Shown here in pieces: positions 1-64,000 of a stretch of 64,000 bases of DNA (position 1 is the first letter of the stretch; each line of letters starts with the position of its first letter). Source of the DNA: Oscillibacter sp. ER4 (GTDB lineage: Bacteria > Bacillota > Clostridia > Oscillospirales > Oscillospiraceae); assembly GCF_000765235.1 (NCBI RefSeq), contig NZ_JPJG01000002.1, forward strand, positions 1 through 64,000. Reading direction: 5' to 3'. Under the pieces are notes generated by a model. The model was not told where the DNA came from. It did not search any database and saw only the letters and a list, made by a program, of their open reading frames with translations. A program made the position numbers and the translations under genes.

Positions 1-445
1 TCCCTGCGATTCGAAACATTCAGCAACCGCGCCTTACTATCGTGAGGCGCGAGTGACGATTGCTTGGCGGCAGACTGCTTGCCGAATGCGGCTTTGCTGC
101 GCTCGCCGCATTGATTAGCACTCTGGTAGACGGAAATTAGTTTGCACTTCTACAAGATGGGCAGAGCGGCACCCGCAAGGGGTGTACCGCATCCGTAAGG
201 CGGCAAAGCCGCCAACGGCTGCGCAACAGCGGATAGTAGGAGCAGAGGCAAATCGTATAGCAACGCTAAACGCGGCTCCGCCGCGCGCAGGCATTCCCAT
301 TCCGGAGGCATAGGAGTCATTCAAGTCCGAGACTGCCAATCTAATCCCTTTCTCTTGGGGGGTGTAAGGGGGGGCATTCTCTTTCCGCGGAAAGAGAATG
401 GCCCCCCTTCATTCGTGCAGCGACGTAGGCGCTGCGATTTTGATT
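1..445 (-). repeat. Family A dispersed structured repeat, copy A1 (cut by window edge)
   Basis: Non-coding GC-rich block that recurs four more times in the window; it lies in the opposite orientation to copies A3-A5 and is truncated on the left by the window edge. Recognisable modules: a hairpin of arms GCGCCT/AGGCGC near 30-50, an AATGCGGC/GCCGCATT stem near 90-120, a GCGGCACCC-GCAA-GGGGTG hairpin near 170-195, and a perfect 26-base palindrome at 375-400 (arms CATTCTCTTTCCG) flanked by G and C runs. Small ORFs inside it have no ribosome binding sites or recognisable products. Confidence 0.85.
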
Positions 446-467
446 TTGTGCAAGAAAAATTGCAAAC

Positions 468-500
468 TTGTAAACCTTTATGAAATTTATAGGTTGACAA
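468..500 (+). promoter_or_regulatory. BirA operator upstream of bioY
   Basis: Inverted repeat TTGTAAACC-N15-GGTTGACAA, matching the Firmicutes BirA box (TTGTTAACC-like half sites about 15 apart). The right half-site contains the -35 hexamer of the bioY promoter, so bound biotinoyl-AMP-BirA would block transcription. A BirA protein with a DNA-binding domain is encoded at 36828-37829. Confidence 0.88.
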
Positions 501-522
501 TAGGCGGGCGTCATGTTATGAT
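494..522 (+). promoter_or_regulatory. Sigma-A type promoter of bioY
   Basis: TTGACA at 494-499, 17-base spacer, TATGAT at 517-522; the bioY start codon follows 34 bases later. The -35 lies inside the BirA box. Confidence 0.85.
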
Positions 523-556
523 GAGCCCAGTTTTTTTGAGAAAAGGGAGAATCACC

Positions 557-1102
557 ATGAAAAACATCAAAACAAGAGACCTGATCTACTGTGCACTGTT
601 CGCCGCGCTGACGGCTATCGGCGCGTTCCTGCACTTCCAGCTTTTCCAGGCGACGATCACGCTGCAGTTCTTCTTCACGGCGATGGCCGGCCTGCTTCTG
701 GGCGCGAAGCTCGGCGCGCTGTCGCAGCTTCTCTACGTGGCGCTCGGCCTTGTCGGCGTGCCCATCTTCGCGGCGGGCGGCGGCTTTGGCTATATCTTTA
801 ACCCCACGTTCGGTTTCCTGCTGGGCCTGATCCCCACGGCGTGGGTCATCGGCAAGATCGCGGAAAAGGACCGCTCCGTGCCGCGCCTTCTGCTTGCGTG
901 CTTTGCCGGTCTTGCGGTGCTGTACCTTGTGGGCCTTCCCTATATCGCGCTGATCGTCAACGTCTACAAGGGCGGCAATGTGAGCGGGATGACGCTCGCC
1001 ACGGCCTACATGCTGCCCTATCTTCCCGGCGACTGCCTCAAGATCGTCGTGAGTGTGATCCTCGCGCCTCGCATCCTGAAGGCCATGGAGCGCAATTCAT
1101 AA
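557..1102 (+). CDS. bioY: Biotin transporter substrate-binding subunit BioY
   Basis: 181-residue membrane protein of the BioY family, the S component of ECF-type vitamin transporters that captures biotin at the cell membrane. Six hydrophobic segments fill the sequence. The signature region around residues 67-90 (GVP followed by GGGFGYIFNPTFGF) is clear. The ATG at 557 is chosen because it follows a GGGAGA ribosome binding site and lies just downstream of a complete promoter; an in-frame ATG at 398 lies upstream of the promoter and inside a repeat. No ECF ATPase or T component lies nearby, so it probably uses a shared energising module encoded elsewhere or works alone. Regulation by BirA is predicted from the operator overlapping its -35. 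Confidence 0.93.
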   Translation: MKNIKTRDLIYCALFAALTAIGAFLHFQLFQATITLQFFFTAMAGLLLGAKLGALSQLLYVALGLVGVPIFAAGGGFGYIFNPTFGFLLGLIPTAWVIGKIAEKDRSVPRLLLACFAGLAVLYLVGLPYIALIVNVYKGGNVSGMTLATAYMLPYLPGDCLKIVVSVILAPRILKAMERNS

Positions 1103-1225
1103 AAAATTCATCAAAATGTTGCATTTGCAACTTCTATAAAGCCGGTAAAGTGTGGTAGACTAACGCCAATGAAAGGCAAGCAAAACAATTCACATTTCAA
1201 GATAAACTTTATGGAGGTAGCAATT

Positions 1226-1813
1226 ATGAAAAAGTGGCTTTGCAAGGTTTGCGGTTATATCTATGAAGGCCCCGAGGCTCCTGCGGAGTGCCCCGTGTGC
1301 CACGCCAAGAGCAACATGTTCGAAGAGGTCAAGGGTGAGCTCAAGCTCGCTGCCGAGCACGAGTTCGGCGTTTACGGCAAGACCGTGAAGAACAACCCCG
1401 ACATCTCCGAAGAGGATAAGAAGTATATCTTTGACCAGTTGATGGCCAACTTCAACGGCGAGTGCAGCGAAGTCGGCATGTACCTCTGCATGGCGCGCGT
1501 TGCGCACCGCGAGGGCTATCCCGAGATCGGCCTGTACTGGGAGAAGGCCGCCTATGAAGAGGCGGAGCACGCCGCGAAGTTCGCCGAGATGCTCGGCTCC
1601 GACCTCGAGCCCAACATGAAGGCAAGCACGAAGGACAACCTCAAGTGGCGCGTCGACTGCGAGTTCGGCGCCACCGCTGGCAAGTTTGACCTCGCCCTGT
1701 GCGCGAAGAAGAACGGCCTCGACGCCATCCACGACACCGTCCACGAGATGGCCCGCGACGAGGCCCGTCATGGCAAGGCCCTCAAGGGTTTACTTGAAAG
1801 ATATTTCAAGTAA
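1226..1813 (+). CDS. Reverse rubrerythrin (rubredoxin domain first)
   Basis: 195 residues. An N-terminal rubredoxin domain (Cys6, Cys9, Cys22, Cys25) precedes a ferritin-like diiron domain with E79, E112xxH115, E146 and E179xxH182 as the likely iron ligands. This reversed domain order is the clostridial rubrerythrin type that reduces hydrogen peroxide and oxygen with electrons from NADH via a rubredoxin oxidoreductase. The start at 1226 follows a GGAGG site; an earlier in-frame start at 1169 lacks one. The last codons (GLLERYFK) are encoded with AT-rich codons (TTA, CTT, GAA, AGA, TAT) unlike the rest of the gene, and a second copy of the gene's 3' end with GC-rich synonymous codons lies 650 bases downstream (see repeats and findings). 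Confidence 0.95.
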   Translation: MKKWLCKVCGYIYEGPEAPAECPVCHAKSNMFEEVKGELKLAAEHEFGVYGKTVKNNPDISEEDKKYIFDQLMANFNGECSEVGMYLCMARVAHREGYPEIGLYWEKAAYEEAEHAAKFAEMLGSDLEPNMKASTKDNLKWRVDCEFGATAGKFDLALCAKKNGLDAIHDTVHEMARDEARHGKALKGLLERYFK

Positions 1814-1880
1814 GCCGAATCCCCTTACAAATCAAGCGATTTTCGAGAGGAAGCTGAGAAATCAGCTTCCTCTTTTTTGC
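1747..1880 (+). repeat. Direct repeat, copy 1: 3' end of rubrerythrin plus terminator
   Basis: 134-base segment covering the last 22 codons, stop codon and terminator of the rubrerythrin gene; repeated at 2397-2530 exactly 650 bases away. The copies are identical except for seven substitutions between about 1790 and 1804, all synonymous. Confidence 0.95.
1847..1879 (+). terminator. Rho-independent terminator of rubrerythrin
   Basis: Stem GAGGAAGCTGA / TCAGCTTCCTC with a four-base loop, followed by a T run. An identical copy is at 2497-2529. Confidence 0.93.
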
Positions 1881-2035
1881 ACCGCGGGAGAGCGGGGAGT
1901 GGAAGCTTTGTGGAAGTTAAGATGAAAATTCACTCGCTGAAAAGCCAATGTGGAAGTCTGCCGTGTGGATGTTGCTATGATACACCTTTGCGTGTTCGCG
2001 AAACAAGATGTTTGAACTATATTAAACATCTTTTC

Positions 2036-2245
2036 TCATCTTTCAGCATCCAAGAGCAAGAATGAAGAAGTGCGAGCATCATTAAACAACTTTGAAACGA
2101 AAAGAAGCAGAATTAAATTAGAAAACATCAAGTGATCTACCAATTTTAGGTAGATCACTTCCTTTCTTTTTCCGCAAACAGAAATAGTATAGCGGAAACC
2201 CCAACCGCCGTCTTTCAACTTGTAAATACCCGTTTCATTAGCCAT
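2036..2245 (-). pseudogene. Remnant of a tyrosine-recombinase integrase (N-terminal arm-binding domain only)
   Basis: On the minus strand an ATG at 2245 with a strong upstream GGAGGG site starts a peptide MANETGIYKLKDGGWGFR and continues to about GKRKE (near 2162). This resembles the N-terminal arm-DNA-binding domain of Tn916/phage-type integrases. Immediately afterwards the reading runs into a hairpin and loses resemblance; the frame stays open only to 2036 (69 residues in all), while such integrases are about 350-400 residues. No core-binding or catalytic (R..H-x-x-R..Y) region is present. It lies between two copies of the rubrerythrin 3' end, which suggests it is what is left of an element that integrated there. 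Family assignment rests on a short segment. Confidence 0.6.
2131..2171. terminator. Strong hairpin between the duplicated rubrerythrin ends
   Basis: Perfect stem AAGTGATCTACC (2131-2142) / GGTAGATCACTT (2150-2161) with a 7-base loop, followed on the plus strand by a T-rich tract. It coincides with the point where the integrase remnant stops resembling integrases. Confidence 0.7.
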
Positions 2246-2396
2246 AGCAAAGCCCTCCTGTGGAAGTTTTTTGGAAGACTTCCACAGCCTTGCGACTTGA
2301 ATGAGAGTGAAAAAATAAATAGATAAATCCCGCAAAGCCTTGATATTCCTAAACTCCCCATAGGACGCGAAGCGGCCTGCCAGTGCGGCGAGCACC

Positions 2397-2530
2397 GATG
2401 GCCCGCGACGAGGCCCGTCATGGCAAGGCCCTCAAGGGTCTGCTGGAGCGTTACTTCAAGTAAGCCGAATCCCCTTACAAATCAAGCGATTTTCGAGAGG
2501 AAGCTGAGAAATCAGCTTCCTCTTTTTTGC
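2397..2530 (+). repeat. Direct repeat, copy 2: orphan rubrerythrin 3' end plus terminator
   Basis: Copy of 1747-1880. It has no gene upstream of it; the codons for GLLERYFK are CTG CTG GAG CGT TAC TTC AAG, which fit the codon use of the gene body. This suggests copy 2 keeps the ancestral gene end. The rest of the interval 2531-2723 shows nothing recognisable beyond the ribosome binding site of the next gene. Confidence 0.93.
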
Positions 2531-2723
2531 GTTCCGCGGGAAGTGTGGTGTGCAACTCTATGTGCAAAATATTTTTTCGGGGATGGCACAGAACCGGCAG
2601 ATGTGCAACTGCGAAAAGTGCAGCCTTGCCGGTAGGATATGCCTTTGACTGTCTGTGCTCTGAAAAGCTGGAATGCTGCGGCATGCGCGCGCATAGAGAT
2701 AACGGACGAAGGGGGATGGAGAT

Positions 2724-3308
2724 ATGAAAAAGATATGGCCCGCAGTGCTTTGCTTACTTTTTTTGTGCTCCTGCGGCAAGGAGATCGACCGCGCGGAGGC
2801 GATGCAGGAGCAGTACAAAAACTTGACGTCCTACGAAACGGACGTGCGCGTCAGTGTGCCGCGCGGGGACGAGACGCTTGTCTATGCCCTGCACCTGAGC
2901 GCGCAGGGCGACGCCGTGCGCGCGACCGTCAGCGAGCCGGAGGAGCTCACGGGCGTCGGCGCGGTGCTTGAGGGCGACAAGCTGACGCTGACGTTCGACG
3001 ATCTGGTGCTGGACGTGGGCACGCTCTCGCCGCGCGTTTCGGCGCTTTCCTGCGTGCCGCTCGTGCTGCAAAACTTCCCGAAAGTGTATCTCGACAGCTC
3101 GGGTGCGGAAACACTCGGGGACGTCGATACGCTGCGTGCCGATTTTTCGCTGACGCTCAGCGGCGAAACGCTCGCCTGCTCGCTCTGGCTCGACGCCTCC
3201 GGCGCGCCGGTGTACACCGAGATCGCGGAAAATGACAAAATTATTGCTGCGGCGGAGTTTACGAATTTTATTTTTGGTGATATACTATCGCCAGACGCAG
3301 CGCAATAG
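2724..3308 (+). CDS. GerS-related lipoprotein (LolA-like fold candidate)
   Basis: 194-residue exported lipoprotein: basic start, hydrophobic stretch and lipobox LCSC with Cys17. The body is rich in alternating beta-type segments with no catalytic motif, as in LolA/GerS-like outer-leaflet proteins. In Clostridioides difficile gerS, a germination lipoprotein required for cortex hydrolysis, sits directly upstream of an alanine racemase gene; here too alr follows after 38 bases. That synteny, the size and the lipobox support a GerS-related assignment, but sequence identity could not be tested. The start follows a GGGGGATGGAG ribosome binding region. Confidence 0.65.
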   Translation: MKKIWPAVLCLLFLCSCGKEIDRAEAMQEQYKNLTSYETDVRVSVPRGDETLVYALHLSAQGDAVRATVSEPEELTGVGAVLEGDKLTLTFDDLVLDVGTLSPRVSALSCVPLVLQNFPKVYLDSSGAETLGDVDTLRADFSLTLSGETLACSLWLDASGAPVYTEIAENDKIIAAAEFTNFIFGDILSPDAAQ

Positions 3309-3346
3309 CGCGCGTCGAAACTGAAAGCAAAAGGGTGGAAGCGTCT

Positions 3347-4513
3347 ATGGAAAACACGCTCAAGAGGACCTGGGCGGAGATCGACCTTGACCATCTGACC
3401 CATAATTTCGAGGTCATCCGCCGCCACGTCGGCGATAAGGTGAAGCTGCTCGGCGTCGTCAAGGCAGACGGCTATGGCCACGGTGCGGTGGAGATCGCCA
3501 AGCGGCTCGAGCAGCTCGGCGCGGGCTATCTCGCCGTGTCGAACATCGACGAATGCGAGGAGCTGCGCGACAGCGGCGTGACGCTGCCGATCTTAATGCT
3601 GGGCTTCACGCCCGCGGATCAGACGGCGCGCATTTTGCAGCTGCACATGACGCAGGCGGTGCAGAGCTACGACATCGCAAAGGAATTTTCCGACCGCGCC
3701 ATCGCGCTGGGCGGGAAGATGACCGTGCACGTCAAGCTCGACACCGGCATGGGCCGCCTCGGCTTTTCGTGCGACGAGGCGCACTTTGACGCGAGTCTGC
3801 GCGACATTCTGCGTGTGCTCGAACTGCCGGGACTCGACATCGAGGGAGTGTTCACGCACTTCAGCGTGTCGGACGAGGACACGGAGGAGAGCGTCGAATT
3901 TACGAAATTGCAGCATGAGCGCTTCGCGCGCATGATCGAAAAGGTGGAGACGCAAAGCGGCTTCCGCTTCCAGCTCCACCACTGCTGCAATGCCGGCGGC
4001 ATTGCAAGCTACCCCGAATGGGCGTGGGATATGGTTCGCTGCGGCATCATCCTCTACGGCTCGGGAGACTTGGCCGAAAAGATGGGCATGCAGCCCGTCA
4101 TGTCGCTCAAAACGCGCGTGGCGACGATCAAGGACTTCGCTGCGGGCGAGCCCATCAGCTACGGGCGCACATACTTTACGCAGCGGCCCAGCCGCATTGC
4201 GGTCCTGCCCATCGGCTACGCCGACGGCCTGCACCGCGCGCTCTCGAATCAGATCGAAGTGCTCACGCCCTATGGCCGCGCCAAGCAGGTCGGGCGCATC
4301 TGCATGGATATGTGCATGATCGACGTGACCGACCTCCCGCAGGTGAAGTCCGGCGACGAGGTCGAGATCTTCGGCGAGCACATCCTCTGCGCGGACGACG
4401 CCGCGCTCTGCGATACCATCCCCTATGAGCTGATGTGCGCGGTCAGCAAGCGTGTGCCGCGCGTCTATCGCTTAAACGGCGTGTCCGTCGACAAGAATTT
4501 GCAGCCGCTTTAA
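3347..4513 (+). CDS. alr: Alanine racemase
   Basis: 388 residues. PLP-dependent enzyme that interconverts L- and D-alanine for peptidoglycan. The N-terminal TIM-barrel carries the PLP-lysine motif VVKADGYGHG (lysine near residue 35) and the C-terminal beta domain carries the catalytic-tyrosine region around GRICMDMCMIDVT. The ATG at 3347 has an AAAGGGTGG site 8 bases upstream; a GTG at 3335 falls inside that site and is rejected. It forms a likely operon with the upstream lipoprotein and the downstream MazF gene. Whether this is the housekeeping or a sporulation-linked racemase cannot be decided from sequence alone. Confidence 0.96.
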   Translation: MENTLKRTWAEIDLDHLTHNFEVIRRHVGDKVKLLGVVKADGYGHGAVEIAKRLEQLGAGYLAVSNIDECEELRDSGVTLPILMLGFTPADQTARILQLHMTQAVQSYDIAKEFSDRAIALGGKMTVHVKLDTGMGRLGFSCDEAHFDASLRDILRVLELPGLDIEGVFTHFSVSDEDTEESVEFTKLQHERFARMIEKVETQSGFRFQLHHCCNAGGIASYPEWAWDMVRCGIILYGSGDLAEKMGMQPVMSLKTRVATIKDFAAGEPISYGRTYFTQRPSRIAVLPIGYADGLHRALSNQIEVLTPYGRAKQVGRICMDMCMIDVTDLPQVKSGDEVEIFGEHILCADDAALCDTIPYELMCAVSKRVPRVYRLNGVSVDKNLQPL

Positions 4514-4674
4514 GAAAAGCACGCGGCATCTGTCCTCAGCATACGATGGACTGGGGGCAGAAAGACGGGGAAAGTTGCGAGCCCCCGTATAAATTCCGCC
4601 CCCGCGTGGGAGAATGAAATTGGCCCCTGACAAAGGCAAGGGTACTTTCTTCCGCTCGGAGTGTGAATAGCTAA

Positions 4675-5040
4675 GTGGATATCAATGTGAAACGCGGCGA
4701 TATTTATTACGCCGATCTCTCGCCCGTGGTCGGAAGCGAACAGGGCGGCGTGCGTCCGGTGCTCATCGTGCAGAACGACACCGGTAACCGCTACAGCCCC
4801 ACGGTGATCGCGGCGGCCATCACCTCGCAGACGAACAAGGCGAAGCTGCCGACGCATATCGCGCTCTCCGCGCCGGACTACGGCCTGCCGCGCGACAGCG
4901 TGGTGCTGCTCGAGCAGATCCGCACGCTCGACAAGCGGCGCCTGCGCGAGCGCATGGGGCGCGTGGACGGCGAGCTGATGGAGCGCATCGACGCGGCCAT
5001 CGCCGTGAGCTTCGGCCTGCAAAACACACAGTTGGTCTAA
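4675..5040 (+). CDS. mazF: MazF/PemK-family endoribonuclease toxin without adjacent antitoxin
   Basis: 121 residues with the family hallmarks [19 protein letters not shown] and [10 protein letters not shown] near the N-terminus and the [11 protein letters not shown] strand after it. MazF enzymes cut mRNA at short motifs in the cytoplasm. The reading starts with GTG at 4675; a second in-frame GTG at 4687 is equally possible, and neither has a strong ribosome binding site. In Bacillus the order is alr-mazE-mazF, but the 161 bases between alr and this gene contain no MazE-sized frame, so the antitoxin is missing at this position. The 4514-4674 gap holds GC-rich hairpin-prone sequence and nothing else that I recognise. 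Confidence 0.9.
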
Positions 5041-5095
5041 CCCCTCCGGCGCGTACGGAAAGAGTGCGCGCCGGGGAGAAAATGAGGAATACAGC

Positions 5096-5656
5096 ATGAA
5101 AAAGAGAAACAACGCCTTTGCCCGTCTGGTGGGACTGCTTTTGGTGAGCGCAACGGTGCTAACGCTGACCGTCGCCGCGACTGGCGGCGCGGGCACGAGC
5201 AGCGACCCGCTCGTGACGCTGAGCTACTTAAACGAAAAATTCCTGCCGCAGATCCTTTCCGAGGTGGACAAGAAGACCGCCTCGCGCGAACAGACGCTCT
5301 CAAGTAAGCTCACCGAGCAGGTGAAGAGCGAGACGCAGGCTTTCGAGCAGAAGTACGGTGCGTCGAGCGGTAATACTTCCGGCGGCACGGCGATGAGCTT
5401 TACGGTCATCACGCTGAATCAGGGGCAAATTCTGTACATGGGCGTCGGCTGCGAGGCGATGCTGCGCACGGGCAGCGGCGTGTGCGTGGCGGCGAGCACC
5501 CCGGGGCTCATCGACGAGACGTCGGGCGCGGCGCTCGCGGGCGGCCTTGGCCTGCAGCAGAACCACCTTTACATGGCGACGGTCGACAGCCGAGGCGTGC
5601 AGGCGAGCGCGAACAGCACAAAGCTGCTCGTACGTGGCAATTACAGCGTGCAGTAA
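5096..5656 (+). CDS. Secreted protein of unknown function
   Basis: 186 residues. Positively charged N-terminus and one hydrophobic segment (about residues 10-30) ending in an Ala-Thr-Gly-rich region indicate a signal peptide or N-terminal anchor. Residues about 50-90 are charged and probably helical (repeated E, K and Q); the C-terminal half (about 100-186) is Gly/Ala-rich with short beta-like strands. No cysteine-based lipobox and no known catalytic motif were recognised. It follows mazF by 55 bases and is closed by a terminator. A plausible ribosome binding region (GGGGAGAAAATGAGGA) precedes the ATG. Confidence 0.75.
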   Translation: MKKRNNAFARLVGLLLVSATVLTLTVAATGGAGTSSDPLVTLSYLNEKFLPQILSEVDKKTASREQTLSSKLTEQVKSETQAFEQKYGASSGNTSGGTAMSFTVITLNQGQILYMGVGCEAMLRTGSGVCVAASTPGLIDETSGAALAGGLGLQQNHLYMATVDSRGVQASANSTKLLVRGNYSVQ

Positions 5657-5672
5657 AATCCCTACATAAAGA

Positions 5673-5712
5673 AAAGAGCTTGTGCATAGAAATAGCACAG
5701 GCTCTTTATTTT
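5673..5712 (+). terminator. Terminator after the secreted-protein gene
   Basis: Stem AAAGAGCTTGTGC / GCACAGGCTCTTT (one G-U pair) with a 9-base loop, then ATTTTG. Confidence 0.8.
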
Positions 5713-5734
5713 GTGCCGACAGGAGGGGAGAGCG

Positions 5735-5980
5735 GTGGGGGACTGGAAAGCATTGCCGCGCGGCTCGTTTTTCCGTTCGGCGCGGCTCGACTGTGCGCTC
5801 TCACTGTTATCCGGCGCGATGGTACGCGAGGAGAAAAGCGGAAAACTGTTGGCGCTGCCGTACAGCGAGAACGCGCCGTTCCCGCTGGCGGAGCTCTTCT
5901 GCCTTGCCCGCATCGGGACGGTCGGCGGGAGAAAGTGCGTCATCTACCGCGTGGATGAGAAAAATTCGCCCATCCTGTGA
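5735..5980 (+). CDS. Small protein of unknown function
   Basis: 81 residues from a GTG start chosen because an AGGAGGGGA site lies at 5721-5729; a TTG at 5711 would place that site inside the gene. The product begins GDWKALPRGSFFRSARLDCA and has one moderately hydrophobic stretch in the middle, mixed charge and three cysteines, without a known motif. It lies between a terminator and nrdR. Codon use and the ribosome binding site favour a real gene; function is unknown. Confidence 0.55.
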   Translation: MGDWKALPRGSFFRSARLDCALSLLSGAMVREEKSGKLLALPYSENAPFPLAELFCLARIGTVGGRKCVIYRVDEKNSPIL

Positions 5981-6062
5981 AAAAATGCAAATTATGTCTA
6001 CCATCCCGAAAGAAAGTATGCTATACTCTCTCTGACTAAGATGAGAAAAGAGGTTCTGCACG

Positions 6063-6518
6063 ATGAAATGCCCCTATTGCGGATACAAAGAGAGCAAGGT
6101 CATTGATTCCCGCCCTGCCGAAGAGGGCAGCAGCATCCGCCGCCGGCGCGAGTGCCTCTCGTGTGCCAAGCGCTTCACCACCTATGAAACGGTGGAGAGC
6201 CTGCCGATGGTCGTCATCAAAAAGGACGGCAGCCGCCAGAGCTTTGACAAGCGCAAGGTCTTGAACGGCATGATCCGCGCATGCGAAAAGCGCCCCGTGC
6301 CCTTTGAGGTGCTCGAGCAGAAGGCGGACGAGATCGAGCAGACGCTGCAGAACTCTCTGGAGCGCGAGGTCAGCACCGAGTATATCGGCGAGCTCGTTAT
6401 GGACAAGCTGCGCGCCGTGGACGAGGTGGCCTACGTGCGCTTTGCCTCGGTCTACCGCCAGTTCAAGGACATCGACACGTTTATGAAGGAACTCAACAAG
6501 CTGCTCGAGGGCAAGTGA
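6063..6518 (+). CDS. nrdR: Transcriptional repressor NrdR
   Basis: 151 residues, full length. N-terminal zinc ribbon with Cys3, Cys6, Cys31 and Cys34, followed by an ATP-cone domain starting near [13 protein letters not shown]. NrdR senses nucleotides through the ATP cone and represses ribonucleotide reductase genes by binding NrdR boxes. A TATACT element at 6022-6027 is a likely -10, with no convincing -35. An AAAGAGG site precedes the ATG. No ribonucleotide reductase gene lies in the window. Confidence 0.97.
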
Positions 6519-6519
6519 G

Positions 6520-6903
6520 CTATAAAATGTTCTGAATCGAAATTTCCTGCATTTCCGACAGCACCAAAAGCTGCGATTTGAGCTCCGCGACACACGCGCG
6601 AAATTCGCCCTCGTCCTGCTCGAAGGCGAAGCTGTCCGCGCGGGCAAGCAGGGATTCGACCTCGTTGAGCTCGTCGTGCTGCAAAATGATGTGGAAATAC
6701 GTCGCGTGCGCGTCCCAGCTTTCGTGAAGCGCGGAGAGATCATCGCGCACGCTGTCCCAGTTCTCCGCCTGCGCGGTGTCCTGCAATTTGTCGAGCGCTG
6801 CGCACCAGTCTGTGACTAAGCCGTCGGCGACGGCGGCATTCAAGAGCGCCGCGCCAAAGAGCGCGAGCAGCAGGCAGAACGGGATCCAGAAAAATCGCTT
6901 CAT
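6520..6903 (-). CDS. DUF4363 family protein
   Basis: 127 residues from the ATG at 6903 (AAAGGA site upstream). One N-terminal hydrophobic segment (FFWIPFCLLLALFGAALL) anchors or exports it; the rest is acidic and helical with repeated Trp/Leu heptad-like spacing (WCAALDKLQ, WDSVRDDLSALHESW). This is typical of DUF4363 proteins, which usually sit beside DUF421 membrane proteins, as here. The start overlaps the stop of the upstream gene by 4 bases (ATGA), so the two are translationally coupled. Function unknown. Confidence 0.8.
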   Translation of the reverse strand: MKRFFWIPFCLLLALFGAALLNAAVADGLVTDWCAALDKLQDTAQAENWDSVRDDLSALHESWDAHATYFHIILQHDELNEVESLLARADSFAFEQDEGEFRACVAELKSQLLVLSEMQEISIQNIL

Positions 6904-7583
6904 TTGGCACTGTCCTTTCCGATGCACAGAATTTTGCCCGCGCCGTCGAGCGAGAGCAGAAAGATCTCCGACGGGGCGTGGTAGCCCTGCGCGCGCACGG
7001 TTTTGTCGAGCCATGCGCTGTCTAAACCCGCGAGCGAAAGGTTTTCACCCAGTACCCGCCCGTCGTTGATGAAGATATGCGGGAGGAAGGTGTCGTCCTT
7101 GACGGGCTTTCCCAACTGCTTCGGCGTTGCGGGCTGCTCGTCGGGATAGAGGAGGACAGAGAGCTGCCCGTCGGTTTCGAGCACCGCGTATTTGACGCTT
7201 GTGAGGTCCGTCACGCCCTGCGATCTGAGCTCTTCGATGAGCTCATCGAGCGTGAAGCGGTTGTGGCGCATTGCGTCCTGCTGCACCTTGCCATCTAAAA
7301 TGAGCGCCGTCGGGCTGCCGCAGATCAGCCGCCTCAGGCGGATGGAGCGCACGCTCCCCCACGAGAGCAGCATCGAGAGCAACAAGAGCGTCACGATCGG
7401 GATGACGCCGTTTAAAAGCGGGATGCCGAAATCCTGCATCGGCACGGCGGCAAGGTCCGAAATGAGCAGCGTGAGCACGAGCTCGATGGGCTCGAGCTCG
7501 CCGATTTGCCGCTTGCCGAGAAGGCGCAGCCCGACCATGATGAGAAAATAGAGCACGATCGTGCGGATAAAAGCAGTAGCCAT
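6900..7583 (-). CDS. DUF421 (YetF-family) membrane protein
   Basis: 227 residues. Three N-terminal membrane segments (FIRTIVLYFLIMVGLRLLG, then two more) carry the family motif GKRQIGELEPIELVLTLLISDLA; two cytoplasmic alpha/beta repeats follow, including the segment DGKVQQDAMRHNRFTLDELIEELR. The ATG at 7583 has a GGGAGG site six bases upstream; the ATG at 7589 abuts the same site and is less likely. It is co-transcribed with the DUF4363 gene. In Bacillus such proteins are linked to spores and the cell envelope, but the molecular role is not established. Confidence 0.88.
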   Translation of the reverse strand: MATAFIRTIVLYFLIMVGLRLLGKRQIGELEPIELVLTLLISDLAAVPMQDFGIPLLNGVIPIVTLLLLSMLLSWGSVRSIRLRRLICGSPTALILDGKVQQDAMRHNRFTLDELIEELRSQGVTDLTSVKYAVLETDGQLSVLLYPDEQPATPKQLGKPVKDDTFLPHIFINDGRVLGENLSLAGLDSAWLDKTVRAQGYHAPSEIFLLSLDGAGKILCIGKDSAK

Positions 7584-7710
7584 AGTCATCCTCCCTTTTT
7601 GGGAGTTTGCCCCGCGGAGGGGCGAAATAACCGCTTTCATCCGGAGAAGTCTGGTTGAAATACATCAAAATCGCAGAAGTGAAAGGAGTTCATGGAGTTA
7701 CTCCATCATA

Positions 7711-7862
7711 AGCGCCAGCGCCCGCCTTTGGCGGGACGACGAGGTGGGAAGAGGATCGAAATTTCGGCGGATGCTTCCCCGTGCCCGTGGGCGCGCACAC
7801 AGCCGACAAACATGCGGGCGACCGCAGAACAAAGGGGCTGTGACCACGGGAAAAGCGACAAA
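7711..7862 (+). ncRNA. glmS ribozyme/riboswitch
   Basis: Matches the glmS catalytic RNA core: AGCGCC at 7711 with self-cleavage expected just before G7712, ACGACGAGG at 7736-7744, the conserved ATCGAAATTTCGGCGG stretch at 7755-7770 running into ATGC, and the later ACAAAGGGG-type and GACAAATG segments. It lies about 100-250 bases upstream of glmS. Glucosamine-6-phosphate acts as cofactor for cleavage, leading to mRNA decay. Recognised from motif order, not from a covariance search; the 3' boundary is approximate. Confidence 0.93.
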
Positions 7863-7958
7863 TGACTGCGCATTTGTCCTTTTGACGAAGCGGCCTTGCG
7901 CCGCAAAGGGGCATTTCTGCCCATTTTTCAAAAATCATCAAAAGGAGAATGTTATCAT

Positions 7959-9803
<1,845 letters not shown>

Positions 9804-9806
9804 AAA

Positions 9807-9836
9807 GGGAGCACCCGAAAGGGTGCTTCTTTTTTT
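9807..9836 (+). terminator. Terminator of glmS
   Basis: GAGCACCC-GAAA-GGGTGCTTC hairpin followed by seven T. Confidence 0.93.
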
Positions 9837-9837
9837 G

Positions 9838-10420
9838 CGCCCGCAGGGCGCACTCTATTATCCCCCACACCGTGTGGGGGACGCGGGAAAGGGGGATATT
9901 CTCTTTCTCGAAAGAGAATATCCCCCTTACACCCCCAAGAGAAAGGACGAGGGGAGCCCCCCCTCGACCCCCAACATTGGCAGTTTGCAGCTTGAATAAC
10001 TGCACGCGCTGCGCAGTGTGGGTGCGGTGTACATGGCTGCGCCATGAATCCCTGCGATTCGGCACCGATTGCAACTGCGCCTTACTATCGTGAGGCGCGA
10101 GTGACGTTTGTCTGGCGACAGACTGGCGGCATTGCTGACGCTCGCCGCATTGTGGAGACTGGCGATAGACGGGAATTACTGCGCACTTCTACAAGATCAG
10201 CAGAGCGGCAGCGGATAGTAGGAGCAAATCAAATCGTATAGCAACACCCAACGCGGCAACGCCGCGCGCAGGGAAGTGCAATCGGCAAGCGCCGCATCTC
10301 TTCGAGCTGCTCGCTTGCAATGGCGGGGTCAAGGGGCAGAGCCCCTTGCGTTCTCTTGGGGGTCTAAGGGGGCCATTCTCTCACGTGAGAGAATGGCCCC
10401 CTTTATTCGCCCCCCCTGCG
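9838..10420 (-). repeat. Family A dispersed structured repeat, copy A2
   Basis: About 580 non-coding bases between convergent genes. The left end has CCCCCACA-ccg-TGTGGGGG (9862-9880) and a perfect 36-base palindrome (9891-9926); the right end has AAGGGGC-aga-GCCCCTT (10331-10347) and a perfect 34-base palindrome (10368-10401). The middle carries the GCGCCT/AGGCGC hairpin and the ATGGC-tgc-GCCAT hairpin found in the other copies. Same orientation as A1. Confidence 0.88.
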
Positions 10421-10436
10421 CAGCGCAGGGAAATAT

Positions 10437-11114
10437 TTACCCCGCCAGTGCGGCGTTCACCGCATCGACAGAAAATTCCGTCCACGCGAGATCGTCTTTG
10501 GCGGCTTGCTCGTCAAGAAACGCGCTGTACGCAGCTTCATCAATGCTCTCGCCATTCAGCGTGTAAACAGCATTTCCATCACTGCCTTCGGACATGGAGG
10601 CGAAGTCCTCATAGACCAGTACGCCATTTTCAAAGCGGGCGCGGGATGCGCCGTTGTCGAAGGCACCGTTCGACCATTCGAACGTGCCGTCGGCCTTTGG
10701 TGACAAAAAGCCGCGGTAGACGACCTGGTTGGCGTAAACCACGCCGTCATGGCAGGTGAGGATGACGTATTCCTCCTCGCCGCTGTAGTCGATAGCGAGC
10801 ACCAGCTCGTCTGCGCCGTCGCCGTCCAGGTCGAGCAGGGCGAAACGGGTGATCGTCCAGTCCATGTCCGAGCCGTCGACGCCCTTGGTGGCGTAGACGT
10901 CGGGCGCGCGGAACGAGGCGGTCGTCGCCTCGACGCCGGCGTTGATGAGATTCGCCGTCACGGTGACGTCGCCGGTGAAGAAGTCTTCATACAGGCTGCC
11001 CACCTGCGCGTCAGGCGGGGTGTCGTTTGCGTCCGCCTCCTTCTGCCCGCAGGCGGTCAGGAGCAGCGCGAGGGTCAGCGCGGCGGTGAGGCCGCACTGA
11101 AGATGTTTTTTCAT
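10437..11114 (-). CDS. Lipoprotein with a DxDxDG repeat-like motif, unknown function
   Basis: 225 residues. Signal peptide with lipobox LLTAC (Cys near residue 22) predicts a membrane-anchored extracellular lipoprotein. The central segment FALLDLDGDGADELVL resembles the calcium-binding DxDxDG loops of FG-GAP/VCBS repeats and is followed by a beta-rich region (YVILTCHDGVVYANQVVYRG). The ATG at 11114 has an AAAGGAG site; upstream in-frame starts overlap the neighbouring gene. It converges on glmS with repeat A2 between. A hairpin GTAACATGACTTT/AAAGTCGTTAC lies at about 11166-11194 upstream. No specific function can be assigned. Confidence 0.75.
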   Translation of the reverse strand: MKKHLQCGLTAALTLALLLTACGQKEADANDTPPDAQVGSLYEDFFTGDVTVTANLINAGVEATTASFRAPDVYATKGVDGSDMDWTITRFALLDLDGDGADELVLAIDYSGEEEYVILTCHDGVVYANQVVYRGFLSPKADGTFEWSNGAFDNGASRARFENGVLVYEDFASMSEGSDGNAVYTLNGESIDEAAYSAFLDEQAAKDDLAWTEFSVDAVNAALAG

Positions 11115-11229
11115 ATGGAATTCTCCTTTCCGATGTTTGCCGCACAGTCTGCGGCGATATGGATGGTAACATGACTTTAGACGAAAGTCGTTACAAAAAG
11201 GTTGCAGTTTGGAGACAAAAAGAAACAAA

Positions 11230-11254
11230 AAAGAGCGCCTGCGCGCTCTTTCCT
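11230..11254 (-). terminator. Terminator of the COG2426-type gene
   Basis: AAAGAGCGC / GCGCTCTTT stem with a 4-base loop; on the minus strand it is followed by a T-rich tract directly after the stop codon. Confidence 0.85.
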
Positions 11255-11746
11255 TTAGAACAAAAGCGTGACCCCGTGCGTCAGCAGCGTGATGATGCAG
11301 CCCGCGATGACGACGCCGAGGAAGATGACCGGCACGGCGCGCTTTAGGCGCATGTTGAGTACGGCGGCGATCAGCGCGCCCGTCCACGCGCCGGTGCCCG
11401 GCAGCGGGATGGCGACAAAGATCAAAAGCCCCCACGTCTGATAGCGGAGGACGTCGGCGCTTTTCGCCTCGGCGCGCGCTTCGAGGTGCGAGATGAAGCC
11501 CTCAAGCTTTGGAATATGTATGCGCACCCATTGGAACAGCGGGCGGACAAATAAAATGATGAACGGCACGGGGATCATGTTGCCGACGAGCGATGCGGCA
11601 AACGCCACGGGGATCGGCAGCCCCATCGCAACGCCCGCGGGCAGGCCGCCGCGCAGCTCCACGACGGGGAGCATTGAGATGAGCATGGTGAGCAGCGTTT
11701 CGCCGAGCGGGGTTTCGTGCAGCCAGAGAGAAAGAGAGTCGAGCAT
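11255..11746 (-). CDS. Small multi-drug export family membrane protein (COG2426 type)
   Basis: 163 residues with about four to five hydrophobic segments. Family features are the N-terminal MLPVVELRGGLPAG motif and the later IPLPGTGAWTGALIAA segment, typical of putative small multidrug export proteins. The family is related by hairpin topology to SNARE-associated/DedA proteins; substrate unknown. ATG at 11746 with an AAAGG site upstream. It is monocistronic, with its own terminator. Confidence 0.87.
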   Translation of the reverse strand: MLDSLSLWLHETPLGETLLTMLISMLPVVELRGGLPAGVAMGLPIPVAFAASLVGNMIPVPFIILFVRPLFQWVRIHIPKLEGFISHLEARAEAKSADVLRYQTWGLLIFVAIPLPGTGAWTGALIAAVLNMRLKRAVPVIFLGVVIAGCIITLLTHGVTLLF

Positions 11747-11854
11747 GATGCGCCTTTCTGAAAATGCAAGCGGTATAATACCTCATTTTAAATAAAATGA
11801 TAGCACGAAACGCTTCGCCGCGCAAGGGCCGCGGGATTAAGGTTCTATAAAGGT

Positions 11855-11886
11855 GCGGGGCCCCGGGTGTTCCCGGAGCCCTGCGC
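11855..11886 (-). terminator. Strong GC hairpin after the Asn/Gln-rich micropeptide gene
   Basis: GCGGGGCCCCGGG / CCCGGAGCCCTGC-type stem around a 4-base loop, followed on the minus strand by ACCTTTAT; probably the terminator of the 34-codon gene. Confidence 0.65.
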
Positions 11887-11898
11887 TCTTGAGTACAA

Positions 11899-12003
11899 TC
11901 AGCGGTTGTTCTTGTTCTGGTTGTTCTGATTCTGGTTGCCGTTCTGGTTCTGATTGGTGTTTTCCTGATTCTGGTTCTTGTTCTGATTATTGCGCTCCTT
12001 CAT
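11899..12003 (-). CDS. Asn/Gln-rich 34-residue micropeptide
   Basis: An ATG at 12003 preceded by a strong GAAAGGAGG site opens a frame of 34 codons. The peptide begins MKERNNQNKNQNQ and is almost entirely Asn and Gln with a few Lys, Glu and Gly, ending NNQNKNNR. It is hydrophilic, has no membrane segment and is closed by a GC-rich hairpin. The good ribosome binding site and the terminator argue that it is translated. Short Asn/Gln-rich peptides occur in clostridial genomes without assigned function; a link to spores is possible but not shown. Confidence 0.6.
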   Translation of the reverse strand: MKERNNQNKNQNQENTNQNQNGNQNQNNQNKNNR

Positions 12004-12102
12004 GTGCTCGCCTCCTTTCACTTTTCTTGCTTGCAGACATAGTGTTGACGGGCAAAAGTAAAAATATACCGTGGGATTTTCACTTTTTCGGGCAAATTGT
12101 TG

Positions 12103-12131
12103 TTGACAAACCGGAAAATAGAGCATATACT
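12103..12131 (+). promoter_or_regulatory. Sigma-A type promoter of infC-rpmI-rplT
   Basis: TTGACA at 12103-12108, 17-base spacer, TATACT at 12126-12131. Confidence 0.9.
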
Positions 12132-12134
12132 ACT

Positions 12135-12225
12135 TAAGCAAAACAAAGAAGAGCGGTGCATTCGTTCTCACCCCCAGCAAAGCGAAGGGGTCAATCGTGG
12201 AAAACAAAGCCTTCGGGCTTTTTTG
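12135..12225 (+). promoter_or_regulatory. Ribosomal-protein leader with attenuator upstream of infC
   Basis: The transcribed leader contains a region around 12150-12198 followed by a compact hairpin AAAGCC-TTCG-GGCTTT (12206-12221) and a T run, well before infC. In Firmicutes the infC-rpmI-rplT operon is autoregulated by L20 binding its leader; position and terminator fit that class, but the L20 binding fold was not verified. Confidence 0.65.
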
Positions 12226-12304
12226 TGGCATGGTACGGGTGCAGAATGTTCTGTGCTCGTTTTTTGTTTGCCAAATTCTTTATGAAAAACGGAGGTGCTT
12301 CGGT

Positions 12305-12823
12305 ATTAGCAGCAACGTGCATCAGATCAACGAAGAGATCCGGGACAGCGAGATCCGTCTCATCAGTGCGACCGGCGAGCAGCTCGGCATCATGTCTGCC
12401 GCGCAGGCGCAGCACATCGCCGACGAGCAGGGGCTTGACTTAGTCAAGATCTCGCCGCAGGCCAAGCCGCCTGTGTGCAAGCTCATGGACTACGGCAAGT
12501 TCCGCTTTGAACAGGGCAAGCGCGAAAAGGAAGCCAGAAAGAACCAGCATGTCGTCGAGATCAAGGAAGTGCGCATGTCCCCCGGTATCGACGTGGGCGA
12601 TTTTAACACCAAGCTCAAAAACGCCCAGAAATTCATTGCCGACGGCAACCGTGTCAAGGTCTCTGTCCGCTTCCGCGGCCGCGAGATGGCACACACGGAC
12701 ATCGGCCGCGATCTTCTTGTGCGCTTTGCAGAGTCCGTCGCCGAGGTCGCCAACCTGGATAAAGAGCCGAAAATGGAAGGCCGCAGCATGTCGATCTTCC
12801 TTTCCCCCAAGGCGGGAAAGTAA
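12305..12823 (+). CDS. infC: Translation initiation factor IF-3, ATT start codon
   Basis: 172 residues. The family normally begins with a short Ser/Asn stretch then NEEIR; here GGAGGTG at 12291-12297 is followed 7 bases later by ATT (12305-12307) and then SSNVHQINEEIRDSEIR. No ATG or GTG fits at that point, so an ATT start is inferred, as known for infC in several bacteria, where it lets IF-3 discriminate against its own initiation codon. N-terminal domain contains KPPVCKLMDYGKF; C-terminal domain contains the RGREMAH motif. IF-3 keeps 30S subunits free and checks the start codon. First gene of the operon with rpmI and rplT. Confidence 0.95.
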   Translation: MSSNVHQINEEIRDSEIRLISATGEQLGIMSAAQAQHIADEQGLDLVKISPQAKPPVCKLMDYGKFRFEQGKREKEARKNQHVVEIKEVRMSPGIDVGDFNTKLKNAQKFIADGNRVKVSVRFRGREMAHTDIGRDLLVRFAESVAEVANLDKEPKMEGRSMSIFLSPKAGK

Positions 12824-12862
12824 CTTTGAGCGCCACAACAAATACGAAAAGGAGAAACTACT

Positions 12863-13060
12863 ATGCCCAAGCTGAAAACCCACAGCGGTTCCAAAAAGAG
12901 ATTCAATCTGACCAAGTCCGGTAAGGTCAAGGTCGCCAAGGCTTTCAAGAGCCACATCCTGACCAAGAAGCCCACCAAGCGTACGCGTCGTCTGCGTCAG
13001 GGCGGCTATGCTGACAAGACCACTGCCAGCACGATCCGCAAGATGATCCCCTACAAATAA
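12863..13060 (+). CDS. rpmI: 50S ribosomal protein L35
   Basis: 65 residues, full length; [14 protein letters not shown] start and Lys/Arg-rich body are diagnostic. It lies 39 bases after infC with an AAAGGAG site, in the conserved infC-rpmI-rplT order. It is a structural component of the large ribosomal subunit. Confidence 0.98.
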
Positions 13061-13095
13061 TTTACAACGATACGCTTTAAGGAGGCTTATACAAT

Positions 13096-13446
13096 ATGGC
13101 ACGTGTTAAAGGCGCGATGATGACGCGCAAGAGAAGAAACAAGACCCTCAAGCTCGCCAAGGGCTACTGGGGCAACAAATCCCGCCACTTCAAGATGGCC
13201 AACGAGCAGGTCATGAAGTCCCTGACCTACGCTTATGTCGGCCGCCGCCTGAAGAAGAGAGACTTCCGCTCCCTGTGGATCACCCGTATCTCCGCAGCCT
13301 GCAAGCTCAACGGCATGAACTACTCCACGTTCATGCACGGCCTGAAGACCGCCGGCATCGAGATCAACCGCAAGATGCTCAGCGAGATGGCCATCAACGA
13401 TCCCGTCGCTTTCACCAAGCTCGTCGAGATCGCGAAGAACGCCTGA
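13096..13446 (+). CDS. rplT: 50S ribosomal protein L20
   Basis: 116 residues, full length; [26 protein letters not shown] is the expected start region, shown here only as its first motif, and the body contains [17 protein letters not shown]20 binds 23S rRNA early in 50S assembly and in Firmicutes represses its own operon by binding the leader. It follows rpmI by 35 bases (GGAGG site). Confidence 0.98.
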
Positions 13447-13457
13447 TTTTATTCGCT

Positions 13458-13492
13458 AAAAAACACCGCTGCTCATGCAGCGGTGTTTTTTT
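13458..13492 (+). terminator. Terminator of the infC operon
   Basis: AAAACACCGCTG / CAGCGGTGTTTT stem with a 6-base loop and a run of T. Confidence 0.93.
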
Positions 13493-13546
13493 ATTTTCTG
13501 CACAAAATGTAGAAAAGATCATAACGACGGAAAGAGGAAGAAACGC

Positions 13547-14121
13547 ATGAGAAAAACGCTCAAACGGAACCTGTCGTATGACGACAGGAACCACCTTTAC
13601 GATGTCTCGCTCTACTACGACGGCGAAGACGGCAGGCGCGTGCGCCGCACGCGCACCTATCCCACGATGGAGCAGGCCGAGCAGGTCATCGCCGAGTACC
13701 GCCGCGCGCAGCTGCTCGGCGGCATGAGCGCGCCCAGGGACGTTTTTGTGGAGGACTGGCTGCGCTACTCAAACGACTGCACCGCGACTGGGAAAGGCGG
13801 CGGAAGCAGGACCCTAAATATAACCCCGAGGGCTACGTCGCCGTCAACGAGGCGGGAAAGCCTTATCAGCCGGACGTTCTGTGCCAGCGCATTGCGCAGT
13901 TCATCGCCGCGCAGGGCCTCCCGCCGATCTCGCTCCACGGGCTGCGCCACAGCTTTGCGAGCGTCGCCAACAGCCAGAATGTGCCGATGTTCAGCATCTC
14001 GAAGGCGCTGGGGCACAGCTCAACATCCGTGACGAGCGCGGTGTATATGCACCTTTTCGACGACGCGGTGGCGGATGTGGTCTCGCAGGTGGCGAGCGCC
14101 ATCACAGGGGCGGAGCCGTGA
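13547..14121 (+). pseudogene. Tyrosine recombinase with a deleted, frameshifted centre
   Basis: The ATG at 13547 (AAAGAGGAAG upstream) opens an N-terminal arm-type domain (YDVSLYYDGEDGRR, then TMEQAEQVIAEYRRAQ and VEDWLRY). At about 13768-13780 the meaningful frame jumps by one: the new frame reads LKRLHRDWERRRKQDPKYN and continues to the C-terminal catalytic region HGLRHSFASVANSQ (H-x-L-R-H) and LGHSSTSVTSAVYMH with the catalytic Tyr, ending at 14121. Fused length is about 190 codons against about 370-400 for a working integrase, so roughly half, including the first catalytic Arg, is gone. It lies just after the rplT terminator and converges on ylbJ. Confidence 0.85.
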
Positions 14122-14124
14122 ACG

Positions 14125-15057
14125 TCAGGGAAACAGAAACGGCAGCGCGGGCAGGGCAAGGAGCAGCGACAGCAGCGCTTGCAGCACCTTTCCCTTGAGA
14201 TAGTACCGCGCGGAGAGGGGAGTGGCCGCGAGCACGCTGAGCGTCTGGCAGTGGACGCTCAGTCCGCCCCAGCCGAGCAGCGCCGCGCAGGCGAGAAAGC
14301 CTGCGCGCGAGCAGGGAAGCGACAGCACGCCGCTCGTGAGCTCTAAAAATCCAAGCAGCAGCGCGCAGGGGAGCGATGAGGCGAAGGCCTCCGGCAGAAA
14401 GTGCAGCAACAGCCGCGCAAGCACCGTGAAAAACACGACGAACGCGCTCACATTGAGGCATCCCGTCAGCGCGTTCTGCACCGCCGCGGGAAAGGCTGTG
14501 GAAAGATGCTGCGCTTTTGCGCTTTTGTGCGGATATGTTCCATGCGGCACCGGCGGCAACGCGCGGCAGGTGAGAAGACCTGCGCAGAGCGCCGCGGCGA
14601 CGTGGATGAGATACAGCGCCGCGCCCGCGCGGCTGGACGAAAACACGCCCGCGCCGCACACGCCGAGCAGAAATCCCGGTCCCGCGTTGTTGCAGAAGGC
14701 GAGCAGCCGCTCGCCCTCTTCCTGCGAGAGCGCGCCGTTTTCCACAAGCTCGGCAGCTGTCCGTGCGCCGACGGGGTAGCCGCCGCAAAGACCCAGCGCC
14801 AGCGCGGCCGCGCCCGTACCAGAAAGACCGAACAGCGGCCGCATCAGCGGCGACAAAAGCGCAGAGAGCAGCTCCGACGCGCCGCAGGCGATGAGCAGCG
14901 ACGAGAGCACGAAAAACGGAAACAGCGACGGGATAAGCGTCTGCGCGCAGAGCAGCATCGCGTCCCGCGCCGCCTGTGCGCTGACCTCCGGCAACAGCAG
15001 CAGTGCGGAAAAGCAGCACAGCACCGCCAGAAGCGGCAAACGGTCTCTTATTTTCAT
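14125..15057 (-). CDS. ylbJ: Sporulation integral membrane protein YlbJ
   Basis: 310 residues with about eight membrane segments and two nucleoside-recognition (Gate) type regions: LIPSLFPFFVLSSLL, LGLCGGYPVGARTAAEL, AFCNNAGPGFLLGVCGAG and LGFLELTSGV. These are characteristic of YlbJ, a membrane protein required at a late stage of sporulation in Bacillus. ATG at 15057 with AGGTGA upstream; the in-frame extension to 15159 lacks a ribosome binding site. It is divergent from yqfC, with 116 bases between the two starts. Confidence 0.88.
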   Translation of the reverse strand: MKIRDRLPLLAVLCCFSALLLLPEVSAQAARDAMLLCAQTLIPSLFPFFVLSSLLIACGASELLSALLSPLMRPLFGLSGTGAAALALGLCGGYPVGARTAAELVENGALSQEEGERLLAFCNNAGPGFLLGVCGAGVFSSSRAGAALYLIHVAAALCAGLLTCRALPPVPHGTYPHKSAKAQHLSTAFPAAVQNALTGCLNVSAFVVFFTVLARLLLHFLPEAFASSLPCALLLGFLELTSGVLSLPCSRAGFLACAALLGWGGLSVHCQTLSVLAATPLSARYYLKGKVLQALLSLLLALPALPFLFP

Positions 15058-15173
15058 GCCATCACCTGACCTTCCAGACGAGTCTATGCGCGGGGCAAGC
15101 CGAACTTGCCCGCATGGGACAGGCAAATCCGCGCGAAAGGGCGCATAGGCTTTGCCCAAAGGGGAGATGGACG

Positions 15174-15458
15174 ATGGAACGAAACGAACGGCCGCAGCGC
15201 ATGCTGGCGCGCATGGCAGAGCTCTTTGACCTGCCGGCGGACATCGTGGCGGGGCTGTGCCATGTGGAGATGCTGGGCGACCGGCAGCTCTTTCTGGAGG
15301 GACACAGCGGGATCTTATCCTACGGAACAGAGCAGATCGACGTGGGGGCGGGCTCGCTCATCCTGCGCGTGCGCGGGCAGAATTTGACGCTGCGCAGCAT
15401 GACCGACAGCGAGGTGCGCATCTTCGGCAAGATCGACACCGTGGAATATGTGAGATGA
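15174..15458 (+). CDS. yqfC: Sporulation protein YqfC (YabP/YqfC family)
   Basis: 94 residues, full length. Pattern of the family: short helical N-terminus (MLARMAELFDLPADIV) and then beta-rich core VEMLGDRQLFLEGHSGIL followed by SLILRVRGQNLTL. YqfC and YqfD are produced under SigE in the mother cell in Bacillus. Start at 15174 follows a GGGGAG site. Its stop is 7 bases before yqfD, so the two are co-transcribed. Confidence 0.9.
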   Translation: MERNERPQRMLARMAELFDLPADIVAGLCHVEMLGDRQLFLEGHSGILSYGTEQIDVGAGSLILRVRGQNLTLRSMTDSEVRIFGKIDTVEYVR

Positions 15459-15465
15459 GGGAGCT

Positions 15466-16677
15466 ATGCTGAAAAAAGCCGTCAAGCTGCTGCGCGGCAG
15501 TGTATGCGTGCGCGCAAAGAGCGCGTACCCCGAGCGGATGCTGAACCTCTGCTCCGCGCGGGGCATCGAATTCTGGGATGTCAGGTGGATCGACGATACG
15601 GCGCTGTCGTTCTGCGTGACACGCGGCGACCTGCGCGCGCTGCGCCGTGCCGCCGAGGGCTGCGGGGCGGAGGTATCTATCGAGCGCACGGCGGGCACGC
15701 CGTTTTTCTTTGCGCGCCTGCGCCGACGCCACGCACTGTTCGCCGGCGGCATTCTGTGTGCGGCGCTGCTGCTCGTCAACTCGCTTTTCATCTGGGATTT
15801 TGAGGTCACGGGCAACGAGACCGTCCCGACTGAGACGATTTTGCATGCCCTGCGCGAGCACGGCGTCCACCGCGGAACGTTCATCTATTCGTTCCGCTCG
15901 CAGGATATCTGCAACCGCGTTTTGCCGGAGCTCAAGGACCTCTGCTGGGTGGCGGTCAACGTGCGCGGCTGCAAGGCCTATGTGCAGGTGCGTGAGCGCG
16001 TGCGCGCACCCGAGCGGGTAAACGAGAGCGAGCCGACGAACGTCATTGCGGCAAAGCCGGGCCTTATCACCAAGGTCCGCGCGCTGGATGGGGAGAAAAG
16101 AGTCCTGCCCGGCACGAGCGTACAGCAGGGCCAGCTTTTGATCGCGGGCGTGGTGGACACGGGCGGCACAGAAAAGCCGAGCGTGACGACGCGCTTTTTA
16201 GCGGGCAAGGGCGAAGTCTGGGCACGGACATGGTACGACCTCACCGTCCGCGTGCCGCTCACGTATGAAAAGAAGGTTTACACCGGAAAAGAAAAGCGCA
16301 GCCATACCTTGATTTGGGGCGAGAATCGGTTGAAAATTGGTGCAAAAGGGAGTAGCATTTGCAATGTTGATTGTGATAAAATAAAGAATCAAACACAATG
16401 GACGCTTTTTGGCCTTTTTGCCCTGCCCGTCACATGGGAGACGGAAACGCTGCTGCCCTACGAATTGGAAATAACACCACGTTCCCGCGCCGACGCGGAG
16501 GCGCAGGGAAAAGACATGCTCGAAACGTATCTTGCCGCCCTCTTGGGGGAGACTGGCAGCGTGACGCAGCGGCGCTTTTCGACCGCTGTGGAGGGCGACA
16601 CCCTCGTCGTGACGCTCTCCGCTGAGTGTGAGGAGCAGATCGGAAAAGAGGTGCCCATTGCCGTCAGTGAAGGATAA
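15466..16677 (+). CDS. yqfD: Sporulation protein YqfD
   Basis: 403 residues. The N-terminal region (FWDVRWIDDTALSFCV) leads to one membrane segment (LFAGGILCAALLLVNSLFIW, about residues 91-110), followed by a large external domain beginning DFEVTGNETVP, as in YqfD of spore formers. It is mother-cell membrane protein with an undetermined biochemical role. A stretch near 16310-16410 is markedly AT-rich relative to the rest of the gene (residues around GENRLKIGAKGSSICN), while the frame remains open. It is linked to yqfC upstream and phoH downstream. Confidence 0.93.
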   Translation: MLKKAVKLLRGSVCVRAKSAYPERMLNLCSARGIEFWDVRWIDDTALSFCVTRGDLRALRRAAEGCGAEVSIERTAGTPFFFARLRRRHALFAGGILCAALLLVNSLFIWDFEVTGNETVPTETILHALREHGVHRGTFIYSFRSQDICNRVLPELKDLCWVAVNVRGCKAYVQVRERVRAPERVNESEPTNVIAAKPGLITKVRALDGEKRVLPGTSVQQGQLLIAGVVDTGGTEKPSVTTRFLAGKGEVWARTWYDLTVRVPLTYEKKVYTGKEKRSHTLIWGENRLKIGAKGSSICNVDCDKIKNQTQWTLFGLFALPVTWETETLLPYELEITPRSRADAEAQGKDMLETYLAALLGETGSVTQRRFSTAVEGDTLVVTLSAECEEQIGKEVPIAVSEG

Positions 16678-16730
16678 CACCGTCAGCCGCGACCGGCCGG
16701 CGTCAACATTTTTTCAGGAGGAAACACAGC

Positions 16731-17702
16731 ATGGAACAGCGCATCAGCATCGAACGCATGGAGCAGGCGGTCAATTTGTTCGGCTCATTCGATGAGAACG
16801 TGCGGCTGATCGAATCGGAATTCAAGGTCACCATTTCCAATCGCGAGGGCGAGCTGCGCGTGAACGGCGAGGTCGAGGACACGATGCTCGCCGTGAAGGC
16901 GCTCAATGCACTGCTCACGATCTCAAACCGCGGCGAACCCATCACCGAGCAGAATGTGCGCTACGTGATCTCGCTCGTGCGCGCGGGACAGGAGGACCGC
17001 ATCAGCGAGCTGACGCAGGACGTCATCTGCATCAGCTCCAAGGGCCGCCCCATCAAGCCCAAGACCATCGGACAGAAAAAATACATCGAGTCCGTTTTGA
17101 AAAACACCATCACCATCGGCGTCGGCCCCGCAGGTACGGGCAAAACGTACCTCGCCGTCGCCGCGGCGGTCGCGGCGTTCCGCGAGCGCAAGGTGAACCG
17201 TATCATCCTGACGCGCCCCGCGGTCGAGGCGGGCGAGCGCCTCGGCTTCCTGCCGGGCGATCTGCAGAGCAAGGTCGACCCGTATCTGCGCCCGTTGTAC
17301 GACGCGCTCTTTGATATGCTCGGCGCGGAAACGTACCAGAAGTATTTAGAGCGCGGCAACATCGAGGTCGCGCCCCTTGCCTATATGCGCGGCCGCACGC
17401 TGGACGACAGCTTCATCATTTTGGACGAGGCGCAGAACACGTCCTGCGAGCAGATGAAAATGTTTTTGACGCGCATGGGCTTTAATTCAAAAATGGTCAT
17501 CACCGGCGACGTGACGCAGATCGACCTGCCGGCGGACAAGATGAGCGGCCTCAAGCAGGCCGTGCGCGTGCTCAAAGACGTGGAGGGCATCGGCATCTGC
17601 GAGCTCACGGACCAGGACGTGGTGCGCCACGTGATGGTCCAGCGCATCATCAAGGCCTACGCGGACTATGAGGCCGCGCGAAACGAAAAGAGGAAAAAGT
17701 GA
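16731..17702 (+). CDS. PhoH family ATPase (PhoL)
   Basis: 323 residues. An N-terminal KH-like region precedes the PhoH ATPase domain, with Walker [15 protein letters not shown] (about residues 125-138) and Walker [10 protein letters not shown]. The family hydrolyses ATP and is associated with RNA metabolism; in most bacteria it is encoded beside ybeY, as here, and is thought to work with it. A CAGGAGGAAA site precedes the ATG. Its stop overlaps the start of ybeY. Confidence 0.95.
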
Positions 17703-18193
17703 TGGCAAAGAGACATTATATTCCCATCACGTCGGACGTGCTCGGCGTGAGCGACAGCAAATGCGCCTTCATCCGCAAGGTCATCCGCACGGCGCTCGCC
17801 GCCGAGGGTGTGGACTTTCCCTGTGAGATCGACGTGCGGCTGACGGACGATGAGACCATCCACGAGATCAACCGCGAAATGCGCGAGGTCGATCGCGCGA
17901 CGGACGTGCTGAGTTTCCCAATGTTCGAGCTTACCCCCGGCGAGCTGCCGGGTGAGGAGGACGCCGACCCCGGAACGGGCCTCGTCCCGCTCGGCGATAT
18001 GGTCATCTCGCTCGAGCACGTCGCCGCGCAGGCGAAGGAATACGGCCACTCCAACCGCCGCGAGCTGGCGTACCTCGTGACGCACTCGGTGCTTCACCTT
18101 CTGGGCTACGACCATCTGGACGAAGGGCCGATGAAAGCGCAGATGCGGGAACATGAAGAGGCAATTATGAAATTGCTCGAACTCGAGCGGTGA
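17702..18193 (+). CDS. ybeY: Endoribonuclease YbeY
   Basis: 163 residues. The zinc-binding motif HSVLHLLGYDH (H-x3-H-x5-H) near residues 118-130 identifies YbeY, a metal-dependent RNase involved in 16S rRNA 3'-end maturation and 70S quality control. The ATG at 17702 overlaps the phoH stop; a GTG three bases earlier is possible. It also has RATDVLSFPMF, which is typical of the family. In related genomes era follows closely; here about 700 bases of repeat A3 intervene. Confidence 0.96.
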   Translation: MAKRHYIPITSDVLGVSDSKCAFIRKVIRTALAAEGVDFPCEIDVRLTDDETIHEINREMREVDRATDVLSFPMFELTPGELPGEEDADPGTGLVPLGDMVISLEHVAAQAKEYGHSNRRELAYLVTHSVLHLLGYDHLDEGPMKAQMREHEEAIMKLLELER

Positions 18194-18895
18194 TAATTCC
18201 ACACAGGTGCGGAGGGCAATGCCGCCTGCGGGCGGCAACACCACACCCCCCATTTTCTATCCCGAGAAAGAAAACGGGCGGTGTGACCGTCCAAAAGAAA
18301 GGCGTTTGCATTGCAAGCGAGCAGCTCGAAGAGCTGCAATGCTTGCCGATTGCTACTTCCTGCGCGCGGCGGAGCCGCGTTAGCATTGCAAGACGATTTG
18401 GCTTGCTCCTATTATCCGCTGTTGCGCAGCCGTTGGCGGCTCTGCTGCCTTACGGATGCGGCACACCCCTTGCGGGTGCCGCTCTGCCCATCTTGTAGAA
18501 GTGCGCAGTAATTCCCGTCTGCTGCCAGTCTCCACAATGCGGCGAGCGCAGCAATGCCGCATTCCGCACGCAGTCTGCCGCCAGACAAACGTCACACGCG
18601 CCTCACGGCAGTAAGGCGCGGTTGCAAGACGTAACGACTCGCAGAAGATTCATGGCGAAGCCATGTACACCGCACTTACATTGCGCAGCGCGTGCAGTTA
18701 TTCAAGCGCCAGACCGACAATGTCGGGGGTCGAGGGGTTCTCCCCTCGCCTTTCTCTGGGGGTTCCAAAGGGGGTATTCTCTTTGGAAAGAAAATACCCC
18801 CTTTGTCCCGCGTCCCCACGGCAGTGGAACAGAATACCGCGCCCTTTGGGCATCCAAAAAGAGAATACAGCTTTCGCTGTATGAATAAAAAACGT
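18194..18895 (+). repeat. Family A dispersed structured repeat, copy A3
   Basis: Non-coding. From the left: GCCGC/GGCGGC-type hairpin, a near-palindrome around 18252-18282, GAGCAGCTCG hairpin near 18320, the shared CAGCCGTTGGCGGCTCTG module at about 18428-18446, GCGGCAC/GGGTGCCGC hairpin, TCTTGTAGAAGTGCGCAG, AATGCGGC/GCCGCATT stem, GCGCCT-cacggcagta-AGGCGC hairpin, ATGGC-gaa-GCCAT hairpin, GAGGGG-ttct-CCCCTC (18732-18747) and the end palindrome AAAGGGGGTATTCTCTTT (18767-18803, one mismatch). Confidence 0.9.
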
Positions 18896-18929
18896 TCAAC
18901 GAACAAAAGAAAGTTGAGGATCACCTATC

Positions 18930-19826
18930 ATGAACAAAACGAAGACCGCTATGATCACCGTCTGCGGACGGCCTAACGTCGGCAAATCCAGCCTGACGAA
19001 CGCCCTTGTGGGCGAGAAGATCGCCATCGTGTCGAACAAGCCCCAGACCACGCGCAACCGCATTTACGGCGTGATGAACCGCGGCGACACGCAGTACGTG
19101 CTGCTCGACACGCCTGGATTCCACAAGGCGCGCAACCGCCTGGGCGACTACATGGTCAAGGTCACGCGCGAATCCATCGCGGACGTGGACGCGGTGCTGC
19201 TGCTCGTTGAGCCAGTGGCGCACGTCGGCATCCCTGAGGCCGAGCTCATCGAAAAGATCAAGGCTTCTCATCTGCCGGCGATTTTGTGCATCAACAAGAT
19301 CGACACTGTCGAGAAAAAGGACGACCTGCTTGCCGTCATTGCGGCCTACAGCGAGGCGTATGCGTTTGACGCCATTATCCCCATTTCCGCGCGCACGCAC
19401 GAGGGGCTGGACGATCTGATGAACGAGCTCGGTAAGTACGCCTCTGAGGGCCCGCAGCTCTTCCCCGACGGCATGACGACTGACCAGCCCGACCGTCAGG
19501 TCGTGGGCGAGATCGTGCGCGAAAAGCTGCTGCGCAACCTCGATAAAGAGATCCCACACGGCACGGCCGTCGAGATCACGCGCTTTATTGAGCGCGACGA
19601 CGAGGTCATCGAGGTCGACGCGACCATCTACTGCGAAAAGGCGAGCCACAAGGGTATCATCATCGGCAAAAACGGCGCGATGCTCAAGAAGATCTCGACC
19701 GAGGCCCGCCGCGACATCGAGCGCTTCATGGGCACAAAGGTCTATCTCGAGACTTGGGTCAAGGTCAAGGAAAACTGGCGCGACAATATGAACTATATCA
19801 GAAGCTTCGGCTACGACGAACAGTAA
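18930..19826 (+). CDS. era: GTPase Era
   Basis: 298 residues, full length. G1 GRPNVGKSSL, G2 region KPQTTRN, G3 DTPG, G4 NKID and a C-terminal KH domain with the IGKNGAMLKKI motif. Era binds the 3' end of 16S rRNA and acts in 30S assembly, in the same process as YbeY. A GAGGAT site precedes the ATG. The last 18 codons and stop are duplicated downstream at 19987-20042. Repeat A3 lies before the gene, and recO is separated from it by a small gene and repeat A4. Confidence 0.97.
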   Translation: MNKTKTAMITVCGRPNVGKSSLTNALVGEKIAIVSNKPQTTRNRIYGVMNRGDTQYVLLDTPGFHKARNRLGDYMVKVTRESIADVDAVLLLVEPVAHVGIPEAELIEKIKASHLPAILCINKIDTVEKKDDLLAVIAAYSEAYAFDAIIPISARTHEGLDDLMNELGKYASEGPQLFPDGMTTDQPDRQVVGEIVREKLLRNLDKEIPHGTAVEITRFIERDDEVIEVDATIYCEKASHKGIIIGKNGAMLKKISTEARRDIERFMGTKVYLETWVKVKENWRDNMNYIRSFGYDEQ

Positions 19827-19827
19827 G
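19772..19827 (+). repeat. Direct repeat, copy 1: 3' end of era
   Basis: 56 bases covering the end of the era reading frame through the stop; identical to 19987-20042. Confidence 0.96.
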
Positions 19828-19986
19828 CTGCGCAGAAGAGGGGAAACGCCGGTTTTCCTGCGAGCGTGAGCAAGCCGCCGCGTGCGCGGCGTCATTCGGA
19901 GCGTCAGCGGAGAATGCCATGGGGCGAATTCATTTCGCCCGTCAATGGCTTAATGGGTTCCCGCGCGGCGGCAGGCCGCGTGGGAC
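19828..19986. other. Hairpin-rich 159-base insert between the two era 3' ends
   Basis: Contains four candidate stems in succession: GGAAAC/GTTTTCC, GCCGCCGCG/CGCGGCG, GGGCGAA-ttca-TTTCGCCC and CCGCGCGGC/GCCGCGTGG. There is no coding frame. Its neighbours on both sides are the same 56-base era end. Confidence 0.75.
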
Positions 19987-20042
19987 AAACTGGCGCGACA
20001 ATATGAACTATATCAGAAGCTTCGGCTACGACGAACAGTAAG
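19987..20042 (+). repeat. Direct repeat, copy 2: orphan era 3' end
   Basis: Identical to 19772-19827. Immediately followed by the ribosome binding site of the next gene, so this copy probably keeps the ancestral junction. Confidence 0.95.
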
Positions 20043-20052
20043 AAGGAAAAGC

Positions 20053-20241
20053 ATGTCCGATAAGAAAGAAAAGAAGACCGATGACAGCGGCAATTGTATG
20101 ATTTTTGGTATGCTGATCGGCATGAGCATCGGCTTTGCACTGGGGCAGCCGCTTTTTAACAACATGGCCGCCGGTATGGCGAGCGGTACGTGCATCGGTA
20201 TGGCGATCGGCAGCTTCATTGACTGCATCAAAAAGCAGTAA
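20053..20241 (+). CDS. Small glycine-zipper-like membrane protein
   Basis: 62 residues. Charged N-terminus (SDKKEKKTDDSGN), then two hydrophobic segments rich in Gly, Ala and Met with GxxxG-like spacing (MLIGMSIGFALG and MAAGMASGTCIGMAIGSF), ending in a basic tail. This suggests a small membrane hairpin that could pack or oligomerise. The ATG follows an AGAAGGAAA site. No named family was recognised. It sits between era and recO. Confidence 0.7.
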   Translation: MSDKKEKKTDDSGNCMIFGMLIGMSIGFALGQPLFNNMAAGMASGTCIGMAIGSFIDCIKKQ

Positions 20242-20369
20242 TAAATTTTCCCAGCCATAGTTCGCGGGAGTTTTCCTCATGCTAAGCATGAGGTGAGGGA
20301 TTTGCGAAACGGATATTTCGCGCTGTTTTTGAAAACCGGCGAGCCGATTTTTTATTTACTGGCAGTAAA

Positions 20370-21150
20370 TGATACCCATTGAGGGGTGAGGAATTTTTCC
20401 CCTGCACCGTGCAGGGGATGCGAGAAAGAGGAATATTCTCTTTCTCGAAAGAGAATTCTTTCTTTTTCGCACAGGTGCGAATGTCAATGCGGCACAAGTG
20501 CCGCGTGATGCGACCCCCATTTTCTTTCCCGAGAAAGAAAATGGGCGTCGCCCGTCCAAAAGAAAGGCGTTTCCCATTGCAAGCGAGCAGCTCGAAGAGC
20601 TGCAATGCTTGCCGATTGCACTGCCCTGTGCGCGGCGTTGCCGCGGTTGGCGTTGCTATACGATTTGACTTGCTCCTATCATCCGCTGTTGCGCAGCCGT
20701 TGGCGGCTCTGCTGCCTTACGGATGCGGCACACCCCTTGCGGGTGCCGCTCTGCCCATCTTGTAGAAGTACAGCCTAATTTCCGTCTACTGCCAGTCCCT
20801 ACAATGCGGCGAGCGCAGCAATGCCGCATTTGGCACGCAGTCTGCCGCCAAGCAAACGTCACTCGCGCCTCACGATAGTAAGGCGCGGTTGAGAGTTGTC
20901 ACGAATCGCAGAAGATTCATGGCGAAGCCATGTACACCGCACCCGATTCCGCAGGCTGCGCAGCTCTTCGAGCTACAAACTGCCAATGTGCGGGGTCAAG
21001 GGGGAAGCCCCCTTGCCTTTCTCCGGGGGTTCCAAAGGGGGTATTCTCTTTGGAAAGAGAATACCCCCTTTGACCGGCAGCAGCGCCTACGCGCTGCATT
21101 CCCCCTCCGCGCAGTGCGCGGAAAAAACCATCCTGCCTGCAAGGCAACCA
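20370..21150 (+). repeat. Family A dispersed structured repeat, copy A4
   Basis: Longest copy. The left end has CCCCTGCA-ccg-TGCAGGGG and a palindrome around 20434-20462, then CGGCA-caag-TGCCG and a CCCATTTTCTTTC/GAAAGAAAATGGG palindrome. The core is the same as A3, including the CAGCCGTTGGCGGCTCTG module. The right end has AAGGGGG-aag-CCCCCTT (20998-21014), the AAAGGGGGTATTCTCTTT palindrome (21034-21071) and a GCAGCGcctacGCGCTGC hairpin. Bases 20242-20369 before it hold no gene. Confidence 0.9.
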
Positions 21151-21191
21151 CCCTTTACACCCCTTGGTGTAAAACAATTTAGAGGAGTTTT

Positions 21192-21950
21192 ATGTCAGAA
21201 AAACTCGTGACTAAAGGCATCGTCCTTCGCGCGACGGCGACGAAGGAGGCCGACTACATATTGAATATTCTGACCGACTCGCTCGGGCGGATCGCGGTCG
21301 TGGCGCGCGGGGCGCGGCGCAAGGGAAGCCGCATCGCCGCGGGCAGTGAGCTTCTGGCCTTTTCCGAGCTCGTACTCTATCAGCGCGGGAACTGGTACTA
21401 CCTCGACGAGGCGTCGACGATCTCGCTGTTCGACGGTATCCGGCAGGACATTGAGCTACTGTCGCTCGCGTCGTATTTTGCCGAGATGACCGAGTGCGTC
21501 ACGGCGGAGGACGAGCCCGTGCCGGAGATCTTATCGCTGCTGCTCAACTCGCTCTATGCGCTCGACACGCTGCAAAAACCGCAGAGCATCGTCAAGGCGG
21601 CGTTTGAACTCAAGCTGCTTGCGCTCTCGGGCTACGAGCCGCTGCTCGACGGCTGCGCCGTCTGTGGCACGCACAACCCGAAAGAGCCGGTGTTTGACGC
21701 GCAGCAGGGCGTGCTGCTGTGCAAAGAATGTGCGGGCCACGGCGGGGGCGGCCTTCTGCCGCTGGACGCGGGCTCGTTCGCGGCGATGCGCCATGTGCTG
21801 TTTTCCGAGCCGAAGCGGATGCTGTCGTTTTCCCTCTCGGGCGAGACGGAAAAGCGCTTTGCCGCGGCGTGCGAGGTGTTTGCGCAGGTGCAGCTTGACC
21901 GGCGATTCAAAACGCTGGACTTCTACAAAAGCATGAAAATTGACAACTAA
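21192..21950 (+). CDS. recO: DNA repair protein RecO
   Basis: 252 residues, full length. An N-terminal OB fold (TKGIVLRATATKEADYILNIL, quoted here by its first motif TKGIVLRAT) is followed by a helical domain and a zinc-finger pair CAVCGTH and LLCKECAG. RecO loads RecA on SSB-coated single-stranded DNA with RecR in the RecFOR pathway. The ATG follows a GAGGAG site directly after repeat A4. In Clostridia recO normally follows era, so the order is preserved. Confidence 0.96.
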   Translation: MSEKLVTKGIVLRATATKEADYILNILTDSLGRIAVVARGARRKGSRIAAGSELLAFSELVLYQRGNWYYLDEASTISLFDGIRQDIELLSLASYFAEMTECVTAEDEPVPEILSLLLNSLYALDTLQKPQSIVKAAFELKLLALSGYEPLLDGCAVCGTHNPKEPVFDAQQGVLLCKECAGHGGGGLLPLDAGSFAAMRHVLFSEPKRMLSFSLSGETEKRFAAACEVFAQVQLDRRFKTLDFYKSMKIDN

Positions 21951-22004
21951 ACGAAATATCTGTCGAAAGAAATACGAATCGAAATCAAAATTTCGGAGAA
22001 AACT

Positions 22005-24386
22005 ATGAGTGAACTGTTTGAAAAATCCATCCGCGTGCTGGAACTGCCGCGGCTATTGGAGATGCTCGAGCATCACGCGGTGAGCGCGGAGGCCAAGGCG
22101 CGGGCGCGACGGCTGACGCCATCGGATGATTTCGGCGAGGTCAACCGCCTGCTCGACGAGACGGACGCGGCGCGCAAGATGATCATGCTGCGCGGCAGCC
22201 CTGCCTTTGGCGGCGTGCGCGACGTGGGCGAAGCGCTCTCCCGCGCCGAGCGCGGAGGCATGCTCAACACGCGGGAGCTTCTCGACATCGCGGGGCTTCT
22301 CACGAATGTGCGCCGCGTGCAGGATTATTATAAGGAGGACGAGGAGGGGACGGTCATCGACAAACTCTTCCTCTCCCTGCACCCGAACCGCTTTCTGGAG
22401 GAGAAGATCACGACCGCGATCCTCGACGAAAACGAGATCGCCGACGCGGCCTCGCCCGAGCTCGCGGAAATTCGCCGCCACAAGCGCGTGGCGGCGGCCA
22501 AGGGCCGCCAGATCCTGCAGCGCATCATTTCGTCCCCGAGCTACCGGAACGTTTTGCAGGACGCGCTGATCACGCAGCGCGGCGGGCGCTTCGTCGTGCC
22601 GGTGAAGGCCGAGTGCCGCGGCGAGCTGCCGGGCCTCGTGCACGACACGTCCTCGAGCGGCGCGACGATCTTCGTCGAGCCGATGGGCGTGGTGCAGGCC
22701 AACAACGAGCTCAAGGAGCTCGAAGCGAAAGAGGAGAAGGAGATCGACCGCATCCTCTACGCCCTCTCGGGCGAGGCGGCGAGCTTCAGCCGCGATATTC
22801 TGTGGGATTATGACATTCTCGTCCACCTCGACCTCATTTTCGCGCGCGGCGAGCTGAGCTACCGCATGAATGCCATGCGCCCCGAGCTCAAAAAGGACGG
22901 CAGCGTGTATCTGCGCCATGCGCGTCACCCGCTGCTCGACCCCGCGAAGGCCGTGCCCATCGACATTGAGCTCGGCCGCAGCTTCGATACGCTTGTCATT
23001 ACAGGCCCGAACACCGGCGGCAAGACCGTGAGCTTAAAGACGCTCGGCCTCCTCTGCCTGATGACGCAGTGCGGCCTGCATATCCCCTGCGACGACCGCA
23101 GCGCCGTGAGCATCTTTTCCTCGGTGTTGGCCGACATCGGCGACGAGCAGAGCATCGAGCAGAGTTTGTCGACCTTCTCGGCGCATATGAAAAACATCGT
23201 GCAGATCTTGGACGAGGCGGACGAGCACTGCCTGATCCTCTTCGATGAGCTGGGCGCGGGCACCGACCCCGTTGAGGGTGCGGCACTGGCCATCGCCGTC
23301 ATCGAGCAGGCGCGTTCACAGGGTGCGAAGATCGCTGCGACGACGCATTACGCCGAGCTCAAGACCTTTGCCATGACGACCGCGGGCGTGGAAAACGCAA
23401 GCTGCGAGTTCGATGTGGAAACGCTCTGCCCGACCTATAAGCTGCTCATCGGCATCCCCGGCAAGTCGAATGCCTTTGCAATCTCGAAGCGGCTGGGGCT
23501 TTCCGAGGCCGTCATTGAAAAGGCCAAGGCGCAGATGGACAGCGAGAGCATCCACTTTGAAGACGTGCTGACGCAGCTGGAGCAGAAGAGGCAGCAGTTA
23601 GAGAAAGAAAAAGCCGAGGTCGACCGTCTTTACGCCCAGCGCGAGGAGGACGCGCGCAAGGCGCGCGAGTTCCGCACGCAGATGGAGCGCGCGAAGGAGA
23701 ACGCGAGAAGCCGCGGCGAAGCCGAGGCCAAGCGCCTTTTGGCTGAGGCCAAGTCCGTCGCGGACGACACGTTCCGCGAGCTCGATGCGCTGCGCAAGCA
23801 GCAGAAAAAGCTCGACGCCCAGCAGATGAACGCCCAGCGCGCCGAGATCATGCACAACATCAAGCAGGCGCGCGACGCTGCGGGCGTGCGCGACGAGAGC
23901 ACGGAGCCCATCCCCAAGCCCTCGCGGCCCATTGAGGTTGGAGACATGGTCGAGATCCCCGGTACGCGCCGTCAGGCCGAGGTCACAGCTGTCAAGGACG
24001 GCACGCTGACGCTCAAGGCGGGCGTTTTGCAGATGAAGGTCAAAGCCGACGAGGTCCGCCTCATCGAGGCGGCGGAGCGCGCGGCCACGGCCAAAAAGCA
24101 GCCGCAGTTTGCCCCCTCGCAGCGCATTCTGCGCACGGCGTCCGCTGCGCGCGAGCTCGACATCCGCGGCATGGAGACGCTGGAGGCCGAAAGCGTGCTC
24201 GATAACTACATTGACGCTGCCGTCATGGCGCATCTTGAGACCGTGACGATCATCCACGGCAAGGGCACGGGCGCGCTGCGCAAGGCGGTGCACGCGAGCC
24301 TCCGGCGCAACAAAGCCGTCAAGAGCTTCCGCCTTGGCAACTATGGCGAGGGCGAGTCGGGCGTCACTGTGGTCGAGTTGAAATAA
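22005..24386 (+). CDS. mutS2: Endonuclease MutS2
   Basis: 793 residues. MutS-type core with Walker A GPNTGGKTVSLKT (about residues 330-342), Walker B LILFDELGAGTDP, a long coiled coil (about residues 510-640, rich in K, E, R and Q) and a C-terminal Smr nuclease domain with ELDIRGMETLEAE and the HGKGTGALR motif. MutS2 proteins lack the mismatch-recognition domain; they act on recombination intermediates and, in Bacillus, split collided ribosomes. 54 bases after recO. Confidence 0.97.
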   Translation: MSELFEKSIRVLELPRLLEMLEHHAVSAEAKARARRLTPSDDFGEVNRLLDETDAARKMIMLRGSPAFGGVRDVGEALSRAERGGMLNTRELLDIAGLLTNVRRVQDYYKEDEEGTVIDKLFLSLHPNRFLEEKITTAILDENEIADAASPELAEIRRHKRVAAAKGRQILQRIISSPSYRNVLQDALITQRGGRFVVPVKAECRGELPGLVHDTSSSGATIFVEPMGVVQANNELKELEAKEEKEIDRILYALSGEAASFSRDILWDYDILVHLDLIFARGELSYRMNAMRPELKKDGSVYLRHARHPLLDPAKAVPIDIELGRSFDTLVITGPNTGGKTVSLKTLGLLCLMTQCGLHIPCDDRSAVSIFSSVLADIGDEQSIEQSLSTFSAHMKNIVQILDEADEHCLILFDELGAGTDPVEGAALAIAVIEQARSQGAKIAATTHYAELKTFAMTTAGVENASCEFDVETLCPTYKLLIGIPGKSNAFAISKRLGLSEAVIEKAKAQMDSESIHFEDVLTQLEQKRQQLEKEKAEVDRLYAQREEDARKAREFRTQMERAKENARSRGEAEAKRLLAEAKSVADDTFRELDALRKQQKKLDAQQMNAQRAEIMHNIKQARDAAGVRDESTEPIPKPSRPIEVGDMVEIPGTRRQAEVTAVKDGTLTLKAGVLQMKVKADEVRLIEAAERAATAKKQPQFAPSQRILRTASAARELDIRGMETLEAESVLDNYIDAAVMAHLETVTIIHGKGTGALRKAVHASLRRNKAVKSFRLGNYGEGESGVTVVELK

Positions 24387-24454
24387 ATGCCTGCCCGGGG
24401 AAGCACTTTGTCTGTGTTTATTGCCAAATCCGCGCCATTTCGCGCGAAATGGCA

Positions 24455-24484
24455 TTGACGAATCGGCCCCCGATGGTATATGAT
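24455..24484 (+). promoter_or_regulatory. Promoter of the HPr gene
   Basis: TTGACG at 24455-24460, 18-base spacer, TATGAT at 24479-24484. Confidence 0.78.
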
Positions 24485-24527
24485 ACGATAAAGTCCGAAA
24501 GATTTTTTTGGAGAGGGAGTAGTAACG

Positions 24528-24791
24528 ATGTATACTCAGAATGTTACGATCAACAATGAAGTAGGCCTGCATGCTCGTCCTGCCACGTTCTTCATTCAGA
24601 AGGCCAACGAGTTCAAGAGCGGCATCTGGCTGGAGAAGGATGAGCGTCGCGTGAACGCCAAGAGCTTGCTGGGCGTGCTGTCCCTCGGGATCGTCAAGGG
24701 CACGACCATCACGCTGCTGGCCGACGGCGCGGACGAAAAGGAAGCCGTGACCGCTCTGTGCGAGCTGGTTTCCAACAATTTCGGCGAATAA
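24528..24791 (+). CDS. ptsH: Phosphocarrier protein HPr
   Basis: 87 residues. His15 in the GLHARPA motif is the phosphotransfer site of the sugar phosphotransferase system; Ser46 in NAKSLLGVLSLG is the HPr kinase site used for carbon catabolite control in Firmicutes. Both are present, which favours true HPr over Crh, where His15 is lost. The gene stands alone with its own promoter and terminator; ptsI is not adjacent. GGAGAGGGAG precedes the ATG. Confidence 0.94.
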   Translation: MYTQNVTINNEVGLHARPATFFIQKANEFKSGIWLEKDERRVNAKSLLGVLSLGIVKGTTITLLADGADEKEAVTALCELVSNNFGE

Positions 24792-24803
24792 GAAACAACC
24801 AGG

Positions 24804-24835
24804 AAAGGCGGCTTCCACAGGAAGCCGCCTTTTTC
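24804..24835 (+). terminator. Terminator of the HPr gene
   Basis: AAAGGCGGCTTCC-ACA-GGAAGCCGCCTTT hairpin with a T run. Confidence 0.93.
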
Positions 24836-24913
24836 CATTTTACCGGCACCATTCGACCGGATATACTATTATATATTATAATGTAGAGATGAAAAGAAAG
24901 GAGGGAATGTCCC

Positions 24914-26758
24914 ATGACGAAGCAGGAGCTTTTGGACAAGGCAAACGACCTGCCGCTCGCGCCTGGCGTCTATCTGATGATGGACAAGACCGGCTGCGTC
25001 ATTTACGTCGGCAAGGCGAAAAAGCTCAAAAACCGCGTCAGCCAGTATTTTCAGGAGAATTCCTCCCACAATGAGAAGACGCGCCGCATGGTCTCGCAGG
25101 TCGACCACTTTGACACGATTTTCGTCTCGACCGAGTTCGAGGCGCTGATTTTGGAAAACTCGCTCATCAAGCAGCACATGCCGCGCTACAATATCTTGTT
25201 AAAGGATGACAAGGGCTATCCCTTTGTGCGCCTCGGCACGGAGCACTATCCGCGTTTTACGATGGTCGGCAAGCCTGCGGACGACAACGCGCTCTACTTT
25301 GGCCCGTTTGGCGGACGAAACGAGACGCGCGCGGCCATCGACGCGATCTGTGCGGCATTCCGCCTGCCGACGTGCAGCCGCAAATTCCCGCGCGACATTG
25401 GAAAGGAGCGGCCCTGCCTCAACCATCACATGGGGCGCTGCGACGCGTTCTGCCGCGGCACGCCGGATGAGGACGAGTACATGCGCCGCATCGGGCAGGC
25501 CGAAGAGCTGCTGAACGGCCACTACCGCCGCTTAACGCGCGCGCTGCGCGAGGAGATGGAGCAGGAGGCCGCAGATCTGCACTTTGAACAGGCGGCAGCA
25601 CTGCGCGACCGCATCCGCGCCATCGAGGTGCTGGGCAAGCGGCAGAAGGTCATCGCCGGCATCTGCGCCGACACCGATATCTGGGGAGTTTATCGCGGCG
25701 CGCTCAAGTGCGGCAGCGCCGTACTGCACATTGAGGACGGCAGCGTGACGGGTCGAGACCTGAACCTCTTCGCCGCGCCGCAGGACGAGAGCGAGCAGAT
25801 GATCCTGTCTGCGCTGCTGCCGCAGTATTACCTCAATAAGAGCGTGCTGCCGCGCGAAATTCTGCTGCCCTGCGAGATCGAGGGCGCGGACGAGCTCGCA
25901 CAAATCTTGACCGAGCGCGCGGGCCGCAAGGTGACGCTCCACGTCCCCCAGCGGGGCGAGAAGGCCGAGCTCCTTGCCATGGCGCAGTGCAACGCGCGCG
26001 AGGACGTCGAGCGCGTGACGACCGCGCAGGAGCGCGAGAACCGCACGCTGACGCAGCTTGCGGGGATGCTCTCACTCCCTGAACCACCCGGGCGTATGGA
26101 GTCCTACGATATCTCGAACACCGGCGCGAGCGACATCGTCGCGTCGATGGTCGTCTACGAGGGCGCAAAGCCCAAGAAGAGTGCCTACCGGAGATTCAAG
26201 ATCAAGAGCCTGTCGGCCCACCCGGACGACTACGCGTCCATGGAGGAGGTGCTCACGCGCCGCATCCAGCGCTATCTGGACGGCGATGAGAAGTTCAGCC
26301 CCCTGCCGGACGTCATGCTCATCGACGGCGGCATCACGCACGCGGGCGTCGCCGAGCGCGTGTGCGCGCAGATGCATGTGCGTGTGCCGATCTTCGGCAT
26401 GGTCAAGGACGACCGCCACCGCACGCGCGCGCTCGTCACCGCGCAGGGCCGCGAGATCGACCTGCACGCCGCGCCGAACGTCTTCGCCCTGATCGGTCAG
26501 ATCCAGGAGGAGACGCACCGCTTTGCCATCACGTTCCACCACAAGAGCCATTCGCGGTCCTCGACCCGCTCGGCGCTCGACGGGATTCCGGGCGTCGGCA
26601 AGGTGCGCGCTCAGGCGCTGCTCAAGACGTTCAAGAGCGTTAAGGCGATTCGGGAGGCGGACATTTTCGCCCTTGAACGTGTGCTGCCGAAAGACGCCAC
26701 GGCGTCCGTTTACCTTCATTTTCACGGGGAAACGGACGAAAAAAAGGATGAAATGTAA
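24914..26758 (+). CDS. uvrC: UvrABC system protein C (excinuclease)
   Basis: 614 residues, full length. N-terminal GIY-YIG nuclease (APGVYLMMD...VIYVGKAKKLKNR), UVR motif in the region near residues 200-235 (EMEQEAADLHFEQAAALRD, spanning the UvrB contact), RNase H-like second nuclease with YDISNTGAS, and a C-terminal helix-hairpin-helix (IPGVGKVRAQALL). UvrC makes both incisions in nucleotide excision repair. ATG follows AAAGGAGGG. Confidence 0.98.
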   Translation: MTKQELLDKANDLPLAPGVYLMMDKTGCVIYVGKAKKLKNRVSQYFQENSSHNEKTRRMVSQVDHFDTIFVSTEFEALILENSLIKQHMPRYNILLKDDKGYPFVRLGTEHYPRFTMVGKPADDNALYFGPFGGRNETRAAIDAICAAFRLPTCSRKFPRDIGKERPCLNHHMGRCDAFCRGTPDEDEYMRRIGQAEELLNGHYRRLTRALREEMEQEAADLHFEQAAALRDRIRAIEVLGKRQKVIAGICADTDIWGVYRGALKCGSAVLHIEDGSVTGRDLNLFAAPQDESEQMILSALLPQYYLNKSVLPREILLPCEIEGADELAQILTERAGRKVTLHVPQRGEKAELLAMAQCNAREDVERVTTAQERENRTLTQLAGMLSLPEPPGRMESYDISNTGASDIVASMVVYEGAKPKKSAYRRFKIKSLSAHPDDYASMEEVLTRRIQRYLDGDEKFSPLPDVMLIDGGITHAGVAERVCAQMHVRVPIFGMVKDDRHRTRALVTAQGREIDLHAAPNVFALIGQIQEETHRFAITFHHKSHSRSSTRSALDGIPGVGKVRAQALLKTFKSVKAIREADIFALERVLPKDATASVYLHFHGETDEKKDEM

Positions 26759-27311
26759 CTTCCTCTGCGATCGCCCATATGACGGGAAAAGCGAAAAAGA
26801 GGCGCGATTTTTGTGACCTTTGCCAACAAAAATCAAAAAATCAGGTTGACATAAATGGATTTCAATAAATGAATTTTCAAAAAGTCAAACTTGCATATTT
26901 TGGCATTGCGCCACACTGCTAAGACGGCTTTTCGTCCCCTGCGCCCTTTCCTGGGCGCAGGGGGCGCTCCTTTGCTGACCGAGGGAAGGGAGCGCACGGC
27001 AGAGAAGCAAAAAAGCCAGTGTTTGCAGGGCTTTCCGCGTTTTTGCCGCCTTGCGGGGCGGGAGCGGGACACACCCGGCCTGCTCCCAAGAGTTTTTTGC
27101 CCGCTCGGACGGGACAAAGAGCGTCGGCAGGTGCGCCGCCTCTTCGACGCCGAGATGGCGGCGAGGCGGGGGAGAGGGGTGACGATGGTTTACATAAATC
27201 GAGAAAATCACGAATCCGATGACTTAAATAGCAACTTTTAGAAGATGGAAATAAGAAAAATATCGAAGATTTTATAAAATACAGAACTTTTGGCGAACAA
27301 ACGGCGGAAAC
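26759..27311. other. Hairpin-rich intergenic region without a recognised gene
   Basis: About 550 bases. It contains a TTGACA at 26846 with a weak ATGAAT at 26869 (17-base spacing), then strong stems: CCCTGCGCCC-tttcct-GGGCGCAGGG near 26938-26964, GCTCC...GGGAGC just after, and CGCCGCC...GGCGGCG near 27139-27165. A TTG-initiated 116-codon frame lacks a ribosome binding site and domain features. A structured transcript is conceivable but no known RNA family was recognised. Confidence 0.5.
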
Positions 27312-27340
27312 TTGACAAATCCTTTTTCAGGCGGTATACT
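27312..27340 (+). promoter_or_regulatory. Promoter of the G5/3D-domain protein gene
   Basis: TTGACA at 27312-27317, 17-base spacer, TATACT at 27335-27340. The leader then contains GGAAAAG-TTACA-ttt-TGTAA-TCTTTTCC, an extended inverted repeat at 27354-27381. Confidence 0.9.
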
Positions 27341-27447
27341 GCCAGCAAGTTTTGGAAAAGTTACATTTTGTAATCTTTTCCGGACGCAGCGCACTTCCCC
27401 GCTGCGCGAAGCTGCGGCGGCTCACGCCGCGAAAAAAGGAGTATCCC

Positions 27448-28467
27448 ATGCAGAAGTTTTTGAAAAATTTGTTCACAGCCCAGCGCTGCCGCAGAGCGAT
27501 GTTCTTTCTGCTCTTCGCGGCTGTGATGCTGCTGAACAGTTCGCCCGAGCTGCGCGCGGACGCGCTGTACCTCATCGCCGACGGCGATACGGTCAGCGTG
27601 CTCGACGGCACAACGGACATCCCGCAGGAGCGCGTCATTGTCACCGGCGCGCAGAGCGGTGACGCGGAAGTCACACTTCCTGCCGGTGAAAAGGTGACGG
27701 TGACGCACGGCGACGACATCGAATACGCCACCACGAGAAACGGCGAGCGCGTCAGCGAGCTGCTGCGCCGTTTGCAGATCTCGGTCAGCCCGCTTGAGAT
27801 GGTGCTGGTCGACGTCACGGAGGAAGAGGTCGAGATCACCGTTGCCTCTGACTTCACCTACTATGAGACCGCCACCGAGGCGGCTCCCCACACCACGCTG
27901 ACCTCCACGTCGTACCGCATCCCCAAGGGCGAGACGCAGGTCGTCCAGCAGGGCATCGACGGCACGCGCGACGTCGTTTATGAGGTCGTGTATGCCGACG
28001 GCCAGTTCGTCTCCCGCCAGGCGGTGGAGGAGAAGAACGACACCTCCGTCGCGGAGATCACCTACACCGGCACGCTCGTCGACAAGGCACAGAGCGGCGA
28101 CACGGTCAAGTCCGTTGTCACCGAGAGCGACGGCAGCGGCTATCTTCTGATGAAGTCCGGCGATTCCGTCCACTTCTCCGGCTCGATGAAGGTCACCTGC
28201 ACGGCCTATACCGCGGGCTACGGCGGCGTGGGCACCAGAACGGCCACGGGCACGACGGTCCACGTCGGCACCGTCGCAGTGGATAAGAAGGTCATTCCCC
28301 TCGGTACCGAGATGTTCATCGTCGGCTCGTCGGGCTACACCTACGGCAACGCTGTGGCTGAGGACACCGGCGTGCGCGGCGCGGCGATCGACCTCTATAT
28401 GAACTCCTATCAGGAGTGCAAGCAATTCGGCCGCCAGAAGAACTCGACGGTCTACTTCCTCGACTGA
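27448..28467 (+). CDS. Cell-wall protein with G5 and 3D domains (YabE/RpfB-like)
   Basis: 339 residues. A basic N-terminus with one hydrophobic segment (MFFLLFAAVMLLN) serves as signal or anchor. A ubiquitin-like DUF348 region follows (about 40-140), then a G5 domain (about 150-230; IPKGETQVVQQGIDGTR) and a C-terminal 3D domain (about 245-339) with AYTAGYGG, VDKKVIPLGT and the aspartate-containing EDTG and AIDLYM motifs that name the family. Such proteins act on peptidoglycan, as lytic transglycosylase-like enzymes related to MltA. The ATG at 27448 has AAAAAGGAG upstream; the earlier in-frame ATG lies inside the leader. Confidence 0.9.
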   Translation: MQKFLKNLFTAQRCRRAMFFLLFAAVMLLNSSPELRADALYLIADGDTVSVLDGTTDIPQERVIVTGAQSGDAEVTLPAGEKVTVTHGDDIEYATTRNGERVSELLRRLQISVSPLEMVLVDVTEEEVEITVASDFTYYETATEAAPHTTLTSTSYRIPKGETQVVQQGIDGTRDVVYEVVYADGQFVSRQAVEEKNDTSVAEITYTGTLVDKAQSGDTVKSVVTESDGSGYLLMKSGDSVHFSGSMKVTCTAYTAGYGGVGTRTATGTTVHVGTVAVDKKVIPLGTEMFIVGSSGYTYGNAVAEDTGVRGAAIDLYMNSYQECKQFGRQKNSTVYFLD

Positions 28468-28500
28468 GCGGGGCGGTTTGTCGAATAGTACGATAAATGT

Positions 28501-28540
28501 ATGTTCCGGATGCGTATGTTGCGCATCCGGAACATTTACT
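28501..28540 (+). terminator. Hairpin after the 3D-domain gene
   Basis: ATGTTCCGGATGCG / CGCATCCGGAACAT, a 14-base-pair stem followed by TTACTTTATT; probable terminator overlapping the next promoter. Confidence 0.8.
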
Positions 28541-28563
28541 TTATTGCAGTGACATGATACAAT
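28535..28563 (+). promoter_or_regulatory. Promoter of the ACT/UPF0210 pair
   Basis: TTTACT at 28535-28540, 17-base spacer, TACAAT at 28558-28563. Confidence 0.7.
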
Positions 28564-28593
28564 TACCGGAAGAAACCGAAAGGAGAACACAGG

Positions 28594-28863
28594 ATGAAAG
28601 CCATTATCACGGTACTGGGAAAAGATCAGGTCGGTATTATCGCGGGCGTCAGCTCGCTGCTGGCAAAGTGGAACGTGAACGTTCTGGATATCAGCCAGAC
28701 GATTTTGCAGGAAAATTTCACCATGGTCATGCTGGCGGATCTCGAAAATTGTTCGCTCTCTTTTACGGAACTGACGGAAAAGCTGAGCGCCCTCGGCGCG
28801 GAGATGGACATTGCGATCCGCATGCAGCGGGAGGACATCTTCAACGCGATGCACAAGATCTGA
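28594..28863 (+). CDS. ACT domain protein (UPF0237)
   Basis: 89 residues, a single ACT domain (ITVLGKDQVGIIAGVSSLLA then VLDISQTILQENFTMVM), shown by its key motif GKDQVGIIAGV. ACT domains bind amino acids or other small ligands and usually regulate enzymes. This stand-alone form is nearly always encoded directly upstream of a UPF0210/PFL-like gene, as here with an 18-base gap, so the two proteins probably work together. AAAGGAG precedes the ATG. Confidence 0.93.
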   Translation: MKAIITVLGKDQVGIIAGVSSLLAKWNVNVLDISQTILQENFTMVMLADLENCSLSFTELTEKLSALGAEMDIAIRMQREDIFNAMHKI

Positions 28864-28881
28864 GCGAGGAGGGAAAGAACC

Positions 28882-30240
28882 ATGCTAAGCCGCAATGATA
28901 TTCTGGAAACGATCCGTATGATCGACCAGCAGCATCTGGATATCCGCACGATCACGATGGGCATCTCGCTCCTCTCCTGTGCGGACAGCAGCGCGGAGCG
29001 TGCGTGTGAAAAGATCTACGACAAGATCGGCCGCTATGCAGAGCGCCTGGTCGCAACGGGAGAAGAGATCGAGCGGGAATTTGGCATTCCCATCGTCAAT
29101 AAGCGGGTTTCCGTCACACCCATCGCGCTGGTCGCCGCCGCGTCGGAGACGGAAGACTATGTCCCGTTTGCCAAGGCGTTTGACCGCGCGGCCAAAAATG
29201 TCGGCGTTAACTTTATTGGCGGTTTTTCGGCGCTTGTGCAAAAGGGCATGACGGACGCCGACCAGAAGCTGATCGCTGCGATCCCCGAGGCGCTGGCCTG
29301 TACGGACCTTGTGTGCTCGTCGGTCAATGTCGGCTCGTCCAAGGCGGGAATCAACATGGACGCCGTCGCCCTGATGGGGCAGACGGTGAAAAAGACGGCA
29401 GCGCTCACGGAAAAGCAGGGCGGCTTTGGCTGCGCCAAGCTTGTGATCTTCTGCAATGCGGTAGAGGATAACCCCTTCATGGCGGGCGCGTTCCACGGCG
29501 TGGGCGAGCCGGAGAAAGTGATCAACGTCGGCGTTTCCGGGCCGGGCGTTGTGTATCACGCGCTGCAAAGCGTCAAGGGCCAGCCGTTCGACGTGGTGGC
29601 GGAGACCGTGAAGAAAACGGCGTTCCGCATCACGCGCATGGGTCAGCTCGTCGCGCAGGAGGCGAGCCGCAGGCTCGATACGCCGTTTGGCATTGTCGAT
29701 CTTTCCCTTGCGCCCACGCCCGCCGTCGGCGACAGCGTGGCCCGCATTCTGGAGGAAATGGGGCTTGAGGTTTGCGGCACACACGGTACGACCGCCGCGC
29801 TCGCCCTGCTCAACGACGCGGTGAAAAAAGGCGGCGTGATGGCGTCCTCCTCGGTGGGCGGCTTATCCGGAGCATTTATCCCCGTCAGCGAGGACGAGGG
29901 CATGATCGCCGCGGCGTCGTCCGGCGCGCTGACGCTCGACAAGCTGGAGGCGATGACCTGCGTGTGCTCCGTAGGACTTGACATGATCGCGCTTCCGGGC
30001 GACACGAGCGCAGAGACCATTGCTGCCATCATCGCCGATGAGGCGGCCATCGGCATGATCAACACAAAGACGACTGCGGTGCGCGTCATCCCTGCGCCTG
30101 GCTGTAAGGTGGGCGACACGGTGGAGTTCGGCGGACTTCTCGGCTCGGCACCGGTGCAGGCGGTCCACCCTTATTCGAGCGCGGAGTTCATTGCGCGCGG
30201 CGGCAGAATTCCCGCGCCGCTGCACAGCCTGAAGAACTGA
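28882..30240 (+). CDS. UPF0210 (DUF711, PFL-like) family protein
   Basis: 452 residues, full length. Recognisable family segments are [13 protein letters not shown] near the N-terminus, [31 protein letters not shown] and [22 protein letters not shown]. The family has a pyruvate-formate-lyase-like fold but lacks a glycyl-radical site, and its reaction is unknown. It is co-transcribed with the ACT protein, which may sense its ligand. GGAGGG precedes the ATG. Confidence 0.94.
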
Positions 30241-30241
30241 A

Positions 30242-30274
30242 AAAAGCGGACAGCCTTGACTGTCCGCTTTTTTA
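30242..30274. terminator. Bidirectional terminator
   Basis: AAAGCGGACAG / CTGTCCGCTTT stem with a 6-base loop; A run on the left and T run on the right serve UPF0210 (+) and the TauE-like gene (-). Confidence 0.93.
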
Positions 30275-30290
30275 TATAGAATTCGTCTTT

Positions 30291-31064
30291 TCAAAACAGC
30301 AGCTCGTAGCCCATCTTGATGAAGAGAAGCCCCAGCACGACAAAGATCATGCCGCGCACGCGCTTGCTGCCACCCTTCATGGCGTAGCGCGCGCCGCAGT
30401 AGGCGCCCAGCATATTGCAGGCCGCCGCGGGGAGCGCCAGCAGCCACCAGACCTTGCCGCTGAAGATGAACAGCACCGCCGAGGCGACGTTGGAGCAGAG
30501 GTTTGCGATCTTCGCGCAGCCCGACGCCGTGAGGAGGTCCATCGAAAGTGCCATCGTAAACGCCATGATCATAAACGTGCCCGTGCCCGGGCCGATGAGC
30601 CCGTCATAGCAGCCAAGACCCAAACCGATGAGCGCGGCGCGCGTCATCTCCTGCTGCGGCGTGTACTCGCGCGCGGGTGCGTCATTTTCCTTGCCGAAGT
30701 CCTTTTTGAGCATCAGCAGGATGGCCGCGCAGGGCAGCGCGACGAGCATCATGATCTTCAGAATGTCCTCGTTGATGAGCAGAGCGATCTTTGTGCCGAT
30801 GGCCGCGCCGAGCAGTGCGCCGATCCCCGAGACGATGGCGGGACGCAGCAGGACCTTGCCGCCGCGAAAGTATTTGAACGAGGCGAGCGCCGTGCCGGTG
30901 CCGTTGACGACCTTGTTTGTCCCCATTGCAAGATGCGCGGGGATACCGGCCATCAGATAGGCGGGAAGCGTGATGAGTCCGCCGCCGCCGGCGACGGAGT
31001 CGACAAAGCCGCCAAGAAAGATGAGCGGCAGAACAACGATCAGAATTTGCGGTGTGAGCTCCAT
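30291..31064 (-). CDS. TauE/SafE-family sulfite exporter-like membrane protein
   Basis: 257 residues with about eight membrane segments in two repeats. Family signatures: GGFVDSVAGGGGLITLP near the N-terminus with KVVNGTGT after it, and the second-repeat motif GCYDGLIGPGTGTFM. Members export organosulfur or sulfite anions, but the substrate here is undetermined. ATG at 31064 with GAGGGAG upstream; the extension to 31097 has no support. Monocistronic. Confidence 0.92.
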   Translation of the reverse strand: MELTPQILIVVLPLIFLGGFVDSVAGGGGLITLPAYLMAGIPAHLAMGTNKVVNGTGTALASFKYFRGGKVLLRPAIVSGIGALLGAAIGTKIALLINEDILKIMMLVALPCAAILLMLKKDFGKENDAPAREYTPQQEMTRAALIGLGLGCYDGLIGPGTGTFMIMAFTMALSMDLLTASGCAKIANLCSNVASAVLFIFSGKVWWLLALPAAACNMLGAYCGARYAMKGGSKRVRGMIFVVLGLLFIKMGYELLF

Positions 31065-31195
31065 GAAAGTCTCCCTCTTTTCCTGAGATTTCTGCATTTT
31101 ATCACACGGGAAAAATTTTTACTACTCTTTTGCGCAAAATATGGTAGAATCATTTTACAATTTTTTACGCCCAGCGCGCAGAAAGGAACCACGCT

Positions 31196-32056
31196 ATGGA
31201 ACGCAATGACAAAGCTGCCATCGAGGCGCTCTTAAAGCGCCACGGTTTTCATTTTTCCAAGTCCATGGGGCAGAATTTTTTGATCGACCCCGCCATCCCC
31301 TATGAGATCGCCGAGAGCTCGCGCGCAAACGAGCAGAACGGCGTGCTCGAGATCGGCCCTGGCATCGGCGCACTGAGCCACGAGCTCTGCGAGCGCGCGG
31401 GCAAGGTGGTGGCCGTGGAGCTTGACAAGACGCTGCTGCCGATCCTGGACGAGACCATGGCGCGCTTTGACAACTTCGAGGTCGTGTCCGCCGATATTTT
31501 GAAAACCGATATCCCTGCGCTTGTGCGTGAGAAATTCGCAGGCCTCACGCCCATCGTGTGCGCAAACCTGCCCTACAACATCACGACGCCCGCCATCACC
31601 GCGCTCATCGAGTCGAAGTGCTTCGAGAGCATCACGGTGCTGGTGCAGAAGGAGGTCGCCGAGCGCCTCTGCGCCGCGCCGGGCACGAGCGCCTACGGCG
31701 CGTTCTCCGTCTTCATGCAATACTACACGGAGCCGGAATACCTTTTCGCTGTGCCGCGCGAGTGCTTCGAGCCGCAGCCGAAGGTCACGTCCGCCGTGCT
31801 GCGCGCCGTCGTGCGCAAGGAGCCGCCGGTCGAGGTTGAGGACGAGAAGTTCTTCTTCCGCGTGGTGTACGCCGCATTTGCCCTGCGGCGCAAGACGCTT
31901 GTCAACAGCCTGATGACGGCGTTCGGCAGCCAGCTCACAAAAGAGCAGGTCACGCAGGCGGTCACGTCCTGCGGCTTAGAGGCCAACATCCGCGGCGAGC
32001 GGCTGGGGCTCAGTGAATTCGCCGCGCTGTCCGCCGAGATCGCCGCATTACTGTGA
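31196..32056 (+). CDS. rsmA: 16S rRNA dimethyladenosine transferase
   Basis: 286 residues. SAM-binding motif LEIGPGIGALSHEL, catalytic NLPYNITTP (N-L-P-Y type) and the C-terminal helical domain with LRRKTLVNSL. RsmA (KsgA) dimethylates two adjacent adenines in helix 45 of 16S rRNA during late 30S maturation. GAAAGGAACC precedes the ATG. It is the third 30S-maturation gene in the window besides ybeY and era, although not in one operon with them. Confidence 0.97.
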   Translation: MERNDKAAIEALLKRHGFHFSKSMGQNFLIDPAIPYEIAESSRANEQNGVLEIGPGIGALSHELCERAGKVVAVELDKTLLPILDETMARFDNFEVVSADILKTDIPALVREKFAGLTPIVCANLPYNITTPAITALIESKCFESITVLVQKEVAERLCAAPGTSAYGAFSVFMQYYTEPEYLFAVPRECFEPQPKVTSAVLRAVVRKEPPVEVEDEKFFFRVVYAAFALRRKTLVNSLMTAFGSQLTKEQVTQAVTSCGLEANIRGERLGLSEFAALSAEIAALL

Positions 32057-32098
32057 CAGCACAGAAGCATCTATTCAAAAAATTGATAAACCATATGG

Positions 32099-32127
32099 TT
32101 GCTATTGATAAGACATTCTGCTACAAT
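32099..32127 (+). promoter_or_regulatory. Promoter of pckG
   Basis: TTGCTA at 32099-32104, 17-base spacer, TACAAT at 32122-32127; leader of about 150 bases without a recognised riboswitch. Confidence 0.7.
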
Positions 32128-32282
32128 TTTCGGCAGAAAGGAGTCAAACTCAATAGCAGCCATTTTTCCTGTGCATCGGTTAGCTCCCTGCCGCCCCAAA
32201 GCGGCACAGCACACCTCACAAGACGCGGTGCAAAATTTTTCTTTTTCATTACACCGTGAACATGCTACGAGGGAAAGAACAA

Positions 32283-34070
32283 ATGACGAATTTGACGAAC
32301 AACAAGGCCGTTTTGTCGTGGATCGACGAAATGACCGCCATCACCAAGCCGGACAAGATTGTCTGGATCACGGGGGAAGAGGAACAGCTCGACGCGCTGC
32401 GCGAGCAGGCCGTCAAGGAGGGCATCCTCATCAAGCTCAACCCGGACAAGCTCCCGGGATGCTACCTGCACCGCACCGACCCCGACGACGTGGCGCGCGT
32501 GGAGGACCGCACGTTCATCTGCTGTGAAAAGGAAGAGGACGCAGGCCCCACGAACCACTGGGTAGAGCCCAAGGAAATGTACGAAAGAATGTACGCGCTG
32601 GCCGACGGCGCCTATAAGGGCCGCACCATGTACATCATCCCGTACTCCATGTCCATCATCGGCTCTCCGTTCGCCAAATACGGCTTTGAACTGACCGACT
32701 CCATTTACGTCGTGCTCAACATGCACATCATGACCCGCATCGGCAAGGCCGTGTGCGACGCGCTCGGCGACGATGAGGGCTTTATCAAGGGCCTGCACTG
32801 CCAGTGCAACCTCGACAAGGACAACAAGTACATCGTCCACTTCCCGCAGGACAATACGATCATCTCGATGAACTCGAACTATGGCGGAAACGTGCTTCAG
32901 GGCAAGAAGTGCTTCGCGCTGCGCATCGCCTCGAACCTCGGCCGTCAGGAGGGCTGGATGGCCGAGCACATGCTGATCCTCGGCATCCAGAACCCGCGCG
33001 GCGAGATCAAGTACATCTCCGCCGCCTTTCCCTCCGCCTGCGGCAAGACGAACCTCGCCATGCTCATCCCGCCCGAGGGCCTGCAGCGCTGGGGCTGGCG
33101 CGTCTGGTGCGTGGGCGACGATATCGCGTGGCTGCGCGTCGGCAAGGACGGCAGACTCTGGGCCGTGAACCCCGAAAACGGCTTTTTCGGCGTTGCGCCC
33201 GGCACATCCATGAAGTCGAACCCCAACGCGCTCATTTCCACGCACAAGGACACAATCTTTACGAACGTCGCGCTTGACCTCAGCGACAACACCGTCTGGT
33301 GGGAGGGACTCAACAAGACGCCACCCGCGCGCGCCATCGACTGGCGCGGCCGTCCCTGGACGCCGCAGAGCCCTGAAAAGGCCGCGCACCCCAACAGCCG
33401 CTTCACCGCGCCCGCGCGCAACTGCCCGTGTCTGAGCCCCGAGTTCGACAATCCCGAGGGCGTACCCATCAGCGCCATCGTCTTCGGCGGCCGCCGCGCG
33501 AAGACCGCGCCGCTGGTCTACCAGTCCTTCAACTGGCAGCACGGCGTGTTTATCGGCTCAATCATGGCGTCGGAGACCACCGCCGCGGCGACGGGCCGCG
33601 TCGGCGTTGTGCGCCGCGACCCGATGGCGATGCTGCCGTTCTGCGGCTACCACATGGGCGACTACTGGCAGCACTGGCTCGACATGGGCAAGAAAATCCC
33701 CAAGCCGCCGAAGATCTTCAACGTCAACTGGTTCCGCACCGACGAGGACGGCAACTTCGCCTGGCCCGGCTTTGGCGACAATATGCGTGTTTTACAATGG
33801 ATCATCTCGCGCGCCGACGATGAGATCGGCGCGGCGGAGACCGCGCTCGGCTACGAGCCCAACACCCACGATATCGACATGGAGGGGCTTGAAATGTCGA
33901 TGTACGACATGCGCCGCCTGCTCTCGGTCGACCGCGAGCTCTGGCTCCAGGAGTGCGAGGACGCGCGTGAGTATTACGAGAAGATCGGCAAGGTGCCGCC
34001 TGAGCTCTACGAAGAGCTCGACGCGCTCGAAATGAGATTGAACCGCGGCTACAAGGTCAAGCACGAATAA
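32283..34070 (+). CDS. pckG: Phosphoenolpyruvate carboxykinase (GTP)
   Basis: 595 residues, the length of the GTP-dependent class. The nucleotide-binding loop reads FPSACGKTNLAM, the GTP-PEPCK signature, and FGGRRAKTAPLVYQS and PMAMLPFCGYHMGDYW are also diagnostic. It interconverts oxaloacetate and PEP with GTP/GDP; in anaerobes it often runs towards oxaloacetate for fermentation to succinate or propionate, or serves gluconeogenesis feeding glycogen. ATG at 32283 has GAGGGAAAG upstream; the ATG at 32256 does not. Confidence 0.96.
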   Translation: MTNLTNNKAVLSWIDEMTAITKPDKIVWITGEEEQLDALREQAVKEGILIKLNPDKLPGCYLHRTDPDDVARVEDRTFICCEKEEDAGPTNHWVEPKEMYERMYALADGAYKGRTMYIIPYSMSIIGSPFAKYGFELTDSIYVVLNMHIMTRIGKAVCDALGDDEGFIKGLHCQCNLDKDNKYIVHFPQDNTIISMNSNYGGNVLQGKKCFALRIASNLGRQEGWMAEHMLILGIQNPRGEIKYISAAFPSACGKTNLAMLIPPEGLQRWGWRVWCVGDDIAWLRVGKDGRLWAVNPENGFFGVAPGTSMKSNPNALISTHKDTIFTNVALDLSDNTVWWEGLNKTPPARAIDWRGRPWTPQSPEKAAHPNSRFTAPARNCPCLSPEFDNPEGVPISAIVFGGRRAKTAPLVYQSFNWQHGVFIGSIMASETTAAATGRVGVVRRDPMAMLPFCGYHMGDYWQHWLDMGKKIPKPPKIFNVNWFRTDEDGNFAWPGFGDNMRVLQWIISRADDEIGAAETALGYEPNTHDIDMEGLEMSMYDMRRLLSVDRELWLQECEDAREYYEKIGKVPPELYEELDALEMRLNRGYKVKHE

Positions 34071-34083
34071 AACGAAGCAACGC

Positions 34084-34118
34084 AAAAAAGGAACCGCTCG
34101 AAGAGCGGTTCCTTTTTA
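34084..34118 (+). terminator. Terminator of pckG
   Basis: AAAAGGAACCGCTC / GAGCGGTTCCTTTT hairpin with T run; it forms the outer edge of repeat B1. Confidence 0.93.
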
Positions 34119-34309
34119 CGTAAAGAGCCTCGCAGAGTTTGCGCCGCGCACGGCGCAAATAAATCGAAATTTGTTTTTCGCCGCGACAAGTGCGTGGCGA
34201 AAAACACTTTGCGCGGAGCGAGCGTCGAATTGGCCGCATTATGCGGCCAACCGAGGCGCAGAGCGCAGCGAAACTTTCTCAAGAAAGCGGCTTCACCGCT
34301 TTCTTGAAG
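34118..34309 (-). repeat. Family B structured repeat, copy B1
   Basis: Non-coding. Read on the minus strand: CAAGAAAGCGG hairpin (34280-34306), TGGCCGCAT hairpin, CGACGCTCGCTCCGCGCAA block, variable stem GTTTTTCGCC / GGCGAAAAAC (34173-34182 / 34196-34205), TTTATTT, GCGCC-gtgc-GGCGC hairpin and the end block AAACTCTGCGAGGCTCTTT. Order and blocks match B2 and B3 although stem sequences differ. Confidence 0.85.
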
Positions 34310-35158
34310 CTATCTTACGACGCCAAACTGGAAGAGATAGTCTCTCCACATCGGATAGTACGCGGCCTTGACGTGGACGCCGTCGCCGGAGTATTCCGGC
34401 GTCAGCGCGCCGGTAGAGTCGTCGAAGACGGGATTGCAGTCGATATAGAAGACCGTTTCGTTGTCGGCGAGCTTTTGGAGCTCGGCGTTGCGTGCGTCGA
34501 TGGTCGAATTCTTAAAGAACGTCGCGTCGGACTTTTCCTGCGTCGTGTGGAAAATGGCCTGCAAAAAGATGATGGCGTCAGGCTGGAGCTCGCGCACTTC
34601 GTCGAGCAGGACCTTGTACTGTGCGGCCCAGCTCTCCGCCGTGCCGGTACCGAGCTCGTTGATGCCGAGCATCAGGTAAATTTTGCCGTAGTGCTTGCCG
34701 GAGAGCGCCTGCGCAAGCGTCTGCTTGCCGGGGAACTCCGCCTTTTCGACCGCCGACCAGACCGTCAGGCCGTTGTGGCAGAGGTAGTCGGCGTTATTGA
34801 GGCCCGCATAGTCCTTGAAGCCGTCGGTGTGCGAGTCGCCGATGAACAGCGCGTCGTCAAAGTAGCTCGCGTCCACCGTGGTGAAGGGGGAGTCGGGCTC
34901 TTCCGGTTCGGGCTCCGGTTCCGGGTCCGGAAGCGGAGCGGGGTCTGGGACGGGAGGAGGTTCGGGCGCTTTGGGCTCGCTCCACGGGTAGACCCCGTCT
35001 GCGGCCGCTGTGGCCATTGCCGCGACGGGCGGCGTCGCGGCATCCAGTTTTTCAAGATAATCCTGATACACGCCGGTGGGATCGAGCGCGGCGTAAGCGT
35101 TGAGCGCCAGCGCGCTGACAAAGCACAGCGGCAGCAGGAAAAAGGGACGAGAGGACAT
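34310..35158 (-). CDS. SGNH/GDSL-type hydrolase, membrane-anchored
   Basis: 282 residues. N-terminal hydrophobic segment, then a proline/glutamate-rich linker (about 65-110, repeated PEP and PDP units), then an SGNH domain: block I FIGDSHTDGF with the nucleophile Ser, block III-like MLGINELG, and block V D-G-V-H near the C-terminus. Such enzymes add or remove acyl groups on envelope polysaccharides. It is 11 bases from the MBOAT gene upstream in the same operon, the classic AlgI/DltB plus SGNH pairing for O-acetylation. ATG at 35158 has AAGGAG upstream. Confidence 0.9.
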   Translation of the reverse strand: MSSRPFFLLPLCFVSALALNAYAALDPTGVYQDYLEKLDAATPPVAAMATAAADGVYPWSEPKAPEPPPVPDPAPLPDPEPEPEPEEPDSPFTTVDASYFDDALFIGDSHTDGFKDYAGLNNADYLCHNGLTVWSAVEKAEFPGKQTLAQALSGKHYGKIYLMLGINELGTGTAESWAAQYKVLLDEVRELQPDAIIFLQAIFHTTQEKSDATFFKNSTIDARNAELQKLADNETVFYIDCNPVFDDSTGALTPEYSGDGVHVKAAYYPMWRDYLFQFGVVR

Positions 35159-35169
35159 GAAAGGTCTCC

Positions 35170-36555
35170 TTAGAAACGGGAATAGAGGAAGGCGTTGCCC
35201 GACGAGGTGGCGATGAAGTACACGCACACCCAGAAGAGCAGAAACAGCGGGAGCTGGACGAGTAAACTGCCGCGGTGCTTTTCATAAAAGCGGCGCGGCT
35301 GCGGCAGACAGAAGAAGATGGCGAGCAGCAGCAGCCACCAGTAGGACGAGAACAGCTTGAGCGCATCCTGCGCGGAAATGGCGCTGCGCGCGCCGAACAG
35401 CGGGAACAGGCGGGAGAAATACGCGCCGACGTCCTTTAAGCGCGTGATGCGGAAACTGACCCACGTCTGCGGGATGACGAAGAGAAGATAGACGTGCGAG
35501 AGCACTTTATGCTTCTTGAGAAAATTGCCAATGCAGAACTTTTCGAGCAGGATGAATCCAAGCAGCATTACACCCCAGAGGACAAAATTCCAGCTCGCCC
35601 CGTGCCAGAGGCCAGTGAAAAACCACACGACCGTGAGCGAGAGTACCGTGCGGGCATTGCCGTTGCGGCTGCCGCCGAGCGGGATGTACACATAGTCGCG
35701 GAACCATGTGCCGAGCGTGATGTGCCAGCGGCGGTAGAACTCGCTCACCGAGCGCGCGGTGTAGGGCAGGTCAAAGTTGCGCGGCACAGGCAGCGCGAGC
35801 ATCTGCCCGAGGCCCATCGCCATAAGAGAATAGCCGGAAAAGTCGAAATAGAGCTGCAAACTGTAGCTCACCGCGCCAAGCCATGCGAGCGGCGTCGACA
35901 GGTATTCATACCCGATGCGCTCAAGCGACGCCCACAGCGGCGCGAGCTGGTCGGCGAGCAGCACTTTGAAGCACAGGCCGACAACAAAGAGCTCAAAGCC
36001 GGAGAATACGTCCTCGCGCGTGACCGAGCGTGCTTTCAGCGCGCCGCGCCATTCACGCCAGCGCAAGATCGGCCCCATCGTGAGCTGGGGGAACGCGATG
36101 GTGAAAGCGGCGTAGTCGATGAGATTTTTCTCTGCCTCCTCGCCGCGATACACGTCGATGAGGTACCCCGCGCTCTGGAAAAGGTAGAAGCTGACGCCGA
36201 GCGGCAGCGCAAGCTCAACGAGAGAGAACGCCGTCCCCGTCAGTTTGCCCAGATTTTCCAGAATAAATGCGGCGTACTTGAAATACACGAGGCAAAAGAG
36301 GTCCGCCGCCAGCGCGATGATCAGCAGTGCTTTTCGCGTGCGGACTTCTTTCCCCGCCATTGCGCGGGCGAGGGCGTAGTGCAGAAGTAGCACGCCGGAC
36401 AGCAGCAGTGTGTCGCGCGCGCCCGCGCCGATGAAGTAGAAGGCAAAGCTGCCCAGCACGAGCGCAGCATTTTTGAAGCGAAAGGGCAGAATGTAATAGA
36501 CCGCGAAAAACAGCGGCAGAAAATAAAAAAGAAACGTAAGGTCGGAAAAGCTCAC
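35170..36555 (-). CDS. MBOAT-family membrane O-acyltransferase (AlgI-like)
   Basis: 461 residues with about ten to twelve membrane segments. Family motifs are LPLGVSFYLFQSAGYLIDVYRG (quoted by its core GVSFYLFQ), YFDFSGYSLMAMGLG, FYRRWHITLGTWFRDY and FTGLWHGASWNFVLWG, in which the invariant His is the proposed catalytic residue. It transfers acyl groups across the membrane to envelope glycans, with the SGNH partner downstream. GTG at 36555 is preferred because AGGAG lies seven bases upstream; a GTG at 36597 overlaps the promoter. Confidence 0.93.
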   Translation of the reverse strand: MSFSDLTFLFYFLPLFFAVYYILPFRFKNAALVLGSFAFYFIGAGARDTLLLSGVLLLHYALARAMAGKEVRTRKALLIIALAADLFCLVYFKYAAFILENLGKLTGTAFSLVELALPLGVSFYLFQSAGYLIDVYRGEEAEKNLIDYAAFTIAFPQLTMGPILRWREWRGALKARSVTREDVFSGFELFVVGLCFKVLLADQLAPLWASLERIGYEYLSTPLAWLGAVSYSLQLYFDFSGYSLMAMGLGQMLALPVPRNFDLPYTARSVSEFYRRWHITLGTWFRDYVYIPLGGSRNGNARTVLSLTVVWFFTGLWHGASWNFVLWGVMLLGFILLEKFCIGNFLKKHKVLSHVYLLFVIPQTWVSFRITRLKDVGAYFSRLFPLFGARSAISAQDALKLFSSYWWLLLLAIFFCLPQPRRFYEKHRGSLLVQLPLFLLFWVCVYFIATSSGNAFLYSRF

Positions 36556-36588
36556 GGGGAAACTCCTGTCATAATTTGTCAGCGTCTT

Positions 36589-36617
36589 ATTGTACACGCC
36601 GGGGCGGAGCGTGGCAA
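36589..36617 (-). promoter_or_regulatory. Promoter of the MBOAT/SGNH operon
   Basis: On the minus strand TTGCCA, 17-base spacer, TACAAT. Confidence 0.75.
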
Positions 36618-36649
36618 TGGAAAAATCAGGAATTCGTCAAGAAACCGCC

Positions 36650-36682
36650 GGGTAAGCCAAAACGTGAGATTTTGGTTTACAT
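36650..36682 (+). promoter_or_regulatory. BirA-like operator upstream of birA
   Basis: GGGTAAGCC-N15-GGTTTACAT. The right half matches the BirA half-site at 8 of 9 positions, the left at 6 of 9. It has the same 15-base spacing as the bioY operator and, as there, its right half contains the -35 hexamer. Confidence 0.6.
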
Positions 36683-36704
36683 GCGGCGGCAAGCGTGCTA
36701 CAAT
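36676..36704 (+). promoter_or_regulatory. Promoter of birA
   Basis: TTTACA at 36676-36681, 17-base spacer, TACAAT at 36699-36704; start codon about 124 bases downstream. Confidence 0.75.
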
Positions 36705-36827
36705 CCTAAGACGGCGGCTGCGAAAAACGCAGCGTTTGATATTTTATGTCAATCGTAAGCGATAAGCCGCCGACTGTCAACCTCAAAAGGGTAACAATTT
36801 CGGTTACATTTTGTAACGGAGGACGCT

Positions 36828-37829
36828 ATGGGAAAAGAGACTGTTTTGGCGCTGCTGCTGCGGGAAAAGGGACACTTCGTCTCCGGCGAGGCCGTCAGCG
36901 CCGAGCTCGGCATCACGCGCGCGGCCATCTGGAAGAGCATTTCCGCCCTGCGCGCGCAGGGGTACGAGATCGACGCCGTCACGGGACGCGGCTACTGCCT
37001 CAAGTCGCTGCCCGGCACGCTGACCGAGCAGACCGTGCGCAGCTACTTGGGACCTGTCGAAACCGTCGGCAAGCGCATCGACTGCTTTGATTCCATCGAC
37101 TCGACGAACGCCTACTTAAAGCGCATCGCGCTCGACGGCGCGCCGGACGGTACCGTCGCCGTCGCGGCGGAGCAGACGAGCGGCCGCGGCCGCCACGGCC
37201 GCAGCTTTCAGAGCGCGGCGGGCAAGGGCGTTTACCTGTCGATCTTGCTGCGTCCGAAGCTTGCGCCGTCGCAGCTGATGCCGCTCACGGGTCTCATCGC
37301 CGTTGCGATGAGCCGCGCGGTCGACCGCGTGGCGGGGACGTACTCGCAGATCAAGTGGACAAACGATCTCATCCTGAACGGCAGAAAGCTCTGCGGCATT
37401 TTGACCGAGCTGAGCGTCGAGGGTGAGACCGGCGAGCTCCAGTACGTCGTGGCGGGCATCGGCTTCAACGTCAGCCAGCGCGAGGAGGACTTCGACGGCG
37501 AGGTCTCGAAGATCGCAACGTCCATCCTGCGCGAGACGGGCAGGCTCATTTCGCGCGCGGAGCTGTCCGCGGCGATGATCGAGGAGCTCGATGCGCTTTA
37601 TACGGCGCTCAGATCCGGAGAGACGAGCGGGTATCTTGACGAATACCGCCGCCGCTGCGTGACCATCGGGCGCGAGGTGCAGCTTTTGTGGCAGGATACG
37701 AAGGAGAAAGTCACGGCGCTTGACGTGGACGAGGAGTTCGGCCTCATCGTGCGCCGCGAAAACGGGACGGTCGAGACCGTCCGCACGGGTGAGGTGTCCG
37801 TGCGCGGCCTTTACGGATATGTGGAGTAA
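36828..37829 (+). CDS. birA: Bifunctional biotin-[acetyl-CoA-carboxylase] ligase and biotin repressor BirA
   Basis: 333 residues. An N-terminal winged helix (about residues 1-65; VSGEAVSAELGITRAAIWKSI, quoted by GITRAAIWKSI) precedes the biotin ligase domain with GRGRHGRSF (binds biotinoyl-AMP), GKGVYLSILLRP and KWTNDLILNG, and a C-terminal SH3-like domain. It biotinylates carboxylase subunits and, when loaded with biotinoyl-AMP, represses biotin genes. ATG follows GGAGGA. It is followed by the chromate transporter genes 12 bases later, possibly co-transcribed. Confidence 0.96.
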   Translation: MGKETVLALLLREKGHFVSGEAVSAELGITRAAIWKSISALRAQGYEIDAVTGRGYCLKSLPGTLTEQTVRSYLGPVETVGKRIDCFDSIDSTNAYLKRIALDGAPDGTVAVAAEQTSGRGRHGRSFQSAAGKGVYLSILLRPKLAPSQLMPLTGLIAVAMSRAVDRVAGTYSQIKWTNDLILNGRKLCGILTELSVEGETGELQYVVAGIGFNVSQREEDFDGEVSKIATSILRETGRLISRAELSAAMIEELDALYTALRSGETSGYLDEYRRRCVTIGREVQLLWQDTKEKVTALDVDEEFGLIVRRENGTVETVRTGEVSVRGLYGYVE

Positions 37830-37841
37830 GGAGAAAGTATT

Positions 37842-38387
37842 TTGAAGGAACTTTTGGAGCTGTTTCTCACCTTTGCCAAGATCGGCGTGATGACCTTTGG
37901 CGGAGGTATGGCGATGCTGCCGATCCTCGAGCGCGAGGTGGTGCAGAATAAGCACTGGGCAACGGAAGAAGAACTGGTGGACTATTTTGCCATCGGTCAG
38001 TGCACACCGGGCATCATCGCCGTCAACACGGCGACATTTGTCGGGCAGAAGAGAAAAGGCGCGATGGGCGGCATCACCGCGACGCTCGGCGTGGTATTCC
38101 CCTCGCTCGTCATTATCACGATCCTGGCGGGACTCATTACGAACTTTGCCCACCTTGCCTGGGTGCAGAACGCCTTTGCAGGCATTCAGGTGTGTGTATG
38201 CGTGCTCATCCTGAACGCTGTGCTCAAGCTGCTGAAAAAGTCGGTCGTGGATAAGCGCACGGCGGTCATCTTTGTTATCGTGCTGCTGGGGAATATGCTG
38301 CTGAGCGTTTCGCCGGTGTGGTTCGTGCTGCTCTCGGCGCTGTCCGGCATCGTGCTGAAAAATCTTGAGGGGAGGGCGGCAAAATGA
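37842..38387 (+). CDS. Chromate transporter family protein, subunit 1
   Basis: 181 residues, a half-length CHR-family membrane protein: TFAKIGVMTFGGGMAMLPIL is the family N-terminal motif (core FGGGMAMLP), with IGQCTPGIIAVNTATFVG after it. The start is TTG at 37842, with GGAG upstream and no ATG alternative. Two half-length proteins form the transporter; it exports chromate in characterised cases, and the physiological substrate here is unknown. Overlaps the next gene by 4 bases. Confidence 0.92.
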   Translation: MKELLELFLTFAKIGVMTFGGGMAMLPILEREVVQNKHWATEEELVDYFAIGQCTPGIIAVNTATFVGQKRKGAMGGITATLGVVFPSLVIITILAGLITNFAHLAWVQNAFAGIQVCVCVLILNAVLKLLKKSVVDKRTAVIFVIVLLGNMLLSVSPVWFVLLSALSGIVLKNLEGRAAK

Positions 38388-38989
38388 CCTTGTATCTTCG
38401 CTTATACTGGGAATTTTTCAAAACGGGCCTGTTTGCCATCGGCGGCGGCATGGCGACGCTGCCGTTCCTTAAGGATATCGGGGCGACCACGGGCTGGTTT
38501 TCGCAGACGGACCTGATGAACATGCTGGCTGTGTCGGAATCGACGCCGGGTCCTGTCGGCATCAACATGGCGACCTATGTCGGCTATACGGTCGGCGGCG
38601 TGCCGGGCGCGATCGTCGCCACCATCGGCGAGGTGACGCCGTCGATCATCGTCATTTTGATCGTTGCGGCGATGCTCGCCAAATTCCGCGACAGCCAGTA
38701 TGTCGCCAACGCATTCTACGGCCTTCGTCCCGCCTCCACCGGCCTGATCGGCGCGGCCTGCGCGGGCGTGATGCTCCAGGTGATCGCCGGGATCACGAGC
38801 GCGTCGCAGGAGGATTCCATCCTGATGAAATTCTCGTGGGACGGCGCGATCAGCTGGCGCGGCATCATCCTTGCGCTGGTGCTGCTCGTCTTCACGCGCT
38901 ACATCAAAAAGACCAAGGACCTGCACCCGATCGTCTTTATCGGAGTCTCCGCGGTGATCGGCGTCGTGTTCCACTTCGCGGGAGTGTAA
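38384..38989 (+). CDS. Chromate transporter family protein, subunit 2
   Basis: 201 residues. Second CHR half with FKTGLFAIGGGMATLPFL and VSESTPGPVGINMATYVG, corresponding in position to the motifs of subunit 1. Translationally coupled to it through the ATGA overlap. About five to six membrane segments. Closed by a strong terminator. Confidence 0.92.
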   Translation: MTLYLRLYWEFFKTGLFAIGGGMATLPFLKDIGATTGWFSQTDLMNMLAVSESTPGPVGINMATYVGYTVGGVPGAIVATIGEVTPSIIVILIVAAMLAKFRDSQYVANAFYGLRPASTGLIGAACAGVMLQVIAGITSASQEDSILMKFSWDGAISWRGIILALVLLVFTRYIKKTKDLHPIVFIGVSAVIGVVFHFAGV

Positions 38990-39000
38990 AAGATATTCAA

Positions 39001-39040
39001 AAAAGAGGGACGCAGCTGAAAGCTGCGTCCCTCTTTTTTG
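39001..39040 (+). terminator. Terminator of the chromate transporter genes
   Basis: AAAAGAGGGACGCAGCT-GAA-AGCTGCGTCCCTCTTTT with T run; also the first element of repeat B2. Confidence 0.94.
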
Positions 39041-39250
39041 AGAAAGATGCGCTCCGCTTCGTGCCTTGCCGCCCGTAGGGCGACTGCGACACGTGCGGAG
39101 CGAGAAGTGTTTTTCCGGCGTACACGCCGCCGGAAAAACGGATTCCAATTTATTTCGCGTCTGCGGACGCCTGGGCAGCCGTTGGCGGCTCTGCCGCCTT
39201 ACGGATGCCGCGTACCCCTTGCGGGTAAAACTCTGCGAGGCTTTTTTAAC
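39041..39250 (+). repeat. Family B structured repeat, copy B2
   Basis: Non-coding. GAGAAAG, GCGCTCCGC, GTGCCT, GTGCGGAGCGAGAAGTG, variable stem GTTTTTCCGGCG (39109-39120) / CGCCGGAAAAAC (39128-39139), TTTATTTC, GCGTC-tgcg-GACGC hairpin, then the CAGCCGTTGGCGGCTCTG module shared with family A, and AAACTCTGCGAGGCTTTTTT at the end. Confidence 0.87.
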
Positions 39251-39257
39251 CGCTGCG

Positions 39258-39875
39258 TTAGTCGGCGGAGGCGATGTGGCTGGCGATGCGCTGCATGATC
39301 ATGTCGAGAGCGACTAAGTTGTGGCCGCCTTCGAGGACGATGATGTCGGCGTACTTGCGGCTCGGCTCGACGAACTGCTCGTGCATGGGCTTGACGGTCG
39401 TCAAATACTGCGTGATGACGCTCTCAAGCGTGCGGCCGCGGTCGCGCACATCGCGCAGCGCGCGGCGCAGGATGCGAACATCGGCGTCGGTCTCGACGAA
39501 AATTTTGATGTCAAGCATTTCGCGCAGCCGCGGGTCCTGGAAAATGAGGATGCCCTCGACGATGACGACCTTGCTCGGCTGGATGAGCTCGGTCTCACTT
39601 GTGCGCTGGTGGTCTGCGTAGGAGTAGACAGGGCAGCGGATGGCCTTGCCCGCCTTGAGCTCCTTAAGCTGCTCGACCATCAGATCGGTCTCGAAAGCGT
39701 CGGGGTGGTCGTAGTTCTGCTTGCAGCGCTCTTCAAAGGGCCTGTCCTGATATTTATAATAGCTGTTGTGGTGCACGACGCTGATATCGTCGCCGAAGTG
39801 CTGCTTCAGATGCTCGGTGAGCGTCGTTTTGCCCGAACCGGTGCCACCTGCAATGCCAATGAAGATGGTGTTCAT
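39258..39875 (-). CDS. udk: Uridine kinase
   Basis: 205 residues. Walker A GGTGSGKTTLTEH near the N-terminus, HHNSYYKYQDRPF (substrate loop) and the VIVEGILIF motif identify uridine/cytidine kinase of the pyrimidine salvage pathway. The start at 39875 has GGAGGGT upstream; the very long upstream extension of this frame is not coding. It converges on the chromate transporter genes with repeat B2 between them. Confidence 0.95.
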   Translation of the reverse strand: MNTIFIGIAGGTGSGKTTLTEHLKQHFGDDISVVHHNSYYKYQDRPFEERCKQNYDHPDAFETDLMVEQLKELKAGKAIRCPVYSYADHQRTSETELIQPSKVVIVEGILIFQDPRLREMLDIKIFVETDADVRILRRALRDVRDRGRTLESVITQYLTTVKPMHEQFVEPSRKYADIIVLEGGHNLVALDMIMQRIASHIASAD

Positions 39876-40079
39876 CGCCAGACCCTCCATGAATCGTTTG
39901 TTGTTAAGTCGATTATAGGAAGACTTTGGCGAAAAAGCAAGGCCGCGCGGCGGAATGCGGCAAAAATTTGCGTGTTTCGGTTGACGCGGGACAAAAAAGC
40001 AAGTATTATGTAAAGGAATGCGGCACCGTGTGTGCTCGCGCGCAGAGACTCTATTTTGACAAAAGAAAGGAGCGTCGGC

Positions 40080-40805
40080 ATGAATCTTCTCAAGTGCCCG
40101 CGCTGCGGCGAAGAATATTCCCCCAGCTATCGCAGATGCCCGTTCTGCGAGGAGGGAGACCATCCCCGTAAGATCAAGTACAACTCCAGCAAACAGAGCG
40201 GCGGCCGGCGCGTTTCGGATAAAAAGCAGACGCAGTCCGTCCGCGGCGCGATGGCGGCGGTGCTCGTCGTCGTGCTGCTGCTTCTGAGCTGGTCGCTCTT
40301 TGGTGACAAGATCGTCGCAAAGATCACGCCCGCCGACGACGGCAATACCCCCGGCGTGCAGGACGATGTCAATACGCCCGACGACAGCAATACGAACACG
40401 GACGATCCGAACGCGAACAACGGCGGCACCACTGACCCGAACACCGGTGATGAGCCGAACGCAAATGATCCCGCAAACGGCAGCGACACAACTGCCACCA
40501 ATCCCGGCACCACGACAACCCCGTCCACCCCGACGGTGGATGCCTCGGCCCTGAGCATCAAGACGAACGTCGGCACGACGCTGCCCAAGGATGGAAACGG
40601 CAACTTTGACTGCACGATCAAGCCGAGCGAGACCATCCGCCTGAGCGTTTCCGGCACGGACGCGGCCGCGGCCTGGGCGGTGGCGGACGCGAGCGTCCTG
40701 TCCATCTCGGCGGACGGCTTGATCACGCCTGCCAAGGTGGGTACCACGACCGTGACGGCCACCGTTGGCGGCGCGGTGCTGACCATCACGGTGCGCATCA
40801 AGTAA
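40080..40805 (+). CDS. Zinc-ribbon membrane protein with a Big2-like domain
   Basis: 241 residues. N-terminal zinc ribbon (CPRCGEEY and CPFCEEGD), one membrane segment at about residues 57-78 (AVLVVVLLLLSWSLF), a long low-complexity linker rich in Asn, Asp, Thr and Pro (about 85-165), and a C-terminal Big2-like immunoglobulin domain (about 166-241; ISADGLITPAKVGTTTVTAT). Topology suggests a cytoplasmic zinc ribbon and external Big2 domain. Function unknown. AAAGGAG precedes the ATG at 40080. Confidence 0.85.
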   Translation: MNLLKCPRCGEEYSPSYRRCPFCEEGDHPRKIKYNSSKQSGGRRVSDKKQTQSVRGAMAAVLVVVLLLLSWSLFGDKIVAKITPADDGNTPGVQDDVNTPDDSNTNTDDPNANNGGTTDPNTGDEPNANDPANGSDTTATNPGTTTTPSTPTVDASALSIKTNVGTTLPKDGNGNFDCTIKPSETIRLSVSGTDAAAAWAVADASVLSISADGLITPAKVGTTTVTATVGGAVLTITVRIK

Positions 40806-40810
40806 AGAGA

Positions 40811-40840
40811 AAAAGAACGGCCGGGGGCCGTTCTTTTTTA
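40811..40840 (+). terminator. Terminator of the zinc-ribbon gene
   Basis: AAAGAACGGCC-GGG-GGCCGTTCTTT hairpin with T run. Confidence 0.93.
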
Positions 40841-40861
40841 CGCAAAAAGGGGCGGCTTTCC

Positions 40862-40890
40862 TTGCAAGCACTGCCCGCCTGTGCTACAAT
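40862..40890 (+). promoter_or_regulatory. Promoter of the ABC transporter operon
   Basis: TTGCAA at 40862-40867, 17-base spacer, TACAAT at 40885-40890. Confidence 0.78.
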
Positions 40891-40926
40891 CACCTTGAAA
40901 AAGTATTTGCAGGAGCTATCGACCAT

Positions 40927-42681
40927 ATGACGACCCGTGAATTTCAGCAGAAAAAGCCGCTTTCCATTCTCTTCACCTACTTCAAGCCGCACCGCGGCCT
41001 GTTTATCCTGGACCTTGTCTGCGCGACGGTCGTTGCGCTCATCGATCTCGCCTTCCCGCTCGTGACGCGCAAGTCGATGTACGACCTTTTGCCGAATCAG
41101 CAGTACCGCACGTTTTTTATCGTGATGGGCGTGATGATGGCGGCGTTCATTGTGCGCGCGCTTTTATACTATGTCATTTCCTACTGGGGGCACACATTCG
41201 GCATTCTGGTGGAGGCGGACATCCGCCGCGACCTTTTCACGCACGTGCAGGAGCTGGACGTCAGCTTCTTTGACCACAACCGCACGGGCCAGCTCATGAG
41301 CAGGCTGACGAGCGATCTCTTCGAGATCACGGAGCTCGCCCACCACGGCCCCGAGGACCTGCTCATTTCGACGCTGACGATCGTCGGCGCGCTCGCCATC
41401 CTGTTTTCCATCGAGTGGCGGCTCGCGCTGGTCGTGGCGTGCATCCTGCCGGTGTTCATCGCGGTCATCATGTCGCGCCGCAGCAAGATGACGGCAGCCT
41501 CGCGCGGCGAGAAGCAGAAGACTGCCGCCATCAACGTCGGCATTGAGTCGTCGCTCTCCGGCATCCGCACGGCGCGCGCCTTTGCCAACGAGGAAGAGGA
41601 GATCGACAAATTCAACGCGGCGAACGAGGAATTCAAGGTCTCCAAGCGCAAATTCCACCACGAGATGGGTGTGTTCAACGCGACGATGGAATTTTTTATG
41701 ACGCTGCTCTCTGCCGCCGTCATCACGGTGGGCGGCTATCTCATCATGCGCGGCGAGATGAACTACATTGACCTCATCACGTTTTCCCTTTACATCGCAA
41801 CGTTCATCAACCCCGTGCGAAAGCTCGCGAATTTCTCTGAGATTTTTGCTCGTGGCTTTGCAGGTCTTGAGCGCTTCACGGCGCTCATGCGCGTCGAGCC
41901 CGCGCTCAAGGACGCACCGGACGCGAAGGAGCTCGAACACTGCCGCGGCGAGATCGACGTCGACCATGTGAGCTTTTCTTACGAGGGCGAGGAGAATGAA
42001 GGCGTGCTCCACGACGTGAGCGTGCATATAAGGCCTGGCGAGATGCTCGCCATCGTCGGCCCCTCCGGCGGAGGCAAGTCGACGCTCTGCCAGCTCATCC
42101 CGCGCTTTTACGAGGTGAGCGAGGGCGCGATCCGTATCGACGGGGAAGATGTGCGCTCTCTTACGCAGTCGTCTCTTCACCGCGCCATCGGCATCGTGCA
42201 GCAGGATGTGTTCCTCTTTGCCGACACGGTGCGCGAGAATATCCGCTATGGCCGCCCCGACGCGACGGACGAGGAGATCGTCGAAGCGGCGAAGCGCGCG
42301 GAGATTTACGATGATATCATGGCCATGCCGCACGGCTTCGACACCTATGTCGGCGAGCGCGGCACGATGCTCTCCGGCGGACAGAAGCAGCGCGTGTCCA
42401 TCGCGCGCATCTTCCTCAAAAACCCGCCCATCCTCATTCTGGACGAGGCGACGAGCGCGCTCGACAGCGTGACGGAGGTCAAAATTCAGCACGCTTTCGA
42501 CGAGCTCGCGCGTGGGCGCACGACGCTTGTGATCGCGCACCGCCTCTCGACCATCCGCTCGGCGGACCGCATCCTCGTCGTCGAGAATGGCCGCATCGCC
42601 GAGCAGGGCAGCCACGAGGCGCTGCTCGCGCAAAACGGCGAGTATGCGTCCCTCTGGCGCACGCAGAATGGGAAAGCATGA
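40927..42681 (+). CDS. ABC transporter, fused membrane and ATP-binding domains (exporter type)
   Basis: 584 residues, a half-transporter of the MsbA/LmrA type. An N-terminal six-helix membrane domain is followed by the ATPase: Walker A VGPSGGGKSTLC, Q-loop, signature LSGGQKQR, Walker B ILILDEATSALD and H-loop AHRLSTI. Expected to act as a homodimer, or with another half; exported substrate unknown. It starts an operon whose next gene, ylmH-like, overlaps it by 4 bases. Confidence 0.95.
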   Translation: MTTREFQQKKPLSILFTYFKPHRGLFILDLVCATVVALIDLAFPLVTRKSMYDLLPNQQYRTFFIVMGVMMAAFIVRALLYYVISYWGHTFGILVEADIRRDLFTHVQELDVSFFDHNRTGQLMSRLTSDLFEITELAHHGPEDLLISTLTIVGALAILFSIEWRLALVVACILPVFIAVIMSRRSKMTAASRGEKQKTAAINVGIESSLSGIRTARAFANEEEEIDKFNAANEEFKVSKRKFHHEMGVFNATMEFFMTLLSAAVITVGGYLIMRGEMNYIDLITFSLYIATFINPVRKLANFSEIFARGFAGLERFTALMRVEPALKDAPDAKELEHCRGEIDVDHVSFSYEGEENEGVLHDVSVHIRPGEMLAIVGPSGGGKSTLCQLIPRFYEVSEGAIRIDGEDVRSLTQSSLHRAIGIVQQDVFLFADTVRENIRYGRPDATDEEIVEAAKRAEIYDDIMAMPHGFDTYVGERGTMLSGGQKQRVSIARIFLKNPPILILDEATSALDSVTEVKIQHAFDELARGRTTLVIAHRLSTIRSADRILVVENGRIAEQGSHEALLAQNGEYASLWRTQNGKA

Positions 42682-43469
42682 TGGACAGACGGCAGCTTTT
42701 GGATCGCGCCGCGCGCAATGGCGATGAGCGCGTGCTGCTGGCGCACATTCTGGACAAGTGTGAGCAGAGCAGAAACCGCAATATCCCGTCGGCGACGGAC
42801 TTTTTGAGCCCCGCTGAGCAGCGCAGCGCGCAGGACCTACTGCATGCCGCCGCCATTCATGACGGCTGCGCCTTCTGCGGTGGATTTGAGCGCGCGGAGC
42901 GGAGAATGCTCCTCTTTCTGCCCGACTGGCAGGAGGAGGCCGACGAGAGCGAGTACATGACGGCGCTCCGCTGCACGTATCGCAAGGAAGATACGCTGAC
43001 GCACCGCGACTTTCTCGGCTCGCTGATGGCGCAGGGCGTCACGCGCGAAAAGCTCGGCGACATTTTGGTGTCGGAGGGCTCGTGCGATTTGATCGTCTCG
43101 CGCGATATCGCGCCGTATCTGCTGCAAAACGTGACGAGCGCGGGGCGCGTGAAGCTCTCGGTCAGCGAGATCGAGCTTTCAGACTTGAGCGTCCCCGAGC
43201 TCAAGGTCAAGGAGATTCGCGACACGGTCTCGACACTGCGGCTCGACGCCGTGGCGGCGAGCGGCTTTTCGATGAGCCGCGGCAAGGCGCAGGAGCTCAT
43301 CTCATCCGGGCGCGTGCAGCTCAACCACCGCGAAACGCTCAAGAGCGACGCCCCCGTCGCGCAGGGGGATGTGATCTCCGCCCGCGGCCTCGGCAAGTTC
43401 GAGGTCGCCGAGGTCGGCGGCCTGAGTAAAAAAGGAAGAACGGCGCTTTTGCTGCGCCGATACCTGTAA
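42678..43469 (+). CDS. ylmH: S4-domain RNA-binding protein YlmH
   Basis: 263 residues. C-terminal S4 domain (about 185-250; RLDAVAASGFSMSRGKAQELI, shown by SGFSMSRGKAQELI) after an N-terminal alpha/beta region containing FLSPAEQ and CAFCGGFERAERR. YlmH proteins bind RNA; in Bacillus the gene lies in the division cluster and the protein has been linked to rescue of stalled ribosomes. Here it is coupled to the ABC exporter instead. Start ATG 42678 overlaps the preceding stop; ATG 42681 is an alternative. Confidence 0.9.
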   Translation: MMDRRQLLDRAARNGDERVLLAHILDKCEQSRNRNIPSATDFLSPAEQRSAQDLLHAAAIHDGCAFCGGFERAERRMLLFLPDWQEEADESEYMTALRCTYRKEDTLTHRDFLGSLMAQGVTREKLGDILVSEGSCDLIVSRDIAPYLLQNVTSAGRVKLSVSEIELSDLSVPELKVKEIRDTVSTLRLDAVAASGFSMSRGKAQELISSGRVQLNHRETLKSDAPVAQGDVISARGLGKFEVAEVGGLSKKGRTALLLRRYL

Positions 43470-43482
43470 GGAGAAGAAGCAT

Positions 43483-43734
43483 ATGACGATGGATGAAAAG
43501 ATCGCGCGCATCAACGCGCTGGCGCACAAGGCCAAGGCCGAGGGCCTGACCGACGAGGAAAAGGAGGAGCAGGCGTGCCTGCGCCGCGACTATATCGACT
43601 CGGTGAAGGCAAACCTCAGATCCCAGCTCAATACGCTCTATGTGCTGGATGAAAAGACGGGCAAAAAGACGAAGATCGTCGACTTTGAACGCGAGCGCGC
43701 CGCGAGAGCGGGCAAGAAAAAGGAGAAGAACTGA
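43483..43734 (+). CDS. DUF896 (UPF0291) family protein
   Basis: 83 residues, helical and highly charged: MDEKIARINALAHKAK, LTDEEKEEQACLRRDYI and VKANLRSQL are the family core, here followed by a longer basic tail. YnzC of Bacillus is the structural prototype, a two-helix protein of unknown role. GGAGAAG precedes the ATG. Overlaps the next gene by one base (TGATG). Confidence 0.93.
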   Translation: MTMDEKIARINALAHKAKAEGLTDEEKEEQACLRRDYIDSVKANLRSQLNTLYVLDEKTGKKTKIVDFERERAARAGKKKEKN

Positions 43735-44951
43735 TGAGCAAGGATTTTGAATACGATCCCGAGACCGGTTCGTTCCGCTTTGACGAGAGCGGCGGAAAAA
43801 CGAAGAAAAAGAACGATGTCGACGTCGGCGGCTGGATTTTGATCGCGGCGCTGTTTGCCTTCGGCCTGTGGCCCATCGGCCTCATCGCGCTCATCTCCAA
43901 GCTCTCGGACAAGCCGAAAAAGGTGAGTTCGCCGCGCAGTGGCATGCGCACGTCCACAAGCCCGAATGCAAACGTTTCCTCGCGCAGCAAGGTGGAAAAG
44001 TCCGTGGTGAAGACGGCGAAGCAGATGAACCGCGCGCCGAAGACTTCCGACAAGACCGCGCGCACGCTGATGATCATCGGCGGCATTATCGCCTTGGCTG
44101 CCGGCAGCGGGCTGATCTCGAACATCGGCGAGATCATCGGCTACGGCTGGTATTCCTACATGGCCGAGTACATGCTGTCCGAGTGCGGCTTCCTTGCCGG
44201 CGGTATCGCGATGTTTGCTGCCGGTCAGCGCATGAAGCGCCGCAGTGCACGCATCGCGCGCTATCTCGCCGTGATGGGCGAGCGCGGCTACATCAGCGTG
44301 GAGGAGCTCTGCACCGTAACGGGCAAGAGCCGCAAAAAAATCGAGAGTGACCTTGACTACATGGTCGAAAAGGGCCTGCTCGGCACGGGCGCGTACTTAG
44401 ACAGCGGCCGCGGCATCTTCTTCCGCAGCGCCGACGCCTTTGCCGACTACGCGAATGCGACCGCGAAAAAGGAAAACGTCACGCCCAAGGAAGCGAACGA
44501 GGGCTACGCGGGCGCGCTGCGCGCCATCCGCTCGGCGAACGACCGCATCGCCGACGCCGTGCTGAGTGAGAAGATCGACCACCTCGAGACCGTTGCGGGC
44601 AAAATTTTCCGCGAGGTCGAGGAGCATCCCGAAAAGCAGCAGCAGGCCGCGACGTTCCTCAATTACTACCTGCCCACGACGCTCAAGCTGCTTGACAGCT
44701 ACGCCAAGTTTGAAGAGGCGGGCATCGAGGGCGAGAATCTCTCCCGCGCGCAGGAGCGCATCGAAGAGACGATGGATGCCCTCATCAAGGGCTTTGACAA
44801 GCAGCTCGACGATTTGTACCGCAACGAGGCGATGGACATCGACAGCGATATCCGCGTGATGGAAAATATGCTCCGCCGCGACACGGCGAGCGTGGAGGAG
44901 GATTTCGGCCTCGGCGGCGCCGCTGCGCAGCGCGCACCGGATGAGGAATAA
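43734..44951 (+). CDS. XpaC-like (5-bromo-4-chloroindolyl phosphate hydrolysis) family protein
   Basis: 405 residues. N-terminal charged segment, two hydrophobic regions (about 33-55 and 110-165), a winged-helix-like segment (about 180-230; YLAVMGERGYISVEELC), and a C-terminal helical XpaC domain (about 270-385) with FLNYYLPTTLKLLDSY and FDKQLDDLY, which define the family. XpaC proteins are linked to envelope-stress and tellurite-type contexts, but the biochemical role is undefined. It precedes the glycogen genes by 48 bases and may be read through into them. Confidence 0.85.
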   Translation: MSKDFEYDPETGSFRFDESGGKTKKKNDVDVGGWILIAALFAFGLWPIGLIALISKLSDKPKKVSSPRSGMRTSTSPNANVSSRSKVEKSVVKTAKQMNRAPKTSDKTARTLMIIGGIIALAAGSGLISNIGEIIGYGWYSYMAEYMLSECGFLAGGIAMFAAGQRMKRRSARIARYLAVMGERGYISVEELCTVTGKSRKKIESDLDYMVEKGLLGTGAYLDSGRGIFFRSADAFADYANATAKKENVTPKEANEGYAGALRAIRSANDRIADAVLSEKIDHLETVAGKIFREVEEHPEKQQQAATFLNYYLPTTLKLLDSYAKFEEAGIEGENLSRAQERIEETMDALIKGFDKQLDDLYRNEAMDIDSDIRVMENMLRRDTASVEEDFGLGGAAAQRAPDEE

Positions 44952-44999
44952 GGTGCTGCGCCGCTCTCATACGCTCTATGAGGAGAAAGGACAAGAGGC

Positions 45000-46928
45000 A
45001 TGAAACAAACCGGCAGACGATTTGACGCCGCAGCTTTTTACGGCGGCACGAACAGCGAGGCCTACCGCTATCTCGGCGCGCACCGCACGCGGCGGTCGGG
45101 GAAAGACGGCTACGTCTTCCGCACCTGGGCGCCGAACGCCGCGCATGTGTCCGTTGTGGGCGATTTCTGCGGCTGGAACGGCTACGCCCACCCGATGGAA
45201 AAGAACGCGGACGGCTTCTGGGAGTGCTTTGTGCCGTCCCTCAAGCGCTACGACACCTACAAGTTTGCTGTGACGGCACAGACGGGCGAGACCGTGCTCA
45301 AGGCCGACCCCTATGCTTTCCACGCCGAAACCCGCCCCGGTACGGCCAGCAAGCTCTATGACCTCGGCGGCTACCGCTGGGGGGATGACGAATGGCGCGC
45401 GAGCCGCGCAAAGGCACCCCTCGACCGCTCGCCGCTCAACATTTACGAGGTCCATCTCGGCTCATGGCGGCGGCGCGAGAACGGTGATTTTTACGATTAC
45501 CGCACGCTTGCCCATGAGCTGGCGGATCACGTTCTGGACCTTGGCTACAACTGCGTCGAGCTCATGCCCGTCACCGAGTATCCGCTTGACGATTCCTGGG
45601 GCTATCAGTGCACCGGCTATTTTGCCGCAACGTCGCGCTACGGCACGCCCAGGGATTTTATGTACTTTGTCGACCATCTGCACCAAAAGGGCATTTCCGT
45701 CATTTTAGACTGGGTGCCGTCGCACTTCTGCAAGGACGCGCACGGCCTCATCGACTTTGACGGCACGCCCTGCTACGAATACGCCGACCCCAATAAGCGC
45801 GAGCACAAGGGCTGGGGAACGCGTGTGTTCGACTATGGCCGTGGCGAGGTGAAGAGCTTTCTCCTTTCCTCTGCTGCGTTCTGGCTGCGCGAGTTCCATG
45901 TGGACGGCCTGCGCGTGGACGCGGTCGCGTCGATGCTGTACCTCGACTACGGCCGTGAAAACGGCCGCTGGACGCCGAACATCAATGGCGGGCACGAGAA
46001 TTTAGAGGCCATCGACTTCCTGCGCGCGCTCAACGAGACTGCGTTTTCCGTCGACCCGAACGCGCTGATGGTCGCCGAGGAGTCGACCGCGTGGCCGCTC
46101 GTCACGCGGCCCGCCAAGGATGGCGGCCTCGGCTTCAACCTCAAGTGGAACATGGGCTGGATGAACGACATGTGCCACTATTTGAAGCTCGACCCCTGGT
46201 TCCGCCAGTTCCACCACAAGGACATCACGTTCTCGCTGATGTACGCCTTTTCGGAGAATTTCGTCCTGCCGATCTCGCACGACGAGGTCGTGCACATGAA
46301 GGGGTCGCTTCGCGGCAAGATGCCGGGGGATGACTGGCAGCAGCTCGCGGGCGTGCGCGCGTTCACGGCGTACCTGCTCGCCCATCCGGGGAAAAAGCTC
46401 ACATTCATGGGCGCGGAGCTCGGCCAGTGGCATGAGTGGAATTTTGCCTCGCAGCTCGACTGGTATTTGCTCGAAAACAAAGAAAATCAGCAGACCCAGC
46501 GGTTTTTCAAGGACATCAACCGCTTTTACTTATCGCAGAGCCCGCTTTGGGACATTGACTTTTCATGGGAGGGCTTTGAGTGGCTCGTCGCCGACGACAA
46601 CCACAACAACGTCGTCGTCTTCGTCCGGCGCGACCGGAAAGGGCGCGAGCTCATCGCGGCGGTCAACTTCTCGCCCGTCGGACGCGCGGACTACCGCTTC
46701 GGCGTCCCGCCGAAAAAGATATACCGCGAGGTGTTTACCACCGACCTTCCCGCATACGGCGGCACGGGCGACTGGCGCAACGAAGGAGAGCTTTTGACCG
46801 AGTCCATCCCCTCGCACGGCAAGCCCTGCTCGCTGTGCGTGACCATCCCACCGCTCGGCGCGGTGTTCTTCGCGGGCGAGGGCGAATGGCAGGAAGAGGA
46901 GAAAACCAACGAGCCGCCCGAGGTGTGA
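45000..46928 (+). CDS. glgB: 1,4-alpha-glucan branching enzyme
   Basis: 642 residues. An N-terminal CBM48 domain ([18 protein letters not shown], about 37-130) precedes the GH13 barrel with the conserved regions [23 protein letters not shown] (nucleophile Asp), AEEST (acid Glu) and ISHDEVVH. It forms alpha-1,6 branches in glycogen. AGGAGAAAGG precedes the ATG. First gene of a five-gene glycogen operon. Confidence 0.97.
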
Positions 46929-46963
46929 CCGGACGGCAACGAAACAAGGAGGAGAGAACAAGC

Positions 46964-48172
46964 GTGAAGAAAGAATGTATCGCTATGCTGCTTGCCGGCG
47001 GCCAGGGCAGCCGTCTCTACGTGCTCACGGAGAATATGGCGAAGCCCGCCGTGCCGTTTGGCGGCAAGTTCCGCATCATTGACTTTCCGCTCTCAAACTG
47101 CGCCAACGCTGGCATCGACACCGTCGGCGTTCTGACGCAGTACCGCCCGCTGGAGCTCAACCGCTACATCGGCTCGGGCCAGCCGTGGGATCTCGACCGC
47201 GCGGACGGCGGCGTGCACATCCTGCCGCCGTATCAGAGCGCGGGCGGTGCGTCGTGGTATAAGGGCACGGCCAACGCCATCTTCCAGAACATCGGCTTTG
47301 TCGACATGTACGACCCCGAGTATGTGCTCATCCTCTCGGGCGACCACATCTACAAGATGAATTACGCTAAAATGCTCGCTCACCACAAAAAAGCGGGCGC
47401 GGACTGCACCATCTCCGTCATGGAGGTGCCATGGGAGGATGCGCCGCGCTTTGGTATTATGAATGTGGATGAAAACGACACGATTACGGAATTTGAAGAA
47501 AAACCCGCGCATCCCAAGAGCAACTTGGCGTCGATGGGCATTTACGTCTTCACGTGGAAAAAGCTGCGTGAGTACCTCATCGAGGACGAGAGCGACGAGG
47601 CGAGCAGCAACGACTTCGGCAAAAACATCATCCCCAAGATGCTGCAAAACGGGGAAAAGATGGCGGCGTACCGCTTCTCTGGCTACTGGAAGGACGTCGG
47701 CACGCTAGACTCTCTTTGGGATGCGAACATGGATATGCTCGCGACCGGCAGTGGACTTGACTTACTCGAAAAGGACTGGCCGATCTACGGCCGCTCCGTC
47801 TCTGCGCCGCCGGCGTATCTGGGGCAGAACGCGCACGTGAAGCACAGCGTCGTCGCGCGCGGCTGCACGGTCGAGGGCGAGGCGGAGAACTCCGTCCTCT
47901 CTGAGCGCTGCACGGTGGAGGAGGGCGCAAGCGTCCAGTACTCCATCCTGATGCCCGGTGCGGTCGTCAAAAAGGACGCGCGCGTCTCCTACGCCATCAT
48001 CGGCGAGAACGGCGTCGTCGGCGAGCACGCCTTTGTCGGCGCGCCGCCCGAGGCGGTGCCGCCGGAGCAGTGGGGCATCACGGTGCTCGGCCCCGGCGCG
48101 GCGGTCGCGGATGACTATGTGCTGCCTGCCAACCGCATGCGCAGCGTGGACGGAAAGGAGACGGTACGATGA
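46964..48172 (+). CDS. glgC: Glucose-1-phosphate adenylyltransferase
   Basis: 402 residues from a GTG with AAGGAGGAGAG upstream. Nucleotidyltransferase motif [29 protein letters not shown], and the substrate-binding [11 protein letters not shown], then a left-handed beta-helix C-terminus. It makes ADP-glucose, the committed step of glycogen synthesis. A longer open frame reaches back into glgB but lacks coding character there. Overlaps glgD by 4 bases. Confidence 0.96.
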
Positions 48173-49281
48173 ACGGACTGCACGGCATCATCTTTGCCTA
48201 TGAAAAGGCTCCTGGCCTTCGCGAGCTGACCGAAGCGCGTATGCCCGGCTCTGTGCCGTTCGGCGGGCGCTACCGCGTGGTCGACTTCATGCTCTCCAAC
48301 ATGGCGGGCGCGGGCATCACAGACGTCGGCGTTGTGCTGCACGGCAACTATCAAAGCCTGCTCGAGCACATCGGCAGCGGCAAGACGTGGGACATGGCGC
48401 GCAAGAACGGCGGTCTCAAGCTGCTGCCGCCCTTTGCCGACGCGCGCAAGTTCGGCGTGGAGGAATTCCGCGGCAAGATGGAGGCGCTCTCGGGCGTTCG
48501 GTCGTACCTGCACGAGATCCGGCAGAAGTACGTCGTCCTGTCCGACAGCGACCTTATCATCAATCTGCCGCTGCAGAAGGTGCTGGACGCGCACATCGAA
48601 AGCGGCGCGGACATCACTTGCGTCTGCACCGAGAGCGGCCAGTTTGTGGAAAACGCCACGTATTTCACCGTCAACGAGGCGGGCCGCATCACCGAGACGC
48701 GCTGCGCGCCGCACAAGGCGAGCGGCTGCCGCAGCCTGGAGATCTACCTTCTGAGCCGCGATCTGCTCATTTCCCTTGTGGACGAGTGCGCTGCGCAGGA
48801 TAAATACAGCTTCCGCAGCGATGTGCTCTGCGCCATGGGCGACAAGCTCGACCTGCGCGCTTTCCTGTGGGACGGCTTTGCCGCGCAGCTGCGCACGGTG
48901 CAGGAATACTATGAGCGCAGCATGCAGCTCTTAGACCCCGCCATCCGCTCCGAGCTCCTGTGTGCCGAGCGGCCCATCCTCGCTAAAGAGGATGACGAGG
49001 CGGCGTCCTACATCGCGCCGGATTCGCGCTGTGTGGGCTCGCTCATCGCCGACGGCTGCCAGATCGAGGGCAGCGTGGAGGGGAGCATCCTCTTCCCGGG
49101 CGTCAAGGTCGGCAAGGGCAGCACCGTCAAAAACTGCATCCTCTTTAAAAACACCGTGGTGGAGGAGGGTGTGACGCTCGGCTGCGTCATCGCCGACAAG
49201 GATGTCCGCATCCGCCGCGGCGGCACACTCATCGGACACGAGAGCTACCCGCTCGCCGTGAGCAAGGGCAGCATTGTATAA
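48169..49281 (+). CDS. glgD: GlgC-like regulatory subunit GlgD
   Basis: 370 residues. Same fold as GlgC but with a degenerate N-terminal nucleotide loop ([16 protein letters not shown] in place of GGxGxRL), as expected for GlgD, which pairs with GlgC and modulates it in Firmicutes. [15 protein letters not shown] is retained, and the C-terminus is the beta-helix ([14 protein letters not shown]). Translationally coupled to glgC. Confidence 0.95.
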
Positions 49282-49311
49282 AAGCAGCAAACAGAAGAAA
49301 GGAGCTTGCAG

Positions 49312-50745
49312 ATGAACATTTTGTATGTGACGAGCGAGGCGGTCCCCTTTTGCAAGACGGGCGGCCTTGCCGACGTGGCCGGCAGCCTTCCGCAGGCGCT
49401 CGCGGCAAACGGAGACCGCGTGAGCGTCATCCTGCCGCTTTACGAGCGCGTGAAGGACAAGTGGGGCGAGCAGCTCCACTTTGAAAAGTGGACGTTCGTG
49501 CGCCTTGCGTGGCGCAGCGTCTACTGCGGGCTCTTTTCGCTCGAGCGTGACGGCGTCACGTGGTACTTTGTCGACAATGAGACGTATTTCCGCCGCAGCG
49601 AGCTCTACGGCTACTATGACGACGGCGAGCGCTTTGGCTTTTTCTCCCGCGCGGTGACGGAACTGCTCAAGTCCCTGCCGCAAAAGCCCGACGTTGTCCA
49701 CTGCAACGACTGGCAGAGCGCGCTTGTGCCCATCTACATCAGGGATGAAGCCGTGCGCGACGACTTTTATAAGGGAATCCGAACCGTCATTACGGTGCAT
49801 AATATCGAATATCAGGGCCGCTACGGCAGCCGCACGGTCGAAGACCTGTTCGGCCTGGACCATGGCTGGTTCGACGGCGGCACGATCGAATTCGGCGGCG
49901 ATGTGAACCTTTTAAAGGGCGCGATCGTCACGGCGGACGCCGTGACCGCCGTGAGCCCGACCTACGCGCAGGAGCTCAAGTACGCGTACTTTGCCCACGG
50001 GCTGGAAAACGTGATGAGCATGAACGCGCGCAAGCTCCACGGCGTGCTCAACGGCATCGACATGCAGCGCTATGACCCGTCGCACGACAGGAATCTCGTA
50101 GCGGTCTACTCGCCCGGCGACCTTGCCGGAAAGAAGAAGGACAAGGCAGCGCTCCAGCGCGTGCTGGGGCTGCAGGAACGGCCCGACACGCCCATCCTTG
50201 CGATGGTCACGCGCCTTGTCTCCCACAAGGGGCTCGACCTTGTGTGCGAAACGCTCGACGCATTTATGGGCAAGGACGTACAGTTCGTCGTGCTCGGCAA
50301 GGGCGACGCGAAGTACGAAACGTTTTTTGAGTACGCCAAGCAGCGCTACGGCGGACGCATGGCCGTCTACCTCGGCTATTCCGAGCAGCTCGCCATGCAG
50401 ATCTACGCGGGCGCAGACCTCTTCCTGATGCCGTCGAAGAGCGAGCCGTGCGGGCTCTCGCAGATGATCGCGATGCGCTACGGCGCGGTGCCCATCGTGC
50501 GCGAGACCGGCGGATTAAAGGACACTGTCCATGCGTATGAAGCCTGGAACGGACAGGGCAACGGCTTCACCTTTGCCAACTACAACGCTGGCGACATGTG
50601 CCACGTGATCTGCGAGGCCATTGACCTTTACCATGACAACAAGGGCGCCTACGCGATGCTCCAGCAGCGCGGCATGACCGCAGATTTCAGCTGGACGCGC
50701 TCGGCGCAGGAATACCGCAACATTTACGAATCTATCTGCCGATAA
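49312..50745 (+). CDS. glgA: Glycogen synthase (ADP-glucose)
   Basis: 477 residues. GT5 family: N-terminal YVTSEAVPFCKTGGLADV contains the KTGGL ADP-glucose loop, HCNDWQSALVP follows, and the C-terminal PSKSEPCGLSQMIAMRYG is the catalytic E-X7-E region. Transfers glucose from ADP-glucose to the growing chain. ATG at 49312 with AAAGGAG upstream. 30 bases after glgD. Confidence 0.97.
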   Translation: MNILYVTSEAVPFCKTGGLADVAGSLPQALAANGDRVSVILPLYERVKDKWGEQLHFEKWTFVRLAWRSVYCGLFSLERDGVTWYFVDNETYFRRSELYGYYDDGERFGFFSRAVTELLKSLPQKPDVVHCNDWQSALVPIYIRDEAVRDDFYKGIRTVITVHNIEYQGRYGSRTVEDLFGLDHGWFDGGTIEFGGDVNLLKGAIVTADAVTAVSPTYAQELKYAYFAHGLENVMSMNARKLHGVLNGIDMQRYDPSHDRNLVAVYSPGDLAGKKKDKAALQRVLGLQERPDTPILAMVTRLVSHKGLDLVCETLDAFMGKDVQFVVLGKGDAKYETFFEYAKQRYGGRMAVYLGYSEQLAMQIYAGADLFLMPSKSEPCGLSQMIAMRYGAVPIVRETGGLKDTVHAYEAWNGQGNGFTFANYNAGDMCHVICEAIDLYHDNKGAYAMLQQRGMTADFSWTRSAQEYRNIYESICR

Positions 50746-50763
50746 AGAAAAGGAAAACGATCT

Positions 50764-53172
50764 ATGACCATTGACTCTGTGAAGAAAATGAAAGACGCGC
50801 TGTGCGAAAAGCTGAAGGTCAGCTTCGGCAGCACCGTGGAGGAGGCGAGCGACGCGCAGATGATGCGCGCGAGCGCCCTTGTCCTGCGCGACGTGATGGC
50901 CGAGCGCAGCGTGGACACCATGCGCGAGACCCGCGAGGAACACCGCCGTCAGGTGCACTACCTGTCGATGGAATTCCTGATGGGCCGCAGCCTGATGAAA
51001 AACGCCTTCAATTTAGGCGTCGGCGAAATTCTGACCGAAGCGCTCGACGAGCTGGGCTTCCGCGCAGCGGACATCTTTGAAAGCGAGCCCGACGCGGGTC
51101 TCGGCAACGGCGGCCTCGGCCGCTTGGCCGCGTGCTATCTCGACTCGATGACGACGCTCGACATCCCCGCCGCGGGCTATTCCATCTGCTATGAGCTCGG
51201 CATTTTCCGCCAGCGCATCGTCGACGGCCAGCAGGTCGAGCTGCCGGACAACTGGAAGGACCTCGGCGGCGCGTGGCTGCTGCCCAAGCCGCAGGAGACC
51301 GAGACCGTCCGCTTCGGCGGCACGGTCCGCCAGTTCTGGGACGACGGGCGGCTGCATGTCGTGCCCGAGGGTGAGACCGAGGTGCTGGCTATCCCCTGCG
51401 ACATGGAGATCGCGGGCTACGGCACGAAGCATGTCAACACGCTGCGCCTCTGGGACGCGAAGTCCCCCGTGCCGCTCGACATGTCGCTCTTTTCACAGGG
51501 CGAATATCTGCGCGCGCAGGAGCAGCACGCGATGGCCGAGACCATCGCGAAGGTGCTCTATCCCGAGGACAACCATCCCGAGGGGAAGAGCCTGCGCTTA
51601 AAGCAGCAGTACTTCTTCGTCTCCGCGACCGTGCAGTCCATCGTGCGCAAGCACATCGAGGTCTACGGCACGGCCACGAATTTCCACGAAAAGAATGTCA
51701 TCCAGATCAACGACACGCACCCCGCGCTCGTCATCCCCGAGCTCATGCGCATCCTGATGGACGACGCGGGCCTCGACTGGGACACGGCGTGGAACATTAC
51801 GACGCACTCCGTCGCTTACACGAACCACACGGTGCTTTCCGAGGCGCTCGAGCGCTGGCCGCAGGAGCTGATGCAGTCGCTTCTGCCGCGCGTGTGGACG
51901 ATCATCACCGAGATCGCGCGCCGCTATCAGGAAAAAATCGAAAACTACTACCACGACGAGGCCAAGACGCGCGAAATGGCCATCATCTGGGACGGTCAGG
52001 TCCGCATGGCAAACCTGTGCATTGCGGGCGGCATGGCCGTGAACGGCGTGAGCGCCCTGCACTCCGACATCCTGCGAAACGACGTTTTCAAATACCAGTG
52101 CGCAATGGAGCCGGAGAAGTTCAAAAATGTGACCAACGGCATCGACCACCGCCGCTGGCTCGCGCAGATCAACCCGCGGCTCGACGAGCTCGTGCGCGCG
52201 CTCGCGGGCGGGGATGAATACCTCCTGCAGCCCGAAGCGCTTAAAAAGCTCGAGGCCTATGCAGACGACACCGCGGTGCTGAACCGCCTCGGCGAGATCA
52301 AGCGCGCGAATAAGCTCGATTTTGCCGCCTACGTCAAAAAGACGCAGGGCATCGTGCTCAACACCGACGCGATCTTCGACGTGCAGGTCAAGCGCCTGCA
52401 CGAGTATAAGCGTCAGCTTTTGAACGCGATGCATATCATCTACCTCTATCAACAGCTGCAAAACGACCCGAACCGCGCCATGCAGCCGCGCGTGTTCCTG
52501 TTCGGCGCGAAGGCCGCGCCGGGCTACGCGGTCGCCAAGCGCATCATCCGCCTCATCAACTCCCTTGCCGCTGAGATCAACGCCGACCCCATCTGCCGCG
52601 ACAAGCTGCAGGTGGTGTTCCTTGAGAACTACCGCGTGTCGCTCGCCGAGCATCTGATGCCCGCGAGTGAGGTGAGCCAGCAGATCTCCACCGCAGGCAA
52701 GGAGGCCAGCGGCACGGGCAACATGAAGTTCATGATGAACGGCGCGCTGACCGTCGGCACGCTCGACGGCGCGAACGTCGAGATGCACGAGAGGCTCGGC
52801 GACGAGAACATGTTCCTCTTCGGCCTGCACGCCGACGAGGTCGTGCGCCTCAAGCGCGAGGGCTACGCCCCGCAGAAGCTCTACGCGCGCGACGAGAACC
52901 TGCGCGCGGTGATCGACAAGCTCAAGGCGGGCTTCTCAGACGGCGTTTCCTACGACGATCTCGCCTCGCGGCTGCTGATGAACGATGAATACATGCTCTT
53001 GCAGGACTTCGCGTCCTACTGCGCCGCCGAGCAGCGCATGGCAGACACCTACGCAAGAAGCGAGGAATGGAACCGCATGTCGCTCATCAACATCGCCCGC
53101 AGCGGCATCTTCGCCGCCGACCGCGCCGTCGCGCAGTATGCGGATACGATCTGGCAGGTACCGCACAAATGA
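50764..53172 (+). CDS. glgP: Glycogen/alpha-glucan phosphorylase
   Basis: 802 residues, family GT35. N-terminal YLSMEFLMGRSL and GLGNGGLGRLAACYLDS, a central INDTHPA, and the PLP-binding segment near the C-terminus with EASGTGNMKFMMNGALT. It releases glucose-1-phosphate from glycogen. Its presence beside the synthesis genes closes the glycogen cycle in one operon; 18 bases after glgA with an AAAGGA site. Confidence 0.97.
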   Translation: MTIDSVKKMKDALCEKLKVSFGSTVEEASDAQMMRASALVLRDVMAERSVDTMRETREEHRRQVHYLSMEFLMGRSLMKNAFNLGVGEILTEALDELGFRAADIFESEPDAGLGNGGLGRLAACYLDSMTTLDIPAAGYSICYELGIFRQRIVDGQQVELPDNWKDLGGAWLLPKPQETETVRFGGTVRQFWDDGRLHVVPEGETEVLAIPCDMEIAGYGTKHVNTLRLWDAKSPVPLDMSLFSQGEYLRAQEQHAMAETIAKVLYPEDNHPEGKSLRLKQQYFFVSATVQSIVRKHIEVYGTATNFHEKNVIQINDTHPALVIPELMRILMDDAGLDWDTAWNITTHSVAYTNHTVLSEALERWPQELMQSLLPRVWTIITEIARRYQEKIENYYHDEAKTREMAIIWDGQVRMANLCIAGGMAVNGVSALHSDILRNDVFKYQCAMEPEKFKNVTNGIDHRRWLAQINPRLDELVRALAGGDEYLLQPEALKKLEAYADDTAVLNRLGEIKRANKLDFAAYVKKTQGIVLNTDAIFDVQVKRLHEYKRQLLNAMHIIYLYQQLQNDPNRAMQPRVFLFGAKAAPGYAVAKRIIRLINSLAAEINADPICRDKLQVVFLENYRVSLAEHLMPASEVSQQISTAGKEASGTGNMKFMMNGALTVGTLDGANVEMHERLGDENMFLFGLHADEVVRLKREGYAPQKLYARDENLRAVIDKLKAGFSDGVSYDDLASRLLMNDEYMLLQDFASYCAAEQRMADTYARSEEWNRMSLINIARSGIFAADRAVAQYADTIWQVPHK

Positions 53173-53178
53173 ATACTT

Positions 53179-53211
53179 CAAACGCGGAGCGGCTATGCCG
53201 CTCCGCGTTTG
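53179..53211 (+). terminator. Hairpin after glgP
   Basis: CAAACGCGGAGCGG / CCGCTCCGCGTTTG, 14 base pairs with a 5-base loop, followed by ATTT; probable terminator and left edge of repeat B3. Confidence 0.8.
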
Positions 53212-53400
53212 ATTTAGGATGCACTGCGCTCTGTGCCTCGGTTCCCTCGACACTCGCTCCGTGCAAGGGTGTTATTTCTGACGCGCACGCCTCAGGGCGA
53301 CTTCTCTTGCCGTGCTGCGGCAATTCACCTTTTGTCGTCAGAAATAACAATCAAGATCATTTCACGTCTGCGGACGCGAAAATTGGAACTTTTTCGTGGA
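53212..53400 (+). repeat. Family B structured repeat, copy B3
   Basis: Non-coding. TGCGCTCTGTGCCTCGGTT, CGACACTCGCTCCGTGCAA, then variable stem GTTATTTCTGACG (53271-53283) / CGTCAGAAATAAC (53336-53348) enclosing 52 bases, then ATTTCACGTCTGCGGACGC. Block order matches B1 and B2. Confidence 0.85.
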
Positions 53401-53445
53401 GATTTACGTCTATTATCAATATAACAACAAAAGGAGAACTCTGCC

Positions 53446-54075
53446 ATGAAGAAGTTGTTTTCCCTAGCTTTTGCGTGTTTGCTGCTCTTTTCGCTCTCGG
53501 CCTGCGGGCGGGAACCGAAGGAAGAGGTGAGTGACGAAAAGCCTGTGATTTATCTATATCCCGAGCAGGAGACGGATGTGCGTGTGACGCTTGATCTTGC
53601 GGGCGAGCTGACGTGCGCCTATCCCGCCTACGGTGACGGCTGGAGCGTCCGCGCCGCGCCGGATGGCACGCTGACGGACGAGAGCGGCCAAACCTACCGC
53701 TACCTCTACTGGGAGGGCACGTCGGGGACGGATTACGACTTTTCCACCGGCTTCTGCGTCGCGGGAGAGGATACCGCGGCGTTCCTCGAGGATGCGCTCG
53801 CGCAGCTGGGCCTTAATCGCGAGGAGGCGAACGAGTTTATCATCTACTGGCTGCCGCAGATGCAGGACAACGCCTACAATCTGATTTCGTTCCAGCAGGA
53901 CGTTTATACGGATTCTGCCAAGCTCACGGTCGATCCCGCGCCTGACACGCTGCTGCGCGTCTTCATGGCGTGGCAGCCATCGGAAAAATTTGTCGACCTT
54001 CCCGCGCAGGGGCTTTCCGCGCCCGAGCGCACGGGCTTCACAGTCGTCGAATGGGGCGGCTGCGCGGTACAGTGA
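53446..54075 (+). CDS. Lipoprotein of unknown function
   Basis: 209 residues. Signal peptide with lipobox LSAC (Cys20). Conserved-looking opening KPVIYLYPEQETDVRV after the linker, then beta-rich segments including YRYLYWEG and a DFSTGFCV stretch, and a C-terminal half with EFIIYWLPQMQDNAYNLI. The KPVIYLYP pattern recurs in uncharacterised bacterial lipoproteins. AAAAGGAG precedes the ATG. Followed 19 bases later by a small membrane-protein gene. Confidence 0.8.
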   Translation: MKKLFSLAFACLLLFSLSACGREPKEEVSDEKPVIYLYPEQETDVRVTLDLAGELTCAYPAYGDGWSVRAAPDGTLTDESGQTYRYLYWEGTSGTDYDFSTGFCVAGEDTAAFLEDALAQLGLNREEANEFIIYWLPQMQDNAYNLISFQQDVYTDSAKLTVDPAPDTLLRVFMAWQPSEKFVDLPAQGLSAPERTGFTVVEWGGCAVQ

Positions 54076-54094
54076 TAAGAAAGGAGCGTGGGAG

Positions 54095-54322
54095 ATGAAA
54101 AAGAGACGCTGGACGATCATAGCGTTTGCCGTGATCTTTGCCGCGGCGTATGTTGCGATGGGCTATTGCATTCCGGCCTTTCGCATCAAGCTGGAAGCCG
54201 ACGGCTGGACGTATTTTCTCGTCAGTCTGCAAGCGCTCGCGCCGGTGAAGCTGATCTTTTCCACTGTTCTGTCGCTCATTGCGGCGTTGGCCGTGTACAA
54301 CAGCAGAATGTTTCGACAATAA
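54095..54322 (+). CDS. Small two-helix membrane protein
   Basis: 75 residues. Two hydrophobic segments (WTIIAFAVIFAAAYVAMGY and VKLIFSTVLSLIAALAVY) separated by a short polar loop. The ATG at 54095 has GAAAGGAG upstream at proper distance; upstream in-frame starts overlap the lipoprotein gene. Probably co-transcribed with the lipoprotein and closed by a terminator. No family recognised. Confidence 0.75.
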   Translation: MKKRRWTIIAFAVIFAAAYVAMGYCIPAFRIKLEADGWTYFLVSLQALAPVKLIFSTVLSLIAALAVYNSRMFRQ

Positions 54323-54358
54323 AAAAGAGGGCTTGCAAAGCAAGTCCTCTTTTTTTAT
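54321..54358. terminator. Terminator between convergent genes
   Basis: AAAAGAGGGCTTGC / GCAAGTCCTCTTTT stem (one G-U) with a three-base loop, A run left and T run right. Confidence 0.9.
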
Positions 54359-54370
54359 ACGATCAACTGT

Positions 54371-54640
54371 TTACAGATTCTTGCCGAGCTCGTAAGCGGC
54401 GGTCAGGTCTTCTTCGTGAAGATCGTCCACCGTGGAGCAGCCGCCGACATTCAGCCTGCCCACGATCTCCCAGCCGAGATAGTCGGCCATGAGGTCAAAC
54501 GAAGAGTTCGCGCCGGAGGCAGTCTTTTGATCCTCATCGGCCATCGCGGTGAGGAAAACGGCCTTCTTTTTGCCCATCAGCGCTTCATTGTTGGCGTAAA
54601 ACGCTCTGGCATCCTTCGTGTCGTATCCTGAAAAGCAAGA
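54371..54640 (-). pseudogene. C-terminal fragment of a flavodoxin-fold NAD(P)H-dependent reductase
   Basis: Minus strand. The readable part includes ARAFYANNEALMGKKKAVF and then LTAMADEDQKTASGANSSFD, GWEIVGRLNVGGCSTVDDL and YELGKNL to the stop at 54371. This matches the last 80 or so residues of WrbA/FMN-reductase-type proteins of about 180-200 residues. Upstream of about 54640 the resemblance stops and no N-terminal FMN-binding segment is present. Its stop and terminator are intact. The intact flavin reductase and HxlR genes beside it suggest that the whole was once a redox operon. Confidence 0.7.
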
Positions 54641-54686
54641 TCGGCATAGCGAGCTGGCAGTTTGCCTGCAAGTGCAGGGATTATCT

Positions 54687-55259
54687 TTATTTTTTCATCA
54701 GCGGTGCGCCGGTGTGCCATGCCTGACCGACCTTTTCGCCGATGGCATAGTAGCCGCTGCGGAACTGGTCGAACACAAATGCATTCAGCTTTGCGGCGTC
54801 CACCTTGCCTTTTTCATCCAGCACGGCTTCATCCGCCAGCACGCCGACGATCTCGCCGATGATGTGGTGGCCGTAGACCTCCATCTTGTCCTCAACGACC
54901 CTGCACTCCAGCGTCAGCGGGAACTCCTGCACAATAGGAGCGTTTACCTTTTCGCTTTTTACAGCACTCAAGCCGCTGCGCTCGAACTTGTCCGGCATCT
55001 TGTTGCCGCTGGCGATGCCGAAGAAATCGGCGGCTTCGATATGGGGAATGTCCGCAATGCTCAGCGTGAACGCACCGCGCTTTTTGATGTTCTCTGAGGT
55101 CTTGTGATCCTCGTCAATGTTGAGAGAAACCATGTTTTCGGCACAGATACCGCCCCACGCCATGTTCATCACATCGACGACATTATCGTCGCCGTAAGTG
55201 GCGATCATCAGCACGGGCATTGGAAACAGATAGGGATGGACACCCAATTCTTTTTTCAT
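54687..55259 (-). CDS. Flavin reductase-like, FMN-binding split-barrel protein
   Basis: 190 residues. PMPVLMIATYGDDNVVDVMNMAWGG is the family opening (core VLMIATYG), then HKTSENIKKRGAFTLSI and GHHIIGEIVGVLAD. Such proteins bind FMN and use NAD(P)H, acting on flavins or small substrates. The ATG at 55259 has GGAGG upstream. It is divergent from the HxlR-type regulator gene; the shared intergenic region holds an inverted repeat, so control by that regulator is likely. Confidence 0.9.
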   Translation of the reverse strand: MKKELGVHPYLFPMPVLMIATYGDDNVVDVMNMAWGGICAENMVSLNIDEDHKTSENIKKRGAFTLSIADIPHIEAADFFGIASGNKMPDKFERSGLSAVKSEKVNAPIVQEFPLTLECRVVEDKMEVYGHHIIGEIVGVLADEAVLDEKGKVDAAKLNAFVFDQFRSGYYAIGEKVGQAWHTGAPLMKK

Positions 55260-55340
55260 TATTAACGACCTCCATTTGCATTTTGGATTGACTTCATATG
55301 GTCATCCTGCTATCATCATAGCATGCATCGGAAAAAACAC

Positions 55341-55367
55341 AAGTACTGTTAATAAATACAGGTACTT
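55341..55367. promoter_or_regulatory. Candidate HxlR-type operator in the divergent intergenic region
   Basis: Imperfect inverted repeat AAGTACTGT-n8-ACAGGTACTT. It lies 21 bases before the regulator's start and at the -35 edge of the opposite-strand promoter (TTGTGT-N16-TATGAT on the minus strand) of the flavin reductase gene. Confidence 0.55.
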
Positions 55368-55387
55368 TCTGAAATGGAAGTGTAAAT

Positions 55388-55738
55388 ATGTCCTGCATGG
55401 AGAAGTATATTAAAAGCGCAAATTTTGCCGACACCGGATTCAGCTACACGATGTCGCTCATCAGCGGCAAGCACAAGATGGTGATCTTATATTGCCTGAT
55501 GGAGTATGAGCCGGTGCGGTTCAACGAGATGAAGCGCTATCTTGGGACGATCACAGATAAGACGCTCAGCAGCAACCTCAAGGAGCTGGAGGCTGATCGC
55601 CTCATCGTGCGAAAGGAGTATCCGCAGATTCCGCCGAAGGTGGAGTATTCGCTGTCGGAGCGCGGAAAGTCGTTGATGAAGGTCCTTGACCAGCTTTGCA
55701 TCTGGGGCGAGGAAAACAGGTTGACAGCCATGATATAA
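55388..55738 (+). CDS. HxlR-family transcriptional regulator
   Basis: 116 residues. Winged-helix pattern of HxlR: SLISGKHKMVILYCLMEYEPVRFNEMKRYL (core GKHKMVILYCL), ITDKTLSSNLKELEADRLI and the wing YPQIPPKVEYSLSERG. Cys near the N-terminus (residue 3) and in the helices could respond to redox or electrophile stress, as in YodB-type members, but this is inference. Divergent from the flavin reductase gene it probably controls. Confidence 0.92.
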   Translation: MSCMEKYIKSANFADTGFSYTMSLISGKHKMVILYCLMEYEPVRFNEMKRYLGTITDKTLSSNLKELEADRLIVRKEYPQIPPKVEYSLSERGKSLMKVLDQLCIWGEENRLTAMI

Positions 55739-55739
55739 T
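55731..55739 (+). promoter_or_regulatory. Extended -10 promoter of the DEAD-box gene
   Basis: TGATATAAT, an extended -10; no -35 at proper spacing. A TTGACA seven bases upstream is too close to pair with it. Confidence 0.6.
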
Positions 55740-55779
55740 CATACACGACTGAAAATATGAGAAAACAGAGGAAAACGCT

Positions 55780-56934
55780 ATGGAATTCACACAGGGCGTG
55801 CGCTTTGACTCTCTCGGGCTGACCGAAGAGGTCCAGCGCGCACTGAAAAAGAAAAATATTGAAGAGAGTACCCCCGTGCAGGCGGGCTGCATCCCGCCGA
55901 TGCGCGAGTGGAAGGACGTCATCGCCAAGGCGCCTACCGGCACGGGCAAGACCTTTGCCTTCGGCATCCCCATCATTGAGCACATCGAGCCCGGCAGCGA
56001 GGAGACCGAGGCTGTCATCTTAGCGCCCACGCGCGAGCTCGCCATGCAGATCACGGCGGAGCTGCGCGACCTTTGCGTCTATCTTCCGGGCGTGCGCATC
56101 GTGTGCCTGTACGGCGGCGCGCCCATCGGCAAGCAGATCGACGCGCTCAAAAAGCACCCGCAGATCGTCGTCGCGACGCCGGGCCGCCTAAGCGACCACA
56201 TGAAGCGCCGCACCGTCAAGCTCGACAACGTCAAGACCGTCGTGCTCGACGAGGCTGACCGCATGCTCGACATGGCCTTTATCCACGATGTGACACGCAT
56301 TCTGGACAAGCTGGCTTCCCGCCGCAATCTCGGCATGTTCTCCGCGACGATCTCGCGCGAGGTCATGGACATCAGCTGGATGTACCAGCGCGACCCCGAG
56401 GAGATCACCGTGCAGGCGAAGGAGGAGAATAAGCCTGATATCGCGCAGTACCGCATCGACGTGGGCCAGAACGACAAGGCGCATGTCATGGCGCAGATCA
56501 TCCGCGCCGAGGGCCACGAGCGCGTGATGGCGTTCTGCAACACGAAGGGCATGACCGAGCGGCTCAAGGCGTTTTTGATGATGGAAGGCCTCGAGGCCGA
56601 CTGCATCCACGGCGATATCCCGCAGAAAAAGCGCGAGGCCGTCATGGCGCGCTTCCGCCGCGGCGAGCTGCCGATCTTCGTCGCGACCGATGTGGCCGCC
56701 CGCGGCATCGACGTCGACGATGTGGACGCGGTGTTCAACTACGATGTGCCGCTTGAAAACGAGTATTACGTCCACCGCATCGGCCGCACGGGCCGCGCCA
56801 AGCGCCGCGGCGTGGCGTACACACTGGTGTCGGATTATCCCTCCGGCATGCGGCTGGATGGAATCGCCAAGTTCACCGGCAATGAAGTGAAAAAGGCACA
56901 TCTGGATGCGGAGGGGAAGTTAGTCGAAGACTAA
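55780..56934 (+). CDS. DEAD-box RNA helicase
   Basis: 384 residues, a minimal helicase core without C-terminal extension. Q motif near TPVQAGCIPP, motif I APTGTGKT, Ia APTRELAMQ, II VLDEADRM, III SATI, and VI HRIGRTGRAKRR. Such proteins unwind short RNA duplexes in ribosome assembly or RNA decay; the lack of a specific C-terminal domain leaves the target open. Starts 42 bases after the HxlR gene with its own extended -10. Confidence 0.95.
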   Translation: MEFTQGVRFDSLGLTEEVQRALKKKNIEESTPVQAGCIPPMREWKDVIAKAPTGTGKTFAFGIPIIEHIEPGSEETEAVILAPTRELAMQITAELRDLCVYLPGVRIVCLYGGAPIGKQIDALKKHPQIVVATPGRLSDHMKRRTVKLDNVKTVVLDEADRMLDMAFIHDVTRILDKLASRRNLGMFSATISREVMDISWMYQRDPEEITVQAKEENKPDIAQYRIDVGQNDKAHVMAQIIRAEGHERVMAFCNTKGMTERLKAFLMMEGLEADCIHGDIPQKKREAVMARFRRGELPIFVATDVAARGIDVDDVDAVFNYDVPLENEYYVHRIGRTGRAKRRGVAYTLVSDYPSGMRLDGIAKFTGNEVKKAHLDAEGKLVED

Positions 56935-56939
56935 TAGAG

Positions 56940-57600
56940 CTTTATGCCCCTGCACCGTGCAGGGGACGCGGTTAAGGGGGATATTCTCTTTCCGAGGAAA
57001 GGGAATATCCCCCTTTGACCCCCGAGAGAAAGGGATTAGATTGGCAGTCTGGAGCTCGAACAATCTTTATGCCTCCGGAATGAAAATGCCTGCGCGCGGC
57101 GGAGCCGCGTTTAGCGTTGCTATACGATTTGCCTCTGCTCCTACTATCCGCTGTTGCGCAGCCGTTGGCAGCTTTGCCGCCTTACGGATGCGGTACACCC
57201 CTTGCGGGTGCCGCTCTGCCCATCTTGTAGAAGTGCGCAGTAATTCCCGTCTACCGCCAGTCTCCACAATGCGGCGAGCGAAGCAATGCCGCTATTTCGC
57301 ACGCAGTCCGCCGCCAAGCAAACGTCACTCGCGCCTCACGATAGTAAGGCGCGGTTGCAAAACGGTCAAGATTCGCAGGGATTCATGGCGAAGCCATGTA
57401 CACCGCACTTACATTGCGCAGCGTTTGCAGTTCTTCAAGCTGCAAACTGCCAATGTCGGGGGTCGAGGGGACCTCCCCTCGCGTTCTCTTGGGGGTTCAA
57501 GGGGGATATTCTCTCACGTGAGAGAATATCCCCCGTTTCCCGTGCAGCGCCTCCGGCGCTGCTTTTCCCCCTGCGCCCTGTGGGCGCAAAAAGCGGTATT
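56940..57600 (+). repeat. Family A dispersed structured repeat, copy A5
   Basis: Non-coding. Left: CCCCTGCA-ccg-TGCAGGGG (56947-56965), AAGGGGGATATTC palindrome (56974-57016, one mismatch). Core: CTACTATCCGCTGTTGCGCAGCC, GCGGTAC/GGGTGCCGC, TCTTGTAGAAGTGCGCAG, GCGCCT-cacgatagta-AGGCGC, ATGGC-gaa-GCCAT. Right: GAGGGG-acct-CCCCTC (57465-57480), perfect 34-base palindrome (57501-57534), GCAGCGcctccgGCGCTGC. Confidence 0.9.
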
Positions 57601-57653
57601 TCTCCTTTCGGGAAAATGAAAATGGTAACAAACTGTAACTTTTTTTCCTCACC

Positions 57654-57682
57654 TTTACAAGGCGAACGATTTTCGCTATAAT
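57654..57682 (+). promoter_or_regulatory. Promoter of the substrate-binding lipoprotein gene
   Basis: TTTACA at 57654-57659, 17-base spacer, TATAAT at 57677-57682. Confidence 0.88.
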
Positions 57683-57740
57683 ATCTCCGTATTACAAAAA
57701 ACCAAGCAGCCTTCGCTGCGTTTTGCCAATGGGAGGCATG

Positions 57741-59387
57741 ATGAAAGCAATAAAGAGGATCACAGCTCTGGCGCTCTGTGCGCTGATGCTGTTGGGCCTT
57801 CTCTCCGGCTGCGGGGAGAAGAAGCAGGGGGACGAGAAATTTGTACTGAACGCGAGTGTCTGCAACGTGATCGACTCGCTCGACCCCGCGATGAACACCG
57901 ACACGGACGCCGACAGCGTGTTTTACGCGCTCTATGAAAATCTGATGCGCGAGAGCGATGACGGCAGCGGCGAGGTGACGCTGACGAACGGCATGGCCAA
58001 GGAGTACACTGAGGAGACGAACTACGACGGCAGCGTGACCTACCGCTTCACGCTGCGCTCCACCGCGCGCTGGTCGGACGGGGAAAAGGTGACGGCGGAT
58101 GACTTCGTCTATGCCTGGCAGAGACTTGCCGACCCCGCGACGGATTCGCCGAACCACGCGCTGATGAGCGTGGTGGCGGGCTATGACGACGTGCGCGAGA
58201 CGGGCGACAAGACGAAGCTCCAGGTCTCGGCCAAGGATGAATCCACGTTCGTCGTCACGCTGAGCGCGCCGTGCGCCTATTTTATCGAGGGCGTCTGCAC
58301 AGCGGTCGCCACGATGCCGCTGCGCCGCGATCTGACAGAGAACGGCGGAGGCTTTGACACGCCGGACCTTGTGAGCAACGGCGCGTACCATGTGAGCGCG
58401 TGGACGAAGAGCAGTGAGCTGACGGCGGCGCGCAACGACGAGTATTACGAGGCACGTCTCGTCGGGCCCGACGAGCTGAACTTTATCTTCACCGCCAACG
58501 CGGACGAGGCGTGGCAGCTCTACGAAGCGGGCGAGATCGACTACATCGCCCACCTACCCGACAGCGTGATTGCCGAGCTCTCGCAGGACGAGAGCTGGAA
58601 GCCGACGGCGGTGTACGCGACGGCGAGCGTCCTTTACAACAACGAGAGCGACACATTCTCGAACGAGCACATCCGCAAGGCCTTTGACCTTGCCATCGAC
58701 CGCGCGGCCGCGACGGCGACGGGCGGCGCGGAAAACAGCCCCGCGACGGGCCTTGTTCCCTACGGCATTCCGGATTCCGGCGAGACGGAGGACGATTTCC
58801 GCACGACGGGCGGCGAGCTCTGCGCCATCGATGAAAAGGGTATGAGCGCGCGGGCAACGCAAGCGCAGGAGGAGCTGACCTACGCGGGCTATTACAGCAC
58901 GAGCATGTTCCCGCCGGTCGAGCTTCTGTATGTGACCGGCACGGAAAACGACACTGTGGCGAGCGCGCTGCAAAGCATGTGGAGCACGACGCTCGGCGTG
59001 AACGTGATGCTGCGCGGCGTGACGCAGTCGGAGTACAACGCGCGCATGGAAGCGGGGAACTACGAGCTCGCGCTGCAAAAGGTCACCGCGCTCTACGACG
59101 ACGCGATGGGCTTCCTCGACCGCTGGTGCAGCGAGGATGAGCAGAACCTGATCGGCTATGAAAACGGCACCTACGACGTGCTGATGGGCGTCGCCAGAGC
59201 GTCGGAAAATCCTGTGGCGCGCACAGCGTTCCTGCACGATGCGGAGACGATGCTGCTCGGTGAGACGGCGCTTTCGCCCGTGTATTTTGACGGCACAGCG
59301 CACATGCTGCGCGACACGCTGCGCGGCGTCTACACCGACGGCTTTGGCAACAGCTACTTCGCCGGTGTGCGCGCGAACACAGACTGA
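57741..59387 (+). CDS. Oligopeptide-type ABC transporter substrate-binding lipoprotein
   Basis: 548 residues, family 5 solute-binding protein (OppA-like). Signal peptide with lipobox LLSGC (Cys near residue 24), then VCNVIDSLDPAMNTDTDAD and YRFTLRSTARWSDGEKVTADDFVYAWQRL, the family signature (core WSDGEKVTADDF). Ligand is probably a peptide but cannot be fixed. No permease or ATPase gene adjoins, so it is an orphan binding protein here. The ATG at 57741 is chosen over 57738 for spacing from GGGAGG. Confidence 0.94.
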   Translation: MKAIKRITALALCALMLLGLLSGCGEKKQGDEKFVLNASVCNVIDSLDPAMNTDTDADSVFYALYENLMRESDDGSGEVTLTNGMAKEYTEETNYDGSVTYRFTLRSTARWSDGEKVTADDFVYAWQRLADPATDSPNHALMSVVAGYDDVRETGDKTKLQVSAKDESTFVVTLSAPCAYFIEGVCTAVATMPLRRDLTENGGGFDTPDLVSNGAYHVSAWTKSSELTAARNDEYYEARLVGPDELNFIFTANADEAWQLYEAGEIDYIAHLPDSVIAELSQDESWKPTAVYATASVLYNNESDTFSNEHIRKAFDLAIDRAAATATGGAENSPATGLVPYGIPDSGETEDDFRTTGGELCAIDEKGMSARATQAQEELTYAGYYSTSMFPPVELLYVTGTENDTVASALQSMWSTTLGVNVMLRGVTQSEYNARMEAGNYELALQKVTALYDDAMGFLDRWCSEDEQNLIGYENGTYDVLMGVARASENPVARTAFLHDAETMLLGETALSPVYFDGTAHMLRDTLRGVYTDGFGNSYFAGVRANTD

Positions 59388-59403
59388 ATTGTGTGAAACG
59401 AAA

Positions 59404-59442
59404 CAAAATGGCAGCTTTTGCCCAAAAAGCTGCCATTTTTTC
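59404..59442 (+). terminator. Terminator of the substrate-binding protein gene
   Basis: AAAATGGCAGCTTTT / AAAAGCTGCCATTTT hairpin with T run. Confidence 0.93.
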
Positions 59443-59473
59443 TTACTTTGACAGGAAACTTGCAAAATAGTGC

Positions 59474-59502
59474 TTGCTTTTTGCGAACAAACAGACTACA
59501 AT
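59474..59502 (+). promoter_or_regulatory. Promoter of the antiporter gene
   Basis: TTGCTT at 59474-59479, 17-base spacer, TACAAT at 59497-59502. Confidence 0.75.
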
Positions 59503-59557
59503 ATGGGCCTTGGGCGGCTCTGTTCGCCCGTACTTTTTCTGTTGTGAAGGTGTAACC

Positions 59558-60886
59558 ATGACTGCGATTTTGAATCTGGCCATTGCGCTGCTCGCAGGGC
59601 TTTTGATGACCCGTATTTTCAACCGCTGGCACCTGCCCGATGTCACGGCGTTTCTTGTGACGGGCGTTCTGATCGGGCCGTTCGTGCTGGGCCGCCTCGG
59701 CATTCCGGGCCTCGGCTTTGCAAGCTACGACCAGGTCGAGGCGCTGAGCATGATCTCCGATGTGGCGATGGGCTTCATCGCCTTTTCCATCGGCAATGAA
59801 TTCCGCCTGAGCCAGCTCAAAAAGACTGGCAAGCAGGCGATGATTATCGGCGTCTTGCAGGCGCTGGCCGCGCTGGCCTTTGTCGATATTGCGCTCGTAA
59901 TCTTCCACTTCCTGCGCCCCGATGTGCTGTCCGTCCCTGCGGCCATCACGCTCGGTGCGATCGCCACGGCCACCGCACCTGCGACGACGCTGATGGTCGT
60001 GCGCCAGTACAAGGCCAAGGGTGAGCTCACGGATCTGCTGCTGCCGATCGTCGCGCTCGACGACGCGGTGGGCCTCATCGCATTTGCCGTATCTTTCGGT
60101 ATTGCCCGCGCGATGGACAGCGCACAGTTCAGCCTCGCAAGCATTTTGCTCTCCCCGCTCATTGAGATCGTCGGCTCGCTGCTGCTCGGTGCGATCGCGG
60201 GCTTCGTACTCACGAAGCTTGAGACGATGTTCCGCTCGAACTCGAACCGCCTGTCGCTGAGCATCGCGTTCATCTTTCTGATGGTCGGCCTGTCCGCAGT
60301 GGACTTCACCGTCGCGGGCGTGGACTGCGGCTTTTCGCCGCTACTCGTGTGCATGATGCTCGGCACGGTGTTCTGCAACATCTGCCCGCTGTCGGACGAT
60401 TTGATGAACCGCGCGGACAAGTGGAGCACGCCGATGTTGGCGGTGTTCTTTGTCGTGAGCGGCGCAAACCTGCGCTTGAGCGTCTTTTCTCAGGGTGTGC
60501 TCGTGCTCATCGGCGTTGTGTACATCATCGCGCGCTCGGCCGGTAAGTATTGCGGCGCGCGCTGGTCGGCCAAGGCGGTGGGCTGCGACCACACGGTGCA
60601 GAAGTACCTTGGCATCATGCTGCTGCCGCAGGAGGGTGTGGCGCTCGGTATGTGCGTGAGCGCGCAGGCGCTCGGCGCGGATGGCAAGCTGATCCGCAAC
60701 ATCATCCTCTTCTCTGTGCTGATTTACGAGCTGGTCGGCCCGCTGGCGACAAAGGAATCTCTCAAGGCCGCCGGCGCGATCACCGAAAAGCCCAGGGAAG
60801 TCCTCGAGCGCCGCGAGCGCAAGCTCGCCGAGGCTGAGCCCAAGGAATTCCTCGAGCGCCGCAAGGAGCGCGCAAACAAAAAGTGA
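59558..60886 (+). CDS. Cation/proton antiporter (CPA2/Kef-type membrane domain)
   Basis: 442 residues with about twelve membrane segments of the Na+/H+ exchanger fold: WHLPDVTAFLVTGVLIGPFVLG at the start, AITLGAIATATAPATTLMVVRQYKAKG (core ATATAPATTLMV) and LPIVALDDAVGLIAFAV with the paired acidic residues DD typical of ion-binding sites. A hydrophilic charged C-terminus (about 400-442) lacks TrkA domains, so it is a Kef/NapA-like core only. Ion specificity (K+ or Na+) unknown. GAAGGTG precedes the ATG at 59558. Confidence 0.92.
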   Translation: MTAILNLAIALLAGLLMTRIFNRWHLPDVTAFLVTGVLIGPFVLGRLGIPGLGFASYDQVEALSMISDVAMGFIAFSIGNEFRLSQLKKTGKQAMIIGVLQALAALAFVDIALVIFHFLRPDVLSVPAAITLGAIATATAPATTLMVVRQYKAKGELTDLLLPIVALDDAVGLIAFAVSFGIARAMDSAQFSLASILLSPLIEIVGSLLLGAIAGFVLTKLETMFRSNSNRLSLSIAFIFLMVGLSAVDFTVAGVDCGFSPLLVCMMLGTVFCNICPLSDDLMNRADKWSTPMLAVFFVVSGANLRLSVFSQGVLVLIGVVYIIARSAGKYCGARWSAKAVGCDHTVQKYLGIMLLPQEGVALGMCVSAQALGADGKLIRNIILFSVLIYELVGPLATKESLKAAGAITEKPREVLERRERKLAEAEPKEFLERRKERANKK

Positions 60887-60894
60887 ATCCGCTG

Positions 60895-60928
60895 AAAGGA
60901 GATGGCCTTGATCATCTCCTTTTTTTGC
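60895..60928 (+). terminator. Terminator of the antiporter gene
   Basis: AAAGGAGATG / CATCTCCTTT stem with an 8-base loop and T run. Confidence 0.9.
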
Positions 60929-60977
60929 ACCGGGTGGGAACTTTTTGTGAATTTGCGCGTCTAAAGAGGAAAGGCAC

Positions 60978-61007
60978 TTGACATAACTTGTGAAAATTAT
61001 GTACAAT
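60978..61007 (+). promoter_or_regulatory. Promoter of the SH3-domain protein gene
   Basis: TTGACA at 60978-60983, 18-base spacer, TACAAT at 61002-61007. Confidence 0.85.
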
Positions 61008-61039
61008 AAAGGCGAACAAACCGATAAGGGGGAATCATT

Positions 61040-61612
61040 ATGGAAGGACGTCGGGTCAGCCGCCGCAAACCGCGGCGCAATCCGCTTTATGTGCTTTTTA
61101 TGGGACTGCTGGCGCTTTCGCTGGTGCTCCTGATTACGGTGGTCGTGCTGGGCTTCAAGCTCAAGAGCGCGCGCAGCGATCTTGCCGCGGCGCAGACGAA
61201 AATCGAGCAGCTGCGCGGCGGCTCGCAGACGGGCGAGGACGGCCAGATCACGAACGGCGAAGACGGCTCGCTCAACGACGAGAACAATGTGAGCGACCCC
61301 ACGCAGGGCGATAACACGACCGGCGATAATCAGACGGGCAGCGACACGATCGACTGGCTCGATCTCACGGGCCATGACGAGATCTCCGTCAAGCCGAGCT
61401 CGGTTTATGACAAGTACTACATCTACTACACGACCGGCGGCGTGAATCTGCGGAGCGGCCCGGGCACGAGCTATGACAAGGTCACGACCGTGTCGCTCGG
61501 CAGTGAGGTACAGGCTGCGGCCAAGCAGGATGGGTGGACGTTCGTCAGCGTGGACGGTAAGTTTGGCTGGATCAACTCGAACTTCCTCTCCACCACGCGC
61601 CCCGCATCGTAA
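61040..61612 (+). CDS. Membrane-anchored bacterial SH3-domain protein
   Basis: 190 residues. Arg-rich N-terminus (RRVSRRKPRRN), one membrane segment (about 16-39), a short coiled-coil-like stretch (LKSARSDLAAAQTKIEQL), a Gly/Asn/Asp/Thr-rich linker, and a C-terminal SH3b domain (about 125-185; GGVNLRSGPGTSYDKVTTV and GWINSNFL). SH3b domains bind peptidoglycan or cell-wall peptides, so an envelope role is likely. GGGGGAA precedes the ATG; its own promoter and terminator make it monocistronic. Confidence 0.9.
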   Translation: MEGRRVSRRKPRRNPLYVLFMGLLALSLVLLITVVVLGFKLKSARSDLAAAQTKIEQLRGGSQTGEDGQITNGEDGSLNDENNVSDPTQGDNTTGDNQTGSDTIDWLDLTGHDEISVKPSSVYDKYYIYYTTGGVNLRSGPGTSYDKVTTVSLGSEVQAAAKQDGWTFVSVDGKFGWINSNFLSTTRPAS

Positions 61613-61623
61613 CAATATCAAGC

Positions 61624-61658
61624 AAAAAAGGAGCAAGCCGAAAGCTTGCTCCTTTTTG
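61624..61658. terminator. Bidirectional terminator
   Basis: AAAAAGGAGCAAGC-CGAAA-GCTTGCTCCTTTTT hairpin; serves the SH3 gene (+) and the NifX-like gene (-). Confidence 0.93.
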
Positions 61659-61662
61659 CTGT

Positions 61663-62049
61663 TCAGTTGCCGCCGCAGCCGCCTTTATCCTTCAGGGAGC
61701 ACGCTCCTTTGAAGCCGCAGGCGTTGCAGTGGTTGTTCGGGTCGGACACGACGCTGCCGCTCAGAAAGCGCAGCGCGGCGTCGTCTGCCTTGCCGGAATA
61801 GCCGGGGAAGAGCATGATGCCCGCCATGCCGACAGCGGTGCGCTCGGTGTCGTCGATCGTGCCGCAGAGCAGCGCGTCGATGCCGTAACGCTCCAAAAGG
61901 CCGACGGCAGCGTCGGTGCCGCTTTCTTCCATCGGTTCGAGGAACTCGCGCACGATCTTTCCGTGGTCGTCCTCATAAAAATGGAAGGCTTCGGCATTGG
62001 CGAGCGGGGAGAAAACCTCCCCGCTCACAACAGGGATCGCAATACGCAT
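61663..62049 (-). CDS. NifX/NifB-family iron-molybdenum-cofactor-binding-like protein
   Basis: 128 residues. N-terminal MRIAIPVVSGEVFSPLANAEAFHFYEDD matches the dinitrogenase iron-molybdenum cofactor-binding fold (core RIAIPVV and FSPLANAEAF), followed by LLCGTIDDTERTAVGMAGIMLF. The C-terminus is Cys-rich (CNACGFKGACSLKDKGGCGGN, four or five Cys), suggesting metal or cluster binding. No nitrogenase genes occur nearby; stand-alone members are common in anaerobes with unknown role. It follows the phosphoketolase gene by 13 bases on the same strand. AAAAGGAGG precedes the ATG. Confidence 0.9.
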   Translation of the reverse strand: MRIAIPVVSGEVFSPLANAEAFHFYEDDHGKIVREFLEPMEESGTDAAVGLLERYGIDALLCGTIDDTERTAVGMAGIMLFPGYSGKADDAALRFLSGSVVSDPNNHCNACGFKGACSLKDKGGCGGN

Positions 62050-62062
62050 TGCTTTCCTCCTT

Positions 62063-64000
62063 TTACACCTCAACGCCCTTGCCGTCGTTCCACTTCCACG
62101 CGCGGACCTCGGGCAGATCCACGCCGTTGTCCTTGATATACTGGCGGTGCTCAACGAGCTTGTCGTTCATCTTCTGGATGAGGTAAGCACCGCGGTTGCC
62201 GAGCTGCGGCAGGCGCTGCACCGTGTCGATGACGAGATCGAAGCGGTCGATATCGTTGAGCACGCGCATGTCGAACGGGGTCGTGATCGTGCCTTCCTCC
62301 TTATAGCCGCGCACGTGCAGGTTGCGGTTGTGGCGGCGGTAGGTCAGCTCGTGGATCAGCGTGGGATAGCCGTGGTAGGCAAAGATGATGGGCTTGTCCT
62401 TGGTAAAGAGCGTGTCGTACTCTGCGTCGGTCAGGCCGTGGGGATGCTCGGTGTGCGGCTGGAGCTTCATCAGGTCGACGACGTTCACGACACGGATCTT
62501 GAGCTCCGGCAGCTCGCGGCGCAGGATCGTCACAGCGGCGAGAGTCTCAAGCGTCGGCGTGTCGCCGCAGCAGGCCATGACGACGTCGGGCTCCTGGCCC
62601 TGATCGTTCGAGGCCCACTCCCAGATGCCGATGCCCTGCGTGCAGTGCTTGACGGCCTGCTCCATCGTCAGCCATTGCTGGCGCGGGTGTTTGCTCGCGA
62701 CGATGACGTTCACATAGTTACGGCTCTTGATGCAGTGGTCGAAGCAGGAGAGCAGGCAGTTGGCATCGGGCGGCAGATACATGCGCACGACGTCGGCCTT
62801 CTTGTTGGCGACGTGGTCGAGGAAGCCGGGGTCCTGATGCGTGAAGCCGTTGTGGTCCTGCTGCCAGACGTTGGAGGCGAGGATATAGTTGAGAGAGGCG
62901 ATATCGTGGCGCCAGGGGAGCTCATTGCACATCTTGAGCCACTTGGCGTGCTGGGAAAACATCGAGTCGACAATGCGGATGAAGGCCTCGTAGCTGTCAA
63001 AGAAGCCGTGGCGGCCCGTCAGCAGGTAACCTTCGAGGAAGCCCTCGCAGAAGTGCTCGGAGAGCATGGAGTCCATCACGCGGCCGTCGGGGTCAAGGTG
63101 CTCGTCGATGCCATCGATCTGCTTGTCGAGGAAGCGGCGGCCCGTGACGTCAAACACGGCCTGCAAACGGTTGGACGCCGTCTCGTCGGGCGCGAAGATG
63201 CGGAAGTTGCGCGACTCCATGTTGAGCTTCATCACATCGCGGACATAGGTGCCAAGGACGTACATGTCCTGCGCCTCGACCTCGCCGGGGGCGGGGATAT
63301 CGACCGCGTAGTCGCGGAAGTCGGGCGTGCGCAGGTCGCGCAGGAGAAGACCACCGTTGGCGTGCGGGTTTGCGCCCATGCGGTGCTCGCCCTTGGGCGG
63401 GAAGGACGCGATCAGCTCGACCGGCGTACCGTCCTCGTTGAAGAGCTCTTCGGGTTTGTAGGAGCGCAGCCATTGTTCGAGCAGCGGCAGGTGCTTGCTT
63501 TCATCCGCGCCCATGGAGATGGGCACCTGATGGGCGCGCCAGCTGCCTTCGATTGCGTTGCCGTCGACCTCCTTCGGACCGGTCCAGCCCTTCGGGGTGC
63601 GCAGCACGAGCATCGGCCAGCGGGGGCGGCTCGCCTTGCCGCTCTCTCGCGCGGTGCGCTGGATGCGCTTGATCTCGCGGATGGCCCAGTCGACCGCGGC
63701 GGCCATCTGCTGGTGCATCGTCTCGGGCTCGTCACCCTCGACAAAGCGCGGCTCCCAGCCGCAGCCGCGGAAGAAGCACTCGACCTCCTCGTGGCTCATG
63801 CGGGAGAAGATGGTCGGATTTGCGATCTTGAAGCCGTTTAAGTGCAGGATCGGCAGGACTGCGCCGTCGGTGATCGGGTTCATGAACTTGTTGCCGTGCC
63901 AGGACGTTGCGAGCGGGCCGGTCTCGGCCTCGCCGTCGCCGACGACGCAGGCCGCGATCAGGTCGGGGTTATCCGCCACCGCGCCGAAGGCGTGGGAGAG
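62063..64000 (-). CDS. xfp: Xylulose-5-phosphate/fructose-6-phosphate phosphoketolase (5' end outside the window)
   Basis: C-terminal 645 residues of a protein normally near 790-800; the frame is open to the right edge ([14 protein letters not shown]). Motifs: [21 protein letters not shown] (thiamine-diphosphate binding, core GDGEAETGP), [23 protein letters not shown] at the C-terminus, and [17 protein letters not shown] (core [11 protein letters not shown]). The enzyme cleaves xylulose-5-P or fructose-6-P to acetyl-phosphate with phosphate, giving a heterofermentative or bifid-type shunt. It is 13 bases upstream of the NifX-like gene, so they probably form an operon. Confidence 0.97.

Follow-up and report, generated by a model that had tools for sequence, protein, structure and literature searches.

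What are the long, hairpin-rich repeats that lie between genes in Oscillibacter sp. ER4, structured RNAs of the host or parts of something mobile? The question is raised by positions 18,194 to 21,150 of the window, i.e. the whole 64,000-nucleotide stretch of contig NZ_JPJG01000002.1 analysed here. A sequence-only reading had claimed five copies of one family (family A) in the window, in both orientations, and comparison of the window with itself recovered all five where they had been placed. A1 (1-445, reverse strand; approximately 1-410 in the self-comparison) is truncated at the contig start and has an end hairpin at 366-409. A2 (9838-10420, reverse strand; approximately 9877-10404) has end hairpins at 9888-9928 and 10366-10403, and an outer hairpin at 9861-9881. 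On the forward strand, A3 (18194-18895; approximately 18247-18811) lies in the spacer between a YbeY-like gene and era, A4 (20370-21150; approximately 20514-21078) is flanked by a yqzL-like and a recO-like gene and has an outer hairpin at 20398-20418 besides its end hairpins at 20510-20551 and 21033-21072, and A5 (56940-57600; approximately 56976-57592) has end hairpins at 56974-57015 and 57499-57536. The stems described earlier are also present, both in the end hairpins (GTA/TAC, GATA/TATC and GCCA/TGGC) and in the outer stems (CCCCTGCA/TGCAGGGG and CCCCCACA/TGTGGGGG).

A3 illustrates the organisation of one copy (all features on the forward strand). Its left end hairpin (18242-18285) carries, as read by eye, the CACACCCCCC..GGTGTG allele. 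It is followed by an optional hairpin insert of 55-57 nt (18423-18477), which is missing in most of the first 30 aligned copies and of which a solo 55-nt copy was found by the window self-comparison at 39172-39226 (forward strand). The central hairpin AATGCGGCGAGCG..AGCAATGCCGCATT (18536-18563) is the junction of the two end modules. The right half of A3 (18536-18811) is end module F1, which includes the GAGGGG/CCCCTC stem (18731-18748, also terminator-like by consensus) and the right end hairpin (18766-18805).

The family extends far beyond the window. The core motif, allowing two mismatches, was found at 52 places in the 2.73 Mb genome, approximately ten times the window's count; this number is a lower bound, since copies truncated ahead of the core motif go unseen (L118 and L120). 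The repeat family is real, and it has at least 52 copies genome-wide. The half-motif of the end hairpin, also allowing two mismatches, gave 114 forward and 111 reverse matches, compared to 3 and 4 for its reversed counterpart used as a control. The unit measures approximately 505 bp between two end hairpins of 18-20 bp each; among the 27 copies in which both end hairpins were measured, end-to-end length was 488-525 bp in 23 and 561-566 bp in four. Forty-two of the 52 copies were aligned (the other ten, all at contig ends, were too short); long blocks of the interior are conserved from copy to copy. The exact 22-base core had no match in the genome-contig and viral-contig collections, the records of this genome excluded.

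Paired arms changing together had been described for the whole 0.6-0.8 kb repeat. Statistically supported covariation was found in the end hairpins, where 18 of 20 pairs changed on both sides and two-sided cells numbered 207, compared to 57.1 (sd 6.9) in shuffles; 97.5% of the cells were paired, a percentage inflated by the selection of hairpins by stem length. This set comprised 55 of the 89 listed hairpins, after exclusion of repeats of one sequence and of wrong picks. The claim did not hold for the whole repeat, as the interior stems are mostly near-invariant. The exception is one pair of the GAGGGG/CCCCTC stem, two-sided in 14 of approximately 40 copies and the sole interior pair to be so in many copies. 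Of the six pairs of the CGCGGC/GCCGCG stem, three showed two-sided change in one or two copies, stems CGCGCC/GGCGCG, CATGGC/GCCATG and GCGGCGAG../..GCCGC had none or one two-sided copy per pair, and the consensus fold of 36 copies added two or three two-sided pairs per strand, poorly kept. Further hairpins were present beyond the end hairpins in all 45 right flanks tested (of 47 right-end picks; this analysis covered the right flanks alone), 85 hairpins compared to 5.0 (sd 2.1) in shuffles. If the elements were 3'-UTR RNA structures (insulators, terminators or mRNA stabilisers) under host selection, covarying because the transcript must fold, both the compensatory changes of the end hairpins and the hairpins in every flank tested would be expected.

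The placement of the copies also bears on this explanation. Convergent spacers held 16 of 37 copies, compared to 7 of 56 other window spacers (Fisher p 0.001), and 13 of 33 (p 0.007) once four cassette halves adjoining their own cargo were removed; genes were called with a home-made caller. Divergent spacers held 1 of 37 copies vs. 7 of 56, a difference not significant by count (p 0.14) and with p 0.002 by length share. Copies thus sit downstream of genes, as 3'-UTR structures would, and A3 and A4, lying between co-directional genes, would be co-transcribed with them. In addition, positions 18000-21400 hold nine terminator-like sites (4.5, sd 2.3, in shuffles), three of them in elements (the A3 GAGGGG stem, one outer hairpin of A3 and one of A4). 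However, the four end hairpins that A3 and A4 have between them are all missing from these nine sites, and in tandem spacers copies occur in both orientations (11 vs. 9). Moreover, the ybeY-era spacer measures 736 bp in the window compared to 84, 57 and 50 bp in L075, L076 and L105; it ranges from -4 to 201 bp in the ten relatives read, all ten of which lack an A element there, and A3, A4 and A5 had no match at E 1e-3 across 35 named era loci. We infer the direction of this presence/absence change. These empty sites and the dispersal of the copies support the mobility that had been proposed for the family, and, together with the gene cassettes described below, they make an RNA function under host selection unlikely in our judgement.

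One relative (L077) carries a 201-bp insert ahead of era with a hairpin that resembles, by eye, the left end hairpin of A4; the insert had no match at E 1e-3. The motif GCGGCAGCGGAANNAGANG, allowing one mismatch, was repeated in two genomes, G109 (21 places, control 2) and G022 (10 places, control 0), while each of 148 other genomes had at most two places (controls reach 3) and the ER4 genome had one (control 2). An order-wide end motif was rejected, GCGGCAGCGGAANNAGANG being repeated in G109 and G022 only among the genomes searched, so that any homology of the ends between genera is suggested by eye only.

The folded-RNA interpretation had missed that the same end modules also enclose small cassettes of two divergent genes, one for an XRE- or RHH-type repressor, the other for a protein of 50-67 amino acids without known family. 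Module F1, whose inner boundary is the central hairpin AATGCGGCGAGCG..AGCAATGCCGCATT, flanks the cargo on both sides on C46 (inverted arms of 297 nt, 80% identical) and C98 (184 nt, 82%), and on one side on C52, where F1 is set against F2. A third, inverted end type encloses a gene pair on C47 (111 nt, 88%). Bracketed cargo was found in two congeners as well. In the sister species G013, five inverted-repeat pairs enclose a repressor and a small ORF, and in two of the five the arms agree less (0.67 and 0.70) than the between-cassette mean (0.76); in G005, inverted modules surround a small gene pair at the three loci read for genes (L031, L041 and L042). Other small-ORF loci differ: an XRE-like/small-ORF pair on C2 adjoins an A copy and no matching repeat was found on its far side, the small ORF on C161 of G013 had no repeat match, and most small-ORF loci of other genomes lack a long inverted repeat. 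The small protein was detected at E 1e-3 in 26 of 60 genomes (ER4, 15 of 17 congeners and 10 of 42 others), and a different query at E 1e-4 detected it in one of 291 genomes of a class-wide sample (ER4 itself), indicating a lineage-limited family. A phage or plasmid origin of the cassettes was rejected, since one small protein of G013 had no match among phages or plasmids (E 1e-3), nor a relative among viral contigs. As for a role in defence, two XRE proteins gave weak matches at most. Integron attC cassettes, with one recombination site each and arranged in tandem by an integrase, were also rejected, as each bracketed cassette examined has a pair of inverted ends.

Because the same ends bracket two-gene cassettes, the interpretation moves away from folded RNA and towards mobile-cassette ends. 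We consider it probable that family A is a MITE-like form, devoid of cargo, of a group of small mobile cassettes found in Oscillibacter. Such a cassette has two inverted end modules around the divergent pair (an XRE or ribbon-helix-helix repressor and the 50-67 aa protein), and on its outer side every module terminates in a hairpin of 18-20 bp, followed by smaller ones. Family A is a gene-free fusion of modules F2 and F1, which meet at the central GCGGCGAG hairpin. The hairpin ends, as single-stranded folds or cruciforms, may be recognised by a trans-acting recombinase; copies inserted downstream of genes would survive best, and recombination among copies would keep them shuffled.

Variation among the copies is consistent with such shuffling. 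In 36 of the 42 aligned copies (four cassette halves and two copies with interrupted right ends were excluded), linkage between variable sites dropped to permutation level by approximately 11-15 bp, indicating that the copies are mosaics. Interior variation is local. Taken as a whole, the sequence-only interpretation is partly supported. Loss of linkage may alternatively reflect saturated sites instead of recombination; shared words in columns 172-178 (12 distinct, compared to 21.5 under column permutation) favour exchange or common descent block by block. Assembly chimeras seem unlikely, given that linkage vanishes within less than the length of an assembly k-mer. The closest pair of copies is 0.90-0.91 identical, giving no sign of a recent jump.

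Free mosaicism, and the REP-like size of the outer hairpins, would also suit REP/BIME-like repeats that lack any mobility enzyme and owe their spread and homogenisation to homologous recombination and replication slippage alone. The same holds for two negative results. No autonomous partner or helper transposase was recognised in 13 places outside core copies, among the matches listed, beyond which an autonomous element with family A ends may exist. No target-site duplication was found in 27 copies (longest shared word 7.63 in matched and 7.68 in mismatched flanks), although the outer hairpins blur the boundaries and could hide a duplication that is old or short. By contrast, the uniform length, together with the inverted modules that enclose gene cassettes, argues for a defined unit, and homologous recombination alone would not explain approximately fifty sites; we regard this origin as quite unlikely. 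A bolder proposal, to which we give less credence still, is that new copies are synthesised from several templates (for instance by template switching on ssDNA or RNA) and not by cut-and-paste of one master, each being born mosaic at a grain of approximately 10 bp, with hairpin ends recognised by shape and not by sequence. If true, this would be a system without transposase, whose ends evolve compensatorily in each species and whose two-gene cargo is recognisable genus-wide.

A single complete transposase gene was found inside such ends, of IS66 type (PF03050, E 2.8e-94); it splits F1 of the C106 copy and was, in our reading, inserted later. Beside a one-ended cassette on C111 lies a fragment of a transposase domain (DUF772, E 3e-8). 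Reverse transcriptase was matched twice, on C74 and C98, and nothing links either match to the elements.

Inverted ends and dispersal would also fit the decay of a known insertion sequence, intron or REPIN. The Y1 transposase (PF01797) had no match in the ER4 genome (98% complete) and the control was positive in 5 of 14 genomes, on which grounds REPIN/RAYT was rejected. Rfam 15 at gathering score returned glmS alone in the window, with no intron family, in agreement with the earlier failure to recognise a named family. In permissive Rfam scans of one locus and of eight, hairpins were matched, often by microRNA models, and the Clostridiales-2 model scored 21.8 and 23.8 bits (threshold 58.6), so a known RNA family was rejected. 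As the long interior blocks are moreover conserved and not decayed, we hold a remnant origin highly improbable, though the ends may still belong to an unusual known insertion sequence.

Non-coding repeats are a further comparison. The bcr1 repeat and the stem-loop repeat families are not known to be other than non-coding units, whereas family A ends also enclose gene pairs. The bcr1 repeat of Bacillus cereus and the stem-loop families resemble family A in being intergenic, structured and mobile-like (PMC6542083, PMC2267715). REPINs moved by RAYTs (PMC3116915, PMC3733652) are likewise inverted extragenic palindromes placed downstream of genes and in convergent spacers, but they need Y1, absent from this genome, and the family A unit is approximately 505 bp. 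Their GTAG/CGTC tags are not general in family A: by eye, the majority alleles lack them and the CACACCGCCC allele has ACCGTCC alongside. TIMEs, Tn3-derived inverted-repeat miniature elements with 38-bp Tn3-type ends, are similar in that non-autonomous ends can enclose varied gene modules and give mosaic elements; they duplicate 5-6 bp (PMC4133298), while no duplication was found for family A.

The closest likeness is to MITEs and mobile insertion cassettes of the MIC231 type of Bacillus cereus. These have a transposase-free interior, inverted ends and cargo-less and cargo-bearing forms with common ends, and they are dispersed and missing from relatives' sites (PMC6542083). Family A has no transposase of its own, inverted ends, many dispersed copies and presence/absence at the orthologous ybeY-era site. 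It differs from that description in two respects: MITEs and MICs have a helper transposase and a target-site duplication, neither of which was found for family A (among the matches listed and in 27 copies, respectively), and their ends are short fixed terminal repeats, while those of family A are covarying, hairpin-bearing modules of approximately 100-300 nt. Our verdict is that family A probably belongs with the known MITEs and mobile insertion cassettes.

A large structured intergenic repeat family of common gut bacteria is thereby tied to two-gene cassettes with an unknown protein, and what moves the cassettes becomes the question, no helper enzyme having been identified. The family also provides a natural case in which 36 copies in one genome show almost no linkage past approximately 10-15 bp, so that the grain of recombination or copying between dispersed repeats would be directly measurable in long-read genomes of sister strains.

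The five family A copies that the sequence-only reading had described in the window were all recovered by self-BLAST, together with a solo 55-nt piece (39172-39226) that is a lone copy of the family's optional hairpin insert. Short pieces similar to this insert were also seen in two genomes of other genera (G022 and G031). The Oscillibacter sp. ER4 genome comprises 2.73 Mb in 130 contigs (98% completeness), and the era protein of the window shares 90% identity with its counterpart in Oscillibacter sp. MSJ-31 and 88% with the one in O. valericigenes An907. The core motif was present at 52 places in the whole genome at 2 mismatches or fewer, and extra copies, truncated before the core motif, were located at contig ends (L118 and L120). 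The end-to-end span was 488-525 bp in 23 of the 27 copies measured with both end hairpins and 561-566 bp in the other four, whose extra length fits an insert of 55-57 nt.

Copy A3 (18194-18895) consists, from left to right, of an outer hairpin, an end hairpin (18242-18285), the left module, the optional insert (18423-18477), a central hairpin (18536-18563), the right module with the GAGGGG stem inside it (18731-18748), an end hairpin (18766-18805) and outer hairpins. Read in reverse, the left module is the second kind of end module (F2), while the right half is F1. Ten of the 52 core copies, all at contig ends, were left out of the alignment as too short. Among the 42 aligned copies, 38 had the cargo-less F2-F1 form and four were part of cassettes, in which inverted end modules surround a divergent pair formed by a repressor gene (XRE or RHH type) and a small ORF.

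The earlier claim of covarying stems held for the end hairpins, where 18 of 20 pairs showed two-sided change, and found thin evidence in the interior. Pairing was present in 97.5% of the cells of 55 aligned end hairpins (54 distinct, out of 89 listed), a percentage biased upward since the hairpins had been picked by stem length. Two-sided changes affected 207 cells vs. 57.1 (sd 6.9) in shuffles, and the signal was lost on sliding the register. Moreover, a perfect hairpin of at least 6 pairs was present within 90 bp in 45 of 45 right flanks (only this side was tested), amounting to 85 hairpins vs. 5.0 (sd 2.1) in shuffles. The count for 26 other window spacers was 15 vs. 2.7. In the interior, two-sided change affected a single pair of the GAGGGG stem in 14 copies and three of the six pairs of the CGCGGC/GCCGCG stem in 1-2 copies; for stems CGCGCC/GGCGCG, CATGGC/GCCATG and GCGGCGAG../..GCCGC the figure was 0-1 copies per pair.

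A3 occupies the spacer that separates a YbeY-like gene from era, and A4 (20370-21150) the one that separates a yqzL-like frame from recO; these genes were named by recognition. The ybeY-era spacer measures 736 bp in the window vs. 84, 57 and 50 bp in three relatives (L075, L076 and L105), -4 to 63 bp in six further relatives and 201 bp in L077, and none of the ten relatives read had an A element there. A3, A4 and A5 (56940-57600) gave no matches at E 1e-3 across 35 named era loci. The 201-bp insert of L077 has a hairpin resembling, by eye, the left one of A4. With a home-made gene caller, the 37 copies flanked by a called gene on either side occupied 16 convergent, 20 tandem and 1 divergent spacers, compared to 7, 42 and 7 among the other window spacers. 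The convergent excess was significant (Fisher p 0.001) and persisted without the four cassette halves (13/33, p 0.007); the scarcity of divergent sites had p values of 0.14 and 0.25 by count, and of 0.002 and 0.004 by length share.

Other features were observed near era and elsewhere. The 3' end of era has an exact 56-bp duplication (19772-19827 and 19987-20042) with a 159-bp spacer between; in Ruminococcaceae RUG12832 (L083), its own era 3' end is present in three tandem copies, with a spacer similar by eye. A glycine-rich 62-codon reading frame (20054-20242), between era and the yqzL-like frame, was not found by eye in the era downstream regions of the relatives inspected. The window also harbours a 160-bp direct repeat of 91% identity (1747-1904 and 2397-2555), which includes a terminator-like hairpin, and a glmS ribozyme (Rfam, 7700-7852) with a 635-codon reading frame just downstream. 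In two other genera of the family (G109 and G022), GCGGCAGCGGAAAGAGAAG is present many times, and by eye it sits within intergenic repeats with purine-rich hairpins.

Pairwise identity among 36 copies averaged 0.817 (sd 0.034, maximum 0.90). Linkage between 80 variable interior sites of these copies had an r2 of 0.233 at 1-2 bp and had dropped to the permutation level by 11-15 bp, with small excesses at 16-45 bp (z 2.2-3.0) and none above z 1.4 farther away. Words of 6-12 bases were common to copies beyond the permuted-column level (e.g. at columns 172-178, where 12 distinct words were seen vs. 21.5), and adjacent words were freely combined among copies. Long recombination among copies gives this mosaic pattern; copying with many template switches would look similar, as would saturated sites combined with local multi-base changes.

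End hairpins beyond the 52 core copies were read at 13 places among the matches listed. They comprised F1 ends (L118, L120) and F2 ends (L113 and, by eye, L116) stopped by contig ends, a lone hairpin whose module was not recognised by eye (L114), a third end type (L115, L117, L122), F2-F2 forms without cargo (L112, L119), an A-like form whose middle has diverged (L123), the F2 end belonging to the C52 cassette (L060) and an A copy interrupted by a 553-codon gene for an IS66-type transposase (PF03050, E 2.8e-94; L121 and L069, G000:C106:56360-59147).

Contigs C98, C46 and C52 each have a divergent pair enclosed by inverted F1 or F2 modules. One member is an ORF of about 50-66 aa; the other encodes a DNA-binding protein, which is XRE in C52 (HTH_26, E 6e-15) and RHH-like by weak matches only in C98 and C46 (PHROG repressors, E 3e-6 and 3e-4; in Pfam, RHH_1 below cut-off for the first and nothing for the second). 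In C47 the third end type encloses a 51-aa ORF together with an XRE gene (HTH_26, E 4.5e-9), and the right end is stopped by the contig end. The C111 cassette is one-ended, with a 67-aa ORF followed by one third-type end and, on the opposite side, a fragment of 96 codons with a transposase domain (DUF772, E 3e-8; L122:390-677). Four small ORFs scanned against Pfam, NCBIfam and PHROGs had a best match of E 0.087. A divergent pair of an XRE-like gene and a small ORF directly adjoins an A copy in C2 (L126, about 10.0-10.7 kb), and no matching repeat was found on the far side of the pair.

Cassettes were also present in congeners. Genome G013 has five inverted-repeat pairs, each around a repressor and a small ORF. 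The repressor matches HTH_3 in C65 and, just below cut-off, in C224; those of C62 and C58 are Arc-type, and that of C245 is RHH-like by eye, with no Pfam family match. At a sixth place (C50) there is a single end, along with an HTH protein and a small ORF that is broken. Arm identity was 0.67-0.96 inside a cassette vs. a mean of 0.76 across cassettes, so that in two of the five pairs the arms are no nearer each other than to those of other cassettes. All six left ends are preceded by a sequence-variable hairpin and then TTGTTCGGCGCG. Against ten congeners, the G013 repeat gave strong matches in G013 only and weak ones in G006 and G007. At the three G005 loci read for genes (L041, L042 and L031), a pair that includes an HTH or Arc-type protein is enclosed by inverted modules. 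As evidence to the contrary, a long inverted repeat was not found at most other small-ORF loci.

No Y1 transposase was found in the ER4 genome (98% complete), no target-site duplication in the flanks of family A copies, and no helper enzyme was recognised in the places read. The IS66-type gene and the DUF772 fragment do not link an enzyme to the family: the former interrupts a single A copy (C106), the latter adjoins a single cassette (C111). Their identification left the likelihood of the cassette reading unchanged. No published description of these elements was recognised among the open-licence papers listed. The observations fit a mobile cassette that lacks a transposase and conserves the shape of its ends; family A would be its emptied, amplified form.
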